DNA of 53,235 bases from Caldilineaceae bacterium SB0661_bin_34 (GTDB lineage: Bacteria; Chloroflexota; Anaerolineae; Caldilineales; Caldilineaceae): positions 1 through 53,235 of the forward strand of contig VXMJ01000084.1 of the NCBI GenBank assembly GCA_009841145.1, read 5' to 3'. Under the pieces are notes generated by a model, which saw nothing but the letters and a program-made list of their open reading frames with translations, ran no database searches and was not told the DNA's origin. Shown here piece by piece: positions 1 to 53,235 of the stretch (the stretch's first letter is position 1; each line of letters begins with the position of its first letter). Position numbers and translations under genes: made by a program.

Positions 1-139
1 AGCACGCGATACCGACAGGTATTGCCGGATCGGCATAGGTTCTGGAGACCGGAGACCTGTGCTTGGTTTGGGACTTATGCCGAGGGGTTGACCCTGGGTA
101 TGGGAACTGGGCCCGACGGTTCCGCCCTTGCAGGTTGTT

Positions 140-565
140 GAGTTAACTGCAGAGACGCCGGGCGCGGCGGAACAGGAGTTGACCATTCCGCCGGGAGCGT
201 TCGCGGCCCTGGTCGGCCTTGCGCTGCTTGCACCTGATGTTGGCGTCCAGCCCGGAGGTGTCCGGCAGAGCGTACACGTGGCCATCGCTGTCCGTGGCTT
301 GCTCCACGTCGCGATCCACGCCCAAGACTCCCGTTGCTGCTGGTGGCGGCACGCAGGCGACAGACACTGCGTGGAATACATGGGCATGCCACTTGGGATG
401 CCGTTGCGTGCCTTCCTTCAACACCCGGACCTGCTGACCGGACAGCCCCATACCGGCCCTGATTGCCTGCCTGCCGCACCCAGCCAACCTTGGGTAATAC
501 TGTCGGGTGCCGTCCATGCACACGCTGTCGGGAAGGGTGAAGCCATCCCGGTGCCAAGACTTGGT
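140..565 (-). pseudogene. Decayed TnpB (IS200/IS605 or IS607 type) remnant
   Basis: Minus-strand translation gives TnpB-like pieces in order, but in two frames: GFTLPDSVCMDGTRQYYP, then KVGWVRQAGNQGRYG in a shifted frame, then QQVRVLKEG, KWHAHVFHAVSV and GVLGVDRDVEQATDSDG back in the first frame, followed by a basic KQRK...RRARRL stretch. The last block matches the first RuvC motif region of TnpB, with its Asp near position 315. Two compensating frameshifts, a stop near 143, no recognisable N-terminus upstream of 565 and no C-terminal zinc-finger half make this a dead fragment. Bases 1-139 and 566-796 hold nothing else I can recognise. Family assignment is by motif recall, not by a search. 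Confidence 0.65.
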
Positions 566-796
566 TTACACGTAACGGCTGGGCCCGGCGTTTGCAGCGC
601 AGCACTGGCTGGGCCCGGCGGCAACGCCCACCCAATCCGGTTCAGGCTGCCCGGTGGGTGGCTTAAGCGGGAATTCGTTCGGTGTTCCTGGTGGTATTAC
701 AAGGCGGAGCCGTCTTGCACTGTTGGGGCGGCTCCGCGTCACGGACCGCGTCTTCAGGAATGGCTGACGGCGGTGTGCCACCAAAGTCAACCACTT

Positions 797-2029
797 TTAC
801 AACGGTTGCCAGCGATTGGGTTCTTGCGAACCTACCCGATCCACTGGAATGTCGGCCCGCCACGTTGAGTCTGCGATGATCTTGGCTGGGTCGCAGCGGT
901 CAGCGTAGCGCCTGGCCACCTCGATCACTTCCTCCAGCAAACCTTCGCTGAGGGTAACCGGATCCAAGCCCAGCTCCAGGAACTGGTGATTTTCCACCCT
1001 AAGGTCGTTCTCAAGCGCTTCGTTGCGCGGGTTCGTGTAGTACCTGACCTCCGCACCGGTCAGCTTCCCTACCAACTGGGCGAGGTCCCTGACCCTGTGG
1101 GTTTCGGTCACCTGATTGAAAATCTTGACCCGTTCGCCGCGTTTGGGCGGATTGTCGATCGCCAGGTTCACACACCGGGCGGTATCGCGGATGTGGATGA
1201 AGGCGCGGGTCTGGCCGCCGGTACCGTAGACCGTGATGGGATGTCCAACCACGCTCTGCATCAGGAAGCGGTTGAGGACCGTTCCATAGTCCCCCTCGTA
1301 GTCGAACCGGTTGACGAGGCGTTCGTCGGCCAGGGTGTCGGCCGTGTTCGTGCCCCAGACAATGCCCTGGTGGAGATCGGTAATGCGCACCTGATCGTTT
1401 TTGTTGTAATAGAAGAACATCAGCGCGTCCAGCGTCTTGGTCATGTGATAGACGCTGCCGGGATTGGGCGGATAGATGATTTCCATCTCGTGGCGAACCC
1501 CTTCCGCCTCCACTTGCACGGGCAGGTAGCCCTCGGGGATTTTGAGTCCGGCCGTGCCGTAGCCGTAGACACCCATGGTGCCCAGGTGGACCACGTGTAT
1601 GTCCAACCCGGTCTCGACAATGCCGCAAAGGAGATTGTGCGTGGCGTTGATGTTGTTGTCGATCGTGTAGCGCTTGTGGCGCGGCGACTTCATTGAATAG
1701 GGCGCCGCCCGTTGTTCGCCGAAGTGCACGACGGCCTGCGGCTGCAGATCGCGCAGGAGCGCCACCAGGCTGGCATAGTCCTCTGCAATGTCGATGTCGA
1801 CGTGGCAGACATCCTGCCCCGTGACCTCCCGCCAGGCAGCCAGACGTATGTCGATTGGGGAGATTGGAGTCAACGACTGCGTGCCCAGTTCCACATCGGT
1901 CTTTCGCCGGACCAGATTGTCTACAATCGTGACATTGAATCCCTGGCGGGACAGCCGCAGGCTGGTGGGCCATCCACAGAAGCCGTCTCCGCCGAGTACC
2001 ACTATATTGCTTGCTCGATTCGCACTCAT
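797..2029 (-). CDS. sqdB: UDP-sulfoquinovose synthase
   Basis: Makes UDP-sulfoquinovose from UDP-glucose and sulfite, the head-group donor for the sulfolipid SQDG. The 410-residue protein is an extended short-chain dehydrogenase/reductase: N-terminal NAD motif VVLGGDGFCGWP, typical of SqdB/SQD1, then GTMGVYG and the catalytic YHMTK (Tyr-x3-Lys). Length fits the family. I start it at the ATG at 2029 rather than the longer open frame, because an AGAAGGGA Shine-Dalgarno lies just upstream and the protein then begins right before the Rossmann strand. It is divergent from the sulfolipid glycosyltransferase at 2194; the 164 bp between them should carry both promoters. The pairing supports the specific SqdB role over a generic NAD-dependent epimerase. 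Confidence 0.93.
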   Translation of the reverse strand: MSANRASNIVVLGGDGFCGWPTSLRLSRQGFNVTIVDNLVRRKTDVELGTQSLTPISPIDIRLAAWREVTGQDVCHVDIDIAEDYASLVALLRDLQPQAVVHFGEQRAAPYSMKSPRHKRYTIDNNINATHNLLCGIVETGLDIHVVHLGTMGVYGYGTAGLKIPEGYLPVQVEAEGVRHEMEIIYPPNPGSVYHMTKTLDALMFFYYNKNDQVRITDLHQGIVWGTNTADTLADERLVNRFDYEGDYGTVLNRFLMQSVVGHPITVYGTGGQTRAFIHIRDTARCVNLAIDNPPKRGERVKIFNQVTETHRVRDLAQLVGKLTGAEVRYYTNPRNEALENDLRVENHQFLELGLDPVTLSEGLLEEVIEVARRYADRCDPAKIIADSTWRADIPVDRVGSQEPNRWQPL

Positions 2030-2193
2030 GAATCCCTTCTTGCTACGTACTCGGTTCCGGGAAGGGGGTTGCGAGGCGGAAAGGGCAGTCTCATCATCCG
2101 GGCAGGCTGGCTCATGCCCTGCGCCGCGCGGGTCCGGCAAGGCGATCCGGACACTCCCCACAGGACAGGCTAAACCTCGTTGAGGCAGTCGGC

Positions 2194-3372
2194 ATGGTAG
2201 CACACGGAAGCCCATCCGAATCCCAGCCGGACCAACCGCAGCGCTTGCGGATCGGGCTGTTTACCGAAACGTTTCTGCCCAAGATCGACGGGGTGGTCAA
2301 CATCCTGCAGCTGCTCCTCCGATACCTGGCTTCCAAGGGACACGAAGCCATCCTGTTTGCGCCTTCCGGCGGTCCCAGCGAGTTCGCCGGCTTTCGGGTT
2401 GTGCCGGTCAACGGCATCACCGCCCCGTACTACACGGAACTGAAGTTCAACTTTCCCCGGTCGGATTCGTTCCGGACATTGCGCCGGTTCCAGCCCGACC
2501 TGGTACATGTCCTGCACCCGTTCGTGCTGGGACCGTTCGGCATGCGCATGGCGCATCGGCTGGGGGTCCCTGTGTTGGCCTCCTATCACACGGACATCGC
2601 GCGGTATGCGGCTTTTTACGGCCAGGGGTTCCTGACCGGATTCCTGAGGCGGTACGCCACCTACCTGCACAACCGAGCCACCCTGACGGTCTGCCCCTCC
2701 AGCGTCCTGCGCGACGACCTGAGGCGACAGGGCATCCGCAGGGTCCGCTGGTGGCGACGCGGCATCGATACCGACCTGTTCAGCGCCGGCCCGGTCGATC
2801 CGATGGTGCGCGAGGAGCTGACACAGGGACATCCCGAAGACTTTCTGGTCCTCAACGTAGGTCGCCACGCGCCCGAAAAAGGCCTGATCGAGTTGCGCGA
2901 CCGGCTGTTTCCGATGAAGGGCCTGCGCCTGGCACTCGTCGGCGACGGCCCCAGCCATGCCGAACTCAGGGCCTGGTACGCGGGAACCCCCACCACCTTC
3001 ACCGGCTACCGCTATGGCGAGGATCTGGTCGCGGCCTATCGCGCCGCGGACCTGTTTGTCTTTCCGTCCACGACCGAAACGTTCGGCCTTGTGGCCCTGG
3101 AAGCAATGGCCTGCCGCCTGCCCGTGATCGCCGCCCGCAGGGGTGGGATCACCGACACAGTCGCGCACAACCGCAACGGACTGCTGTTCGATCCGGACAA
3201 CCCGGGCGAAATACGCGAACAGGTCAGACAGATGAGGGACAATCGATCCCTCCTGCAATCCTTTGCCGAAGCCGGCTGGCAACACGCCTTGCGCCAGGAC
3301 TGGCGCAGCACCATGGATCAACTGGTGGGCTTCTACCGGATGGCGTTGAGACAGCACCGGATCTTCGGATAA
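2194..3372 (+). CDS. sqdX: Sulfoquinovosyltransferase-like GT4 glycosyltransferase
   Basis: Predicted to move sulfoquinovose from UDP-sulfoquinovose to diacylglycerol at the inner membrane face. The 392-residue protein has a GT-B fold layout: N-terminal RIGLFTETFLPKIDGVV, the HTDIARYAAFYG segment, a mid GIDTDLF, the donor-domain start LNVGRHAPEKGL, and the GT4 motif TETFGLVALEAMACRLPV with both conserved Glu. HPFVLGPFGMRMA resembles SqdX/SQD2 and related GT4 enzymes such as mannosyl- or digalactosyl-lipid transferases. The assignment rests mainly on divergence from sqdB. Sequence alone would allow another phospholipid or diacylglycerol glycosyltransferase. The ATG at 2194 follows a weak ribosome site. 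Confidence 0.82.
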   Translation: MVAHGSPSESQPDQPQRLRIGLFTETFLPKIDGVVNILQLLLRYLASKGHEAILFAPSGGPSEFAGFRVVPVNGITAPYYTELKFNFPRSDSFRTLRRFQPDLVHVLHPFVLGPFGMRMAHRLGVPVLASYHTDIARYAAFYGQGFLTGFLRRYATYLHNRATLTVCPSSVLRDDLRRQGIRRVRWWRRGIDTDLFSAGPVDPMVREELTQGHPEDFLVLNVGRHAPEKGLIELRDRLFPMKGLRLALVGDGPSHAELRAWYAGTPTTFTGYRYGEDLVAAYRAADLFVFPSTTETFGLVALEAMACRLPVIAARRGGITDTVAHNRNGLLFDPDNPGEIREQVRQMRDNRSLLQSFAEAGWQHALRQDWRSTMDQLVGFYRMALRQHRIFG

Positions 3373-3375
3373 CCG

Positions 3376-3391
3376 CCGCGTGCGCACGCGG
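3376..3391. terminator. GC-rich hairpin after sqdX
   Basis: CCGCGT-GCGC-ACGCGG is a perfect self-complementary hairpin three bases after the sqdX stop. It has no T-tract, so a terminator role is only possible. Confidence 0.3.
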
Positions 3392-3494
3392 TGCACGCCG
3401 CGATTCGGGGCCTGCAGCGACGATCTGAATTAGAATCAACCCGAATCGGATCCCTGTTGGAGGCGCCAGCCGACACCATTTGCGGAGACATGTT

Positions 3495-4652
3495 ATGAAA
3501 CTGGGCATCCTGACAGGCGGCGGCGACGTTCCCGGTCTGAATCCGTGCATCAAGTCCATCGTGACACGGATGACGGAAGCGGGACACGAAGTAGTCGGGT
3601 TCCGCCGCGGATGGGCCGGCCCCCTGGAGATCAATCCCGACGATCCGGAGTCGGTCGCTCACCACACCTACAACCTCGACGCCGAAGCCGTCCGCACAAT
3701 CGACCGCACCGGTGGCACGTTCCTGCATTCCAGCCGGACCAATCCAGGCAAGGTCAAGGGCGGCGCGATCCCGGAACACCTGTCAGTGGGCGATGCCACG
3801 GACAACGGCGGCGGCACCTACGACTTCACTTCCACGGTGATCAAGAACCTGGACGCGCTGGGCGTGGAAACCCTGGTCCCGATTGGAGGCGACGACACTC
3901 TGGGCTACGGCGGGCGATTGCACGCGGAAGGAGTCCAGATTGTGGCTTGCCCCAAGACCATGGACAACGATGTCTATGGCACCGACTACTGTATGGGCTT
4001 CAGCACCGCGGTCACGCGCAGCGCCGAGTTCATCACCAACCTGCGCACCAGCGCCGGCTCCCACGAACGCGTCGCCGTGATCGAGCTCTTCGGCCGCAAC
4101 TCGGGGGAAACAGCCCTGCTCAGCAGCTATGTGGCGGATGCCGACCGCGCCCTGATCTGCGAGGTGCCCTTCAACCCGGACCGACTCATGGCGCTGGTCA
4201 CCGAGGACTGGAACCGCAACCCCAGCAACTATGCCATGGTGGTGATCAGCGAAGGCGCCACGGTGGAGGGCGGCGAGATCATCGAGTCGGGCCAGGCCGA
4301 TGCCTTCGGCCACCGCAAGCTGGGCGGCATTGGAGAGATGGTGGGAGCCATGATCGAGGAACATACGGGATTCGGGATCATCAACCAGAAACTGGCCTAC
4401 CTGATGCGCACGGGGGCGCCGGACGCCTTGGACCTGCTGGTTTCGCGAACCTACGGCCACATGGCGGCGGATCTGTTGCTCCAGGGTCAAAGTGGAAGAA
4501 TGGTGGCACTCCGCGACGGCCGGTTCACCCACATCGACATGGGCGAAGTGACCAAGGGCACGCGGTGCGTCGATGTGGACCGGCTCTACAACGTGGAGAC
4601 CTACAGGCCGGAGATGAAGAATCCGTTCGGTCTGCCCATGTTCCTGTATTAA
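3495..4652 (+). CDS. pfp: 6-phosphofructokinase, pyrophosphate-dependent type
   Basis: Phosphorylates fructose-6-phosphate in glycolysis; residues suggest PPi rather than ATP as donor. The 385-residue protein starts with [13 protein letters not shown]. Two diagnostic sites are PPi-type: GGDDTLG has Asp where ATP enzymes have Gly, and PKTMDND has Lys where ATP enzymes usually have Gly. [10 protein letters not shown] and [12 protein letters not shown] are typical of the PfkA family. I chose the ATG at 3495 because GGAG lies seven bases upstream; a longer frame from 3480 lacks a site. A TAGAAT -10-like box lies at 3431-3436. The gene stands alone and is closed by a strong terminator. Confidence 0.9.
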
Positions 4653-4686
4653 TTGCCGGCGGCGGCATCGGAACCCCCGGAATCAA

Positions 4687-4712
4687 GGACCGCTCCCGAT
4701 TGGGAGCGGTCC
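4687..4712. terminator. Bidirectional hairpin terminator
   Basis: Perfect 11-bp stem GGACCGCTCCC / GGGAGCGGTCC with loop GATT, followed by TCTTC. It lies between the convergent ends of pfp (4652) and the small minus-strand gene (4716). Confidence 0.7.
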
Positions 4713-4715
4713 TCT

Positions 4716-4937
4716 TCACACTTTGCACCGGAATGACCACAGGGCGGCTTCGCGCATGCCTGTCCAATGGGTACCGGTGTTCGGCTGAACACGCCGCCCC
4801 AGAGTAATCAGGACGGAACCCAGCCAGGCCCGGAAGGGCGAGACTGTTGACCGCACCTCCTCCTGGGTGGGCTCCCGATACACGAATACTCCCTTGCTCA
4901 TCATTCCCAGCGCCAAGGCTGTTATCAATTCGGACAT
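4716..4937 (-). CDS. Small hypothetical protein (73 aa)
   Basis: I do not recognise this family. The start ATG at 4937 is preceded by a strong GGGGAAG Shine-Dalgarno at good spacing, and the frame ends next to a terminator, which together favour a real gene. The N-terminus (MSELITALALGMMSKGVFVY) could be a short amphipathic or membrane-associated helix, followed by a polar helix (EPTQEEVRSTVSPFRAW) and a basic tail. No signal peptidase site or metal-binding motif is evident. It is flanked by pfp and tRNA-Arg, with no functional hint from either. Confidence 0.45.
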   Translation of the reverse strand: MSELITALALGMMSKGVFVYREPTQEEVRSTVSPFRAWLGSVLITLGRRVQPNTGTHWTGMREAALWSFRCKV

Positions 4938-5121
4938 GTGACTTCCCCTGTGTGACCCAACCATCAAGGGAAGTGTCTGTCCTAGGCGTGCAGGAACTGT
5001 GTCAGGTCTGTGCCAGGTTTGTATCAAAACCCTGTCTACACGGCCCGGAGATGCCCAGGTTCGGAGCGCGGCCGGCCATCCCCTTCATGCAGGCACCGGA
5101 TTCGTGGTCTTGGTGCTGGTG

Positions 5122-5127
5122 TACAAT
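5122..5127 (+). promoter_or_regulatory. -10-like box of the tRNA-Arg gene
   Basis: TACAAT ends ten bases before the first tRNA base, the distance expected for a -10 element serving a tRNA with little or no leader. No clear -35 is seen. Confidence 0.35.
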
Positions 5128-5137
5128 CCCGCCGCCA

Positions 5138-5214
5138 GCCTCCTTAGCTCAGCTGGATAGAGCGGCTGCCTTCTAAGCAGCGGGTCGTGGGTTCGAGTCC
5201 TACAGGAGGTGCCA
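5138..5214 (+). tRNA. tRNA-Arg (TCT)
   Basis: Cloverleaf by eye: acceptor GCCTCCT pairs with AGGAGGT (one G-U), the anticodon stem is GCTGC/GCAGC around loop CTTCTAA, giving anticodon TCT at 5172-5174, and the T-arm carries GGTTCGAGTCC. CCA is encoded at 5212-5214. It reads the AGA/AGG codons, which should be minor in a GC-rich genome. Confidence 0.95.
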
Positions 5215-5245
5215 AACCGGTTGCAGCATCAGGTCCAAGACCGCG

Positions 5246-5272
5246 AACCCGTCGGCATCGCCGACGGGTTTT
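5246..5272. terminator. Hairpin terminator after tRNA-Arg
   Basis: Perfect 11-bp stem AACCCGTCGGC / GCCGACGGGTT with loop ATC, then TT. It lies between the tRNA and the convergent ThuA gene, and can serve both. Confidence 0.7.
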
Positions 5273-5288
5273 CCGTTATGTTCCGGGG

Positions 5289-6068
5289 TCAGCCGACGCG
5301 CACCCGCTCGTCCGAGGCCGCGCCGATGGGCTCAAGCGATTCCCGCTCGTTGATGGCCACCGGACGCGTGGAGCCCTTCTGCGAGTAGGGGTAGGCCGGG
5401 CCCGCCACGGGGGCTGCCCACTGCACCGCGTTCGCCAACACCCGATGGATTTCCGGCTGGGTATAGATCGGAAAGGTCTCGTGTCCGGGGCGGAAGTAAA
5501 AGATCTTGCCATTCCCGCGGTGGAAACAGCATCCGCTGCGGAACACGTTGCCGCCCTCAAACCAGCTGACAAATACCAGTTCGTCCGGCTGCGGGATGTC
5601 GAACAGTTCCCCGTACATCTCGCACTGGGGAATTTCGAAGTAGGGTGGCAGACCCTGGGCAATGGGATGGCCGGGCCGCACAACCCAGATCCGCTCCCGC
5701 TCGCTGGCCTCGCGCCAGCGCAAACTGCACGAAGTACCCATCAGCTTGCGGAAGATCTTCGAGAAGTGCCCGGAGTGGAGCACGATCAGCCCCATCCCTT
5801 CGAGCACCCGTTTCTGCACCTTGTCGACAATGTCGTCGTCGACCTCCTGGTGGGCCATGTGGCCCCACCAAAGCATGACGTCCGTAGCCTCCAGGACCTC
5901 GTCCGTCAGCCCGTGTTCCGGCTCGTCCAACGTTGCTGTGCCCACATCGGTGATGCCGTGATCGGCCAAGCCTTTCTTGATGGCGGCGTGCATCCCGTCG
6001 GGATAGAGGGCCGCAATCTCCGCGTGTATCTTTTCGTGACGGTATTCGTTCCAGATGGTTACTCTCAT
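5289..6068 (-). CDS. ThuA-like protein (class I glutamine-amidotransferase fold)
   Basis: ThuA-domain proteins are linked to trehalose and other sugar catabolism, with poorly defined chemistry. The 259-residue protein begins [12 protein letters not shown] and shows the ThuA features [25 protein letters not shown] and the C-terminal [15 protein letters not shown] use the ATG at 6068, which has GGAGG nine bases upstream; the longer frame to 6170 would run into the upstream gene. It follows the Gfo/Idh/MocA oxidoreductase by 52 bp on the same strand. That pair is a common one in sugar or cyclitol oxidation clusters. The substrate cannot be told from sequence. Confidence 0.85.
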
Positions 6069-6120
6069 TGTGACCGGCCTCCATGGAGCCGTGATCGAAG
6101 GAAAAACGGGGATAGAAACG

Positions 6121-7146
6121 TCAACAAGGAACCACCTGGCCATTCCGGGCGGCTGATTCCTTGATGGCATCCCATAGTCTCAGCATCCGCAAGCCGACTT
6201 CGGGAGGCGACGGATTCTCGATGCGGCCGGCCCGCACGTCCAGGAACCGATGCCAGGCTGTCCGCATGGCCGGCAGATCCACGCGCCGGAAGTCCTCGTC
6301 GCCGTCCTCCTGAACTTCCACCCAGCGTCCCCACATGCACGCCTTGAGGTGCGCCTTCTCGGCGAAGACGTGGATTGTGGAGCTGCAGCTCTTGACTGCA
6401 TTGCCGCACCCGTGGATGGTCACGAAGGTTCCGGACTGCAAACGGCCCATGGCCGCCGCCATGATGTCGACGGCCATGTCGTCGTTGTTGAGCCAGGCAG
6501 CCACCTCCACGAAGTCCTCGCCGGCCAGATCGGCAATCGTGTTCATCAGGTGGGCACCGGTGTCGAACATGAACCCGCCACCGGACACGTGGGGATCAAG
6601 ACGCCAGCGGCCATCCGCCAGCCCCTTCCAGCTCTGCCACACGGTACCGCTGATGGCCAGCACGCGGCCGTAGGGCCCGTCGTGCAGTTGCTCGGAAGCC
6701 CACCGGATTTGCGGCGACAGGCTGCCCTGGAAGGCCACGGTCACCAATTTGCCGGTTTCATCCCGCTTGGCGATAACGCGTTCGGCTTCTTCCTTGCTCA
6801 CCACCATGGGCTTTTCGACCAGGACGTCCAACCCCGCGTCGAGACTGGCCACGACGTGGTCGTGGTGCATGGCATGGGGGGTGACGATGAAGACGGCATC
6901 CAGATCCGCTGCATGCCTGTCCAGCATCGCATCCAGATCCGGCACGTTCTCGGGGACTTCGACTCCGGCCTCCTCAAACAGCAGACAGGTCAGCTCGTAA
7001 TTCGCGGCCATGGGTTCGCACACGACGCTGACATGCGTGCCACGGGGATCTTCCAGAATGGAACGGAGATGGTTGCGGGCCATGCCTCCGCATCCGATGA
7101 TGGCCGTGCGCGTCACCGCTTCCTGGACAGCAGAAGTAGACGCCAT
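6121..7146 (-). CDS. Gfo/Idh/MocA-family NAD(P)-dependent oxidoreductase
   Basis: Predicted to oxidise or reduce a sugar or inositol-like substrate with a nicotinamide cofactor. The 341-residue protein has an N-terminal Rossmann motif ([13 protein letters not shown]), the family VEKPM motif at the domain junction, and a C-terminal [19 protein letters not shown] segment with the usual Asp-x3-His pair. I chose the ATG at 7146; a start at 7203 is possible because neither has a clear ribosome site. It is first in a two-gene unit with the ThuA-like protein and is divergent from maf. The substrate is unknown. Confidence 0.87.
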
Positions 7147-7327
7147 GTGTTGAGGAACCTGGTGTTGGGGAGAATCCGGACCACCGCGAAATTGCCCGGA
7201 CATGCGGCCTCAAAGGCGATAGAGGCCCCCCAATTGTACTTTGCGACTTCGGACGGTGCACGATTCAGGTGCCTGCATCCCGGTTTGTTTCCGGCGGGCG
7301 CCATGTCCGCCATACAGTGCCGAACCT

Positions 7328-8020
7328 ATGAATACTCCCCCTATGACTTCGGACACCACTTCCCGGGGCGGAATCCTGGTCCTTGCCTCGGCGAGTCCTC
7401 GGCGACAAGCCTTTCTCAGGGCATTGGGACTTCCGGTGCACCTCCATCCGGCGAACGTGGACGAATCGCCCCTGCCCAACGAAACCCCGGATTGCATGAC
7501 CTTGCGGCTGGCGTCCCTGAAGGCGGAAACGGCCCGGAGGGACCTGCCAAGCGAACCGCCGGCCGAACCGGCCCTACTGCTGGGCCTGGACACCACCGTG
7601 GTACATGCGGGCGACATTCTGGGAAAGCCAAAAGACACCCTTGAAGCGGAATCGTTCCTGCGTCGACTGCGCACCGGACCGCACGAAGTTTGCACGGGCT
7701 ATTGCCTGATCAACCTCCAAACCGGGAGACGGCGGACGGGGGTGCACGTATCCCGACTGACCATGCGCAACTACACGGACGCGGAAATCGACCGGTACGT
7801 CCAGATCGGCGATCCGTTCGACAAAGCGGGAGGATATGCCCTGCAGGACCGGGACTTCAATCCCGTTGCCCGCCTGGACGGCTGCGCCGCCAGTGTCATG
7901 GGCATGCCCGTGCACGATCTGCTGCACCTGTTGCGGGACGAGGCAGGTTGGCCCGTTTCAAGGGACTTCGGTGCGGTCTGTGTCAGACTCACCGGGCGCG
8001 CCTGCTGCCAAACATCTTGA
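7328..8020 (+). CDS. maf: Maf-family nucleotide pyrophosphatase
   Basis: Hydrolyses non-canonical or modified nucleoside triphosphates (Maf/YhdE type), acting as a house-cleaning enzyme. The 230-residue protein shows LVLASASPRRQAFL at the N-terminus, LLGLDTTVV (usually GADT), GKPKD, and the late DKAGGYALQ motif. The start is uncertain: ATG codons at 7328 and 7343 lack clear Shine-Dalgarno sites. It ends six bases before pcrA, so the two are likely co-transcribed. The C-terminal ~20 residues past the conserved core are poorly conserved. Confidence 0.88.
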   Translation: MNTPPMTSDTTSRGGILVLASASPRRQAFLRALGLPVHLHPANVDESPLPNETPDCMTLRLASLKAETARRDLPSEPPAEPALLLGLDTTVVHAGDILGKPKDTLEAESFLRRLRTGPHEVCTGYCLINLQTGRRRTGVHVSRLTMRNYTDAEIDRYVQIGDPFDKAGGYALQDRDFNPVARLDGCAASVMGMPVHDLLHLLRDEAGWPVSRDFGAVCVRLTGRACCQTS

Positions 8021-8026
8021 TTCGCC

Positions 8027-10369
8027 GTGACCTCTCATCCCCTCCTTGCCAAACTGAACACCGCCCAGCGCGAAGCGGTTTCGCTGCCCATCGGACCGGC
8101 CCAGATCATGGCCGGTCCGGGATCGGGCAAGACCCGGGTCCTGACCCATCGGATTGCCTGGCTGGTTCAGGAGATGGACGTTGCTCGCAACCGCATCCTG
8201 GCCGTAACCTTCACCAACAAGGCTGCCGGCGAGATGCGGCAGCGCGCACTCGAGTTGCTCGAGTCCCAGGACCAGGACGGGCCCGGCTTCGAGTGGCGCC
8301 GTCCCATGGCCATCGGCACGTTCCACTCCATCTGCGCCCGCATCCTGCGCGTGGAATACGAACAGACGCCGTACGAGCGCAACTGGGTCATCGTCGATGC
8401 CGATGACCAGAAATCGGTGATCAAGGAAATCCTCGCCTCCAGGGCCGCTTCGAACGACAATGAATTCGCCGTGCTGGCGGACATCAGCAGGGCCAAGGAC
8501 CGGGGATTGACCGCATCGGAGTTTGCAGCCCAAGCCTCCTCGGTCCTCGACGTCCGCCTTGCCCCGATCTATGCAGACTATGAAAAAGTCCTGAGGGCCA
8601 ACAACGCCCTGGACTTCGACGATCTCCTGATGCACGCGCTGCGGTTGTTCCGCGGCAACCAGGACGTACTGGACCGGTACCGCGCCCGTTGGCCCCACAT
8701 TCTGGTCGACGAGTTCCAGGACACCAACGGGACCCAGTACGAACTGGTCAAACTACTGGCCGCCTATCCGGATTCGTTGCAGAGCCTGTTCGTGGTGGGC
8801 GACGAGGACCAGTCGATTTACGCGTTCCGCGGTGCCAACCGCCGCAACCTGGCCCGGCTGCGACGGGACTTCCCATCGCTCCGAACTGTCGTGCTGGAGG
8901 AAAACTACCGCAGCACACAGCAAATCCTGGATGTGGCCAACAGCCTCATCCAGCACAATCGCGGACGCACCCACAAGGAACTGTTCACCGGCAATCCCGA
9001 TGGCCAGCAGGTGGTACTCGTGGACGCCGCCGGCGGCGACTCGGAAGCCGACTGGATCGCCCGCAGCACCGCCAGCCTACTGAACGACGGAGCGTTCGGG
9101 CATGAGGACATTGCGGTGATGTACCGCACGCATGCGCTCAGCCGGGCCTTGGAGGAAGCGTTCCTGAACCATCGCATCGCCTATCGCCTGATTGGCGCCG
9201 TGCGGTTCTACGACCGGGCCGAGATCAAGGACGCCCTGGCATTCCTGCGTTTTTTGGTCAACCCGCTGGATGCCCTGTCGCTGGCGCGCATCATCAACAA
9301 GCCGGCGCGCGGAATCGGGGCGAAAACCCTGGCGCGCCTGATCGAGTGCCGGGACCAGTGGGGGCTCTCCATCTCCGACGCCCTGACGGTAGCCTGCCGC
9401 GGGCCCGAAGCAGTGGCACACATGGCTCCGGACGCCTGGGAACGGCACCCGTCGCCGTTCACGGGGCGTGCCCTGCGCAGCCTGCAGGTATTCGAGAGTC
9501 TGACTGCCGAGTGGCGGGAACGGCTGTACACCGAAGACCTCACCATCGATGCCGGCCTTTTTCTGGCCGATGTCCTCGAATCGTCCGGGTACCGCGCGCG
9601 GCTGGTGGCATCCGGCGAGCAGGATGAACACCGTCTCGAAAATCTGGACGAACTGGTGGGTCTGGCCTCGGAATTCGAACCGGAGAGCGATGCGGAGGAG
9701 CTGGCCCTCAATCCCGTGGAGCTGTTTCTGGAGCACGTCAGCCTGATTTCCGCGGCGGACGAACGGGACGACGACGAGCCGAAGATCACTCTCATGACCC
9801 TGCACAACGCCAAGGGACTCGAATATCCGGTCGTCTACATCCCGGGTGTGGACGAGGATCTGTTGCCGCACTTCCGCGCCCGCGATACGGGAGACCGGGA
9901 AGACATCGAAGAGGAACGACGGCTCCTCTACGTCGGCATTACCCGGGCCGAACGACTTCTGTTCCTGACTCGGGCCGACCAGCGCTTTGTCAGCGGGCGC
10001 ACCATGCGCTATCGGGAAAGCCGGTTCCTGAACGAGATCGACCCCGGCCTCCTAATCCGCGAGACGTGGCCCCAGTGGCGCGCGGTGGGACAGGGCTCGT
10101 CCCTGGGCGGGCGACAGGCCGACGCCTACAGGGTTCGCCCGTCACGCCATGACTGGTCGTCGATCGAGGCCAATCCGGGACCGACCGCGGCCGCGCCGGC
10201 CAGGTCGCAGTTCAAGGCGGGCATGAACGTGCGGCACCGGATCTTCGGCTCGGGCAAGGTGATTGGCTCCAAACTGCTCGCCGACGGGGACGAGGAAGTG
10301 ACGGTCGCGTTCCGCCAGCACGGCCTCAAGACAGTGCTGAATTCGATCGCCGGACTCGAGCCGGCCTGA
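8027..10369 (+). CDS. pcrA: UvrD/PcrA-type superfamily 1 DNA helicase
   Basis: 3'-5' DNA helicase for excision repair and for clearing replication or recombination intermediates. The 780-residue protein has the full SF1A set: Walker A GPGSGKTRV (Lys35), TFTNKAAGEMR, motif II DEFQDTN, GDEDQSIYAFRGA, EENYRST, TLHNAKGLEYPVVYIPG, and motif VI RRLLYVGITRA. The C-terminal RHRIFGSGKVIGSK segment matches the Tudor-like RNA-polymerase-binding end of PcrA/UvrD. The start is GTG at 8027, six bases after maf. Length and C-terminus favour PcrA over Rep. Confidence 0.94.
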   Translation: MTSHPLLAKLNTAQREAVSLPIGPAQIMAGPGSGKTRVLTHRIAWLVQEMDVARNRILAVTFTNKAAGEMRQRALELLESQDQDGPGFEWRRPMAIGTFHSICARILRVEYEQTPYERNWVIVDADDQKSVIKEILASRAASNDNEFAVLADISRAKDRGLTASEFAAQASSVLDVRLAPIYADYEKVLRANNALDFDDLLMHALRLFRGNQDVLDRYRARWPHILVDEFQDTNGTQYELVKLLAAYPDSLQSLFVVGDEDQSIYAFRGANRRNLARLRRDFPSLRTVVLEENYRSTQQILDVANSLIQHNRGRTHKELFTGNPDGQQVVLVDAAGGDSEADWIARSTASLLNDGAFGHEDIAVMYRTHALSRALEEAFLNHRIAYRLIGAVRFYDRAEIKDALAFLRFLVNPLDALSLARIINKPARGIGAKTLARLIECRDQWGLSISDALTVACRGPEAVAHMAPDAWERHPSPFTGRALRSLQVFESLTAEWRERLYTEDLTIDAGLFLADVLESSGYRARLVASGEQDEHRLENLDELVGLASEFEPESDAEELALNPVELFLEHVSLISAADERDDDEPKITLMTLHNAKGLEYPVVYIPGVDEDLLPHFRARDTGDREDIEEERRLLYVGITRAERLLFLTRADQRFVSGRTMRYRESRFLNEIDPGLLIRETWPQWRAVGQGSSLGGRQADAYRVRPSRHDWSSIEANPGPTAAAPARSQFKAGMNVRHRIFGSGKVIGSKLLADGDEEVTVAFRQHGLKTVLNSIAGLEPA

Positions 10370-10387
10370 GGCACCCGATTCCCAACC

Positions 10388-11749
10388 GTGGACGAACGAC
10401 ACGCCCCAGCGCCAACCCAGCCCGTCGACCGCGAAGTGCGCTGGTCGGCCAACACCAAGCTGCTGGCCTCCCTCCTGTTCCTGGCAGCCGTGGTCTGGAT
10501 GTTCTGGCGCTTCTCCAACCTGATCCAGCCACTGGTTCTGGCCGTAATCCTGGCCTACCTCCTGCATCCGGTGATCACCGCAATCTCCCGTCACACCTTC
10601 CTGAACCGGGCCGCGGCCGCCGTCTTGGTTCTGGCCGGCCTGCTGGTGGTGGGCTTTACGACCGCGTTCTGGCTCATAGCAGAGTCGATCCAGCAGTTCA
10701 ATCTGCTGTACAACGCCCTGCCTTCCATCCTGGAACGGCTGCAAACAGTCCTTCAATCATGGGCCGAGCAGGCCGCCGAAACTGTCGAATCCCTTATGCA
10801 GCGTCCGGGCTTTGGCTTCGTGGAACAGTTCTCCCTCCAATGGTTGGAACCGATTTCACCGGACGGCTCGCAACTGGAGTGGAATCTGGGAGCCATCGGC
10901 GACCAAGCCCTGCAGTGGCTTAATCCACTGCTGCAGCAAAGCCTGGTAACCGCCTCGGGATTCGCCAAAGGCACGTTCAACGTTCTGGCCGTTACGCTGC
11001 TCGTCCTGATCCTGTCGCTGTACATCATCATCGACATACCGAAGGTCGGCAGCTACATCGACAGCCTGGCACCGGTACGGAGCATCCAGCAGGACCTGCA
11101 AGCGCTTTGGCAGCGGTTCAGCGAGATTTGGAAAGCCTACCTGCGGGGCCAGATCCTGATTTCGCTCCTGTTGTTTGCGGTCTACACGGTCCTGCTTCCC
11201 CTGCTCCGCGTCAGCAATGCCTTCGGCTTGGCGCTCGCCGCCGGAGCCCTGGAATTCCTTCCGGTCATCGGGCCGGTCGCCAGTTCGGTGCTGATCATTC
11301 TCGTGGCCCTGTTCCAGGACTCGACGGCCTTCGGCCTCACCACGGTGCAATACGGGCTACTAGTTACCCTGTGCGTGGTTGCGGTTCAGCAAATTGAAAG
11401 CAACATCATCGTGCCGCGCATCATCGGCAATTCGCTGCGTCTGCATCCCGTCGTGGTGCTGCTCAGCGTGTTGATGGGCACGTCGCTGGCCGGGGTTCTG
11501 GGTGCGGTGCTCGCCGCACCGGTCATGGCCTCGGCCAAGCTGGTCGTGACCTATGCCTGGTACCGGGTCCTGGACCAGCCCCTGACATTCCTGGAAGAAG
11601 CCGAACCAGAAGACCCGAAGCCGCAAAGGCGATGGTTTGGCGGACCAGCCCCCCGGCGCGTAGAGAAGGACGACGCCAAGGACGCGGACATCCAGGACGA
11701 GGATGCAACAGTATCCGAGCCCCGGGTTGCCGGCGAAGAAACGACGTGA
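10388..11749 (+). CDS. AI-2E family (TqsA/PerM-like) membrane transporter
   Basis: Polytopic permease of the AI-2E transporter family, whose members are implicated in quorum-signal, Na+/H+ or other small-solute export; the substrate here is unknown. The 453-residue protein begins with a soluble N-tail, then paired helices (LLASLLFLAAVVWMFW, PLVLAVILAYLLHPV), a long central extracellular or amphipathic region, and the family-typical C-half with LEFLPVIGPVAS and NIIVPRIIGNSLRLHPVVVLL. The last ~60 residues are highly charged and likely cytosolic. GTG start 18 bp after pcrA. Its stop overlaps the manA start. Confidence 0.85.
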   Translation: MDERHAPAPTQPVDREVRWSANTKLLASLLFLAAVVWMFWRFSNLIQPLVLAVILAYLLHPVITAISRHTFLNRAAAAVLVLAGLLVVGFTTAFWLIAESIQQFNLLYNALPSILERLQTVLQSWAEQAAETVESLMQRPGFGFVEQFSLQWLEPISPDGSQLEWNLGAIGDQALQWLNPLLQQSLVTASGFAKGTFNVLAVTLLVLILSLYIIIDIPKVGSYIDSLAPVRSIQQDLQALWQRFSEIWKAYLRGQILISLLLFAVYTVLLPLLRVSNAFGLALAAGALEFLPVIGPVASSVLIILVALFQDSTAFGLTTVQYGLLVTLCVVAVQQIESNIIVPRIIGNSLRLHPVVVLLSVLMGTSLAGVLGAVLAAPVMASAKLVVTYAWYRVLDQPLTFLEEAEPEDPKPQRRWFGGPAPRRVEKDDAKDADIQDEDATVSEPRVAGEETT

Positions 11750-12744
11750 GTTCCATCCAGCGGCTTGACCATCCATTGTGCTTTGTCCCCCATATGCGGG
11801 ATGCAGTGTGGGGCGGACACAGACTCGCTGAACGACTGCCGTGGGTTCCGGCCGGTTCGCGTCTGGCTGAGGCATGGCTTGTGTCGGGTCACCCGGCAGC
11901 CGAGACACCGGTGGCACACGGCCCGTTGGCCGGTTGGCGGCTGTCCCGGTTGATCAGGGAATTCGGAACCGATCTGGTGGGCACGCGGCATGCAGACACC
12001 GTCACACAGGGCCGCTTCCCGATCCTGCTGAAGTTGCTGGATGTCGACGAGTGGCTGTCCGTGCAGGTGCATCCGGCCCAAGGCGACGGTCGGCACGAAA
12101 CCTTCGGCAAGACCGAAATGTGGATCGTCCTTGCCGCCGAGCCGGACGCCGAACTGATACTCGGCCTCAAGCCGGATACAACGCTGGAGGACATTCAACT
12201 GGCCGGTCCCTCCCGGAACCTGACACATTGGCTGCGGCGCCATCAAGTTTGTGCAGGGGACACGTTCTTCGTTCCGGCCGGACAGGTGCATGCCCTGGGA
12301 CCCGGGATTACGGTCTTGGAAGTGCAGGAAACCAGCGACACCACCTGGCGCATGTACGACTGGGATCGGCCACCCCTGCCGGAACAGCCGAGGCCATTGC
12401 ACTGGCGCGAATCCCTGGCGTGTTTGGACACGGCCGCGGCCGTGTCCAATCCAGTGATTCCCCGACCGGCAACCTGGCAGGGACTGGCCGCCAGCAGATT
12501 GATCACATGTCCGCAGTTTGCGGCGGACCTCGCGACTATCGCAATCGGCGAAACCGTGGTCGCCGAAGGGGATCCGGCAACCTGCCAATTCGTGGTGGTT
12601 CTGGAGGGATCCCTTGAAATCGCCACTGCCGGCGGCTCCGCGAAGTTGGGTCCGCTGGACTGCTGCCTCCTGCCCGCCGTCCTTGAATCCTTTACAATAA
12701 CCGGCCTTGCACACAGCCGGGCGGCCTGGGTCCACATGCCCTGA
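11746..12744 (+). CDS. manA: Mannose-6-phosphate isomerase, class I
   Basis: Interconverts mannose-6-phosphate and fructose-6-phosphate, feeding mannose donors for glycans. The 332-residue cupin protein carries the zinc-site motifs of type I PMIs: WLSVQVHP (Gln, His), KTEMWIVL (Glu), and AGQVHALGPGITVLEVQETSDTTWRMYDWDR with the final His ligand. I place the start at GTG 11746, where it overlaps the TGA of the AI-2E gene (GTGA), giving a normal N-terminus. The frame stays open upstream, but that part reads as the shadow of the previous gene. The mannose product could supply the glycosyltransferases in this window (inference). Confidence 0.9.
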   Translation: MSSIQRLDHPLCFVPHMRDAVWGGHRLAERLPWVPAGSRLAEAWLVSGHPAAETPVAHGPLAGWRLSRLIREFGTDLVGTRHADTVTQGRFPILLKLLDVDEWLSVQVHPAQGDGRHETFGKTEMWIVLAAEPDAELILGLKPDTTLEDIQLAGPSRNLTHWLRRHQVCAGDTFFVPAGQVHALGPGITVLEVQETSDTTWRMYDWDRPPLPEQPRPLHWRESLACLDTAAAVSNPVIPRPATWQGLAASRLITCPQFAADLATIAIGETVVAEGDPATCQFVVVLEGSLEIATAGGSAKLGPLDCCLLPAVLESFTITGLAHSRAAWVHMP

Positions 12745-12788
12745 ACTGCCGCATCCCGCTCAGACACGAGTTCCACAAGGAGACGACC

Positions 12789-13400
12789 TTGTCCAGTCTC
12801 GACAGCCAGAAGCGCGCGGATACCGCCTACCCCATCCACGAACACCTCGCGGCCCGGTGGAGTCCACGGGCCTTCCGACAAGCAGCCTTGGACTGCGAGC
12901 AAATCGGAAGCCTGTTCGAGGCTGCGCGTTGGTCCGCCTCTTCGTTCAACGCGCAGCCATGGCGGTTTGTTTACGCAGAGCGCTCGGCCGACCCTGAAGG
13001 CTTCGAACGAATCCTGGGCACGCTGATGGACATGAATCAGACCTGGGCACGCAACGCCAGTCTCCTGATGATCGCGTCCGCCAACACCGTGGCCCAGGGA
13101 CGTACCAACCGCAAGGCGGTGTACGACACGGGCCAGGCCGTGGCCAACCTCGTGACCCAGGCCACCGCCATGGGCCTCCATGCACACCAAATGGGCGGCT
13201 TTTCGGGCGATGCCGCGCGCAAGGTCCTGGCTCTGCCCGACGAATGGGAACCAGTGGTCGCAGTCGCGATCGGGTACCGTGACGAACCGGACACTTTGGC
13301 GGAACCGATGGCGGAACGCGAAGTGTCGGCACGTGAGCGCGAGCCGCTGTCCGCCATCGTTTTCACCGGCACGGCCAATTCGCCGGCCGCACTGGGGTGA
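12789..13400 (+). CDS. Nitroreductase-family FMN oxidoreductase
   Basis: Predicted flavoprotein reducing nitro, quinone or similar electrophiles with NAD(P)H. The 203-residue protein shows the family N-terminal pattern RWSPRAF, the AARWSASSFNAQPWRF FMN segment, and the late QATAMGLHAHQMGGF with WEPVVAVAIGY. The TTG start at 12789 has AAGGAG six bases upstream, which decides it. It lies 44 bp after manA and 142 bp before the membrane-protein trio. No residue identifies the physiological acceptor. Confidence 0.88.
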   Translation: MSSLDSQKRADTAYPIHEHLAARWSPRAFRQAALDCEQIGSLFEAARWSASSFNAQPWRFVYAERSADPEGFERILGTLMDMNQTWARNASLLMIASANTVAQGRTNRKAVYDTGQAVANLVTQATAMGLHAHQMGGFSGDAARKVLALPDEWEPVVAVAIGYRDEPDTLAEPMAEREVSAREREPLSAIVFTGTANSPAALG

Positions 13401-13542
13401 AACCCGCCACGCCGTGCGCCGGCGCGGGCAAGAGATTCGGCGACTGGTACAACCATCCTGACCGAGGCCGATTTCACCCGCCTGGGACGGCCTTGCGGCG
13501 AGTTCGGGCCTAAATCTGCCGACTCCGCGTCAAGGCGTTGCC

Positions 13543-15249
13543 ATGGAAGCCCTGCGCGGCTTGGCCACTTCTCCACTCTTGCCTCCGCTGCTGCTGCTTG
13601 CGGGCCCGGTGGCACTGTCCTTTGCTCATCCCACGCGCAGTCGGCCGGACCGACTGCTGGCACTGGCTCTGATCCTGCTCGGCATCTCGCTCGCAGCCCT
13701 GATCAGTCAGGTGTTCCAGCGCGGGCTGCCGCTGTTTGCCCTCACTTGGCAGCCGTCCCTCCAGGACAGCTTTCAGTTTGTATGGCTGCATGTGGGCTGG
13801 AACTGGAACATATCGCTCTTGGCGGGAATTTTGGGCGCGGCCGGCCTGCTCTGCTCCGGACAGCGGCTGTCCGATCCGGAAAAGATGTCCCCGGAGGACA
13901 GGTTCTTCTTCACGCGGTTCCTGGCTCTTAATCTGGCGACGTTGGCCTGTGTGTGGCTGCTGGTCAACAGTGGCAACGTGCTGACCACGGTCTTTACCTG
14001 GGTCCTCCTGGATGTGATGTTGGTCTTCCGCCACACGCAGGTGATGAATCAGCACGCGGTGGTACAGGAGGAATGGTCCGTGGTGTACCACCGTGCTTTG
14101 GGCATGGGCATGCTGGGCACGCTGGTATTGCTGATTGGACTGTTTCCGGCAGGGGTCAACGGCCCCAATCAAATGCTGATTGGCTCGTCTTTGCCGATCG
14201 AGACCCTCTACGCCCTGTTTATCGCCGGCGCCGTACGCGGGGGAGCCTACCCCCTGCACCTTTGGCTGTTGCCCAGCAGCCACCTGAACCTCAGCGTATC
14301 CGAACGGATTTTCAGCCAGGTTCTGCCGGCCCTGTCGGGGCTCTGGCTGTTGGGCCTCACGCTTGAGTTGGCCCAGCGACAGCCCGAAATCCGGGCCCTT
14401 GTATTGCCGGCAATCACACTCATGTGCCTGATCAGCGCCGTTGTCTGCCTGCACCGGGGAAGCCGGTCCCTGCGCCGCAAGTCCGTTATCGTGACATCGG
14501 TGTCACTGACCGGATTGGCCGCCATGCTGGGATTCAGTCAGGGGCCCATGGCAACCCTTTCCTCGGTCGCCGCCTGCTGCCTGTCGGGGGCGCTGTGGCT
14601 TGTGGCGCAACGACTTCCCCCAACGCGGGTCGGCCTGGCATTGCACCTGCTGGGCATCCTGGGCCTCCTAGGGATGCCCCTGACACCGGGGTTCATCGCA
14701 CTGGGTCGTTGGCTTGAACCCGGCACCCTGCCCCCGGTAAGTGTCTTGAGCGCCACCTTCCTGCTGGCTGTCCTCGTGTTCAGTGCCTCCCTCTGGCGTC
14801 CATGGCTGGACGCCATCCGCAGGATGCAGGTCGGAATCCCTCTGCACCGAGATCCCCAACTGGGTGCAGCATGCCTGCTGGCCGTGTCGAACCTGCTCCT
14901 TGGGCTCGTTCCAGGCTGGATTTGGCTGCATGCCGGCGGCGCGGAATTGCCGTCCCTGTGGGAAAGCCTCGGGCAATTGCGTTCTCCCATGGTTCTGACC
15001 TACACGGCGGTCGCCACAGGCGGGGGTCTTTCGGTAGGCTGGATGCTGACCCGGGTGCGCGAGCCGGCCTCCCGGCTGCTGCACAAGATCACCCTTAACC
15101 TGTCTCTGGAGTGGGTATCGGGAGGCATCCAGTTCGGTGCCGCCCGGATCAGTGTGGTGTGGTCCAACACGCTGAATGTGATCGAAGGGTCCGGCCTTGT
15201 GGGCTGGTCCGTGGCTTTGCTGGTCCTGCTCCGCGCCATTCTGCGCTGA
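13543..15249 (+). CDS. NuoL/NuoM/HyfB-like antiporter-type membrane protein, divergent
   Basis: A 568-residue polytopic membrane protein with about 14 hydrophobic segments, resembling the proton-translocating subunits of complex I, group-4 hydrogenases and Mrp antiporters. The best landmark is AGAVRGGAYPLHLWLLPSSH, equivalent to the PLHxWLPDAH motif before the discontinuous helix. The Lys normally following that motif is absent (ERIFSQVLPALSG). The whole protein has three lysines. It starts the tight trio continuing at 15258 and 15857. Size order (568, 200, 471) recalls HyfB-HyfE-HyfF, but no hydrogenase or quinone-reductase catalytic subunit is nearby. Function unknown; proton pumping is not supported by the residues seen. 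Confidence 0.68.
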   Translation: MEALRGLATSPLLPPLLLLAGPVALSFAHPTRSRPDRLLALALILLGISLAALISQVFQRGLPLFALTWQPSLQDSFQFVWLHVGWNWNISLLAGILGAAGLLCSGQRLSDPEKMSPEDRFFFTRFLALNLATLACVWLLVNSGNVLTTVFTWVLLDVMLVFRHTQVMNQHAVVQEEWSVVYHRALGMGMLGTLVLLIGLFPAGVNGPNQMLIGSSLPIETLYALFIAGAVRGGAYPLHLWLLPSSHLNLSVSERIFSQVLPALSGLWLLGLTLELAQRQPEIRALVLPAITLMCLISAVVCLHRGSRSLRRKSVIVTSVSLTGLAAMLGFSQGPMATLSSVAACCLSGALWLVAQRLPPTRVGLALHLLGILGLLGMPLTPGFIALGRWLEPGTLPPVSVLSATFLLAVLVFSASLWRPWLDAIRRMQVGIPLHRDPQLGAACLLAVSNLLLGLVPGWIWLHAGGAELPSLWESLGQLRSPMVLTYTAVATGGGLSVGWMLTRVREPASRLLHKITLNLSLEWVSGGIQFGAARISVVWSNTLNVIEGSGLVGWSVALLVLLRAILR

Positions 15250-15257
15250 AGGCAATC

Positions 15258-15860
15258 GTGAACCAATTCGACTGGACGCTGCTGGCCGGAACCTTGCTCC
15301 TGCTGTTCGCCAGCTGGGATCTCCGCGCCACGGGTCCGCTATTGACCGTGGCCATCCTGCAGGTCGTGCGCATGCTGCTCCAGATCGGGGGGGATCCAAT
15401 GGAAGTGGTCGTTGGCGTTGGCCTGGTACCGCTGACGGCTGCGGTTGCCGTAACTCTGGGCAGCCTGCTGAGCCAGCCCGGCGGATGGAGCCGGGAAAGG
15501 CCCGCGCTTCTGATGCGCTTGCTGGGTGCGATGGCCATGGTTCTTGCCGCGCGCTGGGTGCCTGTCGACGATTTCGCGGACTTCCTGCCCCAGGCCCTGC
15601 AGCAACCTTGGTTGTTGCGGTCGACCATCATGCTCACCCTGAGCGGATTCCTCTTCACGGGTCTGTCCGACAGCCCGGCGGACTTCGGCCTCGGAGGGGT
15701 GCTCGTTCTGCTGACCTTAAACCTGGTGGTCTATGTGACCTACAGCCAAACCGTCCCATTGATTTTTCTCGTCAACGGGGCCGAGCTCCTGGCGATCCTT
15801 GTGTTTGCGCTCCAAGCCACCCGCGCCCGTCCCACGGCCGTGCCGGCATCGCTTCCATGA
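15258..15860 (+). CDS. Membrane protein, possibly HyfE/NuoK-like
   Basis: A 200-residue hydrophobic protein with roughly six transmembrane segments and no lysine at all. It sits between two antiporter-like subunits, eight bases after the first and overlapping the second (ATGA), so it is surely co-translated with them. Position and length recall HyfE, the NuoK-like subunit of hydrogenase-4 type complexes. The NuoK Glu signature is not clear to me; NGAELLAILVFAL near the C-terminus carries one membrane Glu that could correspond. GTG start at 15258 chosen by spacing. The subunit role is inferred from context more than from sequence. Confidence 0.55.
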   Translation: MNQFDWTLLAGTLLLLFASWDLRATGPLLTVAILQVVRMLLQIGGDPMEVVVGVGLVPLTAAVAVTLGSLLSQPGGWSRERPALLMRLLGAMAMVLAARWVPVDDFADFLPQALQQPWLLRSTIMLTLSGFLFTGLSDSPADFGLGGVLVLLTLNLVVYVTYSQTVPLIFLVNGAELLAILVFALQATRARPTAVPASLP

Positions 15861-17272
15861 TCAGTCCGGCCGAGTTCCTGCAGGGACAGGATCCAACTCC
15901 CATTTTGGTGTTGCTGGCACTGCTGGCCGGCAGCGGCCTTTGTCGAATGCTGCGCCGGAATGCGGTTGTCACCCAGGCCAGTGGCCTTGTCCTGGCCTGC
16001 ATCATTGGGTTGCTGCTGACCGAACTGCAACAGCGCAGAAGCCATCTGGGCGTAGGGCAGTTACCAGTCTGGGATTTTCCCCGTCTGGGTGTCGAATTGT
16101 CCCTCTCCAATGAGTCCCTGCCCGGCCTGCAGCTGGCGATCCTGGTGTTGGCCGGGGCCTGTCTGGTAATGCTGTTGACTGGCAGTGCGGCCGACTCCCT
16201 CCCGGGTCTGTTTCTGGCGTTCGCCGGGTTCGCGTTCGTGTTGACAACCTCGGCAACTCCCTTGGCCATGCCGTTGCTGCACCCGGTCCTGTTGCTTCCG
16301 ATTGCGGCCTGGACACCGTTGATGTCTTCCAGCACCCTGCCTCGGCTGCGCCGTCTGTCGCTTGTCCCGATGATCGCGCTGATATGCTTCATCCTTGCCA
16401 ACTGGGTGTTGGTGGCACTGATCCCCATTGACCCCCAAAACACGGACCTGGTCCAACGCGCCCAGTTTCTTTTGTCGGCGGGTCTTTTCGTCCTGTGCCT
16501 GCCTTTTCCGCTGCACCAGCTGCTGCGCGATCCCAACGAAGGCACCAACCCAATCCCAGGTGCGGCCGTTGATCTGATGTTGCAGTTTTGCATCCTGACC
16601 GTGCTGCACGGCACGCTGCTCAGGCATCCCATCCTGCAGAGCTACGAACCCCTATTCGCGTGGCTGGGCTGGGCGGGTATCCTGACTGTGGTCTGGGGCG
16701 GCCTGTCCGCCTTGGGCACTCAGGATCCTCGGCGCATTTGGTTCTATGCCTCTATGTTGAACTGGGGCATGATCCTCCTGGTTGTGACGCTGCCCGTGGG
16801 ACGCGTCTGGGGCACAATCCTGGGATTGTTCCTTGTCCGCATCGTCTGCACCATGTGCTGCTTGGCCGGCCTGACCCAACTGGACATCAGCCGCATCCGC
16901 GGAAACTTTCAGTGGGCTGGTTTGGGCCACAGCCTGCCTTGGAACATGGCCCTGTATCTGTTCGGCACGCTGGGCCTGGTCGGCTTCCCCCTGACCAGTG
17001 GCTTCGGCCACTTCTGGGTCACATGGCAGTTCATCGCCACAATCGACTGGCGGGTTGCACTCGTGCTGGCACTGGGCACGGCCTTGGCCGCCGTGGGCCT
17101 AATCCGGGTCTTGCGCATACTCCTGCGTCCCGAGGCGGAAACCACCCATGCCCAGGAACCGATGGCACTGCGCCTGCCCGCCGCCGGCATGCTGGGCTTG
17201 TTGGTTTGGATTTCGTTTGTACCCCAGATCCTGCATCCATTCGTGCAGGCCCTGCAGCAACAGTTTCCCTGA
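15857..17272 (+). CDS. NuoN/NuoM/HyfF-like antiporter-type membrane protein, lysine-free
   Basis: A 471-residue polytopic protein of the proton-conducting transporter type. Landmarks are CLPFPLHQLLRDPNEG (degenerate PLHxWLPD motif), DPRRIWFYASMLNWGMIL (equivalent to the KRxxAYSSxxHxG motif) and GLVGFPLTSGFGHFW (equivalent to the GIPPLxGFxxK motif, ending without Lys). The sequence contains no lysine, so every canonical channel Lys is lost or replaced. The ATG overlaps the previous stop (ATGA), and mvaA begins 12 bp later. It could be a structural paralogue in a non-pumping complex, or use other charged residues such as His and Arg. Confidence 0.62.
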   Translation: MISPAEFLQGQDPTPILVLLALLAGSGLCRMLRRNAVVTQASGLVLACIIGLLLTELQQRRSHLGVGQLPVWDFPRLGVELSLSNESLPGLQLAILVLAGACLVMLLTGSAADSLPGLFLAFAGFAFVLTTSATPLAMPLLHPVLLLPIAAWTPLMSSSTLPRLRRLSLVPMIALICFILANWVLVALIPIDPQNTDLVQRAQFLLSAGLFVLCLPFPLHQLLRDPNEGTNPIPGAAVDLMLQFCILTVLHGTLLRHPILQSYEPLFAWLGWAGILTVVWGGLSALGTQDPRRIWFYASMLNWGMILLVVTLPVGRVWGTILGLFLVRIVCTMCCLAGLTQLDISRIRGNFQWAGLGHSLPWNMALYLFGTLGLVGFPLTSGFGHFWVTWQFIATIDWRVALVLALGTALAAVGLIRVLRILLRPEAETTHAQEPMALRLPAAGMLGLLVWISFVPQILHPFVQALQQQFP

Positions 17273-17284
17273 ACGCGCCCGGCT

Positions 17285-18631
17285 GTGACCATCCCTGCCC
17301 CTGAAACCCCAGCGCCCTTGGCCGGTCTACACCGGTTGGAACCGGACGCGCGACTGGACCTGCTCCAGCAACAACGCCGGTTGGACCAACGGGATCGCGC
17401 CGTTCTGGACGCCGGCCTGTCCCTTCCCCAAGCCGACGCCATGTCGGAAAACGTAGTGGGCCGCTATGCATTGCCCTACGGCATTGCCACCAACTTCCTG
17501 GTCGACGGCGAGGAGCTGGCCGTGCCGATGGCGGTGGAAGAACCGTCCGTGGTGGCGGCCGCCAGCAAGGCAGCCAAGCTGGCCCGCACCTGCGGCGGCT
17601 TCCGCACGGAAGCCACACCCAACCTGATGGGCGGCCACATTCAGTTGGTGAACGTGCCGGACATCGATGAGGCACAACGGACCCTGGCAGCCGCGGAACG
17701 CGAACTCCTGGCGCATATCCCGACCCGCGGATCGTTGTTGGCGCGTGGCGGAGGCCCCCGGAGTTTGACCACACGCCACATTCCGCACTCGGAAGCGGGC
17801 CCCATTCTGTTGGTGGAACTGACCATGGACGTAGCCGATGCCATGGGCGCGAACATCGTCAACACGACCCTGGAGGCGCTGGCACCCCTGGTGGCGGAAC
17901 TGACCGGCGGCGAAGTCGTCCTGAGCATTCTGAGCAACCTGTGTGTTCAGCGCCTGGCAACTGCTGAAGTCCTTTATACCTGGAACGCGCTGGCGGACAG
18001 CCGGACGGAGGGTCGGAATCTCCAAAGGCGCATTGTCCAGGCAGACGCGCTGGCACAGGCGGATCCCCACCGCGCCGCAACCCACAACAAGGGCATCCTC
18101 AACGGTGTGGAGGCGGTGGCCATGGCGACGGGCAACGATTGCCGCGCGGTGGCGGCCGCGGCCCATGCCTGGGCCGCAGGCGAAGGTCGCTATCGGGGTC
18201 TCACCCGCTGGATGGTTGTGCCGGATGCCGACGCGCTACCCCGAGACAGTCTCGTCCGCACTCGGGGTGTGGATCCGGCAGGTCCCCTGCTGCACGGCCG
18301 CCTCACCTTGCCGCTGGCCCTGGGCGTGGCCGGACACAGCACTAGGGCCCATCCCCTAGTACCCATTTCCCTGAAGCTGTTGGGCAATCCCGACTCGCGC
18401 CGGTTGGCCCGCATCGCCGCGGCGGTCGGACTGGCGCAGAACCTTGCGGCCTTGCTGGCGCTGGTCGACACCGGCATCCAAGCCGGGCACATGCGACTGC
18501 ACGCGCGGCAGGTGGCGTTGGCAGCCGGCGTACCGGCCGGGCAGGTGGCCCGGGTTGCGGCCGAGATGGTGGCATCGCGCCGGATTTCCACGGAGGCGGC
18601 ATTAAGCTTCCATTCCTCGCTTGCGACATGA
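17285..18631 (+). CDS. mvaA: Hydroxymethylglutaryl-CoA reductase (class II type)
   Basis: Interconverts HMG-CoA and mevalonate. The 448-residue protein has ENVVGRYALPYGIATNF, the catalytic Glu in AVEEPSVVAAAS (~85), the DAMGANIVNT cofactor segment, Lys in HNKGILNG (~267), Asp in TGND (~285) and a C-terminal His in MRLHARQ. Length and the lack of a membrane domain fit class II enzymes. Nicotinamide preference is not visible. GTG start 12 bp after the membrane trio; HMG-CoA synthase follows 12 bp later, which points to isoprenoid synthesis rather than mevalonate breakdown (inference). Confidence 0.9.
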   Translation: MTIPAPETPAPLAGLHRLEPDARLDLLQQQRRLDQRDRAVLDAGLSLPQADAMSENVVGRYALPYGIATNFLVDGEELAVPMAVEEPSVVAAASKAAKLARTCGGFRTEATPNLMGGHIQLVNVPDIDEAQRTLAAAERELLAHIPTRGSLLARGGGPRSLTTRHIPHSEAGPILLVELTMDVADAMGANIVNTTLEALAPLVAELTGGEVVLSILSNLCVQRLATAEVLYTWNALADSRTEGRNLQRRIVQADALAQADPHRAATHNKGILNGVEAVAMATGNDCRAVAAAAHAWAAGEGRYRGLTRWMVVPDADALPRDSLVRTRGVDPAGPLLHGRLTLPLALGVAGHSTRAHPLVPISLKLLGNPDSRRLARIAAAVGLAQNLAALLALVDTGIQAGHMRLHARQVALAAGVPAGQVARVAAEMVASRRISTEAALSFHSSLAT

Positions 18632-18643
18632 GCCCGTGAAATC

Positions 18644-19726
18644 ATGGAAGTTCTCCAACACCCGCAGCACGACACGAACCGGAATGCCATCGGGCGTCCC
18701 GTTGGCATTATGGGCCACGGCGCCTACATTCCGCGGTATCGTTTGCCCGCCCGCGAAATCGCCCGGGTTTGGTCCGATCCGGACACGGTGCCGGTCGGAC
18801 AGGAAAAGTCGGTGCCCGGGCAGGACGAAGACACCGCCACCATGTGCATGGAAGCCTCCGCCAACGCCCTTAGTCGGGCCGGCGTGCCGCCCTCCGCGAT
18901 CGAAGCCGTGTGGATCGGCAGCGAGAGCCATCCGTATGCCGTCAAGCCCACGGGGACCATCGTGGCCGAAGCCATTGGCGCCACTCCCTTGACGCTGGCG
19001 GCGGACTTGGAATTCGCCTGCAAGGCCGGCACCGAAGCCCTGCAGGCCGGCATGGGTTTTGTCGGCAGCGGACGCGGCACGTATGCATTGGTGGCGGGCA
19101 TGGACACGGCCCAGAGCCGCCCTGGCGACGCCCTTGAGTACACCGCCGCCGCCGGTGGCGCGGTCCTGATCCTGGGCCCGGCAGAGGAGGCACCGGTCAC
19201 CATCAATCACGCGCTGTCCTGGGTCACCGACACCCCTGATTTCTGGCGGCGCCCAAACCAGCCCTATCCCATGCATGCCGGCCGGTTCACCGGCGAACCA
19301 GGCTATTTCCAGCATGTCCTGGCCGCCGGCCGCAAACTCATGGAGGATTCGGGTACCCAACCCTCCGACTACCACCACGTGGTGGTCCACCAACCCAACC
19401 TGAAGTTTGCGACGCGGGTGCTGACCGACATGGGTTTCCAACCCGACCAGTGGCGACGGGGCCTGCTCGTGGGCAAAATCGGCAATACGTATGCCGGTTC
19501 CACCCTGCTTGGCCTCAGTGCCATCCTGGACCGCGCCGACGCGGGCGACCGCGTCCTGGCCGTGAGCTACGGAAGCGGCGGGGGATCCGATGCCATTGAC
19601 ATGACCGTCACCCGCGATCCGGCTGCCTGGCGGAGCAAGGCCCCGGAGACGGCGGACTACTTGGCGCGAAGGGTGGTGATTGACTACGCCACGTATGCCC
19701 GCATGCGCGACAAGATCCAGACCTGA
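18644..19726 (+). CDS. Hydroxymethylglutaryl-CoA synthase, archaeal type
   Basis: Condenses acetyl-CoA with acetoacetyl-CoA to HMG-CoA, the step before mvaA. The 360-residue thiolase-fold protein begins VGIMGHGAYIPRYRLP, has the nucleophile in EFACKAGTEAL (Cys126), and the late His in VVHQPNLKFATR, then KIGNTYAGS and SYGSGGGSDA. Short length and these motifs match the archaeal HMGS group rather than the Firmicutes MvaS group. In archaea the gene usually neighbours acetoacetyl-CoA thiolase and an OB-fold partner; neither is in this window. ATG at 18644 leaves a ~20-residue N-tail. Confidence 0.9.
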   Translation: MEVLQHPQHDTNRNAIGRPVGIMGHGAYIPRYRLPAREIARVWSDPDTVPVGQEKSVPGQDEDTATMCMEASANALSRAGVPPSAIEAVWIGSESHPYAVKPTGTIVAEAIGATPLTLAADLEFACKAGTEALQAGMGFVGSGRGTYALVAGMDTAQSRPGDALEYTAAAGGAVLILGPAEEAPVTINHALSWVTDTPDFWRRPNQPYPMHAGRFTGEPGYFQHVLAAGRKLMEDSGTQPSDYHHVVVHQPNLKFATRVLTDMGFQPDQWRRGLLVGKIGNTYAGSTLLGLSAILDRADAGDRVLAVSYGSGGGSDAIDMTVTRDPAAWRSKAPETADYLARRVVIDYATYARMRDKIQT

Positions 19727-19764
19727 CGCGCAGGTCGTTCCGGTTCCCTGCCCCGGTTCCCACC

Positions 19765-21672
19765 ATGGTCCCGTTCCTGGAAGCCCTGCAGGCCGGCCCC
19801 TTGCTGGCCGACGGCGGTATGGGGACGCTGTTGCTGGCCCATGGGGCGCGCGTGGACCAGAACCTGGAAGAACTTTGTCTCACCGAGCCGGATCGCGTCC
19901 GGGAACTCCAGCTAGCATACGCCAGGGCCGGTGCCGACATCCTGTTGACCCATACCTTCGGCGCGCAGTCGCTGCGGCTGGCAGAACACGGGCTGGACAG
20001 CCAGGTGGTCGCCATCAACCGGGCTGCGGCCCGAATCGCGCGCGACGTGCGCGAAAGCAGCGGCCGGGACATCTTCATCGCCGGTGACATCGGCCCCCTG
20101 GGCCGCGCTCTGGCACCCCGCGGGCCCATTTCCACAGAGCAGGCCCGGACCGCATTCCGCGAACAAGCGGCAGCGCTCCTGGAGGGCGGAGTCGACCTCT
20201 TCTGCGTCGAGACCATGACCGATGTGGCGGAACTGCGACAGGCCGTCCTGGCCATAAGGGAACTGTCGGATCTGCCCGTGCTGGCCAGCCTGACGTTCAG
20301 TGCGGACGGCGAGACCCTTTTCGGCCTTGATGCCGCGGCCGCCGCCGAGATGCTGACCGACCTGCCGATTGACATACTGGGGGCGAACTGTGCCGTGGGT
20401 CCGACTGCCCTGCTCGATGTCCTGGCGACTCTGCGGGCCGCCCGGCCGGGTATTTGGCTGTCCGCGATGCCCAATGCCGGCCTGCCCACGCGCGTGGACG
20501 GACGCTTCCAGTACGAGGCGGGGCCGGAATACTTCGCTGCCATGGTACCGGAGTTTCTCGCCCGCGGCGCCAGGATTGTGGGTGGTTGCTGCGGAACCAC
20601 GCCGGCGCACATCAGAGCCATGCGGCAGGCATTGGACAGTATCGACTCCGACCACGAAGGAGAGCCGGTGCACCTTGAGACGGAGCCGTCCGTCGAGTGG
20701 GGTGTCCGGGTATCCGAAACCGGCGGACCCCACGCAGCGGACCCGGTTTCAGCATCCGGACTTCTGGCCAAGATTCGGGCCGGAGAGTTTGTGGTCAGCG
20801 TGGAAGTGGATCCGCCGCGGGGCCTGAACCCGGAACGCCAGTTGGCCGGTGCCCGGCTGGCCAAGGAGCGGGGGGCCGATGCCATCAATGTGGCGGACAG
20901 CCCCATGGCCCGGGTACGGATGGGAGCCCTGGCCCTGTCAACGCTCATCGAGAATCGCGTCGGGATTGAGACCATCCTGCACTTCACGACCCGGGATCGG
21001 TCGCTGATGGGCCTGCAGGCCGACCTGCTGGGCGCCCATGCGCTGGGCCTGCGCAACATCCTCGCCCTGACCGGTGATCCCCCTAGTCTGGGAGAGAGCC
21101 AAAACAGTTCCCCGGTCTACGATACGGACAGCGTGGGCCTGGTGCAGATCCTGCACCAGTTCAACAGAGGCCAGGATCTCCAGGGCAAGGAGATGGGCCA
21201 GCACAGCAGTTTCGCCATTGCCGTGGCTTGCGACCCGACCCGGCCCGACCTGGAACTGGAGACGGAACGACTGACCCGCAAACTCCAGCACGGTGCCGAT
21301 TTCATCATGACCCAGCCCATCTATGATCCCATGGTCTGGATCCGTTTTGCGGACCTGTACGCCACCCGGTACGGACCCATTCCGGCACCGGTTCTGATCG
21401 GCATCCTGCCCCTGCAAAGCTTTCGCCATGCCAGTTTCCTGCATCATGAAGTGCCGGGCATCACCTTGACGCCGACCGCGCTGAACACCATGAAGGAAGC
21501 CGGCAAGCAGGGTCGCCAAGCCGGCGTGGTCATGGCCCAGGACCTGTTGTTGGGCCTGATCGACGCACCCCATGTCCAGGGGGTGTATCTGATGCCAAGT
21601 TTCGGACGCTACGAAACAGCCTGTCGCGTCTTGGATGTACTCGATCGCACCCCGGCAAAGGAGGCAGCGTGA
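19765..21672 (+). CDS. Bifunctional homocysteine S-methyltransferase / methylenetetrahydrofolate reductase
   Basis: Two-domain protein of 635 residues, YitJ-like. Residues ~1-290 form a homocysteine methyltransferase with [15 protein letters not shown] and zinc ligands in GANCAVGP (~209) and [11 protein letters not shown] (274, 275). Residues ~330-635 form the FAD-binding MTHFR TIM barrel ([47 protein letters not shown]). Together they make methyl donors and methionine from one-carbon folate, although in such fusions the methyl source for the first domain may be S-methylmethionine or SAM. It lies 38 bp after HMG-CoA synthase; its stop overlaps the next GTG. Confidence 0.92.
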
Positions 21673-24227
21673 ATCCGCCACATGCGGGCGCGGACGTCTG
21701 GGAGGGCCGGACAACGCCCCTGTCCCAGGCGCAGATGGTCGCAGGCCTCCAGGCCATCGTATCCCCGGAGCGCGTGTTGCACACGGCGGCTCAGCGCACG
21801 CCGTTCGAATCCGACGGACTGACCGCATTCCGGGAGCGCCCGGGAGCCGTGGTGCTGGTTGATTCCACGGACGAGGTGGTGGCCGCCGTGCGCTGGTGCC
21901 ACGAGACCGGCACCCCGTGCATGGCCCGCGGTTCGGGTACCAGCCTGTCCGGCGGAGCAGTACCCATTCCCGGCGGGGTCGTACTCGCCCTGAACCGACT
22001 GAACCGCGTCCTAGACATTCGGCCGGCCGACCGCATTTGCCGCGTGGAGCCGGGAGTCATCAACCTCGATGTTTCCAAGGCGGTGGCAACCCACGGCCTC
22101 TATTACGCGCCGGATCCGTCCAGCCAGCCGATCTGCACCATCGGGGGCAACGTGGCCTTCAACTCCGGCGGTGCGCACTGCCTCAAGTACGGCATGACGA
22201 GCAACCACGTCCTGGGCATGAAAGTTGTGCTGCCGGACGGCACCGTGGAGGAGTTGGGCCGAGACAGCCTCGAAGGCGTCGGACCGGATCTGCCAGGACT
22301 GTTCGTGGGTTCGGAAGGCCGGTTCGGCATCGCGCTTGAGGTCACCCTGCGTCTGTTGCCGCTGGTTCCCTCCTACCGCACGGTGTTGGCGGCCTACCAT
22401 TCGCTGGGTGCCGCCGGCGAGGCGGTCGCCGCCATTGTCGCCAGCGGCCTGCTGCCCGGCGCCATCGAAATCATGGACAGCCTGTCCATCGAGGCCGCCG
22501 AAGTCAGCGTACAGCCGGGCTACCCCAAGGCCGCCGCCATCCTGATTGTCGAATTGGAGGGCGAACCCGTCCAGGTTGAGGCGGAGATGGTGCAACTGGA
22601 GGCCATACTCCGGGAGTCGGGCTCCCATGAAATCAGGCCGGCGCGCACGGAAGCCGAGCGACAGCTGATTTGGAAGGGACGCAAGAGCGCTTTTTCGGCC
22701 GTGGGCCGGCTCAGTCCCGACTTCATCGTGCAGGACGGTGTCGTGCCCCGTACGCGGTTGGGCGAAGCCCTCGAGTTCATCGACCGCCTGAGCACACGGT
22801 ACGGGATCCGAGTGGCCAATGTGTTCCATGCCGGCGACGGCAACCTGCACCCGTTGATTCTGTACGATGGCCGCGAGCCGGGTGCCCTGCACCGCGCCGA
22901 GGAACTGGCGGGGGAAATCCTGACCATGTGCATCGACATGGGCGGATCCATCACCGGCGAACATGGCGTCGGCCGCGAGAAACTGGCCTACCTGCCGCAC
23001 ATGTACACGGGTGCCGATCTGGCCCTGCTTCACGATCTGCGCAAGGCCGTGGATCCGGGCATCCTGGCCAACCGGGGCAAGATGCTGACCGACGATCTGC
23101 CCTCGGGATCCTCCGGCTCCGATGCAGTTGCACTACCTGAACAGTGGCCCGACGACATTCGAGCCAAGGTGCATGCACTGCAGGAGAGAATCCGCAGCCG
23201 CGACCGTGTGACGATACGCGGGGCGGGCAGCAAGGCCGTCCATGCATCGGACGACCACGCCGAAATTCTGGATGCCGGTTCGCTGACCGGAGTCCTCGAG
23301 TACAACCCCGCGGAGTTCACGATTACGGCCTTCGGCGGCTCAAGGATCGCGGACATTCAGGACCTGTTGGCCGCGGAAGGCCAATACCTGCCCTTCGACC
23401 CACCCCGGGAGGACAACGCCACGCTGGGCGGCACCATTGCCTGCGGCTTGGGCGGAGAAGGTCGTTGGCGATACGGAGGAGTGCGGGATTTCATTCTCGG
23501 CCTGCGTTTCCTGGATGGACGAGGCGGGCTGCTGTACTCCGGTAGCCGGGTGGTCAAGAACGCGGCCGGATTCGATCTGCCGAAACTGATGACCGGCAGT
23601 CTGGGCTCCCTGGCCTTGATTGTGGAAGCGACGTTCAAGGTCTTTCCCTATCCGGAGGCTTCCGGAACCGTCTCGGTATCCGGCCCGTTATCCGATCTGC
23701 TGGACACGATGGCCGCGCTTTCGTGCGGCCGCCACGAAATCGCCAGTTTGGTCTTGGAGACAGCCGTCACCGAACCGGTTCTGCACATCCGACAAACCGG
23801 TCGCGCCGACCAGTTGTCGGCGCGCCTGGAGGATCTCCAACACACCCTGGGCGGATCGGGCACCCTCCTAATGGAAGACCAGGCTCTGTGGTCCGGCATG
23901 TCGGAATGGTCCCGGGACAGGTCCGAAACAGTGATTCGGGTGCCGATTTGTCCTTCCCGCATCCAGGAACTGGCCCAGGGGTTGGCTCCTCTGAACATGG
24001 GGATGCGCTGGGGCAGTGGCGGTCATCTGCTGTGGTTGTCCGGCAACTGGCAGGACCGTATCGAGCAGCAGTTCGCACAGTTGGGGCTGACCGGTGTCGT
24101 GCTGCGCGGACCGCGTGCCCCCCGCCTGGTTGGTTCCTGGCGGGAGCCCCGCCTCCTAAGCCGCGTCCGCACCGTGTTGGATCCGGAAGGCAAACTGGTT
24201 GGCGGCCTGCCCAACCGCGGGGATTGA
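21669..24227 (+). CDS. glcD: Glycolate oxidase GlcD-GlcE fusion (FAD-linked oxidase)
   Basis: An 852-residue natural fusion. Residues ~1-480 are the complete GlcD/D-lactate-dehydrogenase-type subunit: FAD loop [45 protein letters not shown] and a C-terminal [18 protein letters not shown]. Residues ~495-852 are GlcE-like, with a second FAD-binding PCMH domain ([42 protein letters not shown]). In Escherichia coli these are separate genes working with GlcF. The join is a short polar linker around [12 protein letters not shown] start overlapping the previous stop; glcF follows by four bases. Substrate is glycolate or another 2-hydroxyacid. Confidence 0.9.
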
Positions 24228-24231
24228 TGTC

Positions 24232-25503
24232 ATGCACCATTCCATTAACCTGACCGAACTGCCGGCAGCCGGACCCAAGATGGCGGAGGCCGTCTCCAAC
24301 TGCGTGCATTGCGGCTTCTGCCTGCCGGTGTGCCCAACCTACTCGGTACTGGGAGAGGAAATGGACTCGCCCCGGGGACGAATCTTCCTGATGAAGGAAG
24401 TGCTGGAAGGGAATTTGGACCAAGGGTCGGTTCAACCCTACGTTGATCGGTGTCTCGGTTGCATGGCCTGCGTCACGGCCTGTCCGTCGGGTGTGGAGTA
24501 CGGTGAACTTCTGTTTCCCTACAGGGCCGAGGATCACAGCCAAGAGGGATCCAACCACTGGCAACGACTACGACGACGATTGGCCCTGAGCGTACTTCCG
24601 TTTCCGCAACGACTGCGCCTGGCCCTGCGCCTGGGACGTTGGACCCGGTTCGCCCACCGACTGGCTCCGGCCGGCCTGCAGCCCCTGACGCGCATGATCC
24701 CGGAGCGGTTGCCTCCCAGAGTCCCCCAACCCGTCGTCGCGTCGCCACCGGGCAAGCCGGTGGCGCGGGTGGCCCTGCTGCCCGGATGTGCCCAAAGCGT
24801 TCTCGCTCCTCAAATCCATGCCGACACCGTGCGCCTCCTGACGGCCAACGGCGTCGAGGTTGTCCGGCCGCGAGCGGACGTTTGCTGCGGTTCCCTCGAC
24901 CTGCATGCCGGAGAGGCCGAGGCGGCCCGAACCCACGCACGGCATCTGCTGGCGGCCTTGCCAACCGATGTGGACGCCGTGATTACCAATGCCGCCGGTT
25001 GCGGTTCCGGCATTCACGAGTATCCCCTGCTGTTCAAGGGGACCGGCGATGAAGAGGCCATGTCCGACCTTGCCCGCCGATCGGTGGACATCTGCAGCTT
25101 TCTGGCCCGATTGCCATCGCTAACGCTCATGCGGCTGCCCCGGCCGCTCCGGGTGGCCTACCACGACGCCTGCCATCTGCAGCACGCCCTCAAGGTTGTA
25201 TCGGAACCGCGAACGCTGTTGGGTCAGGTGGAAAACCTCGAACTGGTAGAAATTGGCGGCGACGGTTTCTGCTGTGGTTCCGCCGGTATCTACAATATCG
25301 ATCATCCGGAGACGGCCGACCGGCTTGGAGCCGCCAAGGCGGCGGCGGTGGCGGACACCGGTGCCGCGTGCCTGGCCACGGGCAATATCGGATGCCTCAA
25401 CCAGCTGCAACTCCATTTGGCCGGGCGCGGCCTGGACATTCCCGTCCGCCATACCGTCTCCGTGCTGGCGGATGCCCTCCCTCCTTCCAACGGACCCGCA
25501 TGA
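24232..25503 (+). CDS. glcF: Glycolate oxidase iron-sulfur subunit
   Basis: Electron-transfer partner of the GlcD-GlcE fusion, passing electrons to the quinone pool. The 423-residue protein has two 4Fe-4S motifs, CVHCGFCLPVCP (~24-35) and CLGCMACVTACP (~74-85), then two cysteine-rich CCG domains (LPGCAQ...VCCGSLDLH, and ACHLQHA...FCCGSAGIYN), the standard GlcF order. ATG 24232 lies four bases after the upstream stop; an in-frame start at 24199 would overlap it. The pair forms a compact two-gene glycolate oxidation unit. Confidence 0.92.
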   Translation: MHHSINLTELPAAGPKMAEAVSNCVHCGFCLPVCPTYSVLGEEMDSPRGRIFLMKEVLEGNLDQGSVQPYVDRCLGCMACVTACPSGVEYGELLFPYRAEDHSQEGSNHWQRLRRRLALSVLPFPQRLRLALRLGRWTRFAHRLAPAGLQPLTRMIPERLPPRVPQPVVASPPGKPVARVALLPGCAQSVLAPQIHADTVRLLTANGVEVVRPRADVCCGSLDLHAGEAEAARTHARHLLAALPTDVDAVITNAAGCGSGIHEYPLLFKGTGDEEAMSDLARRSVDICSFLARLPSLTLMRLPRPLRVAYHDACHLQHALKVVSEPRTLLGQVENLELVEIGGDGFCCGSAGIYNIDHPETADRLGAAKAAAVADTGAACLATGNIGCLNQLQLHLAGRGLDIPVRHTVSVLADALPPSNGPA

Positions 25504-25506
25504 CCC

Positions 25507-26514
25507 ATGGACTCACTTACCATCACTTTCACCGGCAAGTCCCAGCTGGAACTCAGGAGCCTGCCGGTCGACGAACCCGGTCCGGGCGAAGTTCTGGTCG
25601 CGACACAGTCCAGCCTGATCAGCACCGGCACCGAGCTCATCTGCTACCTGCGCAATTTTGAAGAGGGCACCCACTGGGACATGTGGGTCCGGTACCCGTT
25701 CTTCCCCGGCTACAGCAACGCCGGAATCGTGATGGTACGCGGCCAGGGTGCCGACCGGTTCGAAGAAGGCCAGTTGGTGGCCTACCGCGCCGGCCATCGC
25801 CAATATGCCGTCGTCCCCGAGAGTACGCTGCTGGCGGTGCCCCCCGGGGTGACCGCGCGGGAAGCCAGCTGGATTGCCCTGGCCAAGATCGTACAGAACG
25901 GCGTGCGCCGGGCCGAACATGTCATGGGCGACGACGTGGCCGTGGTGGGCCAGGGCATTTTGGGCCAACTGGTCGTGCAGTACGCGCGGTTGATGGGAGC
26001 CCGCCACATCATCGCCATCGACTTGGCGGCACAGCGGTTGGAGTACTCCGCCGAAATCTCTGGCGCGACCCACACACTCCAAATGCCCGTGGACGAGGCG
26101 CTGCCCAAGGTAGCCAGTCTTACAAGCAACGCCATGCCGGATGTCGTCTATGACGTAACTGGTTTCCCGGCTGTCTTTGCCTCGGCCCTCAAGCTGCCAC
26201 GCAAGTTTGGAACGCTGGTGCTGTTGGGTGACACGGGCACCCCTTCCGGCCAGCAGCTGTCGTCGGATGTCATCATCAAGGGCCTCAAGATCGTGGGAGC
26301 ACACGACTCCCATCCCCCGAACGAGCCTACGGACTGGAACCACTGGACCAGCCAAAAGATTTCCGAACTCTTCTTCACCTATCTGGCTCGCGGGCAGATG
26401 AACGTCAAGGACCTGATCACCCACACCTACAAGCCCCAGCAAGCCAAGGATGCCTACGAAATGCTGGCCCGGGACCGCACCAGTGCCCTGGGTGTCGTCT
26501 TCGATTGGACATAG
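25507..26514 (+). CDS. MDR-superfamily dehydrogenase lacking the catalytic-zinc motif
   Basis: A 335-residue medium-chain dehydrogenase/reductase. The N-terminal domain has LISTGTELICY in place of the CGSDxH zinc site, and the GHExxG motif is replaced by GYSNAGIV. The Rossmann half shows VAVVGQGILGQLVVQYARLMGA. This STGTE subgroup occurs in sugar and cyclitol clusters and resembles BchC-like or threonine-dehydrogenase-like enzymes. Substrate is unknown. It starts three bases after glcF, so it is probably co-transcribed with the glycolate oxidase, though a biochemical link is not evident. Confidence 0.82.
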   Translation: MDSLTITFTGKSQLELRSLPVDEPGPGEVLVATQSSLISTGTELICYLRNFEEGTHWDMWVRYPFFPGYSNAGIVMVRGQGADRFEEGQLVAYRAGHRQYAVVPESTLLAVPPGVTAREASWIALAKIVQNGVRRAEHVMGDDVAVVGQGILGQLVVQYARLMGARHIIAIDLAAQRLEYSAEISGATHTLQMPVDEALPKVASLTSNAMPDVVYDVTGFPAVFASALKLPRKFGTLVLLGDTGTPSGQQLSSDVIIKGLKIVGAHDSHPPNEPTDWNHWTSQKISELFFTYLARGQMNVKDLITHTYKPQQAKDAYEMLARDRTSALGVVFDWT

Positions 26515-26523
26515 GTCCCGGGC

Positions 26524-26985
26524 ATGAACAAGGAGTGGTTGGCCTCATTCGGCCTGGCCCTGTTGATTGCCTCGGCCGGGGCCTCCGGCAACGCGTTCTT
26601 CGCCTGGTGTCAGCGCAAGGCGATGGCCGACACCTCGCCGCTCGTGTTTGTGGCGATGGTGGCTGCAACCTACCTGTTTGGCGCGGTTGTGACGGTCGCG
26701 GTCCTGGCACGCGTCAACCCGGGCCAAGTAACGGTAGCCGGTTGGCAATGGGCCGTGGGCGGTGGCCTTGGTCTCTACATCACGGTGTTGTGCTTCTACT
26801 TTCTGTATACGCGTTTTGGCACTGCCTATTACGCGCTGTATGCCGTTCTGGCCATTCTGACCACTACGCTCTATGTGGGCCAAGTAGTGTTGAGGGAACC
26901 CATCAACAGGTTCCATCTCATCTCGATTGCCCTTGCGATCGGCGCCGTCGTTACCTTTTCACTGGCGTCCAATCGCTCAATATAG
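26524..26985 (+). CDS. Half-size EamA/DMT-like membrane protein
   Basis: A 153-residue hydrophobic protein with about five transmembrane segments (GLALLIASAGASGNAFF, LVFVAMVAATYLFGAVVTV, AVGGGLGLYITVLCFYF, YYALYAVLAILTTTLYVGQ, LISIALAIGAVVTFSLA). The pattern TAYYALYAVLAILTTTL followed by VLREPINRFHLISIALAIGAV resembles the end of one EamA (drug/metabolite transporter) repeat, including the E-x-I/P motif. A single repeat suggests it works as a dimer, as in small multidrug-resistance proteins. Nine bases after the MDR gene. Cargo unknown. Confidence 0.65.
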   Translation: MNKEWLASFGLALLIASAGASGNAFFAWCQRKAMADTSPLVFVAMVAATYLFGAVVTVAVLARVNPGQVTVAGWQWAVGGGLGLYITVLCFYFLYTRFGTAYYALYAVLAILTTTLYVGQVVLREPINRFHLISIALAIGAVVTFSLASNRSI

Positions 26986-26998
26986 TGACTACAACCAT

Positions 26999-28174
26999 AT
27001 GCGCCACGTGGCAGGATGCGCGTCGACACTGACCTTGCATGTTGACAGGCTGGTTCGGAACACCCGCGCCGTGGCCTCCTGCCTGACTCCAGGAACCCGG
27101 CTTATGGCAGTGGTCAAGGCCAATGCCTACGGACACGGCCTTGAAGCAACCGCCGGAACTCTTGAACCCCTGGACGAAGTGGACGCACTGGCAGTGTCGG
27201 CGTTTCGGGAAGCCACCGTTCTTCGAGACCACGGAGTACGGAAGGCGATATTGATCCTGGGTCCAACCGTCAGCAACCACTACGCGCGCGCGGCGGCCGA
27301 GGGCCTGTCACTGACGATTCACCAACCCCGGCAAATCGATGAACTGGCAGGGTACGCGCACAAGGCGTCGGCGGAGGCCCTGTCGGTTCACCTGAAAGTC
27401 GACACCGGTCTGCACCGGTTGGGGTTTGCTCCAAGCGAGATACCTGGATTGGTGGAGGACCTGGCCAACCTGCAGCCATCGGTCAAGGTTTCGGGACTGT
27501 ACAGCCACTTCCACTCCGCCGATGCCGCGGACCTGGCTTCGGCCAAGGCGCAGCTGGACCGCTTCAGGAGTCTGGTGGCAGACCTTGAACGGCGGAACCT
27601 GCGACCGGCCCTGTGTCACATTGCCAACACCGCCGCGACCCTGCGCATGCCCAATGCGCACATGGACATGGTGCGTGTAGGCGGCGCTCTCTACGGGTTG
27701 AACCCCAGTCACAAACACTGCCCTTTGCCCGAACCGATTCTGCCGGCCTTGTCCTGGCACACGGAAGTGGTACAGGTGCACGAAGTGCCCACCGGAGCGG
27801 CTCTGGGTTACGGCCACTGCTGGCAGGCACCGCGACCCAGTCGGATTGCCGTGTTGCCGGTGGGATACGCGGATGGTTTGCCCCGCAACGAACCCCGAGA
27901 AGTGTTAATCCGCGGTCAGACTGCCCCGCTGGTGGGCACCAGAAGCATGAACATGGCGTTCGCCGACACCACAGCCATCGGGAATCCTCCGGTCCAGCCA
28001 GGGGAACGGGCAACCCTGATGGGAACCGAGGGTGGAAATACTCTCTACTGCGATCGAATCGCAGACTTGGAGGGAACCATTGAATACGAAGTGACGGCGC
28101 GCATTCCTGCGAGCCACAGAATCCTGCGCGCTTGCGCGGGCGAGTCGCTCCCGTCCGGTTCCGGGCCCCTGTAA
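26999..28174 (+). CDS. alr: Alanine racemase
   Basis: PLP enzyme making D-alanine for peptidoglycan. The 391-residue protein has the PLP lysine in AVVKANAYGHG, the dipeptide DTGLHRLGF, the SHFHSAD segment, MVRVGGALYGL, the catalytic Tyr region ALGYGHCW, and AVLPVGYADGLPRN. ATG at 26999 is chosen because the frame upstream only repeats the EamA gene in another frame; the two genes are 13 bp apart. It is the last gene of the long plus-strand run. Its presence indicates a peptidoglycan wall. Confidence 0.92.
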   Translation: MRHVAGCASTLTLHVDRLVRNTRAVASCLTPGTRLMAVVKANAYGHGLEATAGTLEPLDEVDALAVSAFREATVLRDHGVRKAILILGPTVSNHYARAAAEGLSLTIHQPRQIDELAGYAHKASAEALSVHLKVDTGLHRLGFAPSEIPGLVEDLANLQPSVKVSGLYSHFHSADAADLASAKAQLDRFRSLVADLERRNLRPALCHIANTAATLRMPNAHMDMVRVGGALYGLNPSHKHCPLPEPILPALSWHTEVVQVHEVPTGAALGYGHCWQAPRPSRIAVLPVGYADGLPRNEPREVLIRGQTAPLVGTRSMNMAFADTTAIGNPPVQPGERATLMGTEGGNTLYCDRIADLEGTIEYEVTARIPASHRILRACAGESLPSGSGPL

Positions 28175-28176
28175 AT

Positions 28177-28191
28177 CCGGGCCGGGCCCGG
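28177..28191. terminator. GC hairpin between alr and rpsT
   Basis: CCGGGC-CGG-GCCCGG sits two bases after the alr stop, between convergent genes, followed by CAATT. Weak terminator candidate without a T-run. Confidence 0.35.
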
Positions 28192-28223
28192 CAATTCAGG
28201 TTGGCGAAGGACGGAGCGGGCCG

Positions 28224-28496
28224 TCAATCAGCCGATTGAACAGCCTGAAGCTGCCGGGCCAGCCGGGACTTGGTGCGATCGGCGAGATTCGAGTGAACCG
28301 CGTGTGCTCGTGCAGCCCGATCCAAGGCACTGGACGCAGCCTGCACGCCCTCTGCCGCTGCGTCGGCGTCTCCGGTCGCAAGCAGAGACCGTGCCCTGCT
28401 AACGGCATTGCGGGCCTTGGCCCGATAGAAGCGGTTGGCTGAGCGACGCTTCGGATTCTGGCGGGCTCGCTTGGCTGCAGACTGGATGTTGGGCAT
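28224..28496 (-). CDS. rpsT: 30S ribosomal protein S20
   Basis: Small basic 16S-rRNA-binding protein of the 30S subunit. The 90-residue product begins PNIQSAAKRARQNPKRR, the family signature, continues FYRAKARNAVSRAR, and has the C-terminal HSNLADRTKSRLARQL. Length is normal (about 87). I use the ATG at 28496; the open frame extends upstream without support. No Shine-Dalgarno is visible. It stands as a single gene between convergent alr and the terminator of the ABC operon. Confidence 0.92.
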   Translation of the reverse strand: MPNIQSAAKRARQNPKRRSANRFYRAKARNAVSRARSLLATGDADAAAEGVQAASSALDRAARAHAVHSNLADRTKSRLARQLQAVQSAD

Positions 28497-28591
28497 GTAG
28501 GAGATCGAGGGATTGGACCGAACGCAAACTGAACGACCTATCCGAGGTCGAACCGCCATTGTAGGACCTGCCGCCCACCGGGTCAACAACA

Positions 28592-28610
28592 CGCCCCCTT
28601 GACGGGGGCG
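28592..28610 (-). terminator. Terminator of the ABC exporter operon
   Basis: A 7-bp stem CGCCCCC / GGGGGCG with loop GTCAA (minus-strand sense), followed on that strand by TGTTGTTG. It lies 79 bases past the stop of the downstream ABC gene and insulates rpsT. Confidence 0.55.
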
Positions 28611-28688
28611 CCGGTACCGAGGATCCGTCGGAACCCGTGGCGGCCGGATCATCGAGACTAGCAGCACCCCGACGTGGACAGTCACCCG

Positions 28689-30536
28689 CTACGCGTGCTC
28701 CACCCGCAAGCGCCGGCGCTGACTGGTGTACAGGTCGTGGTAGTGCCCATGCAGGTCCATCAACTCCTCGTGGGAACCGCGTTCCACGATGCGCCCGTCC
28801 AAAACGAAGAGGACGATGTCCGCGTTGCGGATGGTGTTGAGGCGATGGGCTATCACGAAAGCCGTCCGGTGCTGGATCAAGTCGAGCAGCGCACTCTGCA
28901 ACTGAACTTCGGTACGAGTGTCGACACTGCTTGTGGCCTCGTCCAGGATCAGAACCCGCGGCTGGGCCAGGACCGCCCGCGCGATGGCGATCAGCTGACG
29001 TTGCCCTTCCGAGAAATTGTGGCCCCGCTCCGACACCCTCGAGTCGTATCCGGACGGCAGCCTGCGGATGAACCAGTCCGCGTTGGCCACACGGGCAGCC
29101 TCCACGATCTCCGCGTCCGCTGCATCGGGATTGCCAAAGCGAATGTTGTCCTTGACCGTGCCCGAAAACAGGTAGGTGTCCTGCAGGACAACTCCGAGCT
29201 GCCTGCGCCAGTCGGCCTGCCTGATGTCGCGCAAGTCCATGCCGTCCACGCGAATGGCACCCTCGGTAACGTCGAGGAACCGACTCAACAGACTAACAAT
29301 CGTGGTCTTGCCGGCACCCGTGGGTCCCACAAGCGCCACCGTCTGACCAGGCTCCACCTGCAGGTTTATGTCATGCAAAACAGGTGTGCCGGGATCGTAG
29401 GCAAAATGCACGTGTTCAAACTCCACGGCCCCTTCGACCCTGGGCAGCAGCATGGCGTCGGGCCGGTCCGTGACGGATGGCACCGTGTCCAACACTTCGA
29501 AAATCCGCTCCGCTCCGGCGATCGAAGACTGCAACTGGTTGTACAGCATGGCCAGACCGCGGAGCGGCCGGAAAAAGTTGCGGATGTAGATGATGAACGT
29601 GGCCATGACACCCACCTGCACATGGCCGTTGATGGCCAGCCAGCCACCGAACAGCGCCAGCGCTCCCAGCGTGATCACACTCATCGTGGAGAACATGGGC
29701 CCCAGGATGGCCAGGATGACTTCGGAGTGGGTCGCGACATCGCGATACGCTTGGCTGGCCTCTGCGAATTCCCCCTGTGCAGCCTCCTCGCGGTTGAAAG
29801 CCTTGATTTCGCGGAAGTTGGTCACCGACTCCTCAATCGTGGCGTTCATAACTCCCAACCTGCGCTGCACCCGGCGAAAGGCGCGCCGGCTCCGGACCGT
29901 AACCTGGCCCGTGATGTACAGCATGGTCGGCAACAGGAGCAGGGCTCCCAGGCCCAGCTGCCAGTTCAGGACAACCATGAACACCAGGCTGCCCAACAAC
30001 AACAGGACATTGGAGACAAACTCGATCAACCCGTTGGACAGGGTCTGGTTGATGGTCTCCGTGTCGTTGCCGACGCGGCTCATCAAATCACCAACGCGTC
30101 GCTGGTTGTGGTCTGCAAGCGACAGCCGCTGGATGTGTTCGAAGATCAGGCTGCGCAGCACACTGATGAACCGCTGCGCAATCTCCACCATGAGCAGACT
30201 CTGGGCCATGGTGGTCAGGAAAGCCGTCCCGTACACCGCCAACAGGACCGACACGGTGCGCGCCAGACCGTCGAGGTCGCCCTGTGCGATGAACCGATCA
30301 ATGGCCCGCCCCAGCAATATGGGACCGAGCAGTCCCAGAGCCGTGCTGACCAGGACGCAACCGACCACCAGGGCAATCCGGCCCTTGAACCTGCGCAGGT
30401 AGCCGAACAGTCGTTTCAGGGTGGTGGCCGGATCCCGCGCCGATTCTCCCGTCGGCCGTCCGCCACCGCCCATGCCCCCGATGCGCGGGCCGCCGGCAGG
30501 CGAGGTGCGGGCTGCGCGGGCAATGCCTACGGACAT
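28689..30536 (-). CDS. ABC exporter half-transporter (fused TMD-NBD), subunit A
   Basis: A 615-residue type-IV ABC exporter half: a Gly-rich N-tail, six transmembrane helices, then the ATPase domain with Walker A GPTGAGKTT (~400), Q-loop VVLQDTYLFSG and Walker B VLILDEATSSVD with a normal catalytic Glu. The signature motif is FSEGQ instead of LSGGQ. It lies 36 bp downstream of a second half-transporter with complementary degeneracy, so the two should form a heterodimer with one impaired ATP site, as in TM287/288-type exporters. Likely cargo is a lipid, drug or peptide; none can be named. A terminator follows. Confidence 0.92.
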   Translation of the reverse strand: MSVGIARAARTSPAGGPRIGGMGGGGRPTGESARDPATTLKRLFGYLRRFKGRIALVVGCVLVSTALGLLGPILLGRAIDRFIAQGDLDGLARTVSVLLAVYGTAFLTTMAQSLLMVEIAQRFISVLRSLIFEHIQRLSLADHNQRRVGDLMSRVGNDTETINQTLSNGLIEFVSNVLLLLGSLVFMVVLNWQLGLGALLLLPTMLYITGQVTVRSRRAFRRVQRRLGVMNATIEESVTNFREIKAFNREEAAQGEFAEASQAYRDVATHSEVILAILGPMFSTMSVITLGALALFGGWLAINGHVQVGVMATFIIYIRNFFRPLRGLAMLYNQLQSSIAGAERIFEVLDTVPSVTDRPDAMLLPRVEGAVEFEHVHFAYDPGTPVLHDINLQVEPGQTVALVGPTGAGKTTIVSLLSRFLDVTEGAIRVDGMDLRDIRQADWRRQLGVVLQDTYLFSGTVKDNIRFGNPDAADAEIVEAARVANADWFIRRLPSGYDSRVSERGHNFSEGQRQLIAIARAVLAQPRVLILDEATSSVDTRTEVQLQSALLDLIQHRTAFVIAHRLNTIRNADIVLFVLDGRIVERGSHEELMDLHGHYHDLYTSQRRRLRVEHA

Positions 30537-30572
30537 GACATCAGGCCGTGGTGAAAGAGTGACTGGACATCA

Positions 30573-32354
30573 TCAACCTAGCTGGGAGTCGTACAGCTCC
30601 CGGTAGATTGGGCTGGCGTCCAGGAGTTCGGTGTGGGTGCCATCGGCCACTACGCGCCCTTCGTCAAGAATCAGGATGCGATCGGCGTCGATAACGCTGG
30701 TCACGCGATGGGCAACGATGATGGTGGTCCGTCCCCGGGAGGCATCACGAAAGGCCTCTTGGATTTCGGCTTCGGTCTCCAAGTCCACGGAAGACGTTGC
30801 ATCGTCCAACAACAGGATGCTCGGATCCACGGCCAGGGCCCTGGCGATGGCTACCCTCTGCTTCTGGCCGCCGGACAGGTTGGCTCCGGCCTCCTCCACG
30901 ATGTGCTCCAAACCATCGTCCCTGTCCTTGATGAACCCGTCGGCCTGGGCCATGCGGGCTGCCTGCCACACGTCTTCGGTGTGCAATTCGGGATTGCCGA
31001 AGGCAATGTTTTCGCGAAGCGAGCGGTTGAACAAGGCCGGATGCTGGGCCACCAAACCCACGGCCTGCCGCAACGACTTGAGATCCCAGTCCCTGACATC
31101 GATGCCGTCGATCAGGATTGAGCCGGCCCGCACATCGTAGAACCGCGGGATCAGGTACATGAGCGACGACTTGCCGGAACCGGTGGCGCCGATCAGGCCG
31201 ACGGTCTGGCCGGCTTCAATGGTGAAGTCAAGCCCGGACAGGACCTTCTCGCCGGCGCGGCGGCCGTTGCCCAAGGCGTAGACCCCGTTGGCCAACCCGT
31301 CGGATGTCGGTTGGCCGGACCGCGAGTAGGCGAAGTCAACATTGCGGAACTCCAGACGCCCAGCCACGGTACGGGCAGGCGACGCGGCCGGCTCCTTGAC
31401 GACCGGCTCCGTGTCGAGAATCTCCCAGATGCGTTCGGAGGAGGCTGTCGCCCGGGAGAACATGGCCAGCATGCCGCTCAGGAGCAACAGGGGCGTCAGG
31501 CCAACCATGAGATAGCTGTTGAAGGCCACCAGCTGTCCAAGCGTGATGTCCTCCGCAATCACCGCGCTGCCGCCGAACCAGGCCAGGCCGACCAGCCCAA
31601 AGTTGGTGAACAGGGCGATTAGGGGCATGGACACGGCAATCAGGCGGCCCACCTTGATGTTCTGGTCCACCAGAGACTCGTTGGCATCCGAGAACCGCGC
31701 AATCTGGGCCTTTTCCTGGACGAACGCCCGGACTTCGGACATGCCGGACAGGTTTTCCTGCACCACTACGTTGAGGGCCGCCAGGCGGGCCTGCACGATG
31801 GCGTAGAGCGGCGTGGCCTTGACAAACACCCACCGCAGGACCACGCCTGTGAGCAGCAGCATGACCCATGCAATCAGGGACAGTCGCACATCGGACAACA
31901 CCAGCATGATCATGCTGCCGACCACCATAAGCGCGGCGCGCAGGGCCAGGGAAACACCCACACTGGAGAACATGCGCACGACATCCACATCCGAGGTCAG
32001 GCGCGTGATCAACTGACCGGTCTTGAGCTGATCCACATCGGGGTGGGACAACTGCATGACCTTGGCGAACAGTTCGTTGCGAATGTCGAAGGCCAGGGCC
32101 TGTGACAGTCGCGCTCTGAAGACACCTTGGCCAAACGTCGCGGCCGCGCCCACAACCGCGGCCAGGAACATGACCAGGGCTCCCTCCCACACCGCCTGGA
32201 AGTCCGACTGGAGAATGCCATCGTCGATGACAACCCGCATGAAGCGCGGAACGGTGAGTTCCATCATGACCGGCAGGATGGTGGTCACGATGGTGCCTGC
32301 GATCAGCCCCTTGTAGGGTGACAGGAACCGGCCGGTCCTGGCCAGTGAACGCAT
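30573..32354 (-). CDS. ABC exporter half-transporter (fused TMD-NBD), subunit B
   Basis: A 593-residue partner of the gene at 28689. Six transmembrane helices precede an ATPase domain with Walker A GATGSGKSS (~388), canonical signature LSGGQKQR and Walker B ILLLDDATSSVD, where Asp replaces the catalytic Glu. It therefore contributes the degenerate site together with the FSEGQ signature of the other subunit. I start it at the ATG at 32354; a TTG four codons earlier (32366) is also open. An insertion of about 20 residues (QPTSDGLANGVYALGNGRR) lies at the NBD start, before LDFTIEAGQTV. It is first in the two-gene operon. Confidence 0.92.
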   Translation of the reverse strand: MRSLARTGRFLSPYKGLIAGTIVTTILPVMMELTVPRFMRVVIDDGILQSDFQAVWEGALVMFLAAVVGAAATFGQGVFRARLSQALAFDIRNELFAKVMQLSHPDVDQLKTGQLITRLTSDVDVVRMFSSVGVSLALRAALMVVGSMIMLVLSDVRLSLIAWVMLLLTGVVLRWVFVKATPLYAIVQARLAALNVVVQENLSGMSEVRAFVQEKAQIARFSDANESLVDQNIKVGRLIAVSMPLIALFTNFGLVGLAWFGGSAVIAEDITLGQLVAFNSYLMVGLTPLLLLSGMLAMFSRATASSERIWEILDTEPVVKEPAASPARTVAGRLEFRNVDFAYSRSGQPTSDGLANGVYALGNGRRAGEKVLSGLDFTIEAGQTVGLIGATGSGKSSLMYLIPRFYDVRAGSILIDGIDVRDWDLKSLRQAVGLVAQHPALFNRSLRENIAFGNPELHTEDVWQAARMAQADGFIKDRDDGLEHIVEEAGANLSGGQKQRVAIARALAVDPSILLLDDATSSVDLETEAEIQEAFRDASRGRTTIIVAHRVTSVIDADRILILDEGRVVADGTHTELLDASPIYRELYDSQLG

Positions 32355-32669
32355 GCTCGGATTCAATCCAACCGTATGAGTCTCAACCGATACCGGACTG
32401 CAATGTCCCCTTGCAGCATGACCGCGCCGCCGCTACAGCGGCCGCCAAGTCCGCGGTCCAATCCGTATGGGACTTTGCCACCCGTATTGTCATGCTTCCG
32501 GGCGGAGAAGCTCCTCGCAGCCACAGGGACGGCGATTCTACATCCTTTCGGCAATTTAGGAAACACAGCCTTGAAACAGTGCCCACGCACGGTTGGGCAC
32601 GGCACCCCCATAGCCGTCCGTCGGTACAATCAAGAAGACTGAGTTTGAACCGGCACACCGAGGGAACAG
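32355..32669. other. Divergent intergenic region
   Basis: This 315-bp gap separates the ABC operon (minus) from the first aldo/keto reductase (plus). No convincing gene is seen. A TACAAT box at 32625-32630 lies 39 bases before the reductase start and may be its -10, without a recognisable -35. Confidence 0.4.
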
Positions 32670-33692
32670 ATGGAATACCGGCTGCTGGGTCGCACGGGCC
32701 TGAAAGTATCTCCCCTTTGCCTGGGGACCTTGACGTTTGGCACAAGGGTATTCCCGATTGGCGGGGGTACGCCTCCGGAGGAGGCCTACCGCATGGTCGC
32801 CAGGGCCCTGGATACGGGAATCAATTTTGTGGACACCGCCAATGTGTATTCGCGGGGGATCAGTGAGGAAGTCACGGGTGAGGCCCTGAAGCGCCTGGGC
32901 CAGCGGGACCGGGTGATCCTGGCGACCAAGGTACACGGCGCGATGGCGGATGACGACCCCAACATGCAGGGCACTTCACGCCGCCACGTGATGGAGCAAT
33001 GTCACGCCAGTCTCAGACGGTTGCAGACCGACTACATCGACCTGTACCAGCTGCATCGTCCCCAGACCCATTTGCCCATTGACGAGACGCTGCGCGCCCT
33101 CGATGATCTGATCCGGGACGGCAAGGTGCGGTATATCGGCACCAGCACCTACGCGGCATGGCAGCTGCTGGAATCCCTGTGGGTGGCCAAGGAATACGGC
33201 TTGAACCGCTTCATCTCGGAGCAACCGCCCTACCACATTCTGGATCGACGGATTGAGCGCGAACTGGTCCCCATGAGCCTGACCTACGGGGTGGGGCTCC
33301 TGCCTTGGAGTCCCTTGGCCGGGGGTCTGCTCACCGGCAAGTACCGACGGAACGAGGAATTGCCTGCCGGCAGCCGCTACACGCGCCATCCCGCCCGGCA
33401 CACGCGGATGGTCGACGATGTGTTTCGGGTCACGGAAGGTCTGGAGGGCCATGTCCGGCAAAAGGGCGGCACCATGGCCCAGTTCGCTCTGGCCTGGGTC
33501 ATGCATCAACCCGGGATCACCAGTGCCATCATTGGTCCGCGTACCTTCGAGCAGCTGGAGGACAACCTGGGAGCTCTGGACGTGGACATCACACCAGAAG
33601 ACTGCCAACTGGTGGACACACTGGTTCCGCCTGGCACGATGGTATCGCCCTTTTACGAGGCGGACTTCGGCCCCAGCGTCTTTCGTTGGTAA
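32670..33692 (+). CDS. Aldo/keto reductase, paralogue 1
   Basis: NADPH-dependent oxidoreductase of the AKR superfamily, 340 residues. It begins MEYRLLGRTGLKVSPLCLG, has the catalytic Asp and Tyr in DTANVYSRG, Lys in LATKV and His in LYQLHRP, and the C-terminal cofactor-binding IIGPRTFEQLEDNLGAL. The close match to 'YajO/Tas'-like AKRs gives no substrate. The GAGGGAA Shine-Dalgarno upstream of 32670 supports the start. A second copy at 34722 is strikingly similar along its whole length, so this is a recent tandem duplication. Confidence 0.92.
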   Translation: MEYRLLGRTGLKVSPLCLGTLTFGTRVFPIGGGTPPEEAYRMVARALDTGINFVDTANVYSRGISEEVTGEALKRLGQRDRVILATKVHGAMADDDPNMQGTSRRHVMEQCHASLRRLQTDYIDLYQLHRPQTHLPIDETLRALDDLIRDGKVRYIGTSTYAAWQLLESLWVAKEYGLNRFISEQPPYHILDRRIERELVPMSLTYGVGLLPWSPLAGGLLTGKYRRNEELPAGSRYTRHPARHTRMVDDVFRVTEGLEGHVRQKGGTMAQFALAWVMHQPGITSAIIGPRTFEQLEDNLGALDVDITPEDCQLVDTLVPPGTMVSPFYEADFGPSVFRW

Positions 33693-33939
33693 TGCCTATG
33701 ACTGGCGTTGTTCCAGACCTACCAACGGGTTGAGCGCAGCCTGAGTGGACGGCGGGCTGGGCGAAGAGAACAGTCATCCACCTGCCCCAAAGGAGTGGCC
33801 TCTCTGCGGCCAAACCCCTCGCCGACAGTGGGGCCGGTCATATTGGCTCCAGACTCCAGGGGAAAGCATCCGTTCCTTCGGGACTCCAGAATGCCTTGGC
33901 ACTCAGCCCAAAACCAAGAGAATCGAACAAGACCGGCAA

Positions 33940-34551
33940 TCAGTATCGTTCAGCCATCCAGCGGCGGATCTTCACGTCCGCATCTCTATTCAGTTCGACG
34001 TTCTCCTGATCGGGCCTGTCCAGTTCGTCGAGTAGGCCGCGGCGACATGCGTTGTTGCGCTGGTGGGCACCACACAGGTGAAATCCTACGCAACCGGGAT
34101 TGTTGAATAGCGCCACCAGTACCTCTGCGTCGGCCAGCAGCACGGGCTTTCCGGTATTCCTGTGCCATTCGTTGAGATGGGTCACCGGCTCGCGGAAGTC
34201 CTGGAACAACAGCACGTCAACGAAGGGCAATGCGGCTTCAATATCCGCCATCGCGATGGCGGCGTTGGCTTCGTAGCAGTCCCCCAGAATCAAGTGGTGG
34301 GGGGCGTAGCGACGAATGGCATCGTGGGTTGTCTGATAGTAGAGGGCGATGGCCACGAAACTGTCGGTGCCGCAGATGACGGCCAGCACCGACAGTGCCG
34401 GGATGTCCGTCAGGTTGTGCAGTTTGACCCGCTCGACCCGTGGATCCTCCAGGGTGTCCAGGGTCTCGACCAGGGACGAAGGCATCAGGACGCCCATGAA
34501 GGACTCTCTGTAGGCTGGATCCGGAACCGCCCATGATACCCACGCGTCCAC
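33940..34551 (-). pseudogene. Truncated glycoside-hydrolase (agarase-like) C-terminal fragment
   Basis: The 203-residue frame reads YYQTTHDAIRRYAPHHLILGDCYEANA, VDVLLFQDFREPVTHLNEW, GKPVLLADA and NPGCVGFHLCGAHQRN, a pattern I associate with the C-terminal part of large agarase-like/clan-A glycosidases. Those proteins are several times longer; here the N-terminal half of the barrel is missing, and the first ~65 residues fit poorly, so a frameshift or truncation is likely. It lies on the strand opposite to two paralogous reductases, between them. The 247 bp before it (33693-33939) hold only an 8-bp inverted repeat (CGTTGGTA/TACCAACG). Could still be a short living gene, but I think it is a remnant. 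Confidence 0.5.
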
Positions 34552-34721
34552 TCACTCCGTGCCCCCATTTAGATGCAATCGCCCTGACCTACCGCTGTCG
34601 GTGTCCAGCGGTAGGTGCCAGTGCATGTATGATTTCGAACGGATGCACCACGGCTGGAAGACCATCCACGGATATCCGAACCCGGATCCCGTAACGTAAC
34701 AAAGCAACTTGGAGACATTGT

Positions 34722-35735
34722 ATGGAGTACAGACTGTTGGGCAGGACGGGCGTGAAGGTCTCCCCTCTTTGCTTTGGGGTCATGATGTTCGGCCACGGCC
34801 AGTTTGGGGGCGGTGTCGACGTGGACGACGCCAGCCGCATGCTGCAAGTTGCCTTCGACGCTGGCATCAACTTCATCGACACCGCGAACGTGTACTCGCG
34901 CGGCCAAAGCGAGGAAATTCTGGGTGAAGCCCTCAAGCGGTCGGGACAGCGGTCGCGGGTCGTGCTGGCCACCAAGGTACACTTCCCGATGGCCGACGAT
35001 GATCCAAACATGGGGGGCACGTCGCGCCGGCACGTGATTGAGCAGTGCCATGCCAGTCTCAAGCGCCTGCAGACCGACTACATCGATCTGTACCAACTGC
35101 ATCGGCCACGCACGGACACCCCGATCGACGAAACCCTTAGGGCCTTGGACGACCTCGTGCGCGACGGCAAGGTCAGGTACATCGGCACCAGCACCTACGC
35201 TGCCTGGCAGTTCGTGGAGTCGTTGTGGGTGTCCAAGGAATACGGCCTGAACCGCTTCGTGACGGAACAGCCGCCCTACAACATCCTGGACCGGCGCATT
35301 GAGCGGGAACTGCTGCCCATGGCCCAGAATTACGGGGTGGCCATCCTTCCGTGGAGCCCATTGGCTGGCGGTTTGTTGGCCGGGAAGTACAAACGCGGCA
35401 AAGATGCCCCCGAAGGCAGTCGGTACGCTCTGCGACCCCGCCCAGAGCGCACTCCGGAAGGCATCTACGACGTCATCGAAGGTCTCGATCCGCTGGCGGC
35501 CAACAAAGGGTGCACCGTGGCCCAGTTCGCCCTGGCATGGGCAATGGGCCAGCCCAACATCACCAGTCCCATCATTGGACCTCGCACGCTGGAACAACTG
35601 GAAGACAACCTCGGCGCTTTGCAGGTCTCACTGGACGACTCGGATCGTGAGGCGGTGGATACCTTGGTGCCGCCCGGAACCAACGTGTCCCTGTACTACG
35701 AATCCAATTTCGGTGCCGGCGAATTCAGGTGGTGA
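34722..35735 (+). CDS. Aldo/keto reductase, paralogue 2
   Basis: A 337-residue paralogue of the gene at 32670, with the same landmarks: MEYRLLGRTGVKVSPLCFG, DTANVYSRGQSEE, LATKVHFPMADDDPN, LYQLHRPRTDTPIDETL, ILPWSPLAGGLLAGKY and IIGPRTLEQLEDNLGAL. Catalytic Asp, Tyr, Lys and His are all present. GGAG eight bases upstream of the ATG supports the start. Differences cluster in the loop after GTLTFG/GVMMFG and in the segment after the GKY motif, regions that shape the substrate pocket, so the two copies may have diverged in specificity. Confidence 0.92.
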   Translation: MEYRLLGRTGVKVSPLCFGVMMFGHGQFGGGVDVDDASRMLQVAFDAGINFIDTANVYSRGQSEEILGEALKRSGQRSRVVLATKVHFPMADDDPNMGGTSRRHVIEQCHASLKRLQTDYIDLYQLHRPRTDTPIDETLRALDDLVRDGKVRYIGTSTYAAWQFVESLWVSKEYGLNRFVTEQPPYNILDRRIERELLPMAQNYGVAILPWSPLAGGLLAGKYKRGKDAPEGSRYALRPRPERTPEGIYDVIEGLDPLAANKGCTVAQFALAWAMGQPNITSPIIGPRTLEQLEDNLGALQVSLDDSDREAVDTLVPPGTNVSLYYESNFGAGEFRW

Positions 35736-35749
35736 CCGTGACCCCGGGT

Positions 35750-36480
35750 ACGTGATCCAAACCGAGAAGCCGTAATGCTACAGTTTGTAAAGTAGTTGGC
35801 CGTGCTCGTCGGCAGTAATGGCTGTACAGGGCCCAAGAGTGGCTCCGCTTCCAAGTCACCCAGACTTGAACTTGGTCCATGGCGGCGACCATGCACAGCA
35901 CATGTGCCACAACAGCCTCCGCACCACGAACAAGCTCAGGTCGATGCCGTCAACGGGATCGCTTGAAAGCCGACAGGCTGCCCACGGACCCTTTCTCGGG
36001 GGACTCCACCGGGAGCATGGTGGCCTGAAGTACCGCCAGCAGGGCTAGGGTCATGTGCTGGTACCAGCCGGTGGCGCTGCACACCGCTTACGCGTCCGAT
36101 CGCACCTCCTGCCTGGCCGCCTCAAAGCTACTCTCGATGCAACAGCACGTTCTAGCGACTCGCACCACGGTGTCCAGCTTCATGTCCGGGGGGCATACAT
36201 CCGTAAGGCGATCCAGTCGTCCGGATCCGTGCAGGCACACTGAAACAGTAGGGTGCGCACCTGTGGGGCGGACGGGGCCGCGTCCCCGACGACTCCATGT
36301 GGACCCCCTGCCACTCATACCCGCGCTCCTTCTGGCTGCCAGGCCCGCGCTGCGTCGCTGCCAGCCCCACCAGACTTGTTCGTGGCTGGACATCGCCAGC
36401 ACATAAGCCTACTCCTGTGCCTTAAGGCCTGCCGCAGTCGGCCAAGTGGTCGTAGACGCTGTCGCCTATTACTTAAACCA
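35750..36480 (-). pseudogene. Decayed IS701-like transposase
   Basis: Minus-strand reading yields ordered transposase pieces broken by frameshifts and stops: VIGDSVYDH (~36455), YVLAMSSHEQVWWGW (from ~36402), TVVRVARTCCCIESSFEAAR (~36170-36110), SATGWYQHMTLALLAVLQAT (~36080-36020) and a WKRSHSWALYSHYCRR C-terminus (~35850). These correspond to the GDxVYG, YVLAVxxxxxVW, VRVAGxRWxIEExFExAK and TGWYRHxTLALLA blocks of IS701-family DDE transposases. The order is right but no frame is intact, so the element is dead. I did not find terminal inverted repeats. Bases 36481-36697 show no recognisable feature. Confidence 0.7.
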
Positions 36481-36697
36481 TGAAACCAACATCCCGGGAC
36501 ACACGCCGGTTCCGAAAACGCGGCGATTGCCGGAACCTCCGAACCGGCTCAAGTCGGCTTCACCGATGCTGTGCGACTGCACCCCATCGACACGGGAACG
36601 GACAACACTGCGTGGCTCCAATCCATTCAACGGGCGGCGCGGAAAGTGGATAGGAGCCCGATGGCACCAAGTTGGACTCCCCCAAATGAGCCAAACT

Positions 36698-37336
36698 TCA
36701 GGGGCCTATCCTATGACGATTGCCCAGGTGCCAGTGCAGAACCTCCCAGCTGGCGGCCTGCACTCTGGGCAAGAGTGCCCAAGCAATCCCTAGACTGAAC
36801 AGGCTGCCGCTGAGGGTCCGCCACAGCCATGTACTCTCACGCCAGCCGAATACCTGAGTCAACCCGTCCACCGCCATGGGCACACACAGCAAGGCTCCAA
36901 TCCAAAGCGCAAGGGGGGGCCATCGACGCCCGGTCAGGCCAAACACAAGGCCGTACAGGAAAAGTGATCCGTAGATCGCGAGATTCCGTTGACACAACGC
37001 GGTCTTCCAGCCGATGGCGGGCGAACCTTTCCAAAAACGGTCGTCAACCAATTCCACCGGCAAGGGCTCCCCGCGGCCGAAGACCAGATAGCTGGCACCG
37101 GGTTCCTGATGGCAAACTAGAGAGTACAAGCCGTGCAGCGCAGTGCCAAGTCGGAGCCAACCCAGAGACATGGCCACCGGTGCCAACAGGGCTAGGCCGG
37201 CATACAGGCCGCTCAGCACCAGATATAGGACGAGCCAGTGGCGCAGGCTGAAACGCAACAGGGACCACAGGCGGTCCGCTCCAGCTTCCGATATCGAGAA
37301 GTGGTCGCCGGACTTATGTGTTGGCAAGGAAGACAT
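36698..37336 (-). CDS. DUF2085-family membrane protein
   Basis: A 212-residue membrane protein with about five hydrophobic segments (LVLYLVLSGLYAGLALLAP, LHGLYSLVCHQ, LAIYGSLFLYGLVFGLTG, LALWIGALLCVPMAVDG, SGSLFSLGIAWALLP). SLVCHQEP and ALCQRNLAIYG match the CHQ and LC-R-IY motifs of DUF2085, which may form a metal or heme-like site (inference). Function is unknown. It is the last gene of the cytochrome c maturation operon, 37 bp after tlpA. ATG 37336 chosen because GGGGGT lies upstream; an ATG at 37363 is also in frame. Confidence 0.7.
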   Translation of the reverse strand: MSSLPTHKSGDHFSISEAGADRLWSLLRFSLRHWLVLYLVLSGLYAGLALLAPVAMSLGWLRLGTALHGLYSLVCHQEPGASYLVFGRGEPLPVELVDDRFWKGSPAIGWKTALCQRNLAIYGSLFLYGLVFGLTGRRWPPLALWIGALLCVPMAVDGLTQVFGWRESTWLWRTLSGSLFSLGIAWALLPRVQAASWEVLHWHLGNRHRIGP

Positions 37337-37373
37337 GCATACCCCCGGATCCAAGACCGCCAACCCGACCGCG

Positions 37374-37988
37374 TTAGCGGCCGAGTGAGGTGTCCGTCAA
37401 CTGGACCAGCTTGGCCCGATCCAGAACCCCCTGCCAAGTCGCAGTGAGATTGCCTTGTGGATCCACGAATATCGTAGTCGGAAGGCCACGGACACCGAAC
37501 AGATCCGCGACTTCACCGTCCGGATCAAGCACGATGGGCAGCTCCATCGCCACTTCCGACGCGAATTCCGCGATCTTGGTTTCCGCTTCCCGGAGATTCA
37601 CGGCCAGAACCAGCAAGTCCTCCGGCAATTCCGCCTGTCGTTCCACCAACAGCGGAATCTCGTGCCGGCACGGGCCGCACCAGGATGCCCAGAAGTTGAT
37701 GGCCAAGGCCATTCCAGCCAGTTCCTCGCTGGACAGGGCGGCACCATCCGGGGCAGATAGGGAGAACACCGGAACCGGCTTTCCCTCCACGGGATCCCAC
37801 ACCTCCCTTCGGACTGGCGCACTCCCGGTCAGGACCGATTTGCCAGGTTCAAACGGAGGAGTCAGCAGAACCTGGATCCCCGGCGGCACCGTGCCGGGAT
37901 CACGGATCGCCGCGTCGAGATTCGATGCTCCCCGGCAACCAGCAGCGAGGCCCAGTATCAATAGACCAACAGCCAAGCGGACGGCCAT
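37374..37988 (-). CDS. TlpA/ResA-like thioredoxin-fold lipoprotein
   Basis: Extracytoplasmic disulfide reductant that keeps apocytochrome c cysteines reduced for heme attachment. The 204-residue protein has a lipoprotein signal peptide (LLILGLAAGC lipobox, Cys18), a low-complexity linker, then the thioredoxin fold with FWASWCGPCRHEIP (CxxC near 104-107) and the cis-Pro loop GLPTTIFVDPQG. Start ATG 37988 overlaps the ccdA stop (ATGA), so the two are translationally coupled. This fits the CcdA-to-thioredoxin electron route; it fills the CcmG/ResA role. Confidence 0.92.
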   Translation of the reverse strand: MAVRLAVGLLILGLAAGCRGASNLDAAIRDPGTVPPGIQVLLTPPFEPGKSVLTGSAPVRREVWDPVEGKPVPVFSLSAPDGAALSSEELAGMALAINFWASWCGPCRHEIPLLVERQAELPEDLLVLAVNLREAETKIAEFASEVAMELPIVLDPDGEVADLFGVRGLPTTIFVDPQGNLTATWQGVLDRAKLVQLTDTSLGR

Positions 37989-38875
37989 CAGCGCAGCGAG
38001 GTTCCGCTGAGATAGCCAATATAGGCGGGAATCAATGGCAGGACACAGGGACTGAAGAATCCAATGAGACCTGCGAGCAACGCCAGCGGCGCGCTGGCCA
38101 CCAGGCTGGCGTCCAGATTGATGGTCAGCCCCAGTACCTCGGTGAACCATTCCTCCCATTGGAGCGCGACCACGTTGAAGGCACCGAAAGAAGCCGTCAA
38201 CCGCACCAGTTGATCCTGCCACAACAAATAGGCGACGGTCACCAGAAAGATGCCACTCACATAGCTGACAATTTTGGTATGTCGATTGAGCCGACGCAAC
38301 CATTTTGCCACCGTGCCGAAAGCGGCACCGGTAACCAGAAACGGGATGCCGAGACCGAGGCTGAAAATTGCCAGGAGCGAGGCGCCCGTCACCACCGTGG
38401 CGCTGTCGCCGGCAAGGAACAGAATGCTGGCCAGGATTGGTCCGACACACGGCACCCAACCCGCACTGAAGCTTACGCCCATCAGAATGCTGCTCAGATA
38501 GCCCCAACCCCGGCGTACCTCGTGCATCTGTGCCACCCGGCGCTCCATGTAGAACAGGCCGTTGGCCATGTCGAGGCCGCGCACCAACAGCGCGGCCGCA
38601 GGATTGACGGAGAGGTCCATACGTCGGCGCAGAACATTAGCCAACCGGTTGACCAGGCCCGTGACAATCAAGGCAAAAAACACCAGCAGCACAGCGCCAA
38701 TCTTCTGCACGACGGGCAACAGGTAGTTCAGGTTGCGTCCCATGAGCCCTGCCGCGGATCCCAGCAGCGTGAAGATCAGGCCGAACCCGACAACAAACGC
38801 CAGGGAATGCAGAAACGTGTGGGACCAGCGTATTTGGACAGCCGGTGGGACCATGGTCGCCGTTTGTTGGGTCAC
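37988..38875 (-). CDS. ccdA: Cytochrome c biogenesis protein CcdA, circularly permuted
   Basis: Membrane thiol reductant carrier that passes electrons from cytosolic thioredoxin to the TlpA-like protein. The 295-residue protein has six hydrophobic segments and both active Cys, but in the wrong order: SLAFVVGFGLIFTLLGSAAG (normally helix 2) opens the protein, GWVPCVGPILASI (Cys143, normally helix 4) is in the middle, and GLIGFFSPCVLPLIPAYIGYLSG (Cys277, normally helix 1) closes it. The N-terminal tail looks like the usual helix 1-2 loop. The GTG start is preceded by GGAGG at eight bases, so the start is real, and no SPC helix is encoded upstream. The stop overlaps tlpA. Confidence 0.88.
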   Translation of the reverse strand: MTQQTATMVPPAVQIRWSHTFLHSLAFVVGFGLIFTLLGSAAGLMGRNLNYLLPVVQKIGAVLLVFFALIVTGLVNRLANVLRRRMDLSVNPAAALLVRGLDMANGLFYMERRVAQMHEVRRGWGYLSSILMGVSFSAGWVPCVGPILASILFLAGDSATVVTGASLLAIFSLGLGIPFLVTGAAFGTVAKWLRRLNRHTKIVSYVSGIFLVTVAYLLWQDQLVRLTASFGAFNVVALQWEEWFTEVLGLTINLDASLVASAPLALLAGLIGFFSPCVLPLIPAYIGYLSGTSLR

Positions 38876-38979
38876 GGGAAGCGCCTCCGCGGAAATTCTT
38901 TGGTACGGGGATCCAAGTCGGGTTCAGCCGGTCATTGTCGTTGCCGGCCGCGTCCAACGCGCGTCGAATTGACCATTCC

Positions 38980-39120
38980 TCAGTCGCCGGATTGCCAATC
39001 CTGCCGTTGTTGCAGTTCGTGAATCAAGGTCTCGAGCTGTTTCTGCTTGTTGATGAGGAACACCACATACAGCAGGGTGATGGTCCAAACGACAGCCAGG
39101 GCCAGGAAAAGATACTGCAT
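38980..39120 (-). CDS. ccmD: CcmD-like small heme-exporter protein
   Basis: A 46-residue single-pass membrane protein: QYLFLALAVVWTITLLYVVFL, then a basic-coiled tail (NKQKQLETLIHELQQRQ). This is the CcmD pattern, a small protein that helps release holo-CcmE from the CcmABC transporter. Position directly after ccmC supports it. Neither this ATG nor an upstream one at 39153 has a strong ribosome site; the shorter start gives the usual CcmD N-terminus. The 104 bp to ccdA hold no gene. Confidence 0.7.
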   Translation of the reverse strand: MQYLFLALAVVWTITLLYVVFLINKQKQLETLIHELQQRQDWQSGD

Positions 39121-39190
39121 GCGTTGAGGGTTCCGAAGCGGATGCCGCGACATGCAGACCCTGCCGGGTCCCAAGGCCGCAGCCGGTTGG

Positions 39191-39925
39191 TCAGGTCAAA
39201 CGGGCCTGCAAAATCTGTATGGTTCGATCCAGGCGCAGCATGCGCCAGCGCAGGAACACGAGGCACAGGGCCAGCAGCACGAACGCCAACATGGACCACT
39301 GGAGGGCCAAAGTCATGGTGGGTCCCAGGAAGGGGCCGAAATCACCCTCGCCGGTCGGATTGTCATCCAGGAAGATCATCGGATGGATACTGCGAAACCA
39401 TACGGCGGAATAGTAGGTCAACGGCACCATGGCATAGGCCAGGAGGGCGTATACGGCGGCGAAAGTTGCCCGCGTGCGCGGGTTCTCGAGGCCGTTTCGC
39501 AGAATCAGGTAGGCGACGTATACCAGAACAAGCACCAGCGTGGTGGTCAGGCGCGGGTCCCATGTCCACCAGGTGTTCCAAGTGGGCTTGGCCCAGATGC
39601 TGCCGGTGACCACCAGGCAGAGCGAAGCCACCAAACCGACCTCGACACCAGCCGCGGCCATCAGGTCCCAGTCGGAGCGTTTGCGCAGAAGCCAACCGAG
39701 ACTACAGACAAAGGACAGTGCCAGACCGGTCACGGCAGCCATGGCCGTTCCCAGATGGGTATAGAAAATCCGCTGCGCAACCTGCTCGATGCCGACGAGA
39801 TTGGCGGCCGGACGTGCATTGACGAGCCCGAACCACTGGGCCGCAATTAAACTGAGGAACGCCGCGAGCGTCACCAACTCGTGGGCCCGATGCCAACGCA
39901 GCGTCACTTGGGTTGATCCGTTCAC
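39191..39925 (-). CDS. ccmC: Heme exporter/handling protein CcmC
   Basis: Six-helix member of the heme-handling protein family that loads heme onto CcmE. The 244-residue protein has the WWD signature NTWWTWDPRLTTTL and the two axial-heme His regions, RIFYTHLGTAMA and WFRSIHPMIF. I take GTG at 39925 as start: it overlaps the ccmB stop (GTGA), while the longer frame begins with a TTG five codons earlier inside ccmB. Works with CcmA, CcmB and CcmD. Confidence 0.92.
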   Translation of the reverse strand: MNGSTQVTLRWHRAHELVTLAAFLSLIAAQWFGLVNARPAANLVGIEQVAQRIFYTHLGTAMAAVTGLALSFVCSLGWLLRKRSDWDLMAAAGVEVGLVASLCLVVTGSIWAKPTWNTWWTWDPRLTTTLVLVLVYVAYLILRNGLENPRTRATFAAVYALLAYAMVPLTYYSAVWFRSIHPMIFLDDNPTGEGDFGPFLGPTMTLALQWSMLAFVLLALCLVFLRWRMLRLDRTIQILQARLT

Positions 39926-40704
39926 TGCCAATCCTGCCAAACAAGGTTGGCAAGCAGTATACCGACCGCGACCGCCACAAGATCAAAGAGGATCACCATC
40001 AAAATCCACGCCCCGTAGGACTGTGCCGATGCTCCCTGTATCAGCGCGTTGCAGGCACCGGTTCCGGCCAGCAGCAATGGGATGGCCAACGGCAGCAGGA
40101 TCACTGCCACCAGTCCCTGCCCCTGGCGCATGCCGGACATCATGGCAGCCACCGTCGTGCCCACGGCGGCAAAGCCGAAGCATCCCAAGAACAGCACTCC
40201 CAAGACACCGGGCTTCCACAACTCCGCGTCGAACAGGACGATCACCCCTATCAACGCCAGCCCCCCCGCGACCGCCAACAGCAGGCTCCAGACCCAAAGC
40301 CGACCCAGGAAGATCGCGGTCCGCGATACCGGCGCGGACAGGAGGAATCCGGTCATGGACCGCGCGTCGGCCGAACCAAATTGCCGTTCCAGGCCGGCCG
40401 AGCCGGCCAGCATCAGGGCTGCCCACAGCACGCCGGATGCACGGGTGCCGTCGGTGGCTCCCGCCGCTTCGAACACGAATCCCAGTACCAGGACGGTCAA
40501 CACGCCCAAACTGGCCATGGCCGACAGAATCGGCAGGCCCCGCAACTCCGTCCGCATCTCAATGCGCACGATGGCTGCCACCTGGAAGCACAGGGCTGCC
40601 AACGGCCCGCGTTGCCGAATCCGGACGAACGGCGTCAATTCCTGGTTGGGCGCGGGGGCCTCGCGGATAGTACCGCCTGTGTCGACCGGACGAACGGCAG
40701 CCAT
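39922..40704 (-). CDS. ccmB: Heme exporter membrane subunit CcmB
   Basis: Permease subunit of the CcmAB ATPase that drives release of holo-CcmE from CcmC. The 260-residue protein has a ~45-residue N-tail before IVRIEMRTELRGLPILSAM, then helices including the family-typical LERQFGSADARSMTGFLLSAPVSR cytosolic loop (a shortened form of the E. coli LF..D...G.L..L segment) and LLPLAIPLLLAGTGACNALI. ATG at 40704, three bases after ccmA. The N-tail is longer than usual for CcmB, and a later start is possible. Confidence 0.9.
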   Translation of the reverse strand: MAAVRPVDTGGTIREAPAPNQELTPFVRIRQRGPLAALCFQVAAIVRIEMRTELRGLPILSAMASLGVLTVLVLGFVFEAAGATDGTRASGVLWAALMLAGSAGLERQFGSADARSMTGFLLSAPVSRTAIFLGRLWVWSLLLAVAGGLALIGVIVLFDAELWKPGVLGVLFLGCFGFAAVGTTVAAMMSGMRQGQGLVAVILLPLAIPLLLAGTGACNALIQGASAQSYGAWILMVILFDLVAVAVGILLANLVWQDWQ

Positions 40705-40707
40705 GGA

Positions 40708-41376
40708 CTACCCGGCCCCCTCCGCGAGCCGGGCCTCCTTAAGGATCAGGACCCGGTCGGCCCAACCTGACGGTGGCCGATGGCCGGCAAAGAGAATTCC
40801 CTGTGCCCCGGCCCGACGTTCGCCTAGCAGGGACGCGAGGAAGTCCAGACCTTCGGCATCCAGGTGGCTGTCGGGTTCATCCAGCAGGACAATCCGGGGA
40901 TCCGGCAGCCAGGCGCGGCACAGTGCCAACCTCTGGCGCCAGCCCCTGCTCAGGTCCCGCGTGCGCGTATGCTGCATGGCGGCGAGGTCGGCTCGTTCCA
41001 GCAGTTCGTCGATGCGCACGGCGGAAGACACCATGTCAAAGCAGACGGCCGCAAACTCGAGGTGTTCGCGCACAGTCAACCGTCCGTCCAAGTAGGGATC
41101 ATGGCCCAGATAGCCGACTGCCCCGGTCCGGGCCAGCACGGCGGGAGGCACTTCCCTCCCGGACACCAGCAAGGTGCCGGCATCGCTGGGGGTCAACCCG
41201 GCCAGGATCCGCAACAGGGTGGTCTTGCCCGAGCCGTTGGCCCCCTTTACATGAATACATTCGCCGGCGCGCAACTCAAAGCGGACCTCCCTGAGCACGG
41301 TCCGGTAGCCGTACGCCTTGGAGAGTCCCTGCACGGACAGAAGCAGAGGAGAGGCACTCGGTTGGTGGTCCGGCAC
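40708..41376 (-). CDS. ccmA: Heme exporter ATP-binding protein CcmA
   Basis: ATPase of the CcmAB complex. The 222-residue protein has Walker A GANGSGKTTLLRILAGL, a signature region LSRGWRQRLALCRAWL (LSxGxxQR, CcmA-like rather than LSGGQ), Walker B IVLLDEPDSHLD and the switch His in GHRPP. Length fits CcmA. GTG start at 41376, 21 bp after ccmE; ccmB follows by three bases. Confidence 0.9.
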   Translation of the reverse strand: MPDHQPSASPLLLSVQGLSKAYGYRTVLREVRFELRAGECIHVKGANGSGKTTLLRILAGLTPSDAGTLLVSGREVPPAVLARTGAVGYLGHDPYLDGRLTVREHLEFAAVCFDMVSSAVRIDELLERADLAAMQHTRTRDLSRGWRQRLALCRAWLPDPRIVLLDEPDSHLDAEGLDFLASLLGERRAGAQGILFAGHRPPSGWADRVLILKEARLAEGAG

Positions 41377-41397
41377 AGGAGTTTCGCCAAGCCGCCC

Positions 41398-41874
41398 TCA
41401 AGCGGCTTCCATGTATATCTCCTCGGGGCCCTCCTCATAGCGGGATGGGCACTTGAGTAGCAGACTGTCCGCCACGAAACGTCCGTCCGCGTCCAGGGAA
41501 CCGTCAACGATGGCCGACGTGCCCGGCCTGAAATTATCCGGGCGCGGGCCGTGGTAGACAACAGGCAGCACGGCGCCCCCCTCAACTTCGTAAAGTTGGA
41601 AGTCCAACCGGGTCGCAGTGGCATTCCACTGTTCGCTGTCCGGCACAACCAAACCGTTGAGGCGTACCCTTTGACCGGCCAGGGAATCCTGCCGCGCCGC
41701 GAACTCCTCCACCGTCAGGTAGTACATGGAGGTCTGAACCGTGGCCCGCACGATCAGGAAGATGACCAGTGCAATGGCCGCCAGGCCGACCAGCGTCAGC
41801 TGCACCCGCGGACTCAGGTGTACACCGGACCGGGCCTCAAGTAGCCGGTCCCGACTGGAAATCACACGTGCCAT
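41398..41874 (-). CDS. ccmE: Heme chaperone CcmE, Cys-type (CxxxY)
   Basis: Membrane-anchored OB-fold chaperone that carries heme covalently to the cytochrome c synthetase. The 158-residue protein has one N-terminal anchor (LTLVGLAAIALVIFLIV), the OB core (RVRLNGLVV, VVYHGPRPDNFRPG, VDGSLDADGRFVADSLLLKCPSRY) and a C-terminal acidic tail. The heme-linking residue is Cys in KCPSRY, where most bacterial CcmE have His (HxxxY). Cys-type CcmE is known from archaea and some bacteria that lack CcmH. Two bases after the DUF2007-like gene. Confidence 0.92.
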   Translation of the reverse strand: MARVISSRDRLLEARSGVHLSPRVQLTLVGLAAIALVIFLIVRATVQTSMYYLTVEEFAARQDSLAGQRVRLNGLVVPDSEQWNATATRLDFQLYEVEGGAVLPVVYHGPRPDNFRPGTSAIVDGSLDADGRFVADSLLLKCPSRYEEGPEEIYMEAA

Positions 41875-41876
41875 GT

Positions 41877-42221
41877 TCAGGTTCGATGCGAAGATTGGGT
41901 CTTTTCGTCCGGTGCCGATTCCCCATCCCCTGCGTCCCGCGGCGTTGCCGACAGGACGGCGAGGGCGTTGTCGGCCAAGTTTGCCGGCACCAGAATTCTG
42001 CAGGTTGCCATGTCGCCCACGGTAACAGGATAGGCGTCCCGTGCCGAATCCCGCTGAATCATCACCGGAAACCCGTGGGTTTCCAGGACGCCTTTCAGGA
42101 CCTCCGCTTCCAAGGGGTGACTGGTTTTCAGAACGCAGACCGGTTCGTTGCCGGATGGCGCAGCAAAAGACTTCAGCCCTTGCCGCAGACGCTCAAGCCA
42201 ACCCAATGCCACACGGGTCAT
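41877..42221 (-). CDS. DUF2007-like small protein
   Basis: A 114-residue soluble protein. The core VCVLKTSHPLEAEVLKGVLE..GFPVMIQRDS...YPVTVG..ATCRILVPANLADNALAVL resembles DUF2007/putative signal-transducing proteins, which have a ferredoxin-like fold and no firm function. An N-terminal basic amphipathic stretch and a polar, charged C-tail flank it. It begins the ccmE-ccmA-ccmB-ccmC run, 21 bp after the MBL gene and two bases before ccmE, so it is co-transcribed; whether it acts in cytochrome maturation is unknown. Confidence 0.68.
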   Translation of the reverse strand: MTRVALGWLERLRQGLKSFAAPSGNEPVCVLKTSHPLEAEVLKGVLETHGFPVMIQRDSARDAYPVTVGDMATCRILVPANLADNALAVLSATPRDAGDGESAPDEKTQSSHRT

Positions 42222-42242
42222 GACGGGATTGTCCCAAGTAAC

Positions 42243-42929
42243 TCAGACCACAAACGTGGCATGTTCGCCGACATACGGGTTCAGAACCCGTTCCTCGCCG
42301 ATCGTGGTCTCCGGCCCATGTCCCGGCAACACGACGAAGTCATCCTCCAGGGTCAACAGCTGATCGATGATCGATGCCAACAGGGTGGGACCGTCGGCAC
42401 CGGGGAGATCGAAGCGTCCGATGCCCCTGTGGAAAAGGGTGTCCCCCACGACGGCCAGCCGATGCTCTTCTTCCACAAACGCAACATGGCCGGGCGCGTG
42501 GCCGGGGACAAACCGAACCTGCAGCCGCATGGTCCCGAACTCCAAGGTCTGGCCTTCCTCCAGGTAATGGTCCGGATGCCGGACCAGCGGTACACGGGCA
42601 CCAAGCCAGGCCTCGACCTGGGCCGGAACCGCTTGCAGCGTGGGCAGGTCCAGTTCGTGCAGCCAAAACGGAACTCCCGTGGCGTCCACGATGTTGTTGA
42701 CGGCCAACACGTGGTCAAAGTGAGCATGCGTATTGACGATGGCTTGCAGTTCAAGGCCATCCTCCTCCACCTGCTGGAGGATCGACCGGGCCGAATCGCC
42801 CGGATCAATCAGGACCGCGGCCCGTGTCTCCTCGCATCCAAGCAGGTAGCAGTTTTCCTCGAGCAGGCCAACCGTGATTTTCTTGATGATCAACGTGGTG
42901 AGTCCCGTTTGTGTCTTCAACAACTCCAC
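42243..42929 (-). CDS. Metallo-beta-lactamase-fold hydrolase, glyoxalase-II-like
   Basis: A 228-residue MBL-fold hydrolase with the dinuclear metal site: THAHFDH (~70), GHAPGH, VVGDTLF (bridging Asp) and PGHGPET. The opening KKITVGLLEENCYLLG matches the YcbL/GloB-like subgroup acting on thioesters; the real substrate is unknown. I begin it at GTG 42929, one base after the preceding stop; a TTG two to three codons later is also possible, with the GGTGGAG around 42929 then serving as ribosome site. Upstream open frame overlaps the glycosidase gene. Confidence 0.86.
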   Translation of the reverse strand: MELLKTQTGLTTLIIKKITVGLLEENCYLLGCEETRAAVLIDPGDSARSILQQVEEDGLELQAIVNTHAHFDHVLAVNNIVDATGVPFWLHELDLPTLQAVPAQVEAWLGARVPLVRHPDHYLEEGQTLEFGTMRLQVRFVPGHAPGHVAFVEEEHRLAVVGDTLFHRGIGRFDLPGADGPTLLASIIDQLLTLEDDFVVLPGHGPETTIGEERVLNPYVGEHATFVV

Positions 42930-42930
42930 C

Positions 42931-44250
42931 CTACGGCGAGGCGGACCGGCTGTGCGCGTCGCGCCTGGAGCCGAACCAGTGGTGCAGGTCGTACCAAGCC
43001 TGCGATGGCTTGCCATTATGGTCCATCAACCGGAACCAGGCTTGCGGATCACCCCTTTCCTCCCAATCCGGCAGCGCCCGTTTGAAGTACCAGACGTTGG
43101 CCAGCGTAAGCCACGGCCATTCGGTCTCGATGCGCCGGAATGCCTGAATCAGGAACCGCCCCTGGTCGTCCGGAGTGACCCGGCCGAAGGGTGCCGGCCG
43201 GTCCAGGGGCACGGTGTTCCAGTTCATTTCGCTGATCCACATCGGCGTGGCTCCGTCACCGTTGCGCACCATGAGATCCCGCACATACCGGGCACGGCTG
43301 AAGTTCATCACCAGAGGATGCATTCGCCGGTCCAGGGGGCCGGACCAGAGGCCATACCCCTGCACCGCCAGAACATCGAACCACTCCACGGCTCCTGCAT
43401 CGTACAGCCGCTGCAGGTAGATCAGATCGTTCAAGTTGCCGCCCGGCTCCGTATCGCCGGCATAGGCGGTCGTGGCCGCCATCGCCGCCAGCACGATAAC
43501 GGCATTGGGATCCACCGACCGGATGGCACTGGCCGCGGCGGCCAGCAGTTCAGCGTAGGCCTCCGGGGAGACGGGTTGCTCTCCCCACTCCGGATAGATA
43601 TTCGGTTCATTCCAAATCTGGTAGTACCGAACGCGTCCCTTGTACCGATCGGCCACGGCCTTGGCAAAGGCCGCGAAGTCCGCAGGATCGTCGGGCGGGG
43701 CCTGCACACCGACCCCATCACCCCCGGCACGGGTCCAGGCCGGCGGATTTTCGAGACGGAAGACCACTTCAAGGCCGTGGGCCTCGGCTTGGCGCACGAT
43801 GGTGTCGTACTTGTACCAGGCGGAGCGCGGCGGATGATTACGTCGATCCTCGAAGTCACCGCGGCTGTGGATCTCCACATCCTGCCAGGGCATGGGCTGC
43901 CGAATCCAGGTGAATCCAGTTTCGGACACCATCCGGGTCACGCGTGCGCGACGGGCCTCGCCAACCTCGTTTTGCAGGAATGTGTTGACTCCCCAGGGAA
44001 ATCCCTCGGGAGCGGACACGGACGCGACCGACGCCTGGTCGTCGGTGCGCACTCTGGGCCGCACCGCCTGCCGCACCAAGTCGGTCATGCCCTTGATCTG
44101 TGGCAACAGTTCGGTTTCCCCGGTCCGGGATTCCATCCAGCTACCGGCCAGAGGCGTCGCAGCGATCGCCATAGCGGCCGCACCGATTGCAAACACCAAC
44201 GTCCACAACAGGGCCAATTGGCCCCAGGCCCCAGGCCGACCAAAGTTCAT
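42931..44250 (-). CDS. Membrane-anchored clan-A glycoside hydrolase-like protein
   Basis: A 439-residue protein with an N-terminal signal anchor (LALLWTLVFAIGAAAMAIAATPLAG) and an extracytoplasmic TIM barrel. GFPWGVNTFLQNE starts the barrel, YYQIWNEPNIYPEW carries the acid/base Glu (Glu215), and TPMWISEMNWNTVP the nucleophile Glu (~341), the clan GH-A arrangement (GH5/GH39-like). Family and substrate are not resolved. The stop lies one base from the MBL start, so the glycosidase is probably co-transcribed with the cytochrome c genes, which is unexpected. Confidence 0.85.
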   Translation of the reverse strand: MNFGRPGAWGQLALLWTLVFAIGAAAMAIAATPLAGSWMESRTGETELLPQIKGMTDLVRQAVRPRVRTDDQASVASVSAPEGFPWGVNTFLQNEVGEARRARVTRMVSETGFTWIRQPMPWQDVEIHSRGDFEDRRNHPPRSAWYKYDTIVRQAEAHGLEVVFRLENPPAWTRAGGDGVGVQAPPDDPADFAAFAKAVADRYKGRVRYYQIWNEPNIYPEWGEQPVSPEAYAELLAAAASAIRSVDPNAVIVLAAMAATTAYAGDTEPGGNLNDLIYLQRLYDAGAVEWFDVLAVQGYGLWSGPLDRRMHPLVMNFSRARYVRDLMVRNGDGATPMWISEMNWNTVPLDRPAPFGRVTPDDQGRFLIQAFRRIETEWPWLTLANVWYFKRALPDWEERGDPQAWFRLMDHNGKPSQAWYDLHHWFGSRRDAHSRSASP

Positions 44251-44304
44251 GACCTGTACAGTCGGTACCTGAACGGGAACCCAATCGGAACCGACAGGGC
44301 CGTG

Positions 44305-44793
44305 CTACGGCGAACAGTCAACCTTCCTTGACATCTCGATGTTGTTGTAGATGCCGGCCACCCAGGCCTCACCGGAGGACACGTCGGGATGCCGGATACG
44401 AAACCAATCGCCGTTGGGGTTCTCTGCGAGAAACGGGAATTCCTCGTTCGGCGCAAGCTGGGCAACCACGGGATTGGCAGTCCCCGGCCCGGAACGCACG
44501 TTAACTCCGTATTGGACTACGACCCGCACGCATGTTTCCGGAGCCGGCACGGGCGTGGGTTCCGGATCGGCGGGTTGTGGATCCGAGCCCGGTGACACCG
44601 AGGAGGGTTGTTCGCCCTGAGCACCGATGTCGGAGTCCGCCCAGACAACTTCCTTGGTGGGGGCCGCCTGGACATAGAGCGGATCCGGAGTTCTGGTAGG
44701 CGGCGGAGATTCCACCGTCGCCTGGGTACAGGACGCCAACCCAAGCATGGCGGCCACAAGCAGCAGGGATGGGAGTAGGAAATGGGATCGCAC
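44305..44793 (-). CDS. SH3-domain lipoprotein
   Basis: A 162-residue secreted lipoprotein: signal peptide with lipobox LASC, a Pro/Thr-rich linker, and one bacterial SH3 domain at the C-terminus (VNVRSGPGTANPVVAQLAPNE, then FPFLAENPNGDWFRI). Such domains bind cell-wall or peptide ligands. Start GTG 44793 is the only codon that gives a well-formed signal peptide; the open frame upstream is not supported. A TATAAT box lies 32 bases upstream. It is probably the first gene of the glycosidase-Ccm unit, 54 bp before it. Confidence 0.75.
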   Translation of the reverse strand: MRSHFLLPSLLLVAAMLGLASCTQATVESPPPTRTPDPLYVQAAPTKEVVWADSDIGAQGEQPSSVSPGSDPQPADPEPTPVPAPETCVRVVVQYGVNVRSGPGTANPVVAQLAPNEEFPFLAENPNGDWFRIRHPDVSSGEAWVAGIYNNIEMSRKVDCSP

Positions 44794-44824
44794 GGGGGAA
44801 ACCGCCTGGTTGCGAGGTTCTGCG

Positions 44825-44830
44825 ATTATA
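44825..44830 (-). promoter_or_regulatory. TATAAT -10 box upstream of the SH3 lipoprotein
   Basis: Perfect TATAAT on the minus strand (GGTTGTATAATCGC), 31 bases from the GTG start. No clear -35 at 17 bp. It could drive the whole run down to the DUF2085 gene. On the opposite strand a TAGAAT box at 44925-44930 may serve the dioxygenase gene. Confidence 0.4.
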
Positions 44831-44996
44831 CAACCGGAATCAGCAGTCGGACCGGAGCGGACCACCGTCGACGTCGTACCTACAGCTACCAACGCCTGTC
44901 TGCCGACGCTGTCTGCACCGGTGCTAGAATCGCCGGGCCGAGCGGTCGGCTGCACGGCTCTGCAGGTGTCATTCAGACCTCTTTGGACTTGGGCTT

Positions 44997-45758
44997 ATGT
45001 TAAGCGATACCCAGAAAAGGGAGTTTGTGCGCGATGGTTACATCCGCGTACCGGACGCGATTCCCATGGCGTTGGTGAACAGGGCGCTCCGGGCCGTGAA
45101 CCACTCCATCGGCAACGTTGGCAAAGGGGGCGAAAACCCCGAACGGAACCGGTCGGCCTTCTTTTGTGCGGAATTGTTGCAGGCCGATGTGATCCTCGAT
45201 CTGTACCGCAAGTCAGACGTGATGCCAATCGCGGAGGAGCTTCTGGGCAAGGGCAATGTCCTGCCGGTTGAATCGGCCAAGCCCTACCCGCGCTTTCCGG
45301 ATGCCCCCGGGAGTCCGGCACCGCGCCTGGGTGGACACATCGATGGCGTGGGCAGCGGCGGCAACGGCATGGCCAAGGGAACCTATTTCCGCTCCTTCAC
45401 CATGTTCGCGGTGGTGTACCTGATGGACTTGCCGGAACCGGAAGCCGGCAACTTCACGGTCTGGCCCGGATCGCACCTGATCTACCGAGACTATTTCCGC
45501 GAACACGGTCACGAGGTGCTGGCCAACGGCACACCGCGGCCCGACCTGCCGCACGCCCCTGTCATGGTCACGGGCAAGGCCGGCGACCTGATCCTCGCCC
45601 ACCACCAGATATTCCATGCCGGCGGCTACAACCTGTCTCCCCATGTGCGACAGGCAGTCATCACCCGGCTGCGCCACAAGGACGTGGCGGTTGTCGACAA
45701 GGACGCCTACACCGACATTTGGCGGGAATGGGAAGGGCTGCAGCCGTTCCTGAACTGA
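44997..45758 (+). CDS. Phytanoyl-CoA dioxygenase (PhyH) family protein
   Basis: Predicted Fe(II)/2-oxoglutarate-dependent hydroxylase, 253 residues. It starts with the family pattern TQKREFVRDGYIRVPDAIP, has the HxD iron motif in GGHIDG (~113), YLMDLPEPEAGNFTVWPGSH, and the distal His/Arg region HQIFHAGGYNLSPHVRQAV. Substrate unknown; members act on diverse small molecules. A single gene, divergent from the SH3 lipoprotein and convergent with the helicase-loader operon. Confidence 0.87.
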   Translation: MLSDTQKREFVRDGYIRVPDAIPMALVNRALRAVNHSIGNVGKGGENPERNRSAFFCAELLQADVILDLYRKSDVMPIAEELLGKGNVLPVESAKPYPRFPDAPGSPAPRLGGHIDGVGSGGNGMAKGTYFRSFTMFAVVYLMDLPEPEAGNFTVWPGSHLIYRDYFREHGHEVLANGTPRPDLPHAPVMVTGKAGDLILAHHQIFHAGGYNLSPHVRQAVITRLRHKDVAVVDKDAYTDIWREWEGLQPFLN

Positions 45759-45787
45759 TCGACCAGTCGTCCGTCTTCCGCATGGCA

Positions 45788-45814
45788 GGAGCGGTGCGTT
45801 CAACGCACCGCTTC
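45788..45814. terminator. Hairpin at the convergent ends of phyH and dnaC-like genes
   Basis: AGCGGTGCG-TTCAA-CGCACCGCT forms a 9-bp perfect stem, extended by a wobble. It overlaps the last codons of the dnaC-like gene. No T-run follows on either strand. Confidence 0.4.
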
Positions 45815-47161
45815 GGGGGGATCCTCCAACCTGAAATAGCGCGACTTGCGCGCATTGAAGACCCTGTGCTGGAACCACCGCTCCCAACGTTCGGGTTCGA
45901 CATGGGTGGTAATCACGGTGGGCAGACCGGCATCGAACCGGTACTCCAGCAAACTGCGCAATCTCTTTTCCGTCCAACCCGACCCGCGCCGCACCGACTC
46001 CCAGGTATCACTGAAGCCGTCCAGGGCGAGGAACGAAACTTCCCGAATTTGCGCGGTGCGCCGCGCCGCCGCGGCCCCATCCGCCTGGATGGTCCGTCGA
46101 AAGTAGTCCTTCAGGTCCTCGACCGAGGCAAACAGGACATGGCGGCCTGAATTGCGCCACCGGTTGGCTAGTGCGGCCGCCAAATGGGTCTTGCCGCTGC
46201 CGGGAGCGCCGGCAAGTACCAGCCAGCCCCGTGGCTGCTCCAGCCACTGTTCCAGTTCCTGGCAAACCATCGCCAGACGATCCTGTTGCCCGTTGCGACG
46301 TTCGGCCCTGCGCACGTCGAAGGTGTCGAAGGTCTCGCCTTGATGCAAGTCCAGGCGGTTGAGATCGGCCCATGTCTCGCCCCCCGGATCCGATGACCAA
46401 ACCCTGTAGTCGGGTGCGTTGATGTGCACTTGGTTCACCAGGTGCTTGTCCCCCAGACGGCTTTGCAGTCGAGGTTCGAATTCCCAGAGAGGCAGATTAG
46501 TGGTGATCACGGTAGGCAGTTCGCGTACGTGGCGTTCGTTCAACAGTTGGAACAGCTTCTCCGTAGCCCAGGGAGTCGAGCTTTGGGCACCCAAATCGTC
46601 CAACACCAGTACGTTCACGCTCTCCACCAGGTTGTACATTTGGTTGAAGGTTTGCGGGGCATCAGGGGCAAACGTGGCGCGCAACCGATCCAGCAGGCTG
46701 GGAACAGTCAGCATCAGGACAGGAGTCTCGGCTGCTGCTAGTTCGTTGGCGATGGCACTTGCCAAGTGCGTCTTGCCGCATCCGGTAATGCCGGCGAGGA
46801 GGATCCACCCTGTCGGGTGGCCGGCAAAGTCGCGGCACCTCCGGTGGGCTTCCCTTAGCGACGCGCGCGCAGTCTCACCGTAACCGGGCGGCTCCTGCAG
46901 GAAGGACGAGAAAGTCTTGTCCCGGACGGCCTCAAGGTAGGACAGGGCATGGAGCCGCTCAAGGGTGCGCCGCCGGTGGCTGCGTTGGCGGCACTCACAC
47001 GGAAAGGCTGCACCGAAGTCCGGATGATCCGGTGCCACGTCAACCGTGTAGAAACCAAACCCTTGGCACACCGGGCACTCCGGAACGACTGTTCCAGCCT
47101 GGTTGGCCTCGGCCTCATTCCCAGCGGCCACGCGGTCTTGAAGTCCATTCAGAGTGGTCAT
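45800..47161 (-). CDS. DnaC/DnaI-like helicase-loader protein with two tandem ATPase domains
   Basis: A 453-residue protein with a Cys-rich N-terminus (CPVCQGFGFYTV...FPCECRQ, likely zinc ribbon) and two DnaC/IstB-type AAA+ domains. Domain 1 has Walker A GITGCGKTHLASA (~125) and Walker B VLVLDDLGAQ, with ITTNLPL sensor. Domain 2 has Walker A GAPGSGKTHLAAA (~315), a degenerate Walker B FLALDGFSD and VITTHVEPE. Usual loaders have one domain. ATG 47161 overlaps the end of dnaD by 47 bases, giving a dnaB-dnaD-dnaC order as in a DnaD/DnaI-type primosome. Predicted to load DnaB. Confidence 0.85.
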   Translation of the reverse strand: MTTLNGLQDRVAAGNEAEANQAGTVVPECPVCQGFGFYTVDVAPDHPDFGAAFPCECRQRSHRRRTLERLHALSYLEAVRDKTFSSFLQEPPGYGETARASLREAHRRCRDFAGHPTGWILLAGITGCGKTHLASAIANELAAAETPVLMLTVPSLLDRLRATFAPDAPQTFNQMYNLVESVNVLVLDDLGAQSSTPWATEKLFQLLNERHVRELPTVITTNLPLWEFEPRLQSRLGDKHLVNQVHINAPDYRVWSSDPGGETWADLNRLDLHQGETFDTFDVRRAERRNGQQDRLAMVCQELEQWLEQPRGWLVLAGAPGSGKTHLAAALANRWRNSGRHVLFASVEDLKDYFRRTIQADGAAAARRTAQIREVSFLALDGFSDTWESVRRGSGWTEKRLRSLLEYRFDAGLPTVITTHVEPERWERWFQHRVFNARKSRYFRLEDPPEAVR

Positions 47162-47882
47162 CGTACGGCTCCATTGGATCCCGGGGCCGTGGGAATCCAT
47201 CGGGTTCGCCCGACTCCCGCGCCTCCAGTTCCCATCGGTTCAAAATCGCCTTGACATAGGCCAGCGCCTTTTTGTTTCTGGCGATGGCGATCGCCATCGC
47301 CTCGCACACCCAAGACAGCGGGAATTCTTCGATCAAACTCCGCAACTGATCCGCCAGGACCGGAGTCAGCAGGCCGAAGTTCTGGTGGTAGAGCCTGAAC
47401 GGTTCCGACTCCGCGAGCCGGGCGATCGGGGGAACACTGCCATGGCCGCGGACCGCGGTTCCTGCGGCATCCATCTCCGCGCGCAGTCGACGGCCCGCCT
47501 CCGTGTTTGGAAACAAGGCCTTGTCGTCAGGTTCGCCGTCCGCGCCGGGCAGTTCCAGTCCCAACAACGCGTTTCGGACCAGGGCCTTTTCCAAGGCATC
47601 GTCCAAAACCTTCCGGGTAGAGTGCAGTTCTGACAGCCCGGACATCAAGTTCAGCAGGTCCGGGTCGGACCGCAAATCACGGGCGCGCAGCCAGGCCGAC
47701 TGTCCGGACAACCGGCCGATTTGCTGGTAACAGTAGAGGGTCAACCGGGTCTCGGCCAAGCTGTCAATTCGGCTCAGGAGGTCGGTCAGCAACCGGGCGG
47801 GAATCAGCACTTCCTCCAAGCCGCCGGCCGGAAACCCGACGAAGGCATCGGCCGGCCCAGCGAATCGTCTCCCGGGGTTCAT
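47115..47882 (-). CDS. dnaD: DnaD-like replication initiation protein
   Basis: A 255-residue protein. The N-terminal half (FVGFPAGGLEEVLIPARLLTDLL...) resembles a winged-helix DnaD N-domain; the C-terminal YHQNFGLLTPVLADQLRSLI...AIAIARNKKALAYVKAILNRW is the DnaD/DnaB2 domain. Such proteins remodel DNA and help load the replicative helicase in Gram-positive-type primosomes. ATG overlaps the dnaB stop (ATGA) and the 3' end overlaps the loader gene, so the three are coupled. Confidence 0.83.
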   Translation of the reverse strand: MNPGRRFAGPADAFVGFPAGGLEEVLIPARLLTDLLSRIDSLAETRLTLYCYQQIGRLSGQSAWLRARDLRSDPDLLNLMSGLSELHSTRKVLDDALEKALVRNALLGLELPGADGEPDDKALFPNTEAGRRLRAEMDAAGTAVRGHGSVPPIARLAESEPFRLYHQNFGLLTPVLADQLRSLIEEFPLSWVCEAMAIAIARNKKALAYVKAILNRWELEARESGEPDGFPRPRDPMEPYDDHSEWTSRPRGRWE

Positions 47883-49288
47883 GTTTGGCCCATCGATGCC
47901 GGATCGTAGACGGGAGCGGACTTGAACTGGGTCAACGTCTCCTCAAAGGCCATCCGAACAGTGCCCGTGGCGCCGTTCCGGTGTTTGGCCACATTCAGTT
48001 CGGCCACCTTGTCATGGATGGTTTCCGGGTCGTAGTACTTCTCCCGATACAGAAACATAACCACATCGGCATCCTGCTCGATACTGCCACTCTCGCGCAG
48101 ATCCTGGAGCATGGGGCGCTTGTCCTGCCGCGCCTCGACCCCTCGGCTCAGTTGGGACAGGGCCATCACCGGTACATTGAGTTCCCGCGCCAGGTTCTTC
48201 ATGGCCCCGCTGATGACCGTGATCTCCTGCTGACGGTTCTGCTGACGCGGGTTCTGCCCCGATTCCCCGGCCGTCATCAGTTGCAGGTAGTCAATCATGA
48301 TGAGATCGATGTTCTCCCGCGCATGCAGGCGCAGGGCCTTGGAACGCACGGACGTCACGGAGGCACCCGGAGTATCGTCAATGAAAATCCGTATCTTTCC
48401 CAGTTGGGTGCCGGCCTGCCTGACAGTTGCCCAATGGTCCTCGCCAAAACGACCCACGCGCAGGTTCTGCAGATCCGTGCCCGACTCGATGGCCAGCAGG
48501 CGCTGAACCAACTGGGACGCACTCATTTCCAAACTGAAGATGGCCACCTTGAACCCCTGCAAGGGAGTCCGAACGTGCTGTGCGACATTCAGGGCGATGG
48601 TCAGGCCCAGGCTGGACTTGCCCATGCCTGGGCGGCCGGCCAGCACAATCAAGTCGCTCTTATTGAAACCACCTAGCAAATCGTCCAGCTGTTGGAAACC
48701 GGTGGGCAGACCCGGCGTGTTGCCTTCGTCCAGATAGGCCTTTTCCAAGTCGCGGACCACATCCCGCATGATGTCCCGGATGTCGGTCAGATCCTGGTCC
48801 GCGCGGGACTGGCCGATGTTGTAGATCGCCTTTTCCGCGTCCGAGATGATGTCTTCCACATCCTTCTCGGTCGTGATCAGGTCCTGGATGTCCAAGGACG
48901 CCTGGTTCAATTGCCGCAGCAATGCCTTCCGTTCGACAATCCGAGCGTAGGTGAGCAGGTTGACGGAGGTGGGGCAGCTCTCAATGAGGTACTGGAGGTA
49001 GGCGGTGCCCCCCACGGGTTCCTCCAGACTGCCCTCTTCCCTGAGCCGGTTGGCCAGTGCGACCGGATCCGGCTCGAGGCCTTGGTCGCTGAGGGCCTGC
49101 ATGGCATTGAAAATTGCCCGGTGGGCCTCGACCGTGAAATAGCGGTCGCGCAACAGGGCGCTTACATCAATCAGGGCTGCCGGACGCAGCAACAGAGCGC
49201 CCAGGACCGCCTGCTCCGCTTGCGGGCTAAACAGGTTTTGGGCCGAGGCCTCAACGTCGGCCTGGGACGGTATTTCAAGCAATTCCAA
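47879..49288 (-). CDS. dnaB: Replicative DNA helicase DnaB
   Basis: Hexameric replicative helicase, 469 residues. N-terminal domain starts NLFSPQAEQAVLGALLLRP and the RecA-like domain has LAGRPGMGKSSL (Walker A, ~216), IDLIMIDYLQLM (Walker B), LKNL-type ALSQLSRGVE, and the arginine-finger region SGSIEQDADVVMFLYR. No intein is present. TTG start at 49288, preceded by AAAGGCGAG. It is followed by dnaD and the loader. The 252 bp upstream to the nuclease-family gene hold no further gene I can see. Confidence 0.95.
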   Translation of the reverse strand: MELLEIPSQADVEASAQNLFSPQAEQAVLGALLLRPAALIDVSALLRDRYFTVEAHRAIFNAMQALSDQGLEPDPVALANRLREEGSLEEPVGGTAYLQYLIESCPTSVNLLTYARIVERKALLRQLNQASLDIQDLITTEKDVEDIISDAEKAIYNIGQSRADQDLTDIRDIMRDVVRDLEKAYLDEGNTPGLPTGFQQLDDLLGGFNKSDLIVLAGRPGMGKSSLGLTIALNVAQHVRTPLQGFKVAIFSLEMSASQLVQRLLAIESGTDLQNLRVGRFGEDHWATVRQAGTQLGKIRIFIDDTPGASVTSVRSKALRLHARENIDLIMIDYLQLMTAGESGQNPRQQNRQQEITVISGAMKNLARELNVPVMALSQLSRGVEARQDKRPMLQDLRESGSIEQDADVVMFLYREKYYDPETIHDKVAELNVAKHRNGATGTVRMAFEETLTQFKSAPVYDPASMGQT

Positions 49289-49540
49289 CTCGCCTTTCGA
49301 TACAACGCGGCATCAACCGCACCGGACACCACCAGTCTGAAGAGCGCGGCCGGAAGTCAATTGGGAAACGCGAAACGCGTTGGAACCACCGGTTGCGATC
49401 CCATGTGGCCACGGTTGCCGAAGCGGGCGCTACCAAGGAAAGCCGCCGCCACCGCGGTCCGCCTGGGTGGTCTTCCCACGCCTTGCGGGCATTGGCCGGA
49501 TGGTGTCGGCAGGCACCGCACCTTTCCGGGCTGCCACGCG

Positions 49541-50074
49541 CTAGTCGCTGAGGCTGCCGAGGTCCAATCCCTCCACCACGTCGCGGAACAGTTCAAGGTC
49601 CTCACTGCTTGCATCGGGCGCATCGCCCTCGACATCCTCATCCAAGGGAATTTCCTCGTCCGGTACCTTGCCGGCCGCGTTCATAACCTCTTCATCCACA
49701 TAGATCGGGCAACCGAACCGAACCGCCAGGGCCAGGGCATCGCTCGCCCGACAATCCAGTTCCTCCATGATGGGGTTGTCTTCCGCATTGAAGACCAGAC
49801 GGGCCAGATACACGTCGTCCATCAGGCTGGCGATTTCCACATATACCGGGTCGTGTGCGACCTCCAACAGGACCTGATGCAGCAGGTCGTGAGTCAGGGG
49901 CCGGGGAGACTTCTCCTTCCGCAACTGCATGGCAATCGCTTCCGCCTCAAAGGGACCAATCCAAATCGGCAAGTATCGGTCCCCGTCCTTTTCCTGCAGG
50001 ACGGCGATCCGGTGCTGAGACAAGAGACTCACGCGCACGCTTTCGATCTTGACCTCGATCAACCGGTCGCTCAT
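49541..50074 (-). CDS. Bifunctional nuclease family protein (DUF151)
   Basis: A 177-residue protein of the bifunctional-nuclease family (RNase/DNase reported for plant members; bacterial role unclear). Landmarks are YLPIWIGPFEAEAIAMQL and LDCRASDALALAVRFGCPIYVDEEVM. The acidic C-tail is common in actinobacterial and Chloroflexota homologues. ATG 50074 has AGGAG ten bases upstream and replaces a longer frame. It precedes dnaB by 252 bp on the same strand. Confidence 0.87.
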   Translation of the reverse strand: MSDRLIEVKIESVRVSLLSQHRIAVLQEKDGDRYLPIWIGPFEAEAIAMQLRKEKSPRPLTHDLLHQVLLEVAHDPVYVEIASLMDDVYLARLVFNAEDNPIMEELDCRASDALALAVRFGCPIYVDEEVMNAAGKVPDEEIPLDEDVEGDAPDASSEDLELFRDVVEGLDLGSLSD

Positions 50075-50316
50075 GCTGAAACTCCTGGTACGGTAGCCCA
50101 AACTGCAGCTGTTGGGAAGCCAAGGTTGTCCGGTTGCTGCACGAACTGTTCGGGAGGCTGCGGATCAACGGGTGCGGGCGATTGTAGCATAGGGAATACT
50201 GGCGTGATTCCCGCCTTTCGACCCTATCCGAAGAGGTTTGGCGAAAGCAGCCGACCCCGCCTCCCACCGGTCCGAAACGCCGACACCCACACCCGCCGGT
50301 CACATTGCTCAACACT

Positions 50317-51444
50317 ATGGCCAGCCACCGCCCGCGCACCCGCAACATCCTGTTCGCATCGGCATTTCATGCGGGCAGTCATCGTGCCTGGCTGGAAGGA
50401 TTCATGCGACACACCCGCCACCGGTGCCGGGCGGCAACGCTGCCTGGACAATTTTGGAAGTGGCGCATGCAGGGCGGAGCCGCCGAACTGGCGCGGCAGG
50501 TGCGAGCCATTACGGCAACGGGCTTCCGGCCGGATGTCCTTGTGGCCACGGACATGGTGAACCTAGCGGCCCTGTTGGGTTTGGCCCGGGACGCCCTGCC
50601 CGGGTCGATGCACACCGTTCTGTACATGCACGAGAACCAGCTTACCTATCCCGGCCGCCACAGGCCCGACCGGTCCCTGCCACTCGTCAACTGGCTAAGC
50701 CAGTTGGCCGCCGACCACATTGTGTTCAACTCCACGTTTCACCGAGACGACTGGTTCGCACATCTTCCCCACCTGCTGGCCAACGTTCCCGACCTGCCCG
50801 AGACTGCCTCCGTTCCTTTGCTGCAGGTCCGGTCCGCCGTTCTGCCCATCGGACTGGACTTCCCGGCGGCAACTCCCTCCGCGGTCCGGCAGGATGGTCC
50901 CTTGCATATCCTGTGGAATCACCGATGGGAGCAGGACAAGCGCCCGGACCGGTTCTGCGCCTTGCTGCATCGCCTGCATGATGCCGGCATTCCATTCAAG
51001 GTTTCGTTTGCCGGCGAGCCGGGTGCTCACACCCCTCCTGCCATGGTGTCGGCCAGGGAGCAGCTTGACGAGCACATCGATCACTGGGGGTACCTGGACA
51101 GCCGCGCCGACTATTGGGAACTGCTGTACCGAGCCGATCTGGTGGTCAGCACCACCGACCACGAGTTCTTCGGCCTGAGCGTCCTGGAAGCACTCGGGTC
51201 CGGTGCCATGCCGTTGCTGCCACACGGGTTCAGCTATCCGGAACTGATTCCGGAACGTTGGCATGCAACCTGTCTCTATCGGAACGCGGACGACCTGTAT
51301 GACCGGGTCGGGAAACTGGCGGGAACCAACACCCGCGCACCGGCAGCCCTGGTCCGGCACATCAGGCGCAGGTTCTCCTGGCCGGCGGTTGCGGCCGCCT
51401 ACGACGAGTGGCTGGACAACCTCGGGAGCCCCGGCACATCGTGA
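50317..51444 (+). CDS. tRNA-queuosine alpha-mannosyltransferase-like GT
   Basis: A 375-residue GT-B glycosyltransferase matching the QTMAN/GTDC1 (DUF3524) pattern: NILFASAFHAGSHRAWLEGF, LPGQFWKWRMQGGA, VLYMHENQLTYP, VFNSTFHRDDWF, ILWNHRWEQDKRPD, and STTDHEFFGLSVLEALGSGAMPLLP. In animals QTMAN puts mannose on queuosine of tRNA-Asp; the bacterial function is inferred from homology. ATG 50317 is used; a TTG at 50305 is also open. It is convergent with the cold-shock-domain gene, with 32 bp between. Confidence 0.85.
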   Translation: MASHRPRTRNILFASAFHAGSHRAWLEGFMRHTRHRCRAATLPGQFWKWRMQGGAAELARQVRAITATGFRPDVLVATDMVNLAALLGLARDALPGSMHTVLYMHENQLTYPGRHRPDRSLPLVNWLSQLAADHIVFNSTFHRDDWFAHLPHLLANVPDLPETASVPLLQVRSAVLPIGLDFPAATPSAVRQDGPLHILWNHRWEQDKRPDRFCALLHRLHDAGIPFKVSFAGEPGAHTPPAMVSAREQLDEHIDHWGYLDSRADYWELLYRADLVVSTTDHEFFGLSVLEALGSGAMPLLPHGFSYPELIPERWHATCLYRNADDLYDRVGKLAGTNTRAPAALVRHIRRRFSWPAVAAAYDEWLDNLGSPGTS

Positions 51445-51476
51445 ATTGCGCACGCGGGTCCGGCAGGGAACCAGTC

Positions 51477-51923
51477 CTACAACGAGTCCGCCTTGTTCCG
51501 GGAACCACGCTTGCCGTCGGATTTGTCAGCGGCTCCCCGGTCGGGGGCCACAGAAGCGACCAGCCGGTCCGTCCACGCCTTCAATTCGGCAGCCGATGCC
51601 TCTACGCTTACATCCTGAGCTTCAGGGCCCCTGCGGCCCACAACTCTCCGAAATGCAACGACATCCCCCTTGCGTAGACGGCGGCCCTGCTCAACCTCCG
51701 CACCTCGACAGAATACGCGCCGGCCGTCCGACCCGCGCAGAAACCCGAATCGCCGACGGCGATTGAACCCCAGAACGAGACCGCGCTCCCTGCCGGGCGC
51801 CGGTGCGTGCCGCCGGCACACATGGCACGCGGCGGCCGGTGCACGCGCCACGGACCGGTGATCGCGGGCATCAGTGAACGGTGCACCGCAAACAGAACAT
51901 GGACTGAGGACCGATTGACTCAC
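51477..51923 (-). CDS. Zinc-finger plus cold-shock-domain protein
   Basis: A ~148-residue protein with CSVCGAPF...ACHVCRRH (two CxxC pairs, a likely zinc finger) followed by a cold-shock-like OB domain, RGLVLGFNRRRRFGFLRGSD...RVFCRG...LRKGDVVAF...GRRGPEAQDV. RNP1 (RFGFLR) is present; RNP2 (VFCRG) departs from VFVHF. It ends with a hydrophilic tail. It could bind RNA or single-stranded DNA. Start GTG 51923 is provisional: the frame is open to 52052 but has no ribosome site. Confidence 0.6.
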   Translation of the reverse strand: MSQSVLSPCSVCGAPFTDARDHRSVARAPAAACHVCRRHAPAPGRERGLVLGFNRRRRFGFLRGSDGRRVFCRGAEVEQGRRLRKGDVVAFRRVVGRRGPEAQDVSVEASAAELKAWTDRLVASVAPDRGAADKSDGKRGSRNKADSL

Positions 51924-52067
51924 GGGACGGCAGGAACTGGCACGGAAGCAGGGGTGTTTTTTGTGGGCAACCGTCGCCAGGGCGGACACAATTTTGATAG
52001 CATAGACCGGGAGCCGCAGCGATGTCACGGAACTGCCGGTTCCATCGGACATCGTTCACGCCCGGAT

Positions 52068-52141
52068 GGCGACGTAGCCAAGTGGTTTAAGGCAGAGGTC
52101 TGCAAAACCTCCATTCGCCGGTTCGAATCCGGCCGTCGCCT
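52068..52141 (+). tRNA. tRNA-Cys (GCA)
   Basis: Acceptor GGCGACG / CGTCGCC, anticodon stem GAGGT / ACCTC around CTGCAAA (anticodon GCA), T-arm GGTTCGAATCC and discriminator T, as expected for tRNA-Cys. CCA is not encoded. Confidence 0.95.
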
Positions 52142-52183
52142 CTTAGTTCTCCACCAGGGAATGCTTGTCGAGTCGATGTGACG

Positions 52184-52207
52184 GGGGCGCTGTACGGTCA
52201 GCGCCCT
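52184..52207. terminator. Hairpin downstream of tRNA-Cys
   Basis: GGGCGCTG / CAGCGCCC with loop TACGGT, about 45 bases after the tRNA. No T-tract, so a weak candidate. Confidence 0.4.
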
Positions 52208-52377
52208 CAGCATTCGGACCGTTTCTGGATCCAATCTGGACCAATCGGCAACGGAAACCGGACGCTGGTGATAGAATTGACGTATCGTTCCTGTCGCAGC
52301 CGTGACCGGGCCGCCGAAGTTTCGTTGCGGTACCCGTTCTCCGCGTCCGGCAGTCAGGCTCTCCGCGCTCCCCCTTC

Positions 52378-53235
52378 ATGAACGCCATCTTCAAGCGTCG
52401 TCATGTAGCCATTCGCATAGTGGCTTCGCTGGTGCTGCTGGCGATTTCGTTCATGCTGGTGACGTTTTCGACCATCAATGCGCAGGACGAGTCGCGCATT
52501 CTGCCCGAGGCGGGGACCCCCTATGTAATTCAGCCGGGCGACACCATGGCGCGCGTGGCCGCCTACGCCTACAACAACGGCGAGTTGTACCAGGCGTTGT
52601 GCGATTTCAATGAGATCGAAGACTGTCACAGCATCGGAGTTGGCACCACAATCGACATCCCGACCCTGGAAGCATTGAGCGAGGCCCTGGACATCCCACT
52701 GCCAACCAGCACGCCTACGCCCACCTCCACGCCAACGCCAACACCAACCCCCACGCCAACACCTGTGCCGGATCCGGCATCCCAACTGCCGGCCGAACTG
52801 CAGGATCAACTGATAACCATCGCCGCCGGCGACACCCTCGCCGATTTGGCCGCCGCCAACTACAACAACGCCACAGTGGCCGGGCGCCTCTGTGCCTACA
52901 ACATGCTGCCCGACTGTTCCGAACTCGAACCGGGCATCCGCATTTTCGTCCCGCCCATGGAGCAACTGCTGTTCGGCGCGCCCCAGCAGTACCTGCCCCC
53001 CATCCAAGACTCGATGGCCGCGGCGGACCAGACCGACACGATGGCAGCACCCGAAGCGGTGGCTCCCACGGACGGTCCCACAACGGATACCGACACCGAG
53101 CCACCGGCCCCGTCGGCAGACAGCGAAGATGCAACTGTCGAAGCCTCCACCGGGACACCACCGACCGAGTCGTTGCCCGAGGTTACCCGGGTCGCTTATA
53201 CACATCTGACCCTGCCGCCGATAGTACGCGTGTAG
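52378..53235 (+). CDS. Secreted LysM-domain protein, 3' truncated by contig end
   Basis: Signal anchor (HVAIRIVASLVLLAISFMLVTF), two LysM modules (YVIQPGDTMARVAAYAYNN... and ITIAAGDTLADLAAANYNN...), separated by a Pro-Thr repeat linker (PTSTPTPTPTPTP, encoded by a near-perfect CCAACG/CCCACG repeat), and a Pro/Thr/Glu/Asp-rich tail. Each LysM has a Cys pair (LCDFNEIEDC, LCAYNMLPDC) likely to form a disulfide. Predicted to bind peptidoglycan or chitin-like glycan outside the cell. The last ~14 codons and the stop lie in adapter sequence, so the natural C-terminus is missing. A TAGAAT box lies at 52272-52277. Confidence 0.82.
   Translation: MNAIFKRRHVAIRIVASLVLLAISFMLVTFSTINAQDESRILPEAGTPYVIQPGDTMARVAAYAYNNGELYQALCDFNEIEDCHSIGVGTTIDIPTLEALSEALDIPLPTSTPTPTSTPTPTPTPTPTPVPDPASQLPAELQDQLITIAAGDTLADLAAANYNNATVAGRLCAYNMLPDCSELEPGIRIFVPPMEQLLFGAPQQYLPPIQDSMAAADQTDTMAAPEAVAPTDGPTTDTDTEPPAPSADSEDATVEASTGTPPTESLPEVTRVAYTHLTLPPIVRV
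53191..53235. other. Illumina/Nextera adapter read-through (artefact)
   Basis: From 53191 the sequence GTCGCTTATACACATCTG, then ACCCTGCCGCCGA, matches Nextera mosaic-end plus read-adapter sequence with about three mismatches over ~31 bases. Eight index-like bases (TAGTACGC) and GTGTAG, the start of the P5-side adapter, follow. The encoded VAYTHLTLPPIVRV is a known artefact tail pattern. This is not genomic DNA. Confidence 0.9.

Follow-up and report, generated by a model that had tools for sequence, protein, structure and literature searches.

A lysine-depleted membrane protein trio beside mevalonate genes in Caldilineaceae: a candidate orphaned Hyf/Hyc-like membrane arm

The window analysed here, a 53,235-nucleotide stretch from Caldilineaceae bacterium SB0661_bin_34 (contig VXMJ01000084.1), encodes three adjacent membrane proteins, A, B and C, that we interpret with moderate confidence as an orphaned Hyf/Hyc-like membrane arm that has no redox subunit, is kept as a membrane complex and is co-transcribed with mvaA–mvaS. 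The trio would derive from the membrane arm of the group-4 [NiFe]-hydrogenase/complex I family, with A corresponding to NuoL/HyfB, B to HyfE and C to NuoN/HyfF. Relatives in other Chloroflexota classes still encode a HycE-like large subunit with the trio; in the lineage of the window this redox subunit would have been lost, leaving a membrane complex assembled from A, B and C. Such a complex may persist in a pmf- or cation-linked role, either with a non-canonical ion path through conserved Arg, Asp and His residues or as a scaffold. Co-transcription with mvaA–mvaS is suggested by the gene spacing and the conserved order, and the operon would most likely serve co-regulation with isoprenoid and membrane lipid synthesis rather than direct catalysis.

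The family amounts to an experiment of nature on which positions of the complex I antiporter-like fold matter at all: across a phylum, almost every residue held to be essential for proton pumping has been replaced, yet purifying selection is strong. The locus further connects a bioenergetic membrane module with early isoprenoid genes in mevalonate-dependent organisms, and its relatives form a series from HycE plus trio (Chloroflexus-like genomes) to trio alone (Anaerolineae). We found no earlier account of such a module in the literature searched. In the part of the Chloroflexus genome paper that was covered, the table of complex I genes does not obviously include the trio.

Subunit classes and lysine content

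Gene A (positions 13543–15249, forward strand) encodes a protein of 568 residues, B (15258–15860, forward strand, with a GTG start) a multi-helix membrane protein of 200 residues and C (15857–17272, forward strand) a protein of 471 residues; the last two frames share 4 bp. These sizes and positions, and the lysine counts of 3, 0 and 0, agree with the original prediction, which read the genes as HyfB–HyfE–HyfF or NuoL/K/N. That reading stands for A and C, and more weakly for B as HyfE.

The assignment of A to the NuoL/HyfB class is well supported by fold and by profile comparison. An AlphaFold model of A (pLDDT 83, pTM 0.86) matches the NuoL fold in Foldseek (E = 2.5e-11) and aligns with E. coli NuoL over 493 residues in VIA (Z 34.7, rmsd 3.3). 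MrpA and MrpD chains are also among the Foldseek and VIA matches. At the profile level, hhalign relates A to NuoL over 333 columns (95.6%, E = 1e-8); searches with A gave no convincing match in Pfam or NCBIfam and none in the PDB sequence profiles. C belongs to the NuoN/HyfF class, an assignment well supported by its Pfam and profile matches: it hits PF00361 above the cut-off (E = 4e-7), retrieves mycobacterial NuoN from the PDB profiles (E = 9e-16) and in hhalign matches a NuoN/M/Hyf profile from one end to the other (E = 8e-27). By sequence or fold homology, the two large subunits are members of the PF00361 antiporter-like superfamily.

B is probably a HyfE-like subunit, as judged from a weak profile match and from the position of its gene. 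A profile of B built with 56 phylum-wide relatives aligns weakly with HyfE in hhalign, the match spanning almost the entire protein (E = 6.3e-4, 173 columns). Reversed and shuffled controls gave E-values of 0.3–0.97, and the range including NuoH, NuoJ and NuoK was 0.26–0.97. Pfam and NCBIfam contained nothing convincing for B and the PDB sequence profiles nothing at all. The AlphaFold model (pLDDT 84, pTM 0.80) gave no clear fold match in Foldseek or VIA, the hits being common helical bundles that include NuoH of complex I (Z about 6.6). Identification of B as NuoH, NuoJ, NuoK or a 274-residue protein found in Chloroflexus-like loci was considered and rejected, as none of these gave a profile match.

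The window's genome is itself poor in lysine, with 1.9% Lys versus 8.7% Arg in soluble proteins of the window. Even so, PF00361-type subunits in the complex I and Mrp-like sets of the same genome carry 4–16 lysines each (pooled, 1.63%), a rate that predicts 20.2 lysines for A, B and C together, where 3 are observed (Poisson P = 2.8e-6); the deficit is weaker relative to the other membrane ORFs of the window (3 versus 14, P = 4.5e-4). Because A and C are lysine-poor in relatives too (A, 0.32% in Caldilineales loci and 0.26–0.54% elsewhere; C, 0.12–0.42%), far below the 1.7–2.1% of reference Nuo, Hyf and Mrp subunits, the depletion is, as judged from composition, a trait of the family and no quirk of the window's genome. 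The PLHxWLPDAH motifs are degenerate in both large subunits, as had been proposed, with PLHLWLLPSSH as the counterpart in A and PLHQLLRDPNE in C.

Channel residues

Residues of A were mapped onto E. coli NuoL and those of C onto NuoN with the use of the family alignment. In Caldilineales, none of the canonical channel residues (TM5 Glu, TM7 Lys, TM8 Lys/His and TM11/12 Lys) is kept at the mapped positions. In A, Arg232 (14236–14238, forward strand) occupies the position of the TM7 lysine, K229 of NuoL; Arg is found here in 57 of 57 Caldilineales loci and in 30 of 33 loci from other Anaerolineae, with some genomes counted twice. The E144 position is Val154, and one helical turn beyond it lies Asp157 (14011–14013, forward strand), which is invariant in 41 aligned relatives. 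K342 in TM11 corresponds to Gly, and K399 to Gln, Leu or His.

In C, the position of NuoN E133 is occupied by Ala, Val or Leu, and that of K158 by Arg165 (16349–16351, forward strand), which is invariant in the family alignment. K217 (TM7) is replaced by Leu, K247 (TM8) by Gln and H305 by Asp or Asn, and K395 is mostly His, or Arg in some relatives; the window's genus has Phe at this position, with the His shifted by one. C proteins from other classes keep a positive charge at K217 (six Arg and one Lys, n = 7). In the window's genome, subunits from the ordinary Nuo and Mrp-like sets retain K229 and K342 or K217. The claim that the channel lysines are missing is therefore upheld across the family, but the TM7 lysine of A has been exchanged for an invariant arginine and is not simply absent. 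No homologue with the same gene context and normal channel lysines was found in the family alignment.

With almost every residue needed for it replaced, canonical lysine/glutamate proton pumping would be impossible for the trio. A charge could nevertheless reside on Arg232 of A, Arg165 of C and the conserved His close to NuoN K395; the absence of pumping is thus something we infer from the residue pattern. HycC of formate hydrogenlyase (FHL) has Leu208 instead of the TM7 lysine, and several of its channel mutants keep hydrogen production (PMC9474812); in Bacillus, NuoL carrying K229A or E144Q still largely complements an mrpA deletion (PMC4938563). Loss of channel residues alone is therefore no proof that ion transport is absent.

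These observations bear on the reading of the trio as an active proton or cation/H+ antiporter in which Arg, His and Asp take the place of Lys and Glu, which we consider possible though unlikely. The near-uniform arginine at K229 and Asp157 one turn after the E144 position in A, the replacement of K158 by Arg and of K395 by His or Arg in C, the Bacillus complementation and the purifying selection on all three genes speak for it. The same mapping counts against it at the TM11 glycine of A and at the TM7 leucine and TM8 glutamine of C, as does the lack of recognised Mrp-type partner subunits beside the trio. A further objection is that arginine rarely deprotonates. It is somewhat more doubtful that the trio, as a redox-free, nearly lysine-free descendant of the complex I/hydrogenase membrane arm, forms a three-subunit machine of a kind of its own, engaged in non-canonical ion transport or in lipid- or isoprenoid-coupled transport, and that Anaerolineae took it into their mevalonate operon.

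Redox partners, mevalonate linkage and selection

In Chloroflexus-like genomes, A is immediately preceded by a gene for a PF00346 protein of 361–367 residues whose closest PDB match is FHL subunit 5, HycE (E = 4e-32). This protein has a CxxC motif near its N-terminus and a DPCxxC motif at its C-terminus; the HycE-like protein of family f81 has the second cysteine pair only. No small-subunit gene was found beside the HycE-like gene, and PF01058 small subunits are encoded far from the trio in these genomes where the contigs permit judgement. C is followed in the same loci by a membrane protein of 272–274 residues that has no sequence match to NuoH/HyfC, and no NuoH/HyfC membrane anchor was recognised near the trio.

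The window itself contains no HycE/HyfG-like large subunit, and its genome and seven other Caldilineales genomes show only complex I NuoD/CD frames. No NuoA, B, CD, H, I, J or K gene lies beside the trio, the Nuo genes being on other contigs, and DabA (PF10070) is absent from the genome. The original prediction had noted no hydrogenase, NADH or DabA-like partner nearby, and this was borne out; the genome's only 49-kDa/NuoD genes belong to its ordinary complex I. The neighbours of the trio identified with Pfam are GrdB-like, PhzF, Mfd, FtsH, PhyH and mva genes, none of them Mrp. Upstream genes c9, c12 and c16 of some genera were considered as MrpE/F/G, wrongly; c9 and c12 together make up a GrdB-like selenoprotein interrupted at UGA. 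All relatives of the arm that are known to us possess a subunit of this kind, so that its disappearance from Anaerolineae would be a simpler reading than its gain in the other class.

The suggestion of a catalytic partner draws indirect support from the HycE-like gene that accompanies the trio in Chloroflexus-like loci. A distant catalytic subunit is not supported for Caldilineales, where complex I NuoD/CD is all that was found. The redox subunit encoded elsewhere could be borrowed, in the form of the NuoB–CD–I of complex I, or could be a diverged large subunit. A NuoB–CD–I block does lie on a separate contig of the window's genome, but it would fit the complex I L/M/N/H set on contig C11, a set that lacks these subunits; the second 49-kDa match of the genome, on contig C30, was rejected as a partner because it sits within this block. 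No separate short 49-kDa gene is present in this genome or in the seven other Caldilineales genomes, and we regard a partnership of this kind as improbable. A partner from an unrelated family, encoded elsewhere, is possible.

The membrane arm that we propose is embedded in a conserved gene neighbourhood. As predicted, mvaA (HMG-CoA reductase; 17285–18631, forward strand; PF00368, E = 4e-92) starts 12 bp after C, and mvaS (archaeal-type HMG-CoA synthase; 18644–19726, forward strand; NF003274, E = 9e-144) is the conserved next gene. A survey of homologues, based mostly on draft genomes and a crude gene caller, indicates that mvaA is a conserved neighbour and more than merely the next gene. With duplicates removed, it lies directly 3' of C in all 36 Caldilineales loci that could be assessed (including one, L041, counted although the gene caller over-extended its mvaA frame), in 14 of 35 loci from other Anaerolineae and in none of 8 loci from other classes. 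On the C tree, the linkage corresponds to two changes, as estimated by a quick method on one tree with some long branches. C homologues are present in 42 of 46 Caldilineales genomes and in 243 of 396 genomes sampled from the class Anaerolineae. The named matches of a contig scan with A patterns were Caldilineaceae and other Anaerolineae, all within Chloroflexota, and the adjacent order A–B–C is kept across this phylum.

The host genome encodes mevalonate kinase and no IspH was found in it; by gene content the host is mevalonate-dependent. Chloroflexi are known to have an alternative form of the mevalonate pathway (PMC3857490). A direct role of the trio in the mevalonate or isoprenoid pathway, as an anchor for HMG-CoA reductase or in the movement of precursors or isoprenoid carriers, would be in keeping with this dependence and with an mvaA(–mvaS) linkage that is invariant in Caldilineales and retained in several other Anaerolineae families. 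We nevertheless find such a role distinctly improbable: the operon may serve co-regulation only, and the trio stands apart from mva genes at 21 loci of other Anaerolineae and at all 8 loci of other classes, so that what it basically does probably does not depend on the mva link.

A, B and C are under purifying selection, with dN/dS values of 0.11–0.28 that are similar to those of neighbouring genes. The lost channel residues and the long branch of the window's genus on the C tree (2.08 changes per column) might be taken as signs of decaying, functionless remnants, but these dN/dS values, the intact, single-copy frames and the retention across nearly the whole order make this highly implausible.

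Comparison with known systems

The DabA–DabB inorganic carbon pump works with a PF00361-type subunit independently of complex I, and differs from the trio in its DabA component, for which the window's genome has no gene. The Mrp antiporters resemble the trio through the fold of MrpA and MrpD, which is shared with A, whereas MrpB, C, E, F and G were not recognised among the Pfam-identified neighbours of the trio; a separate Mrp-like set lies on another contig (C93) of the same genome. The likeness to complex I is in fold for A and in sequence class for C. Unlike complex I, the trio has no adjacent NuoA, H, J or K and no redox arm, its canonical Lys and Glu residues are replaced, and the window's genome has separate canonical Nuo sets besides it.

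The closest parallel is the membrane arm of hydrogenase-4 and FHL (HyfB–HyfE–HyfF; HycC). The trio differs from these systems in that neither NuoH/HyfC nor a small subunit or ferredoxin-like subunit is recognisable in the window, and in having also lost almost all of the other channel residues; absence of the TM7 lysine is a feature that it shares with HycC (PMC9474812). Hyf and FHL carry a large subunit, HyfG or HycE, of which the window has no counterpart and to which the HycE-like neighbour of the Chloroflexus-like trio loci corresponds. The classes of A and C and the relative gene order fit the hydrogenase-4/FHL arm, with B as a probable counterpart of HyfE, to which it is weakly matched.

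A GrdB-like gene upstream of the trio

Several Caldilineales carry a GrdB-like gene (PF07355), split by a TGA, close upstream of the trio (DNA stretches L046, L047, L048, L049, L053 and L057). In L046 this gene occupies positions 10449–11552 on the minus strand. The surroundings of the in-frame TGA, which is likely a selenocysteine codon, are conserved and read LTPA-UGA-GLCNRSVGL.

The window's genus and its genome

In the tree of C homologues, built by a quick method, the branch that leads to the window's genus, inside Caldilineales, is very long, at 2.08 changes per column. The C-terminal extension present in the B of relatives is missing from the B of this genus. The proteome of the window's genome is strongly arginine-rich and lysine-poor, with 8.7% Arg and 1.9% Lys in the soluble ORFs of the window. 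This genome contains two complex I sets. One NuoL/M/N/H set, on contig C11, appears to be separated from its own NuoB-CD-I genes, which are located on contig C30 (the stretches concerned are L158 and L159 on C11 and L164 on C30).

Downstream genes in relatives

The gene directly 3' of the trio encodes an aldehyde ferredoxin oxidoreductase (AFOR) in one distant genome of the Anaerolineae (stretch L108, 10949–13105). In the Chloroflexus-like loci, which belong to another Chloroflexota class, C is followed by a membrane protein of 272–274 residues and then by an ABC transporter. This membrane protein, which belongs to no known family, is encoded at positions 12213–13034 of stretch L188 and likewise in L187, L189, L191 and L203.
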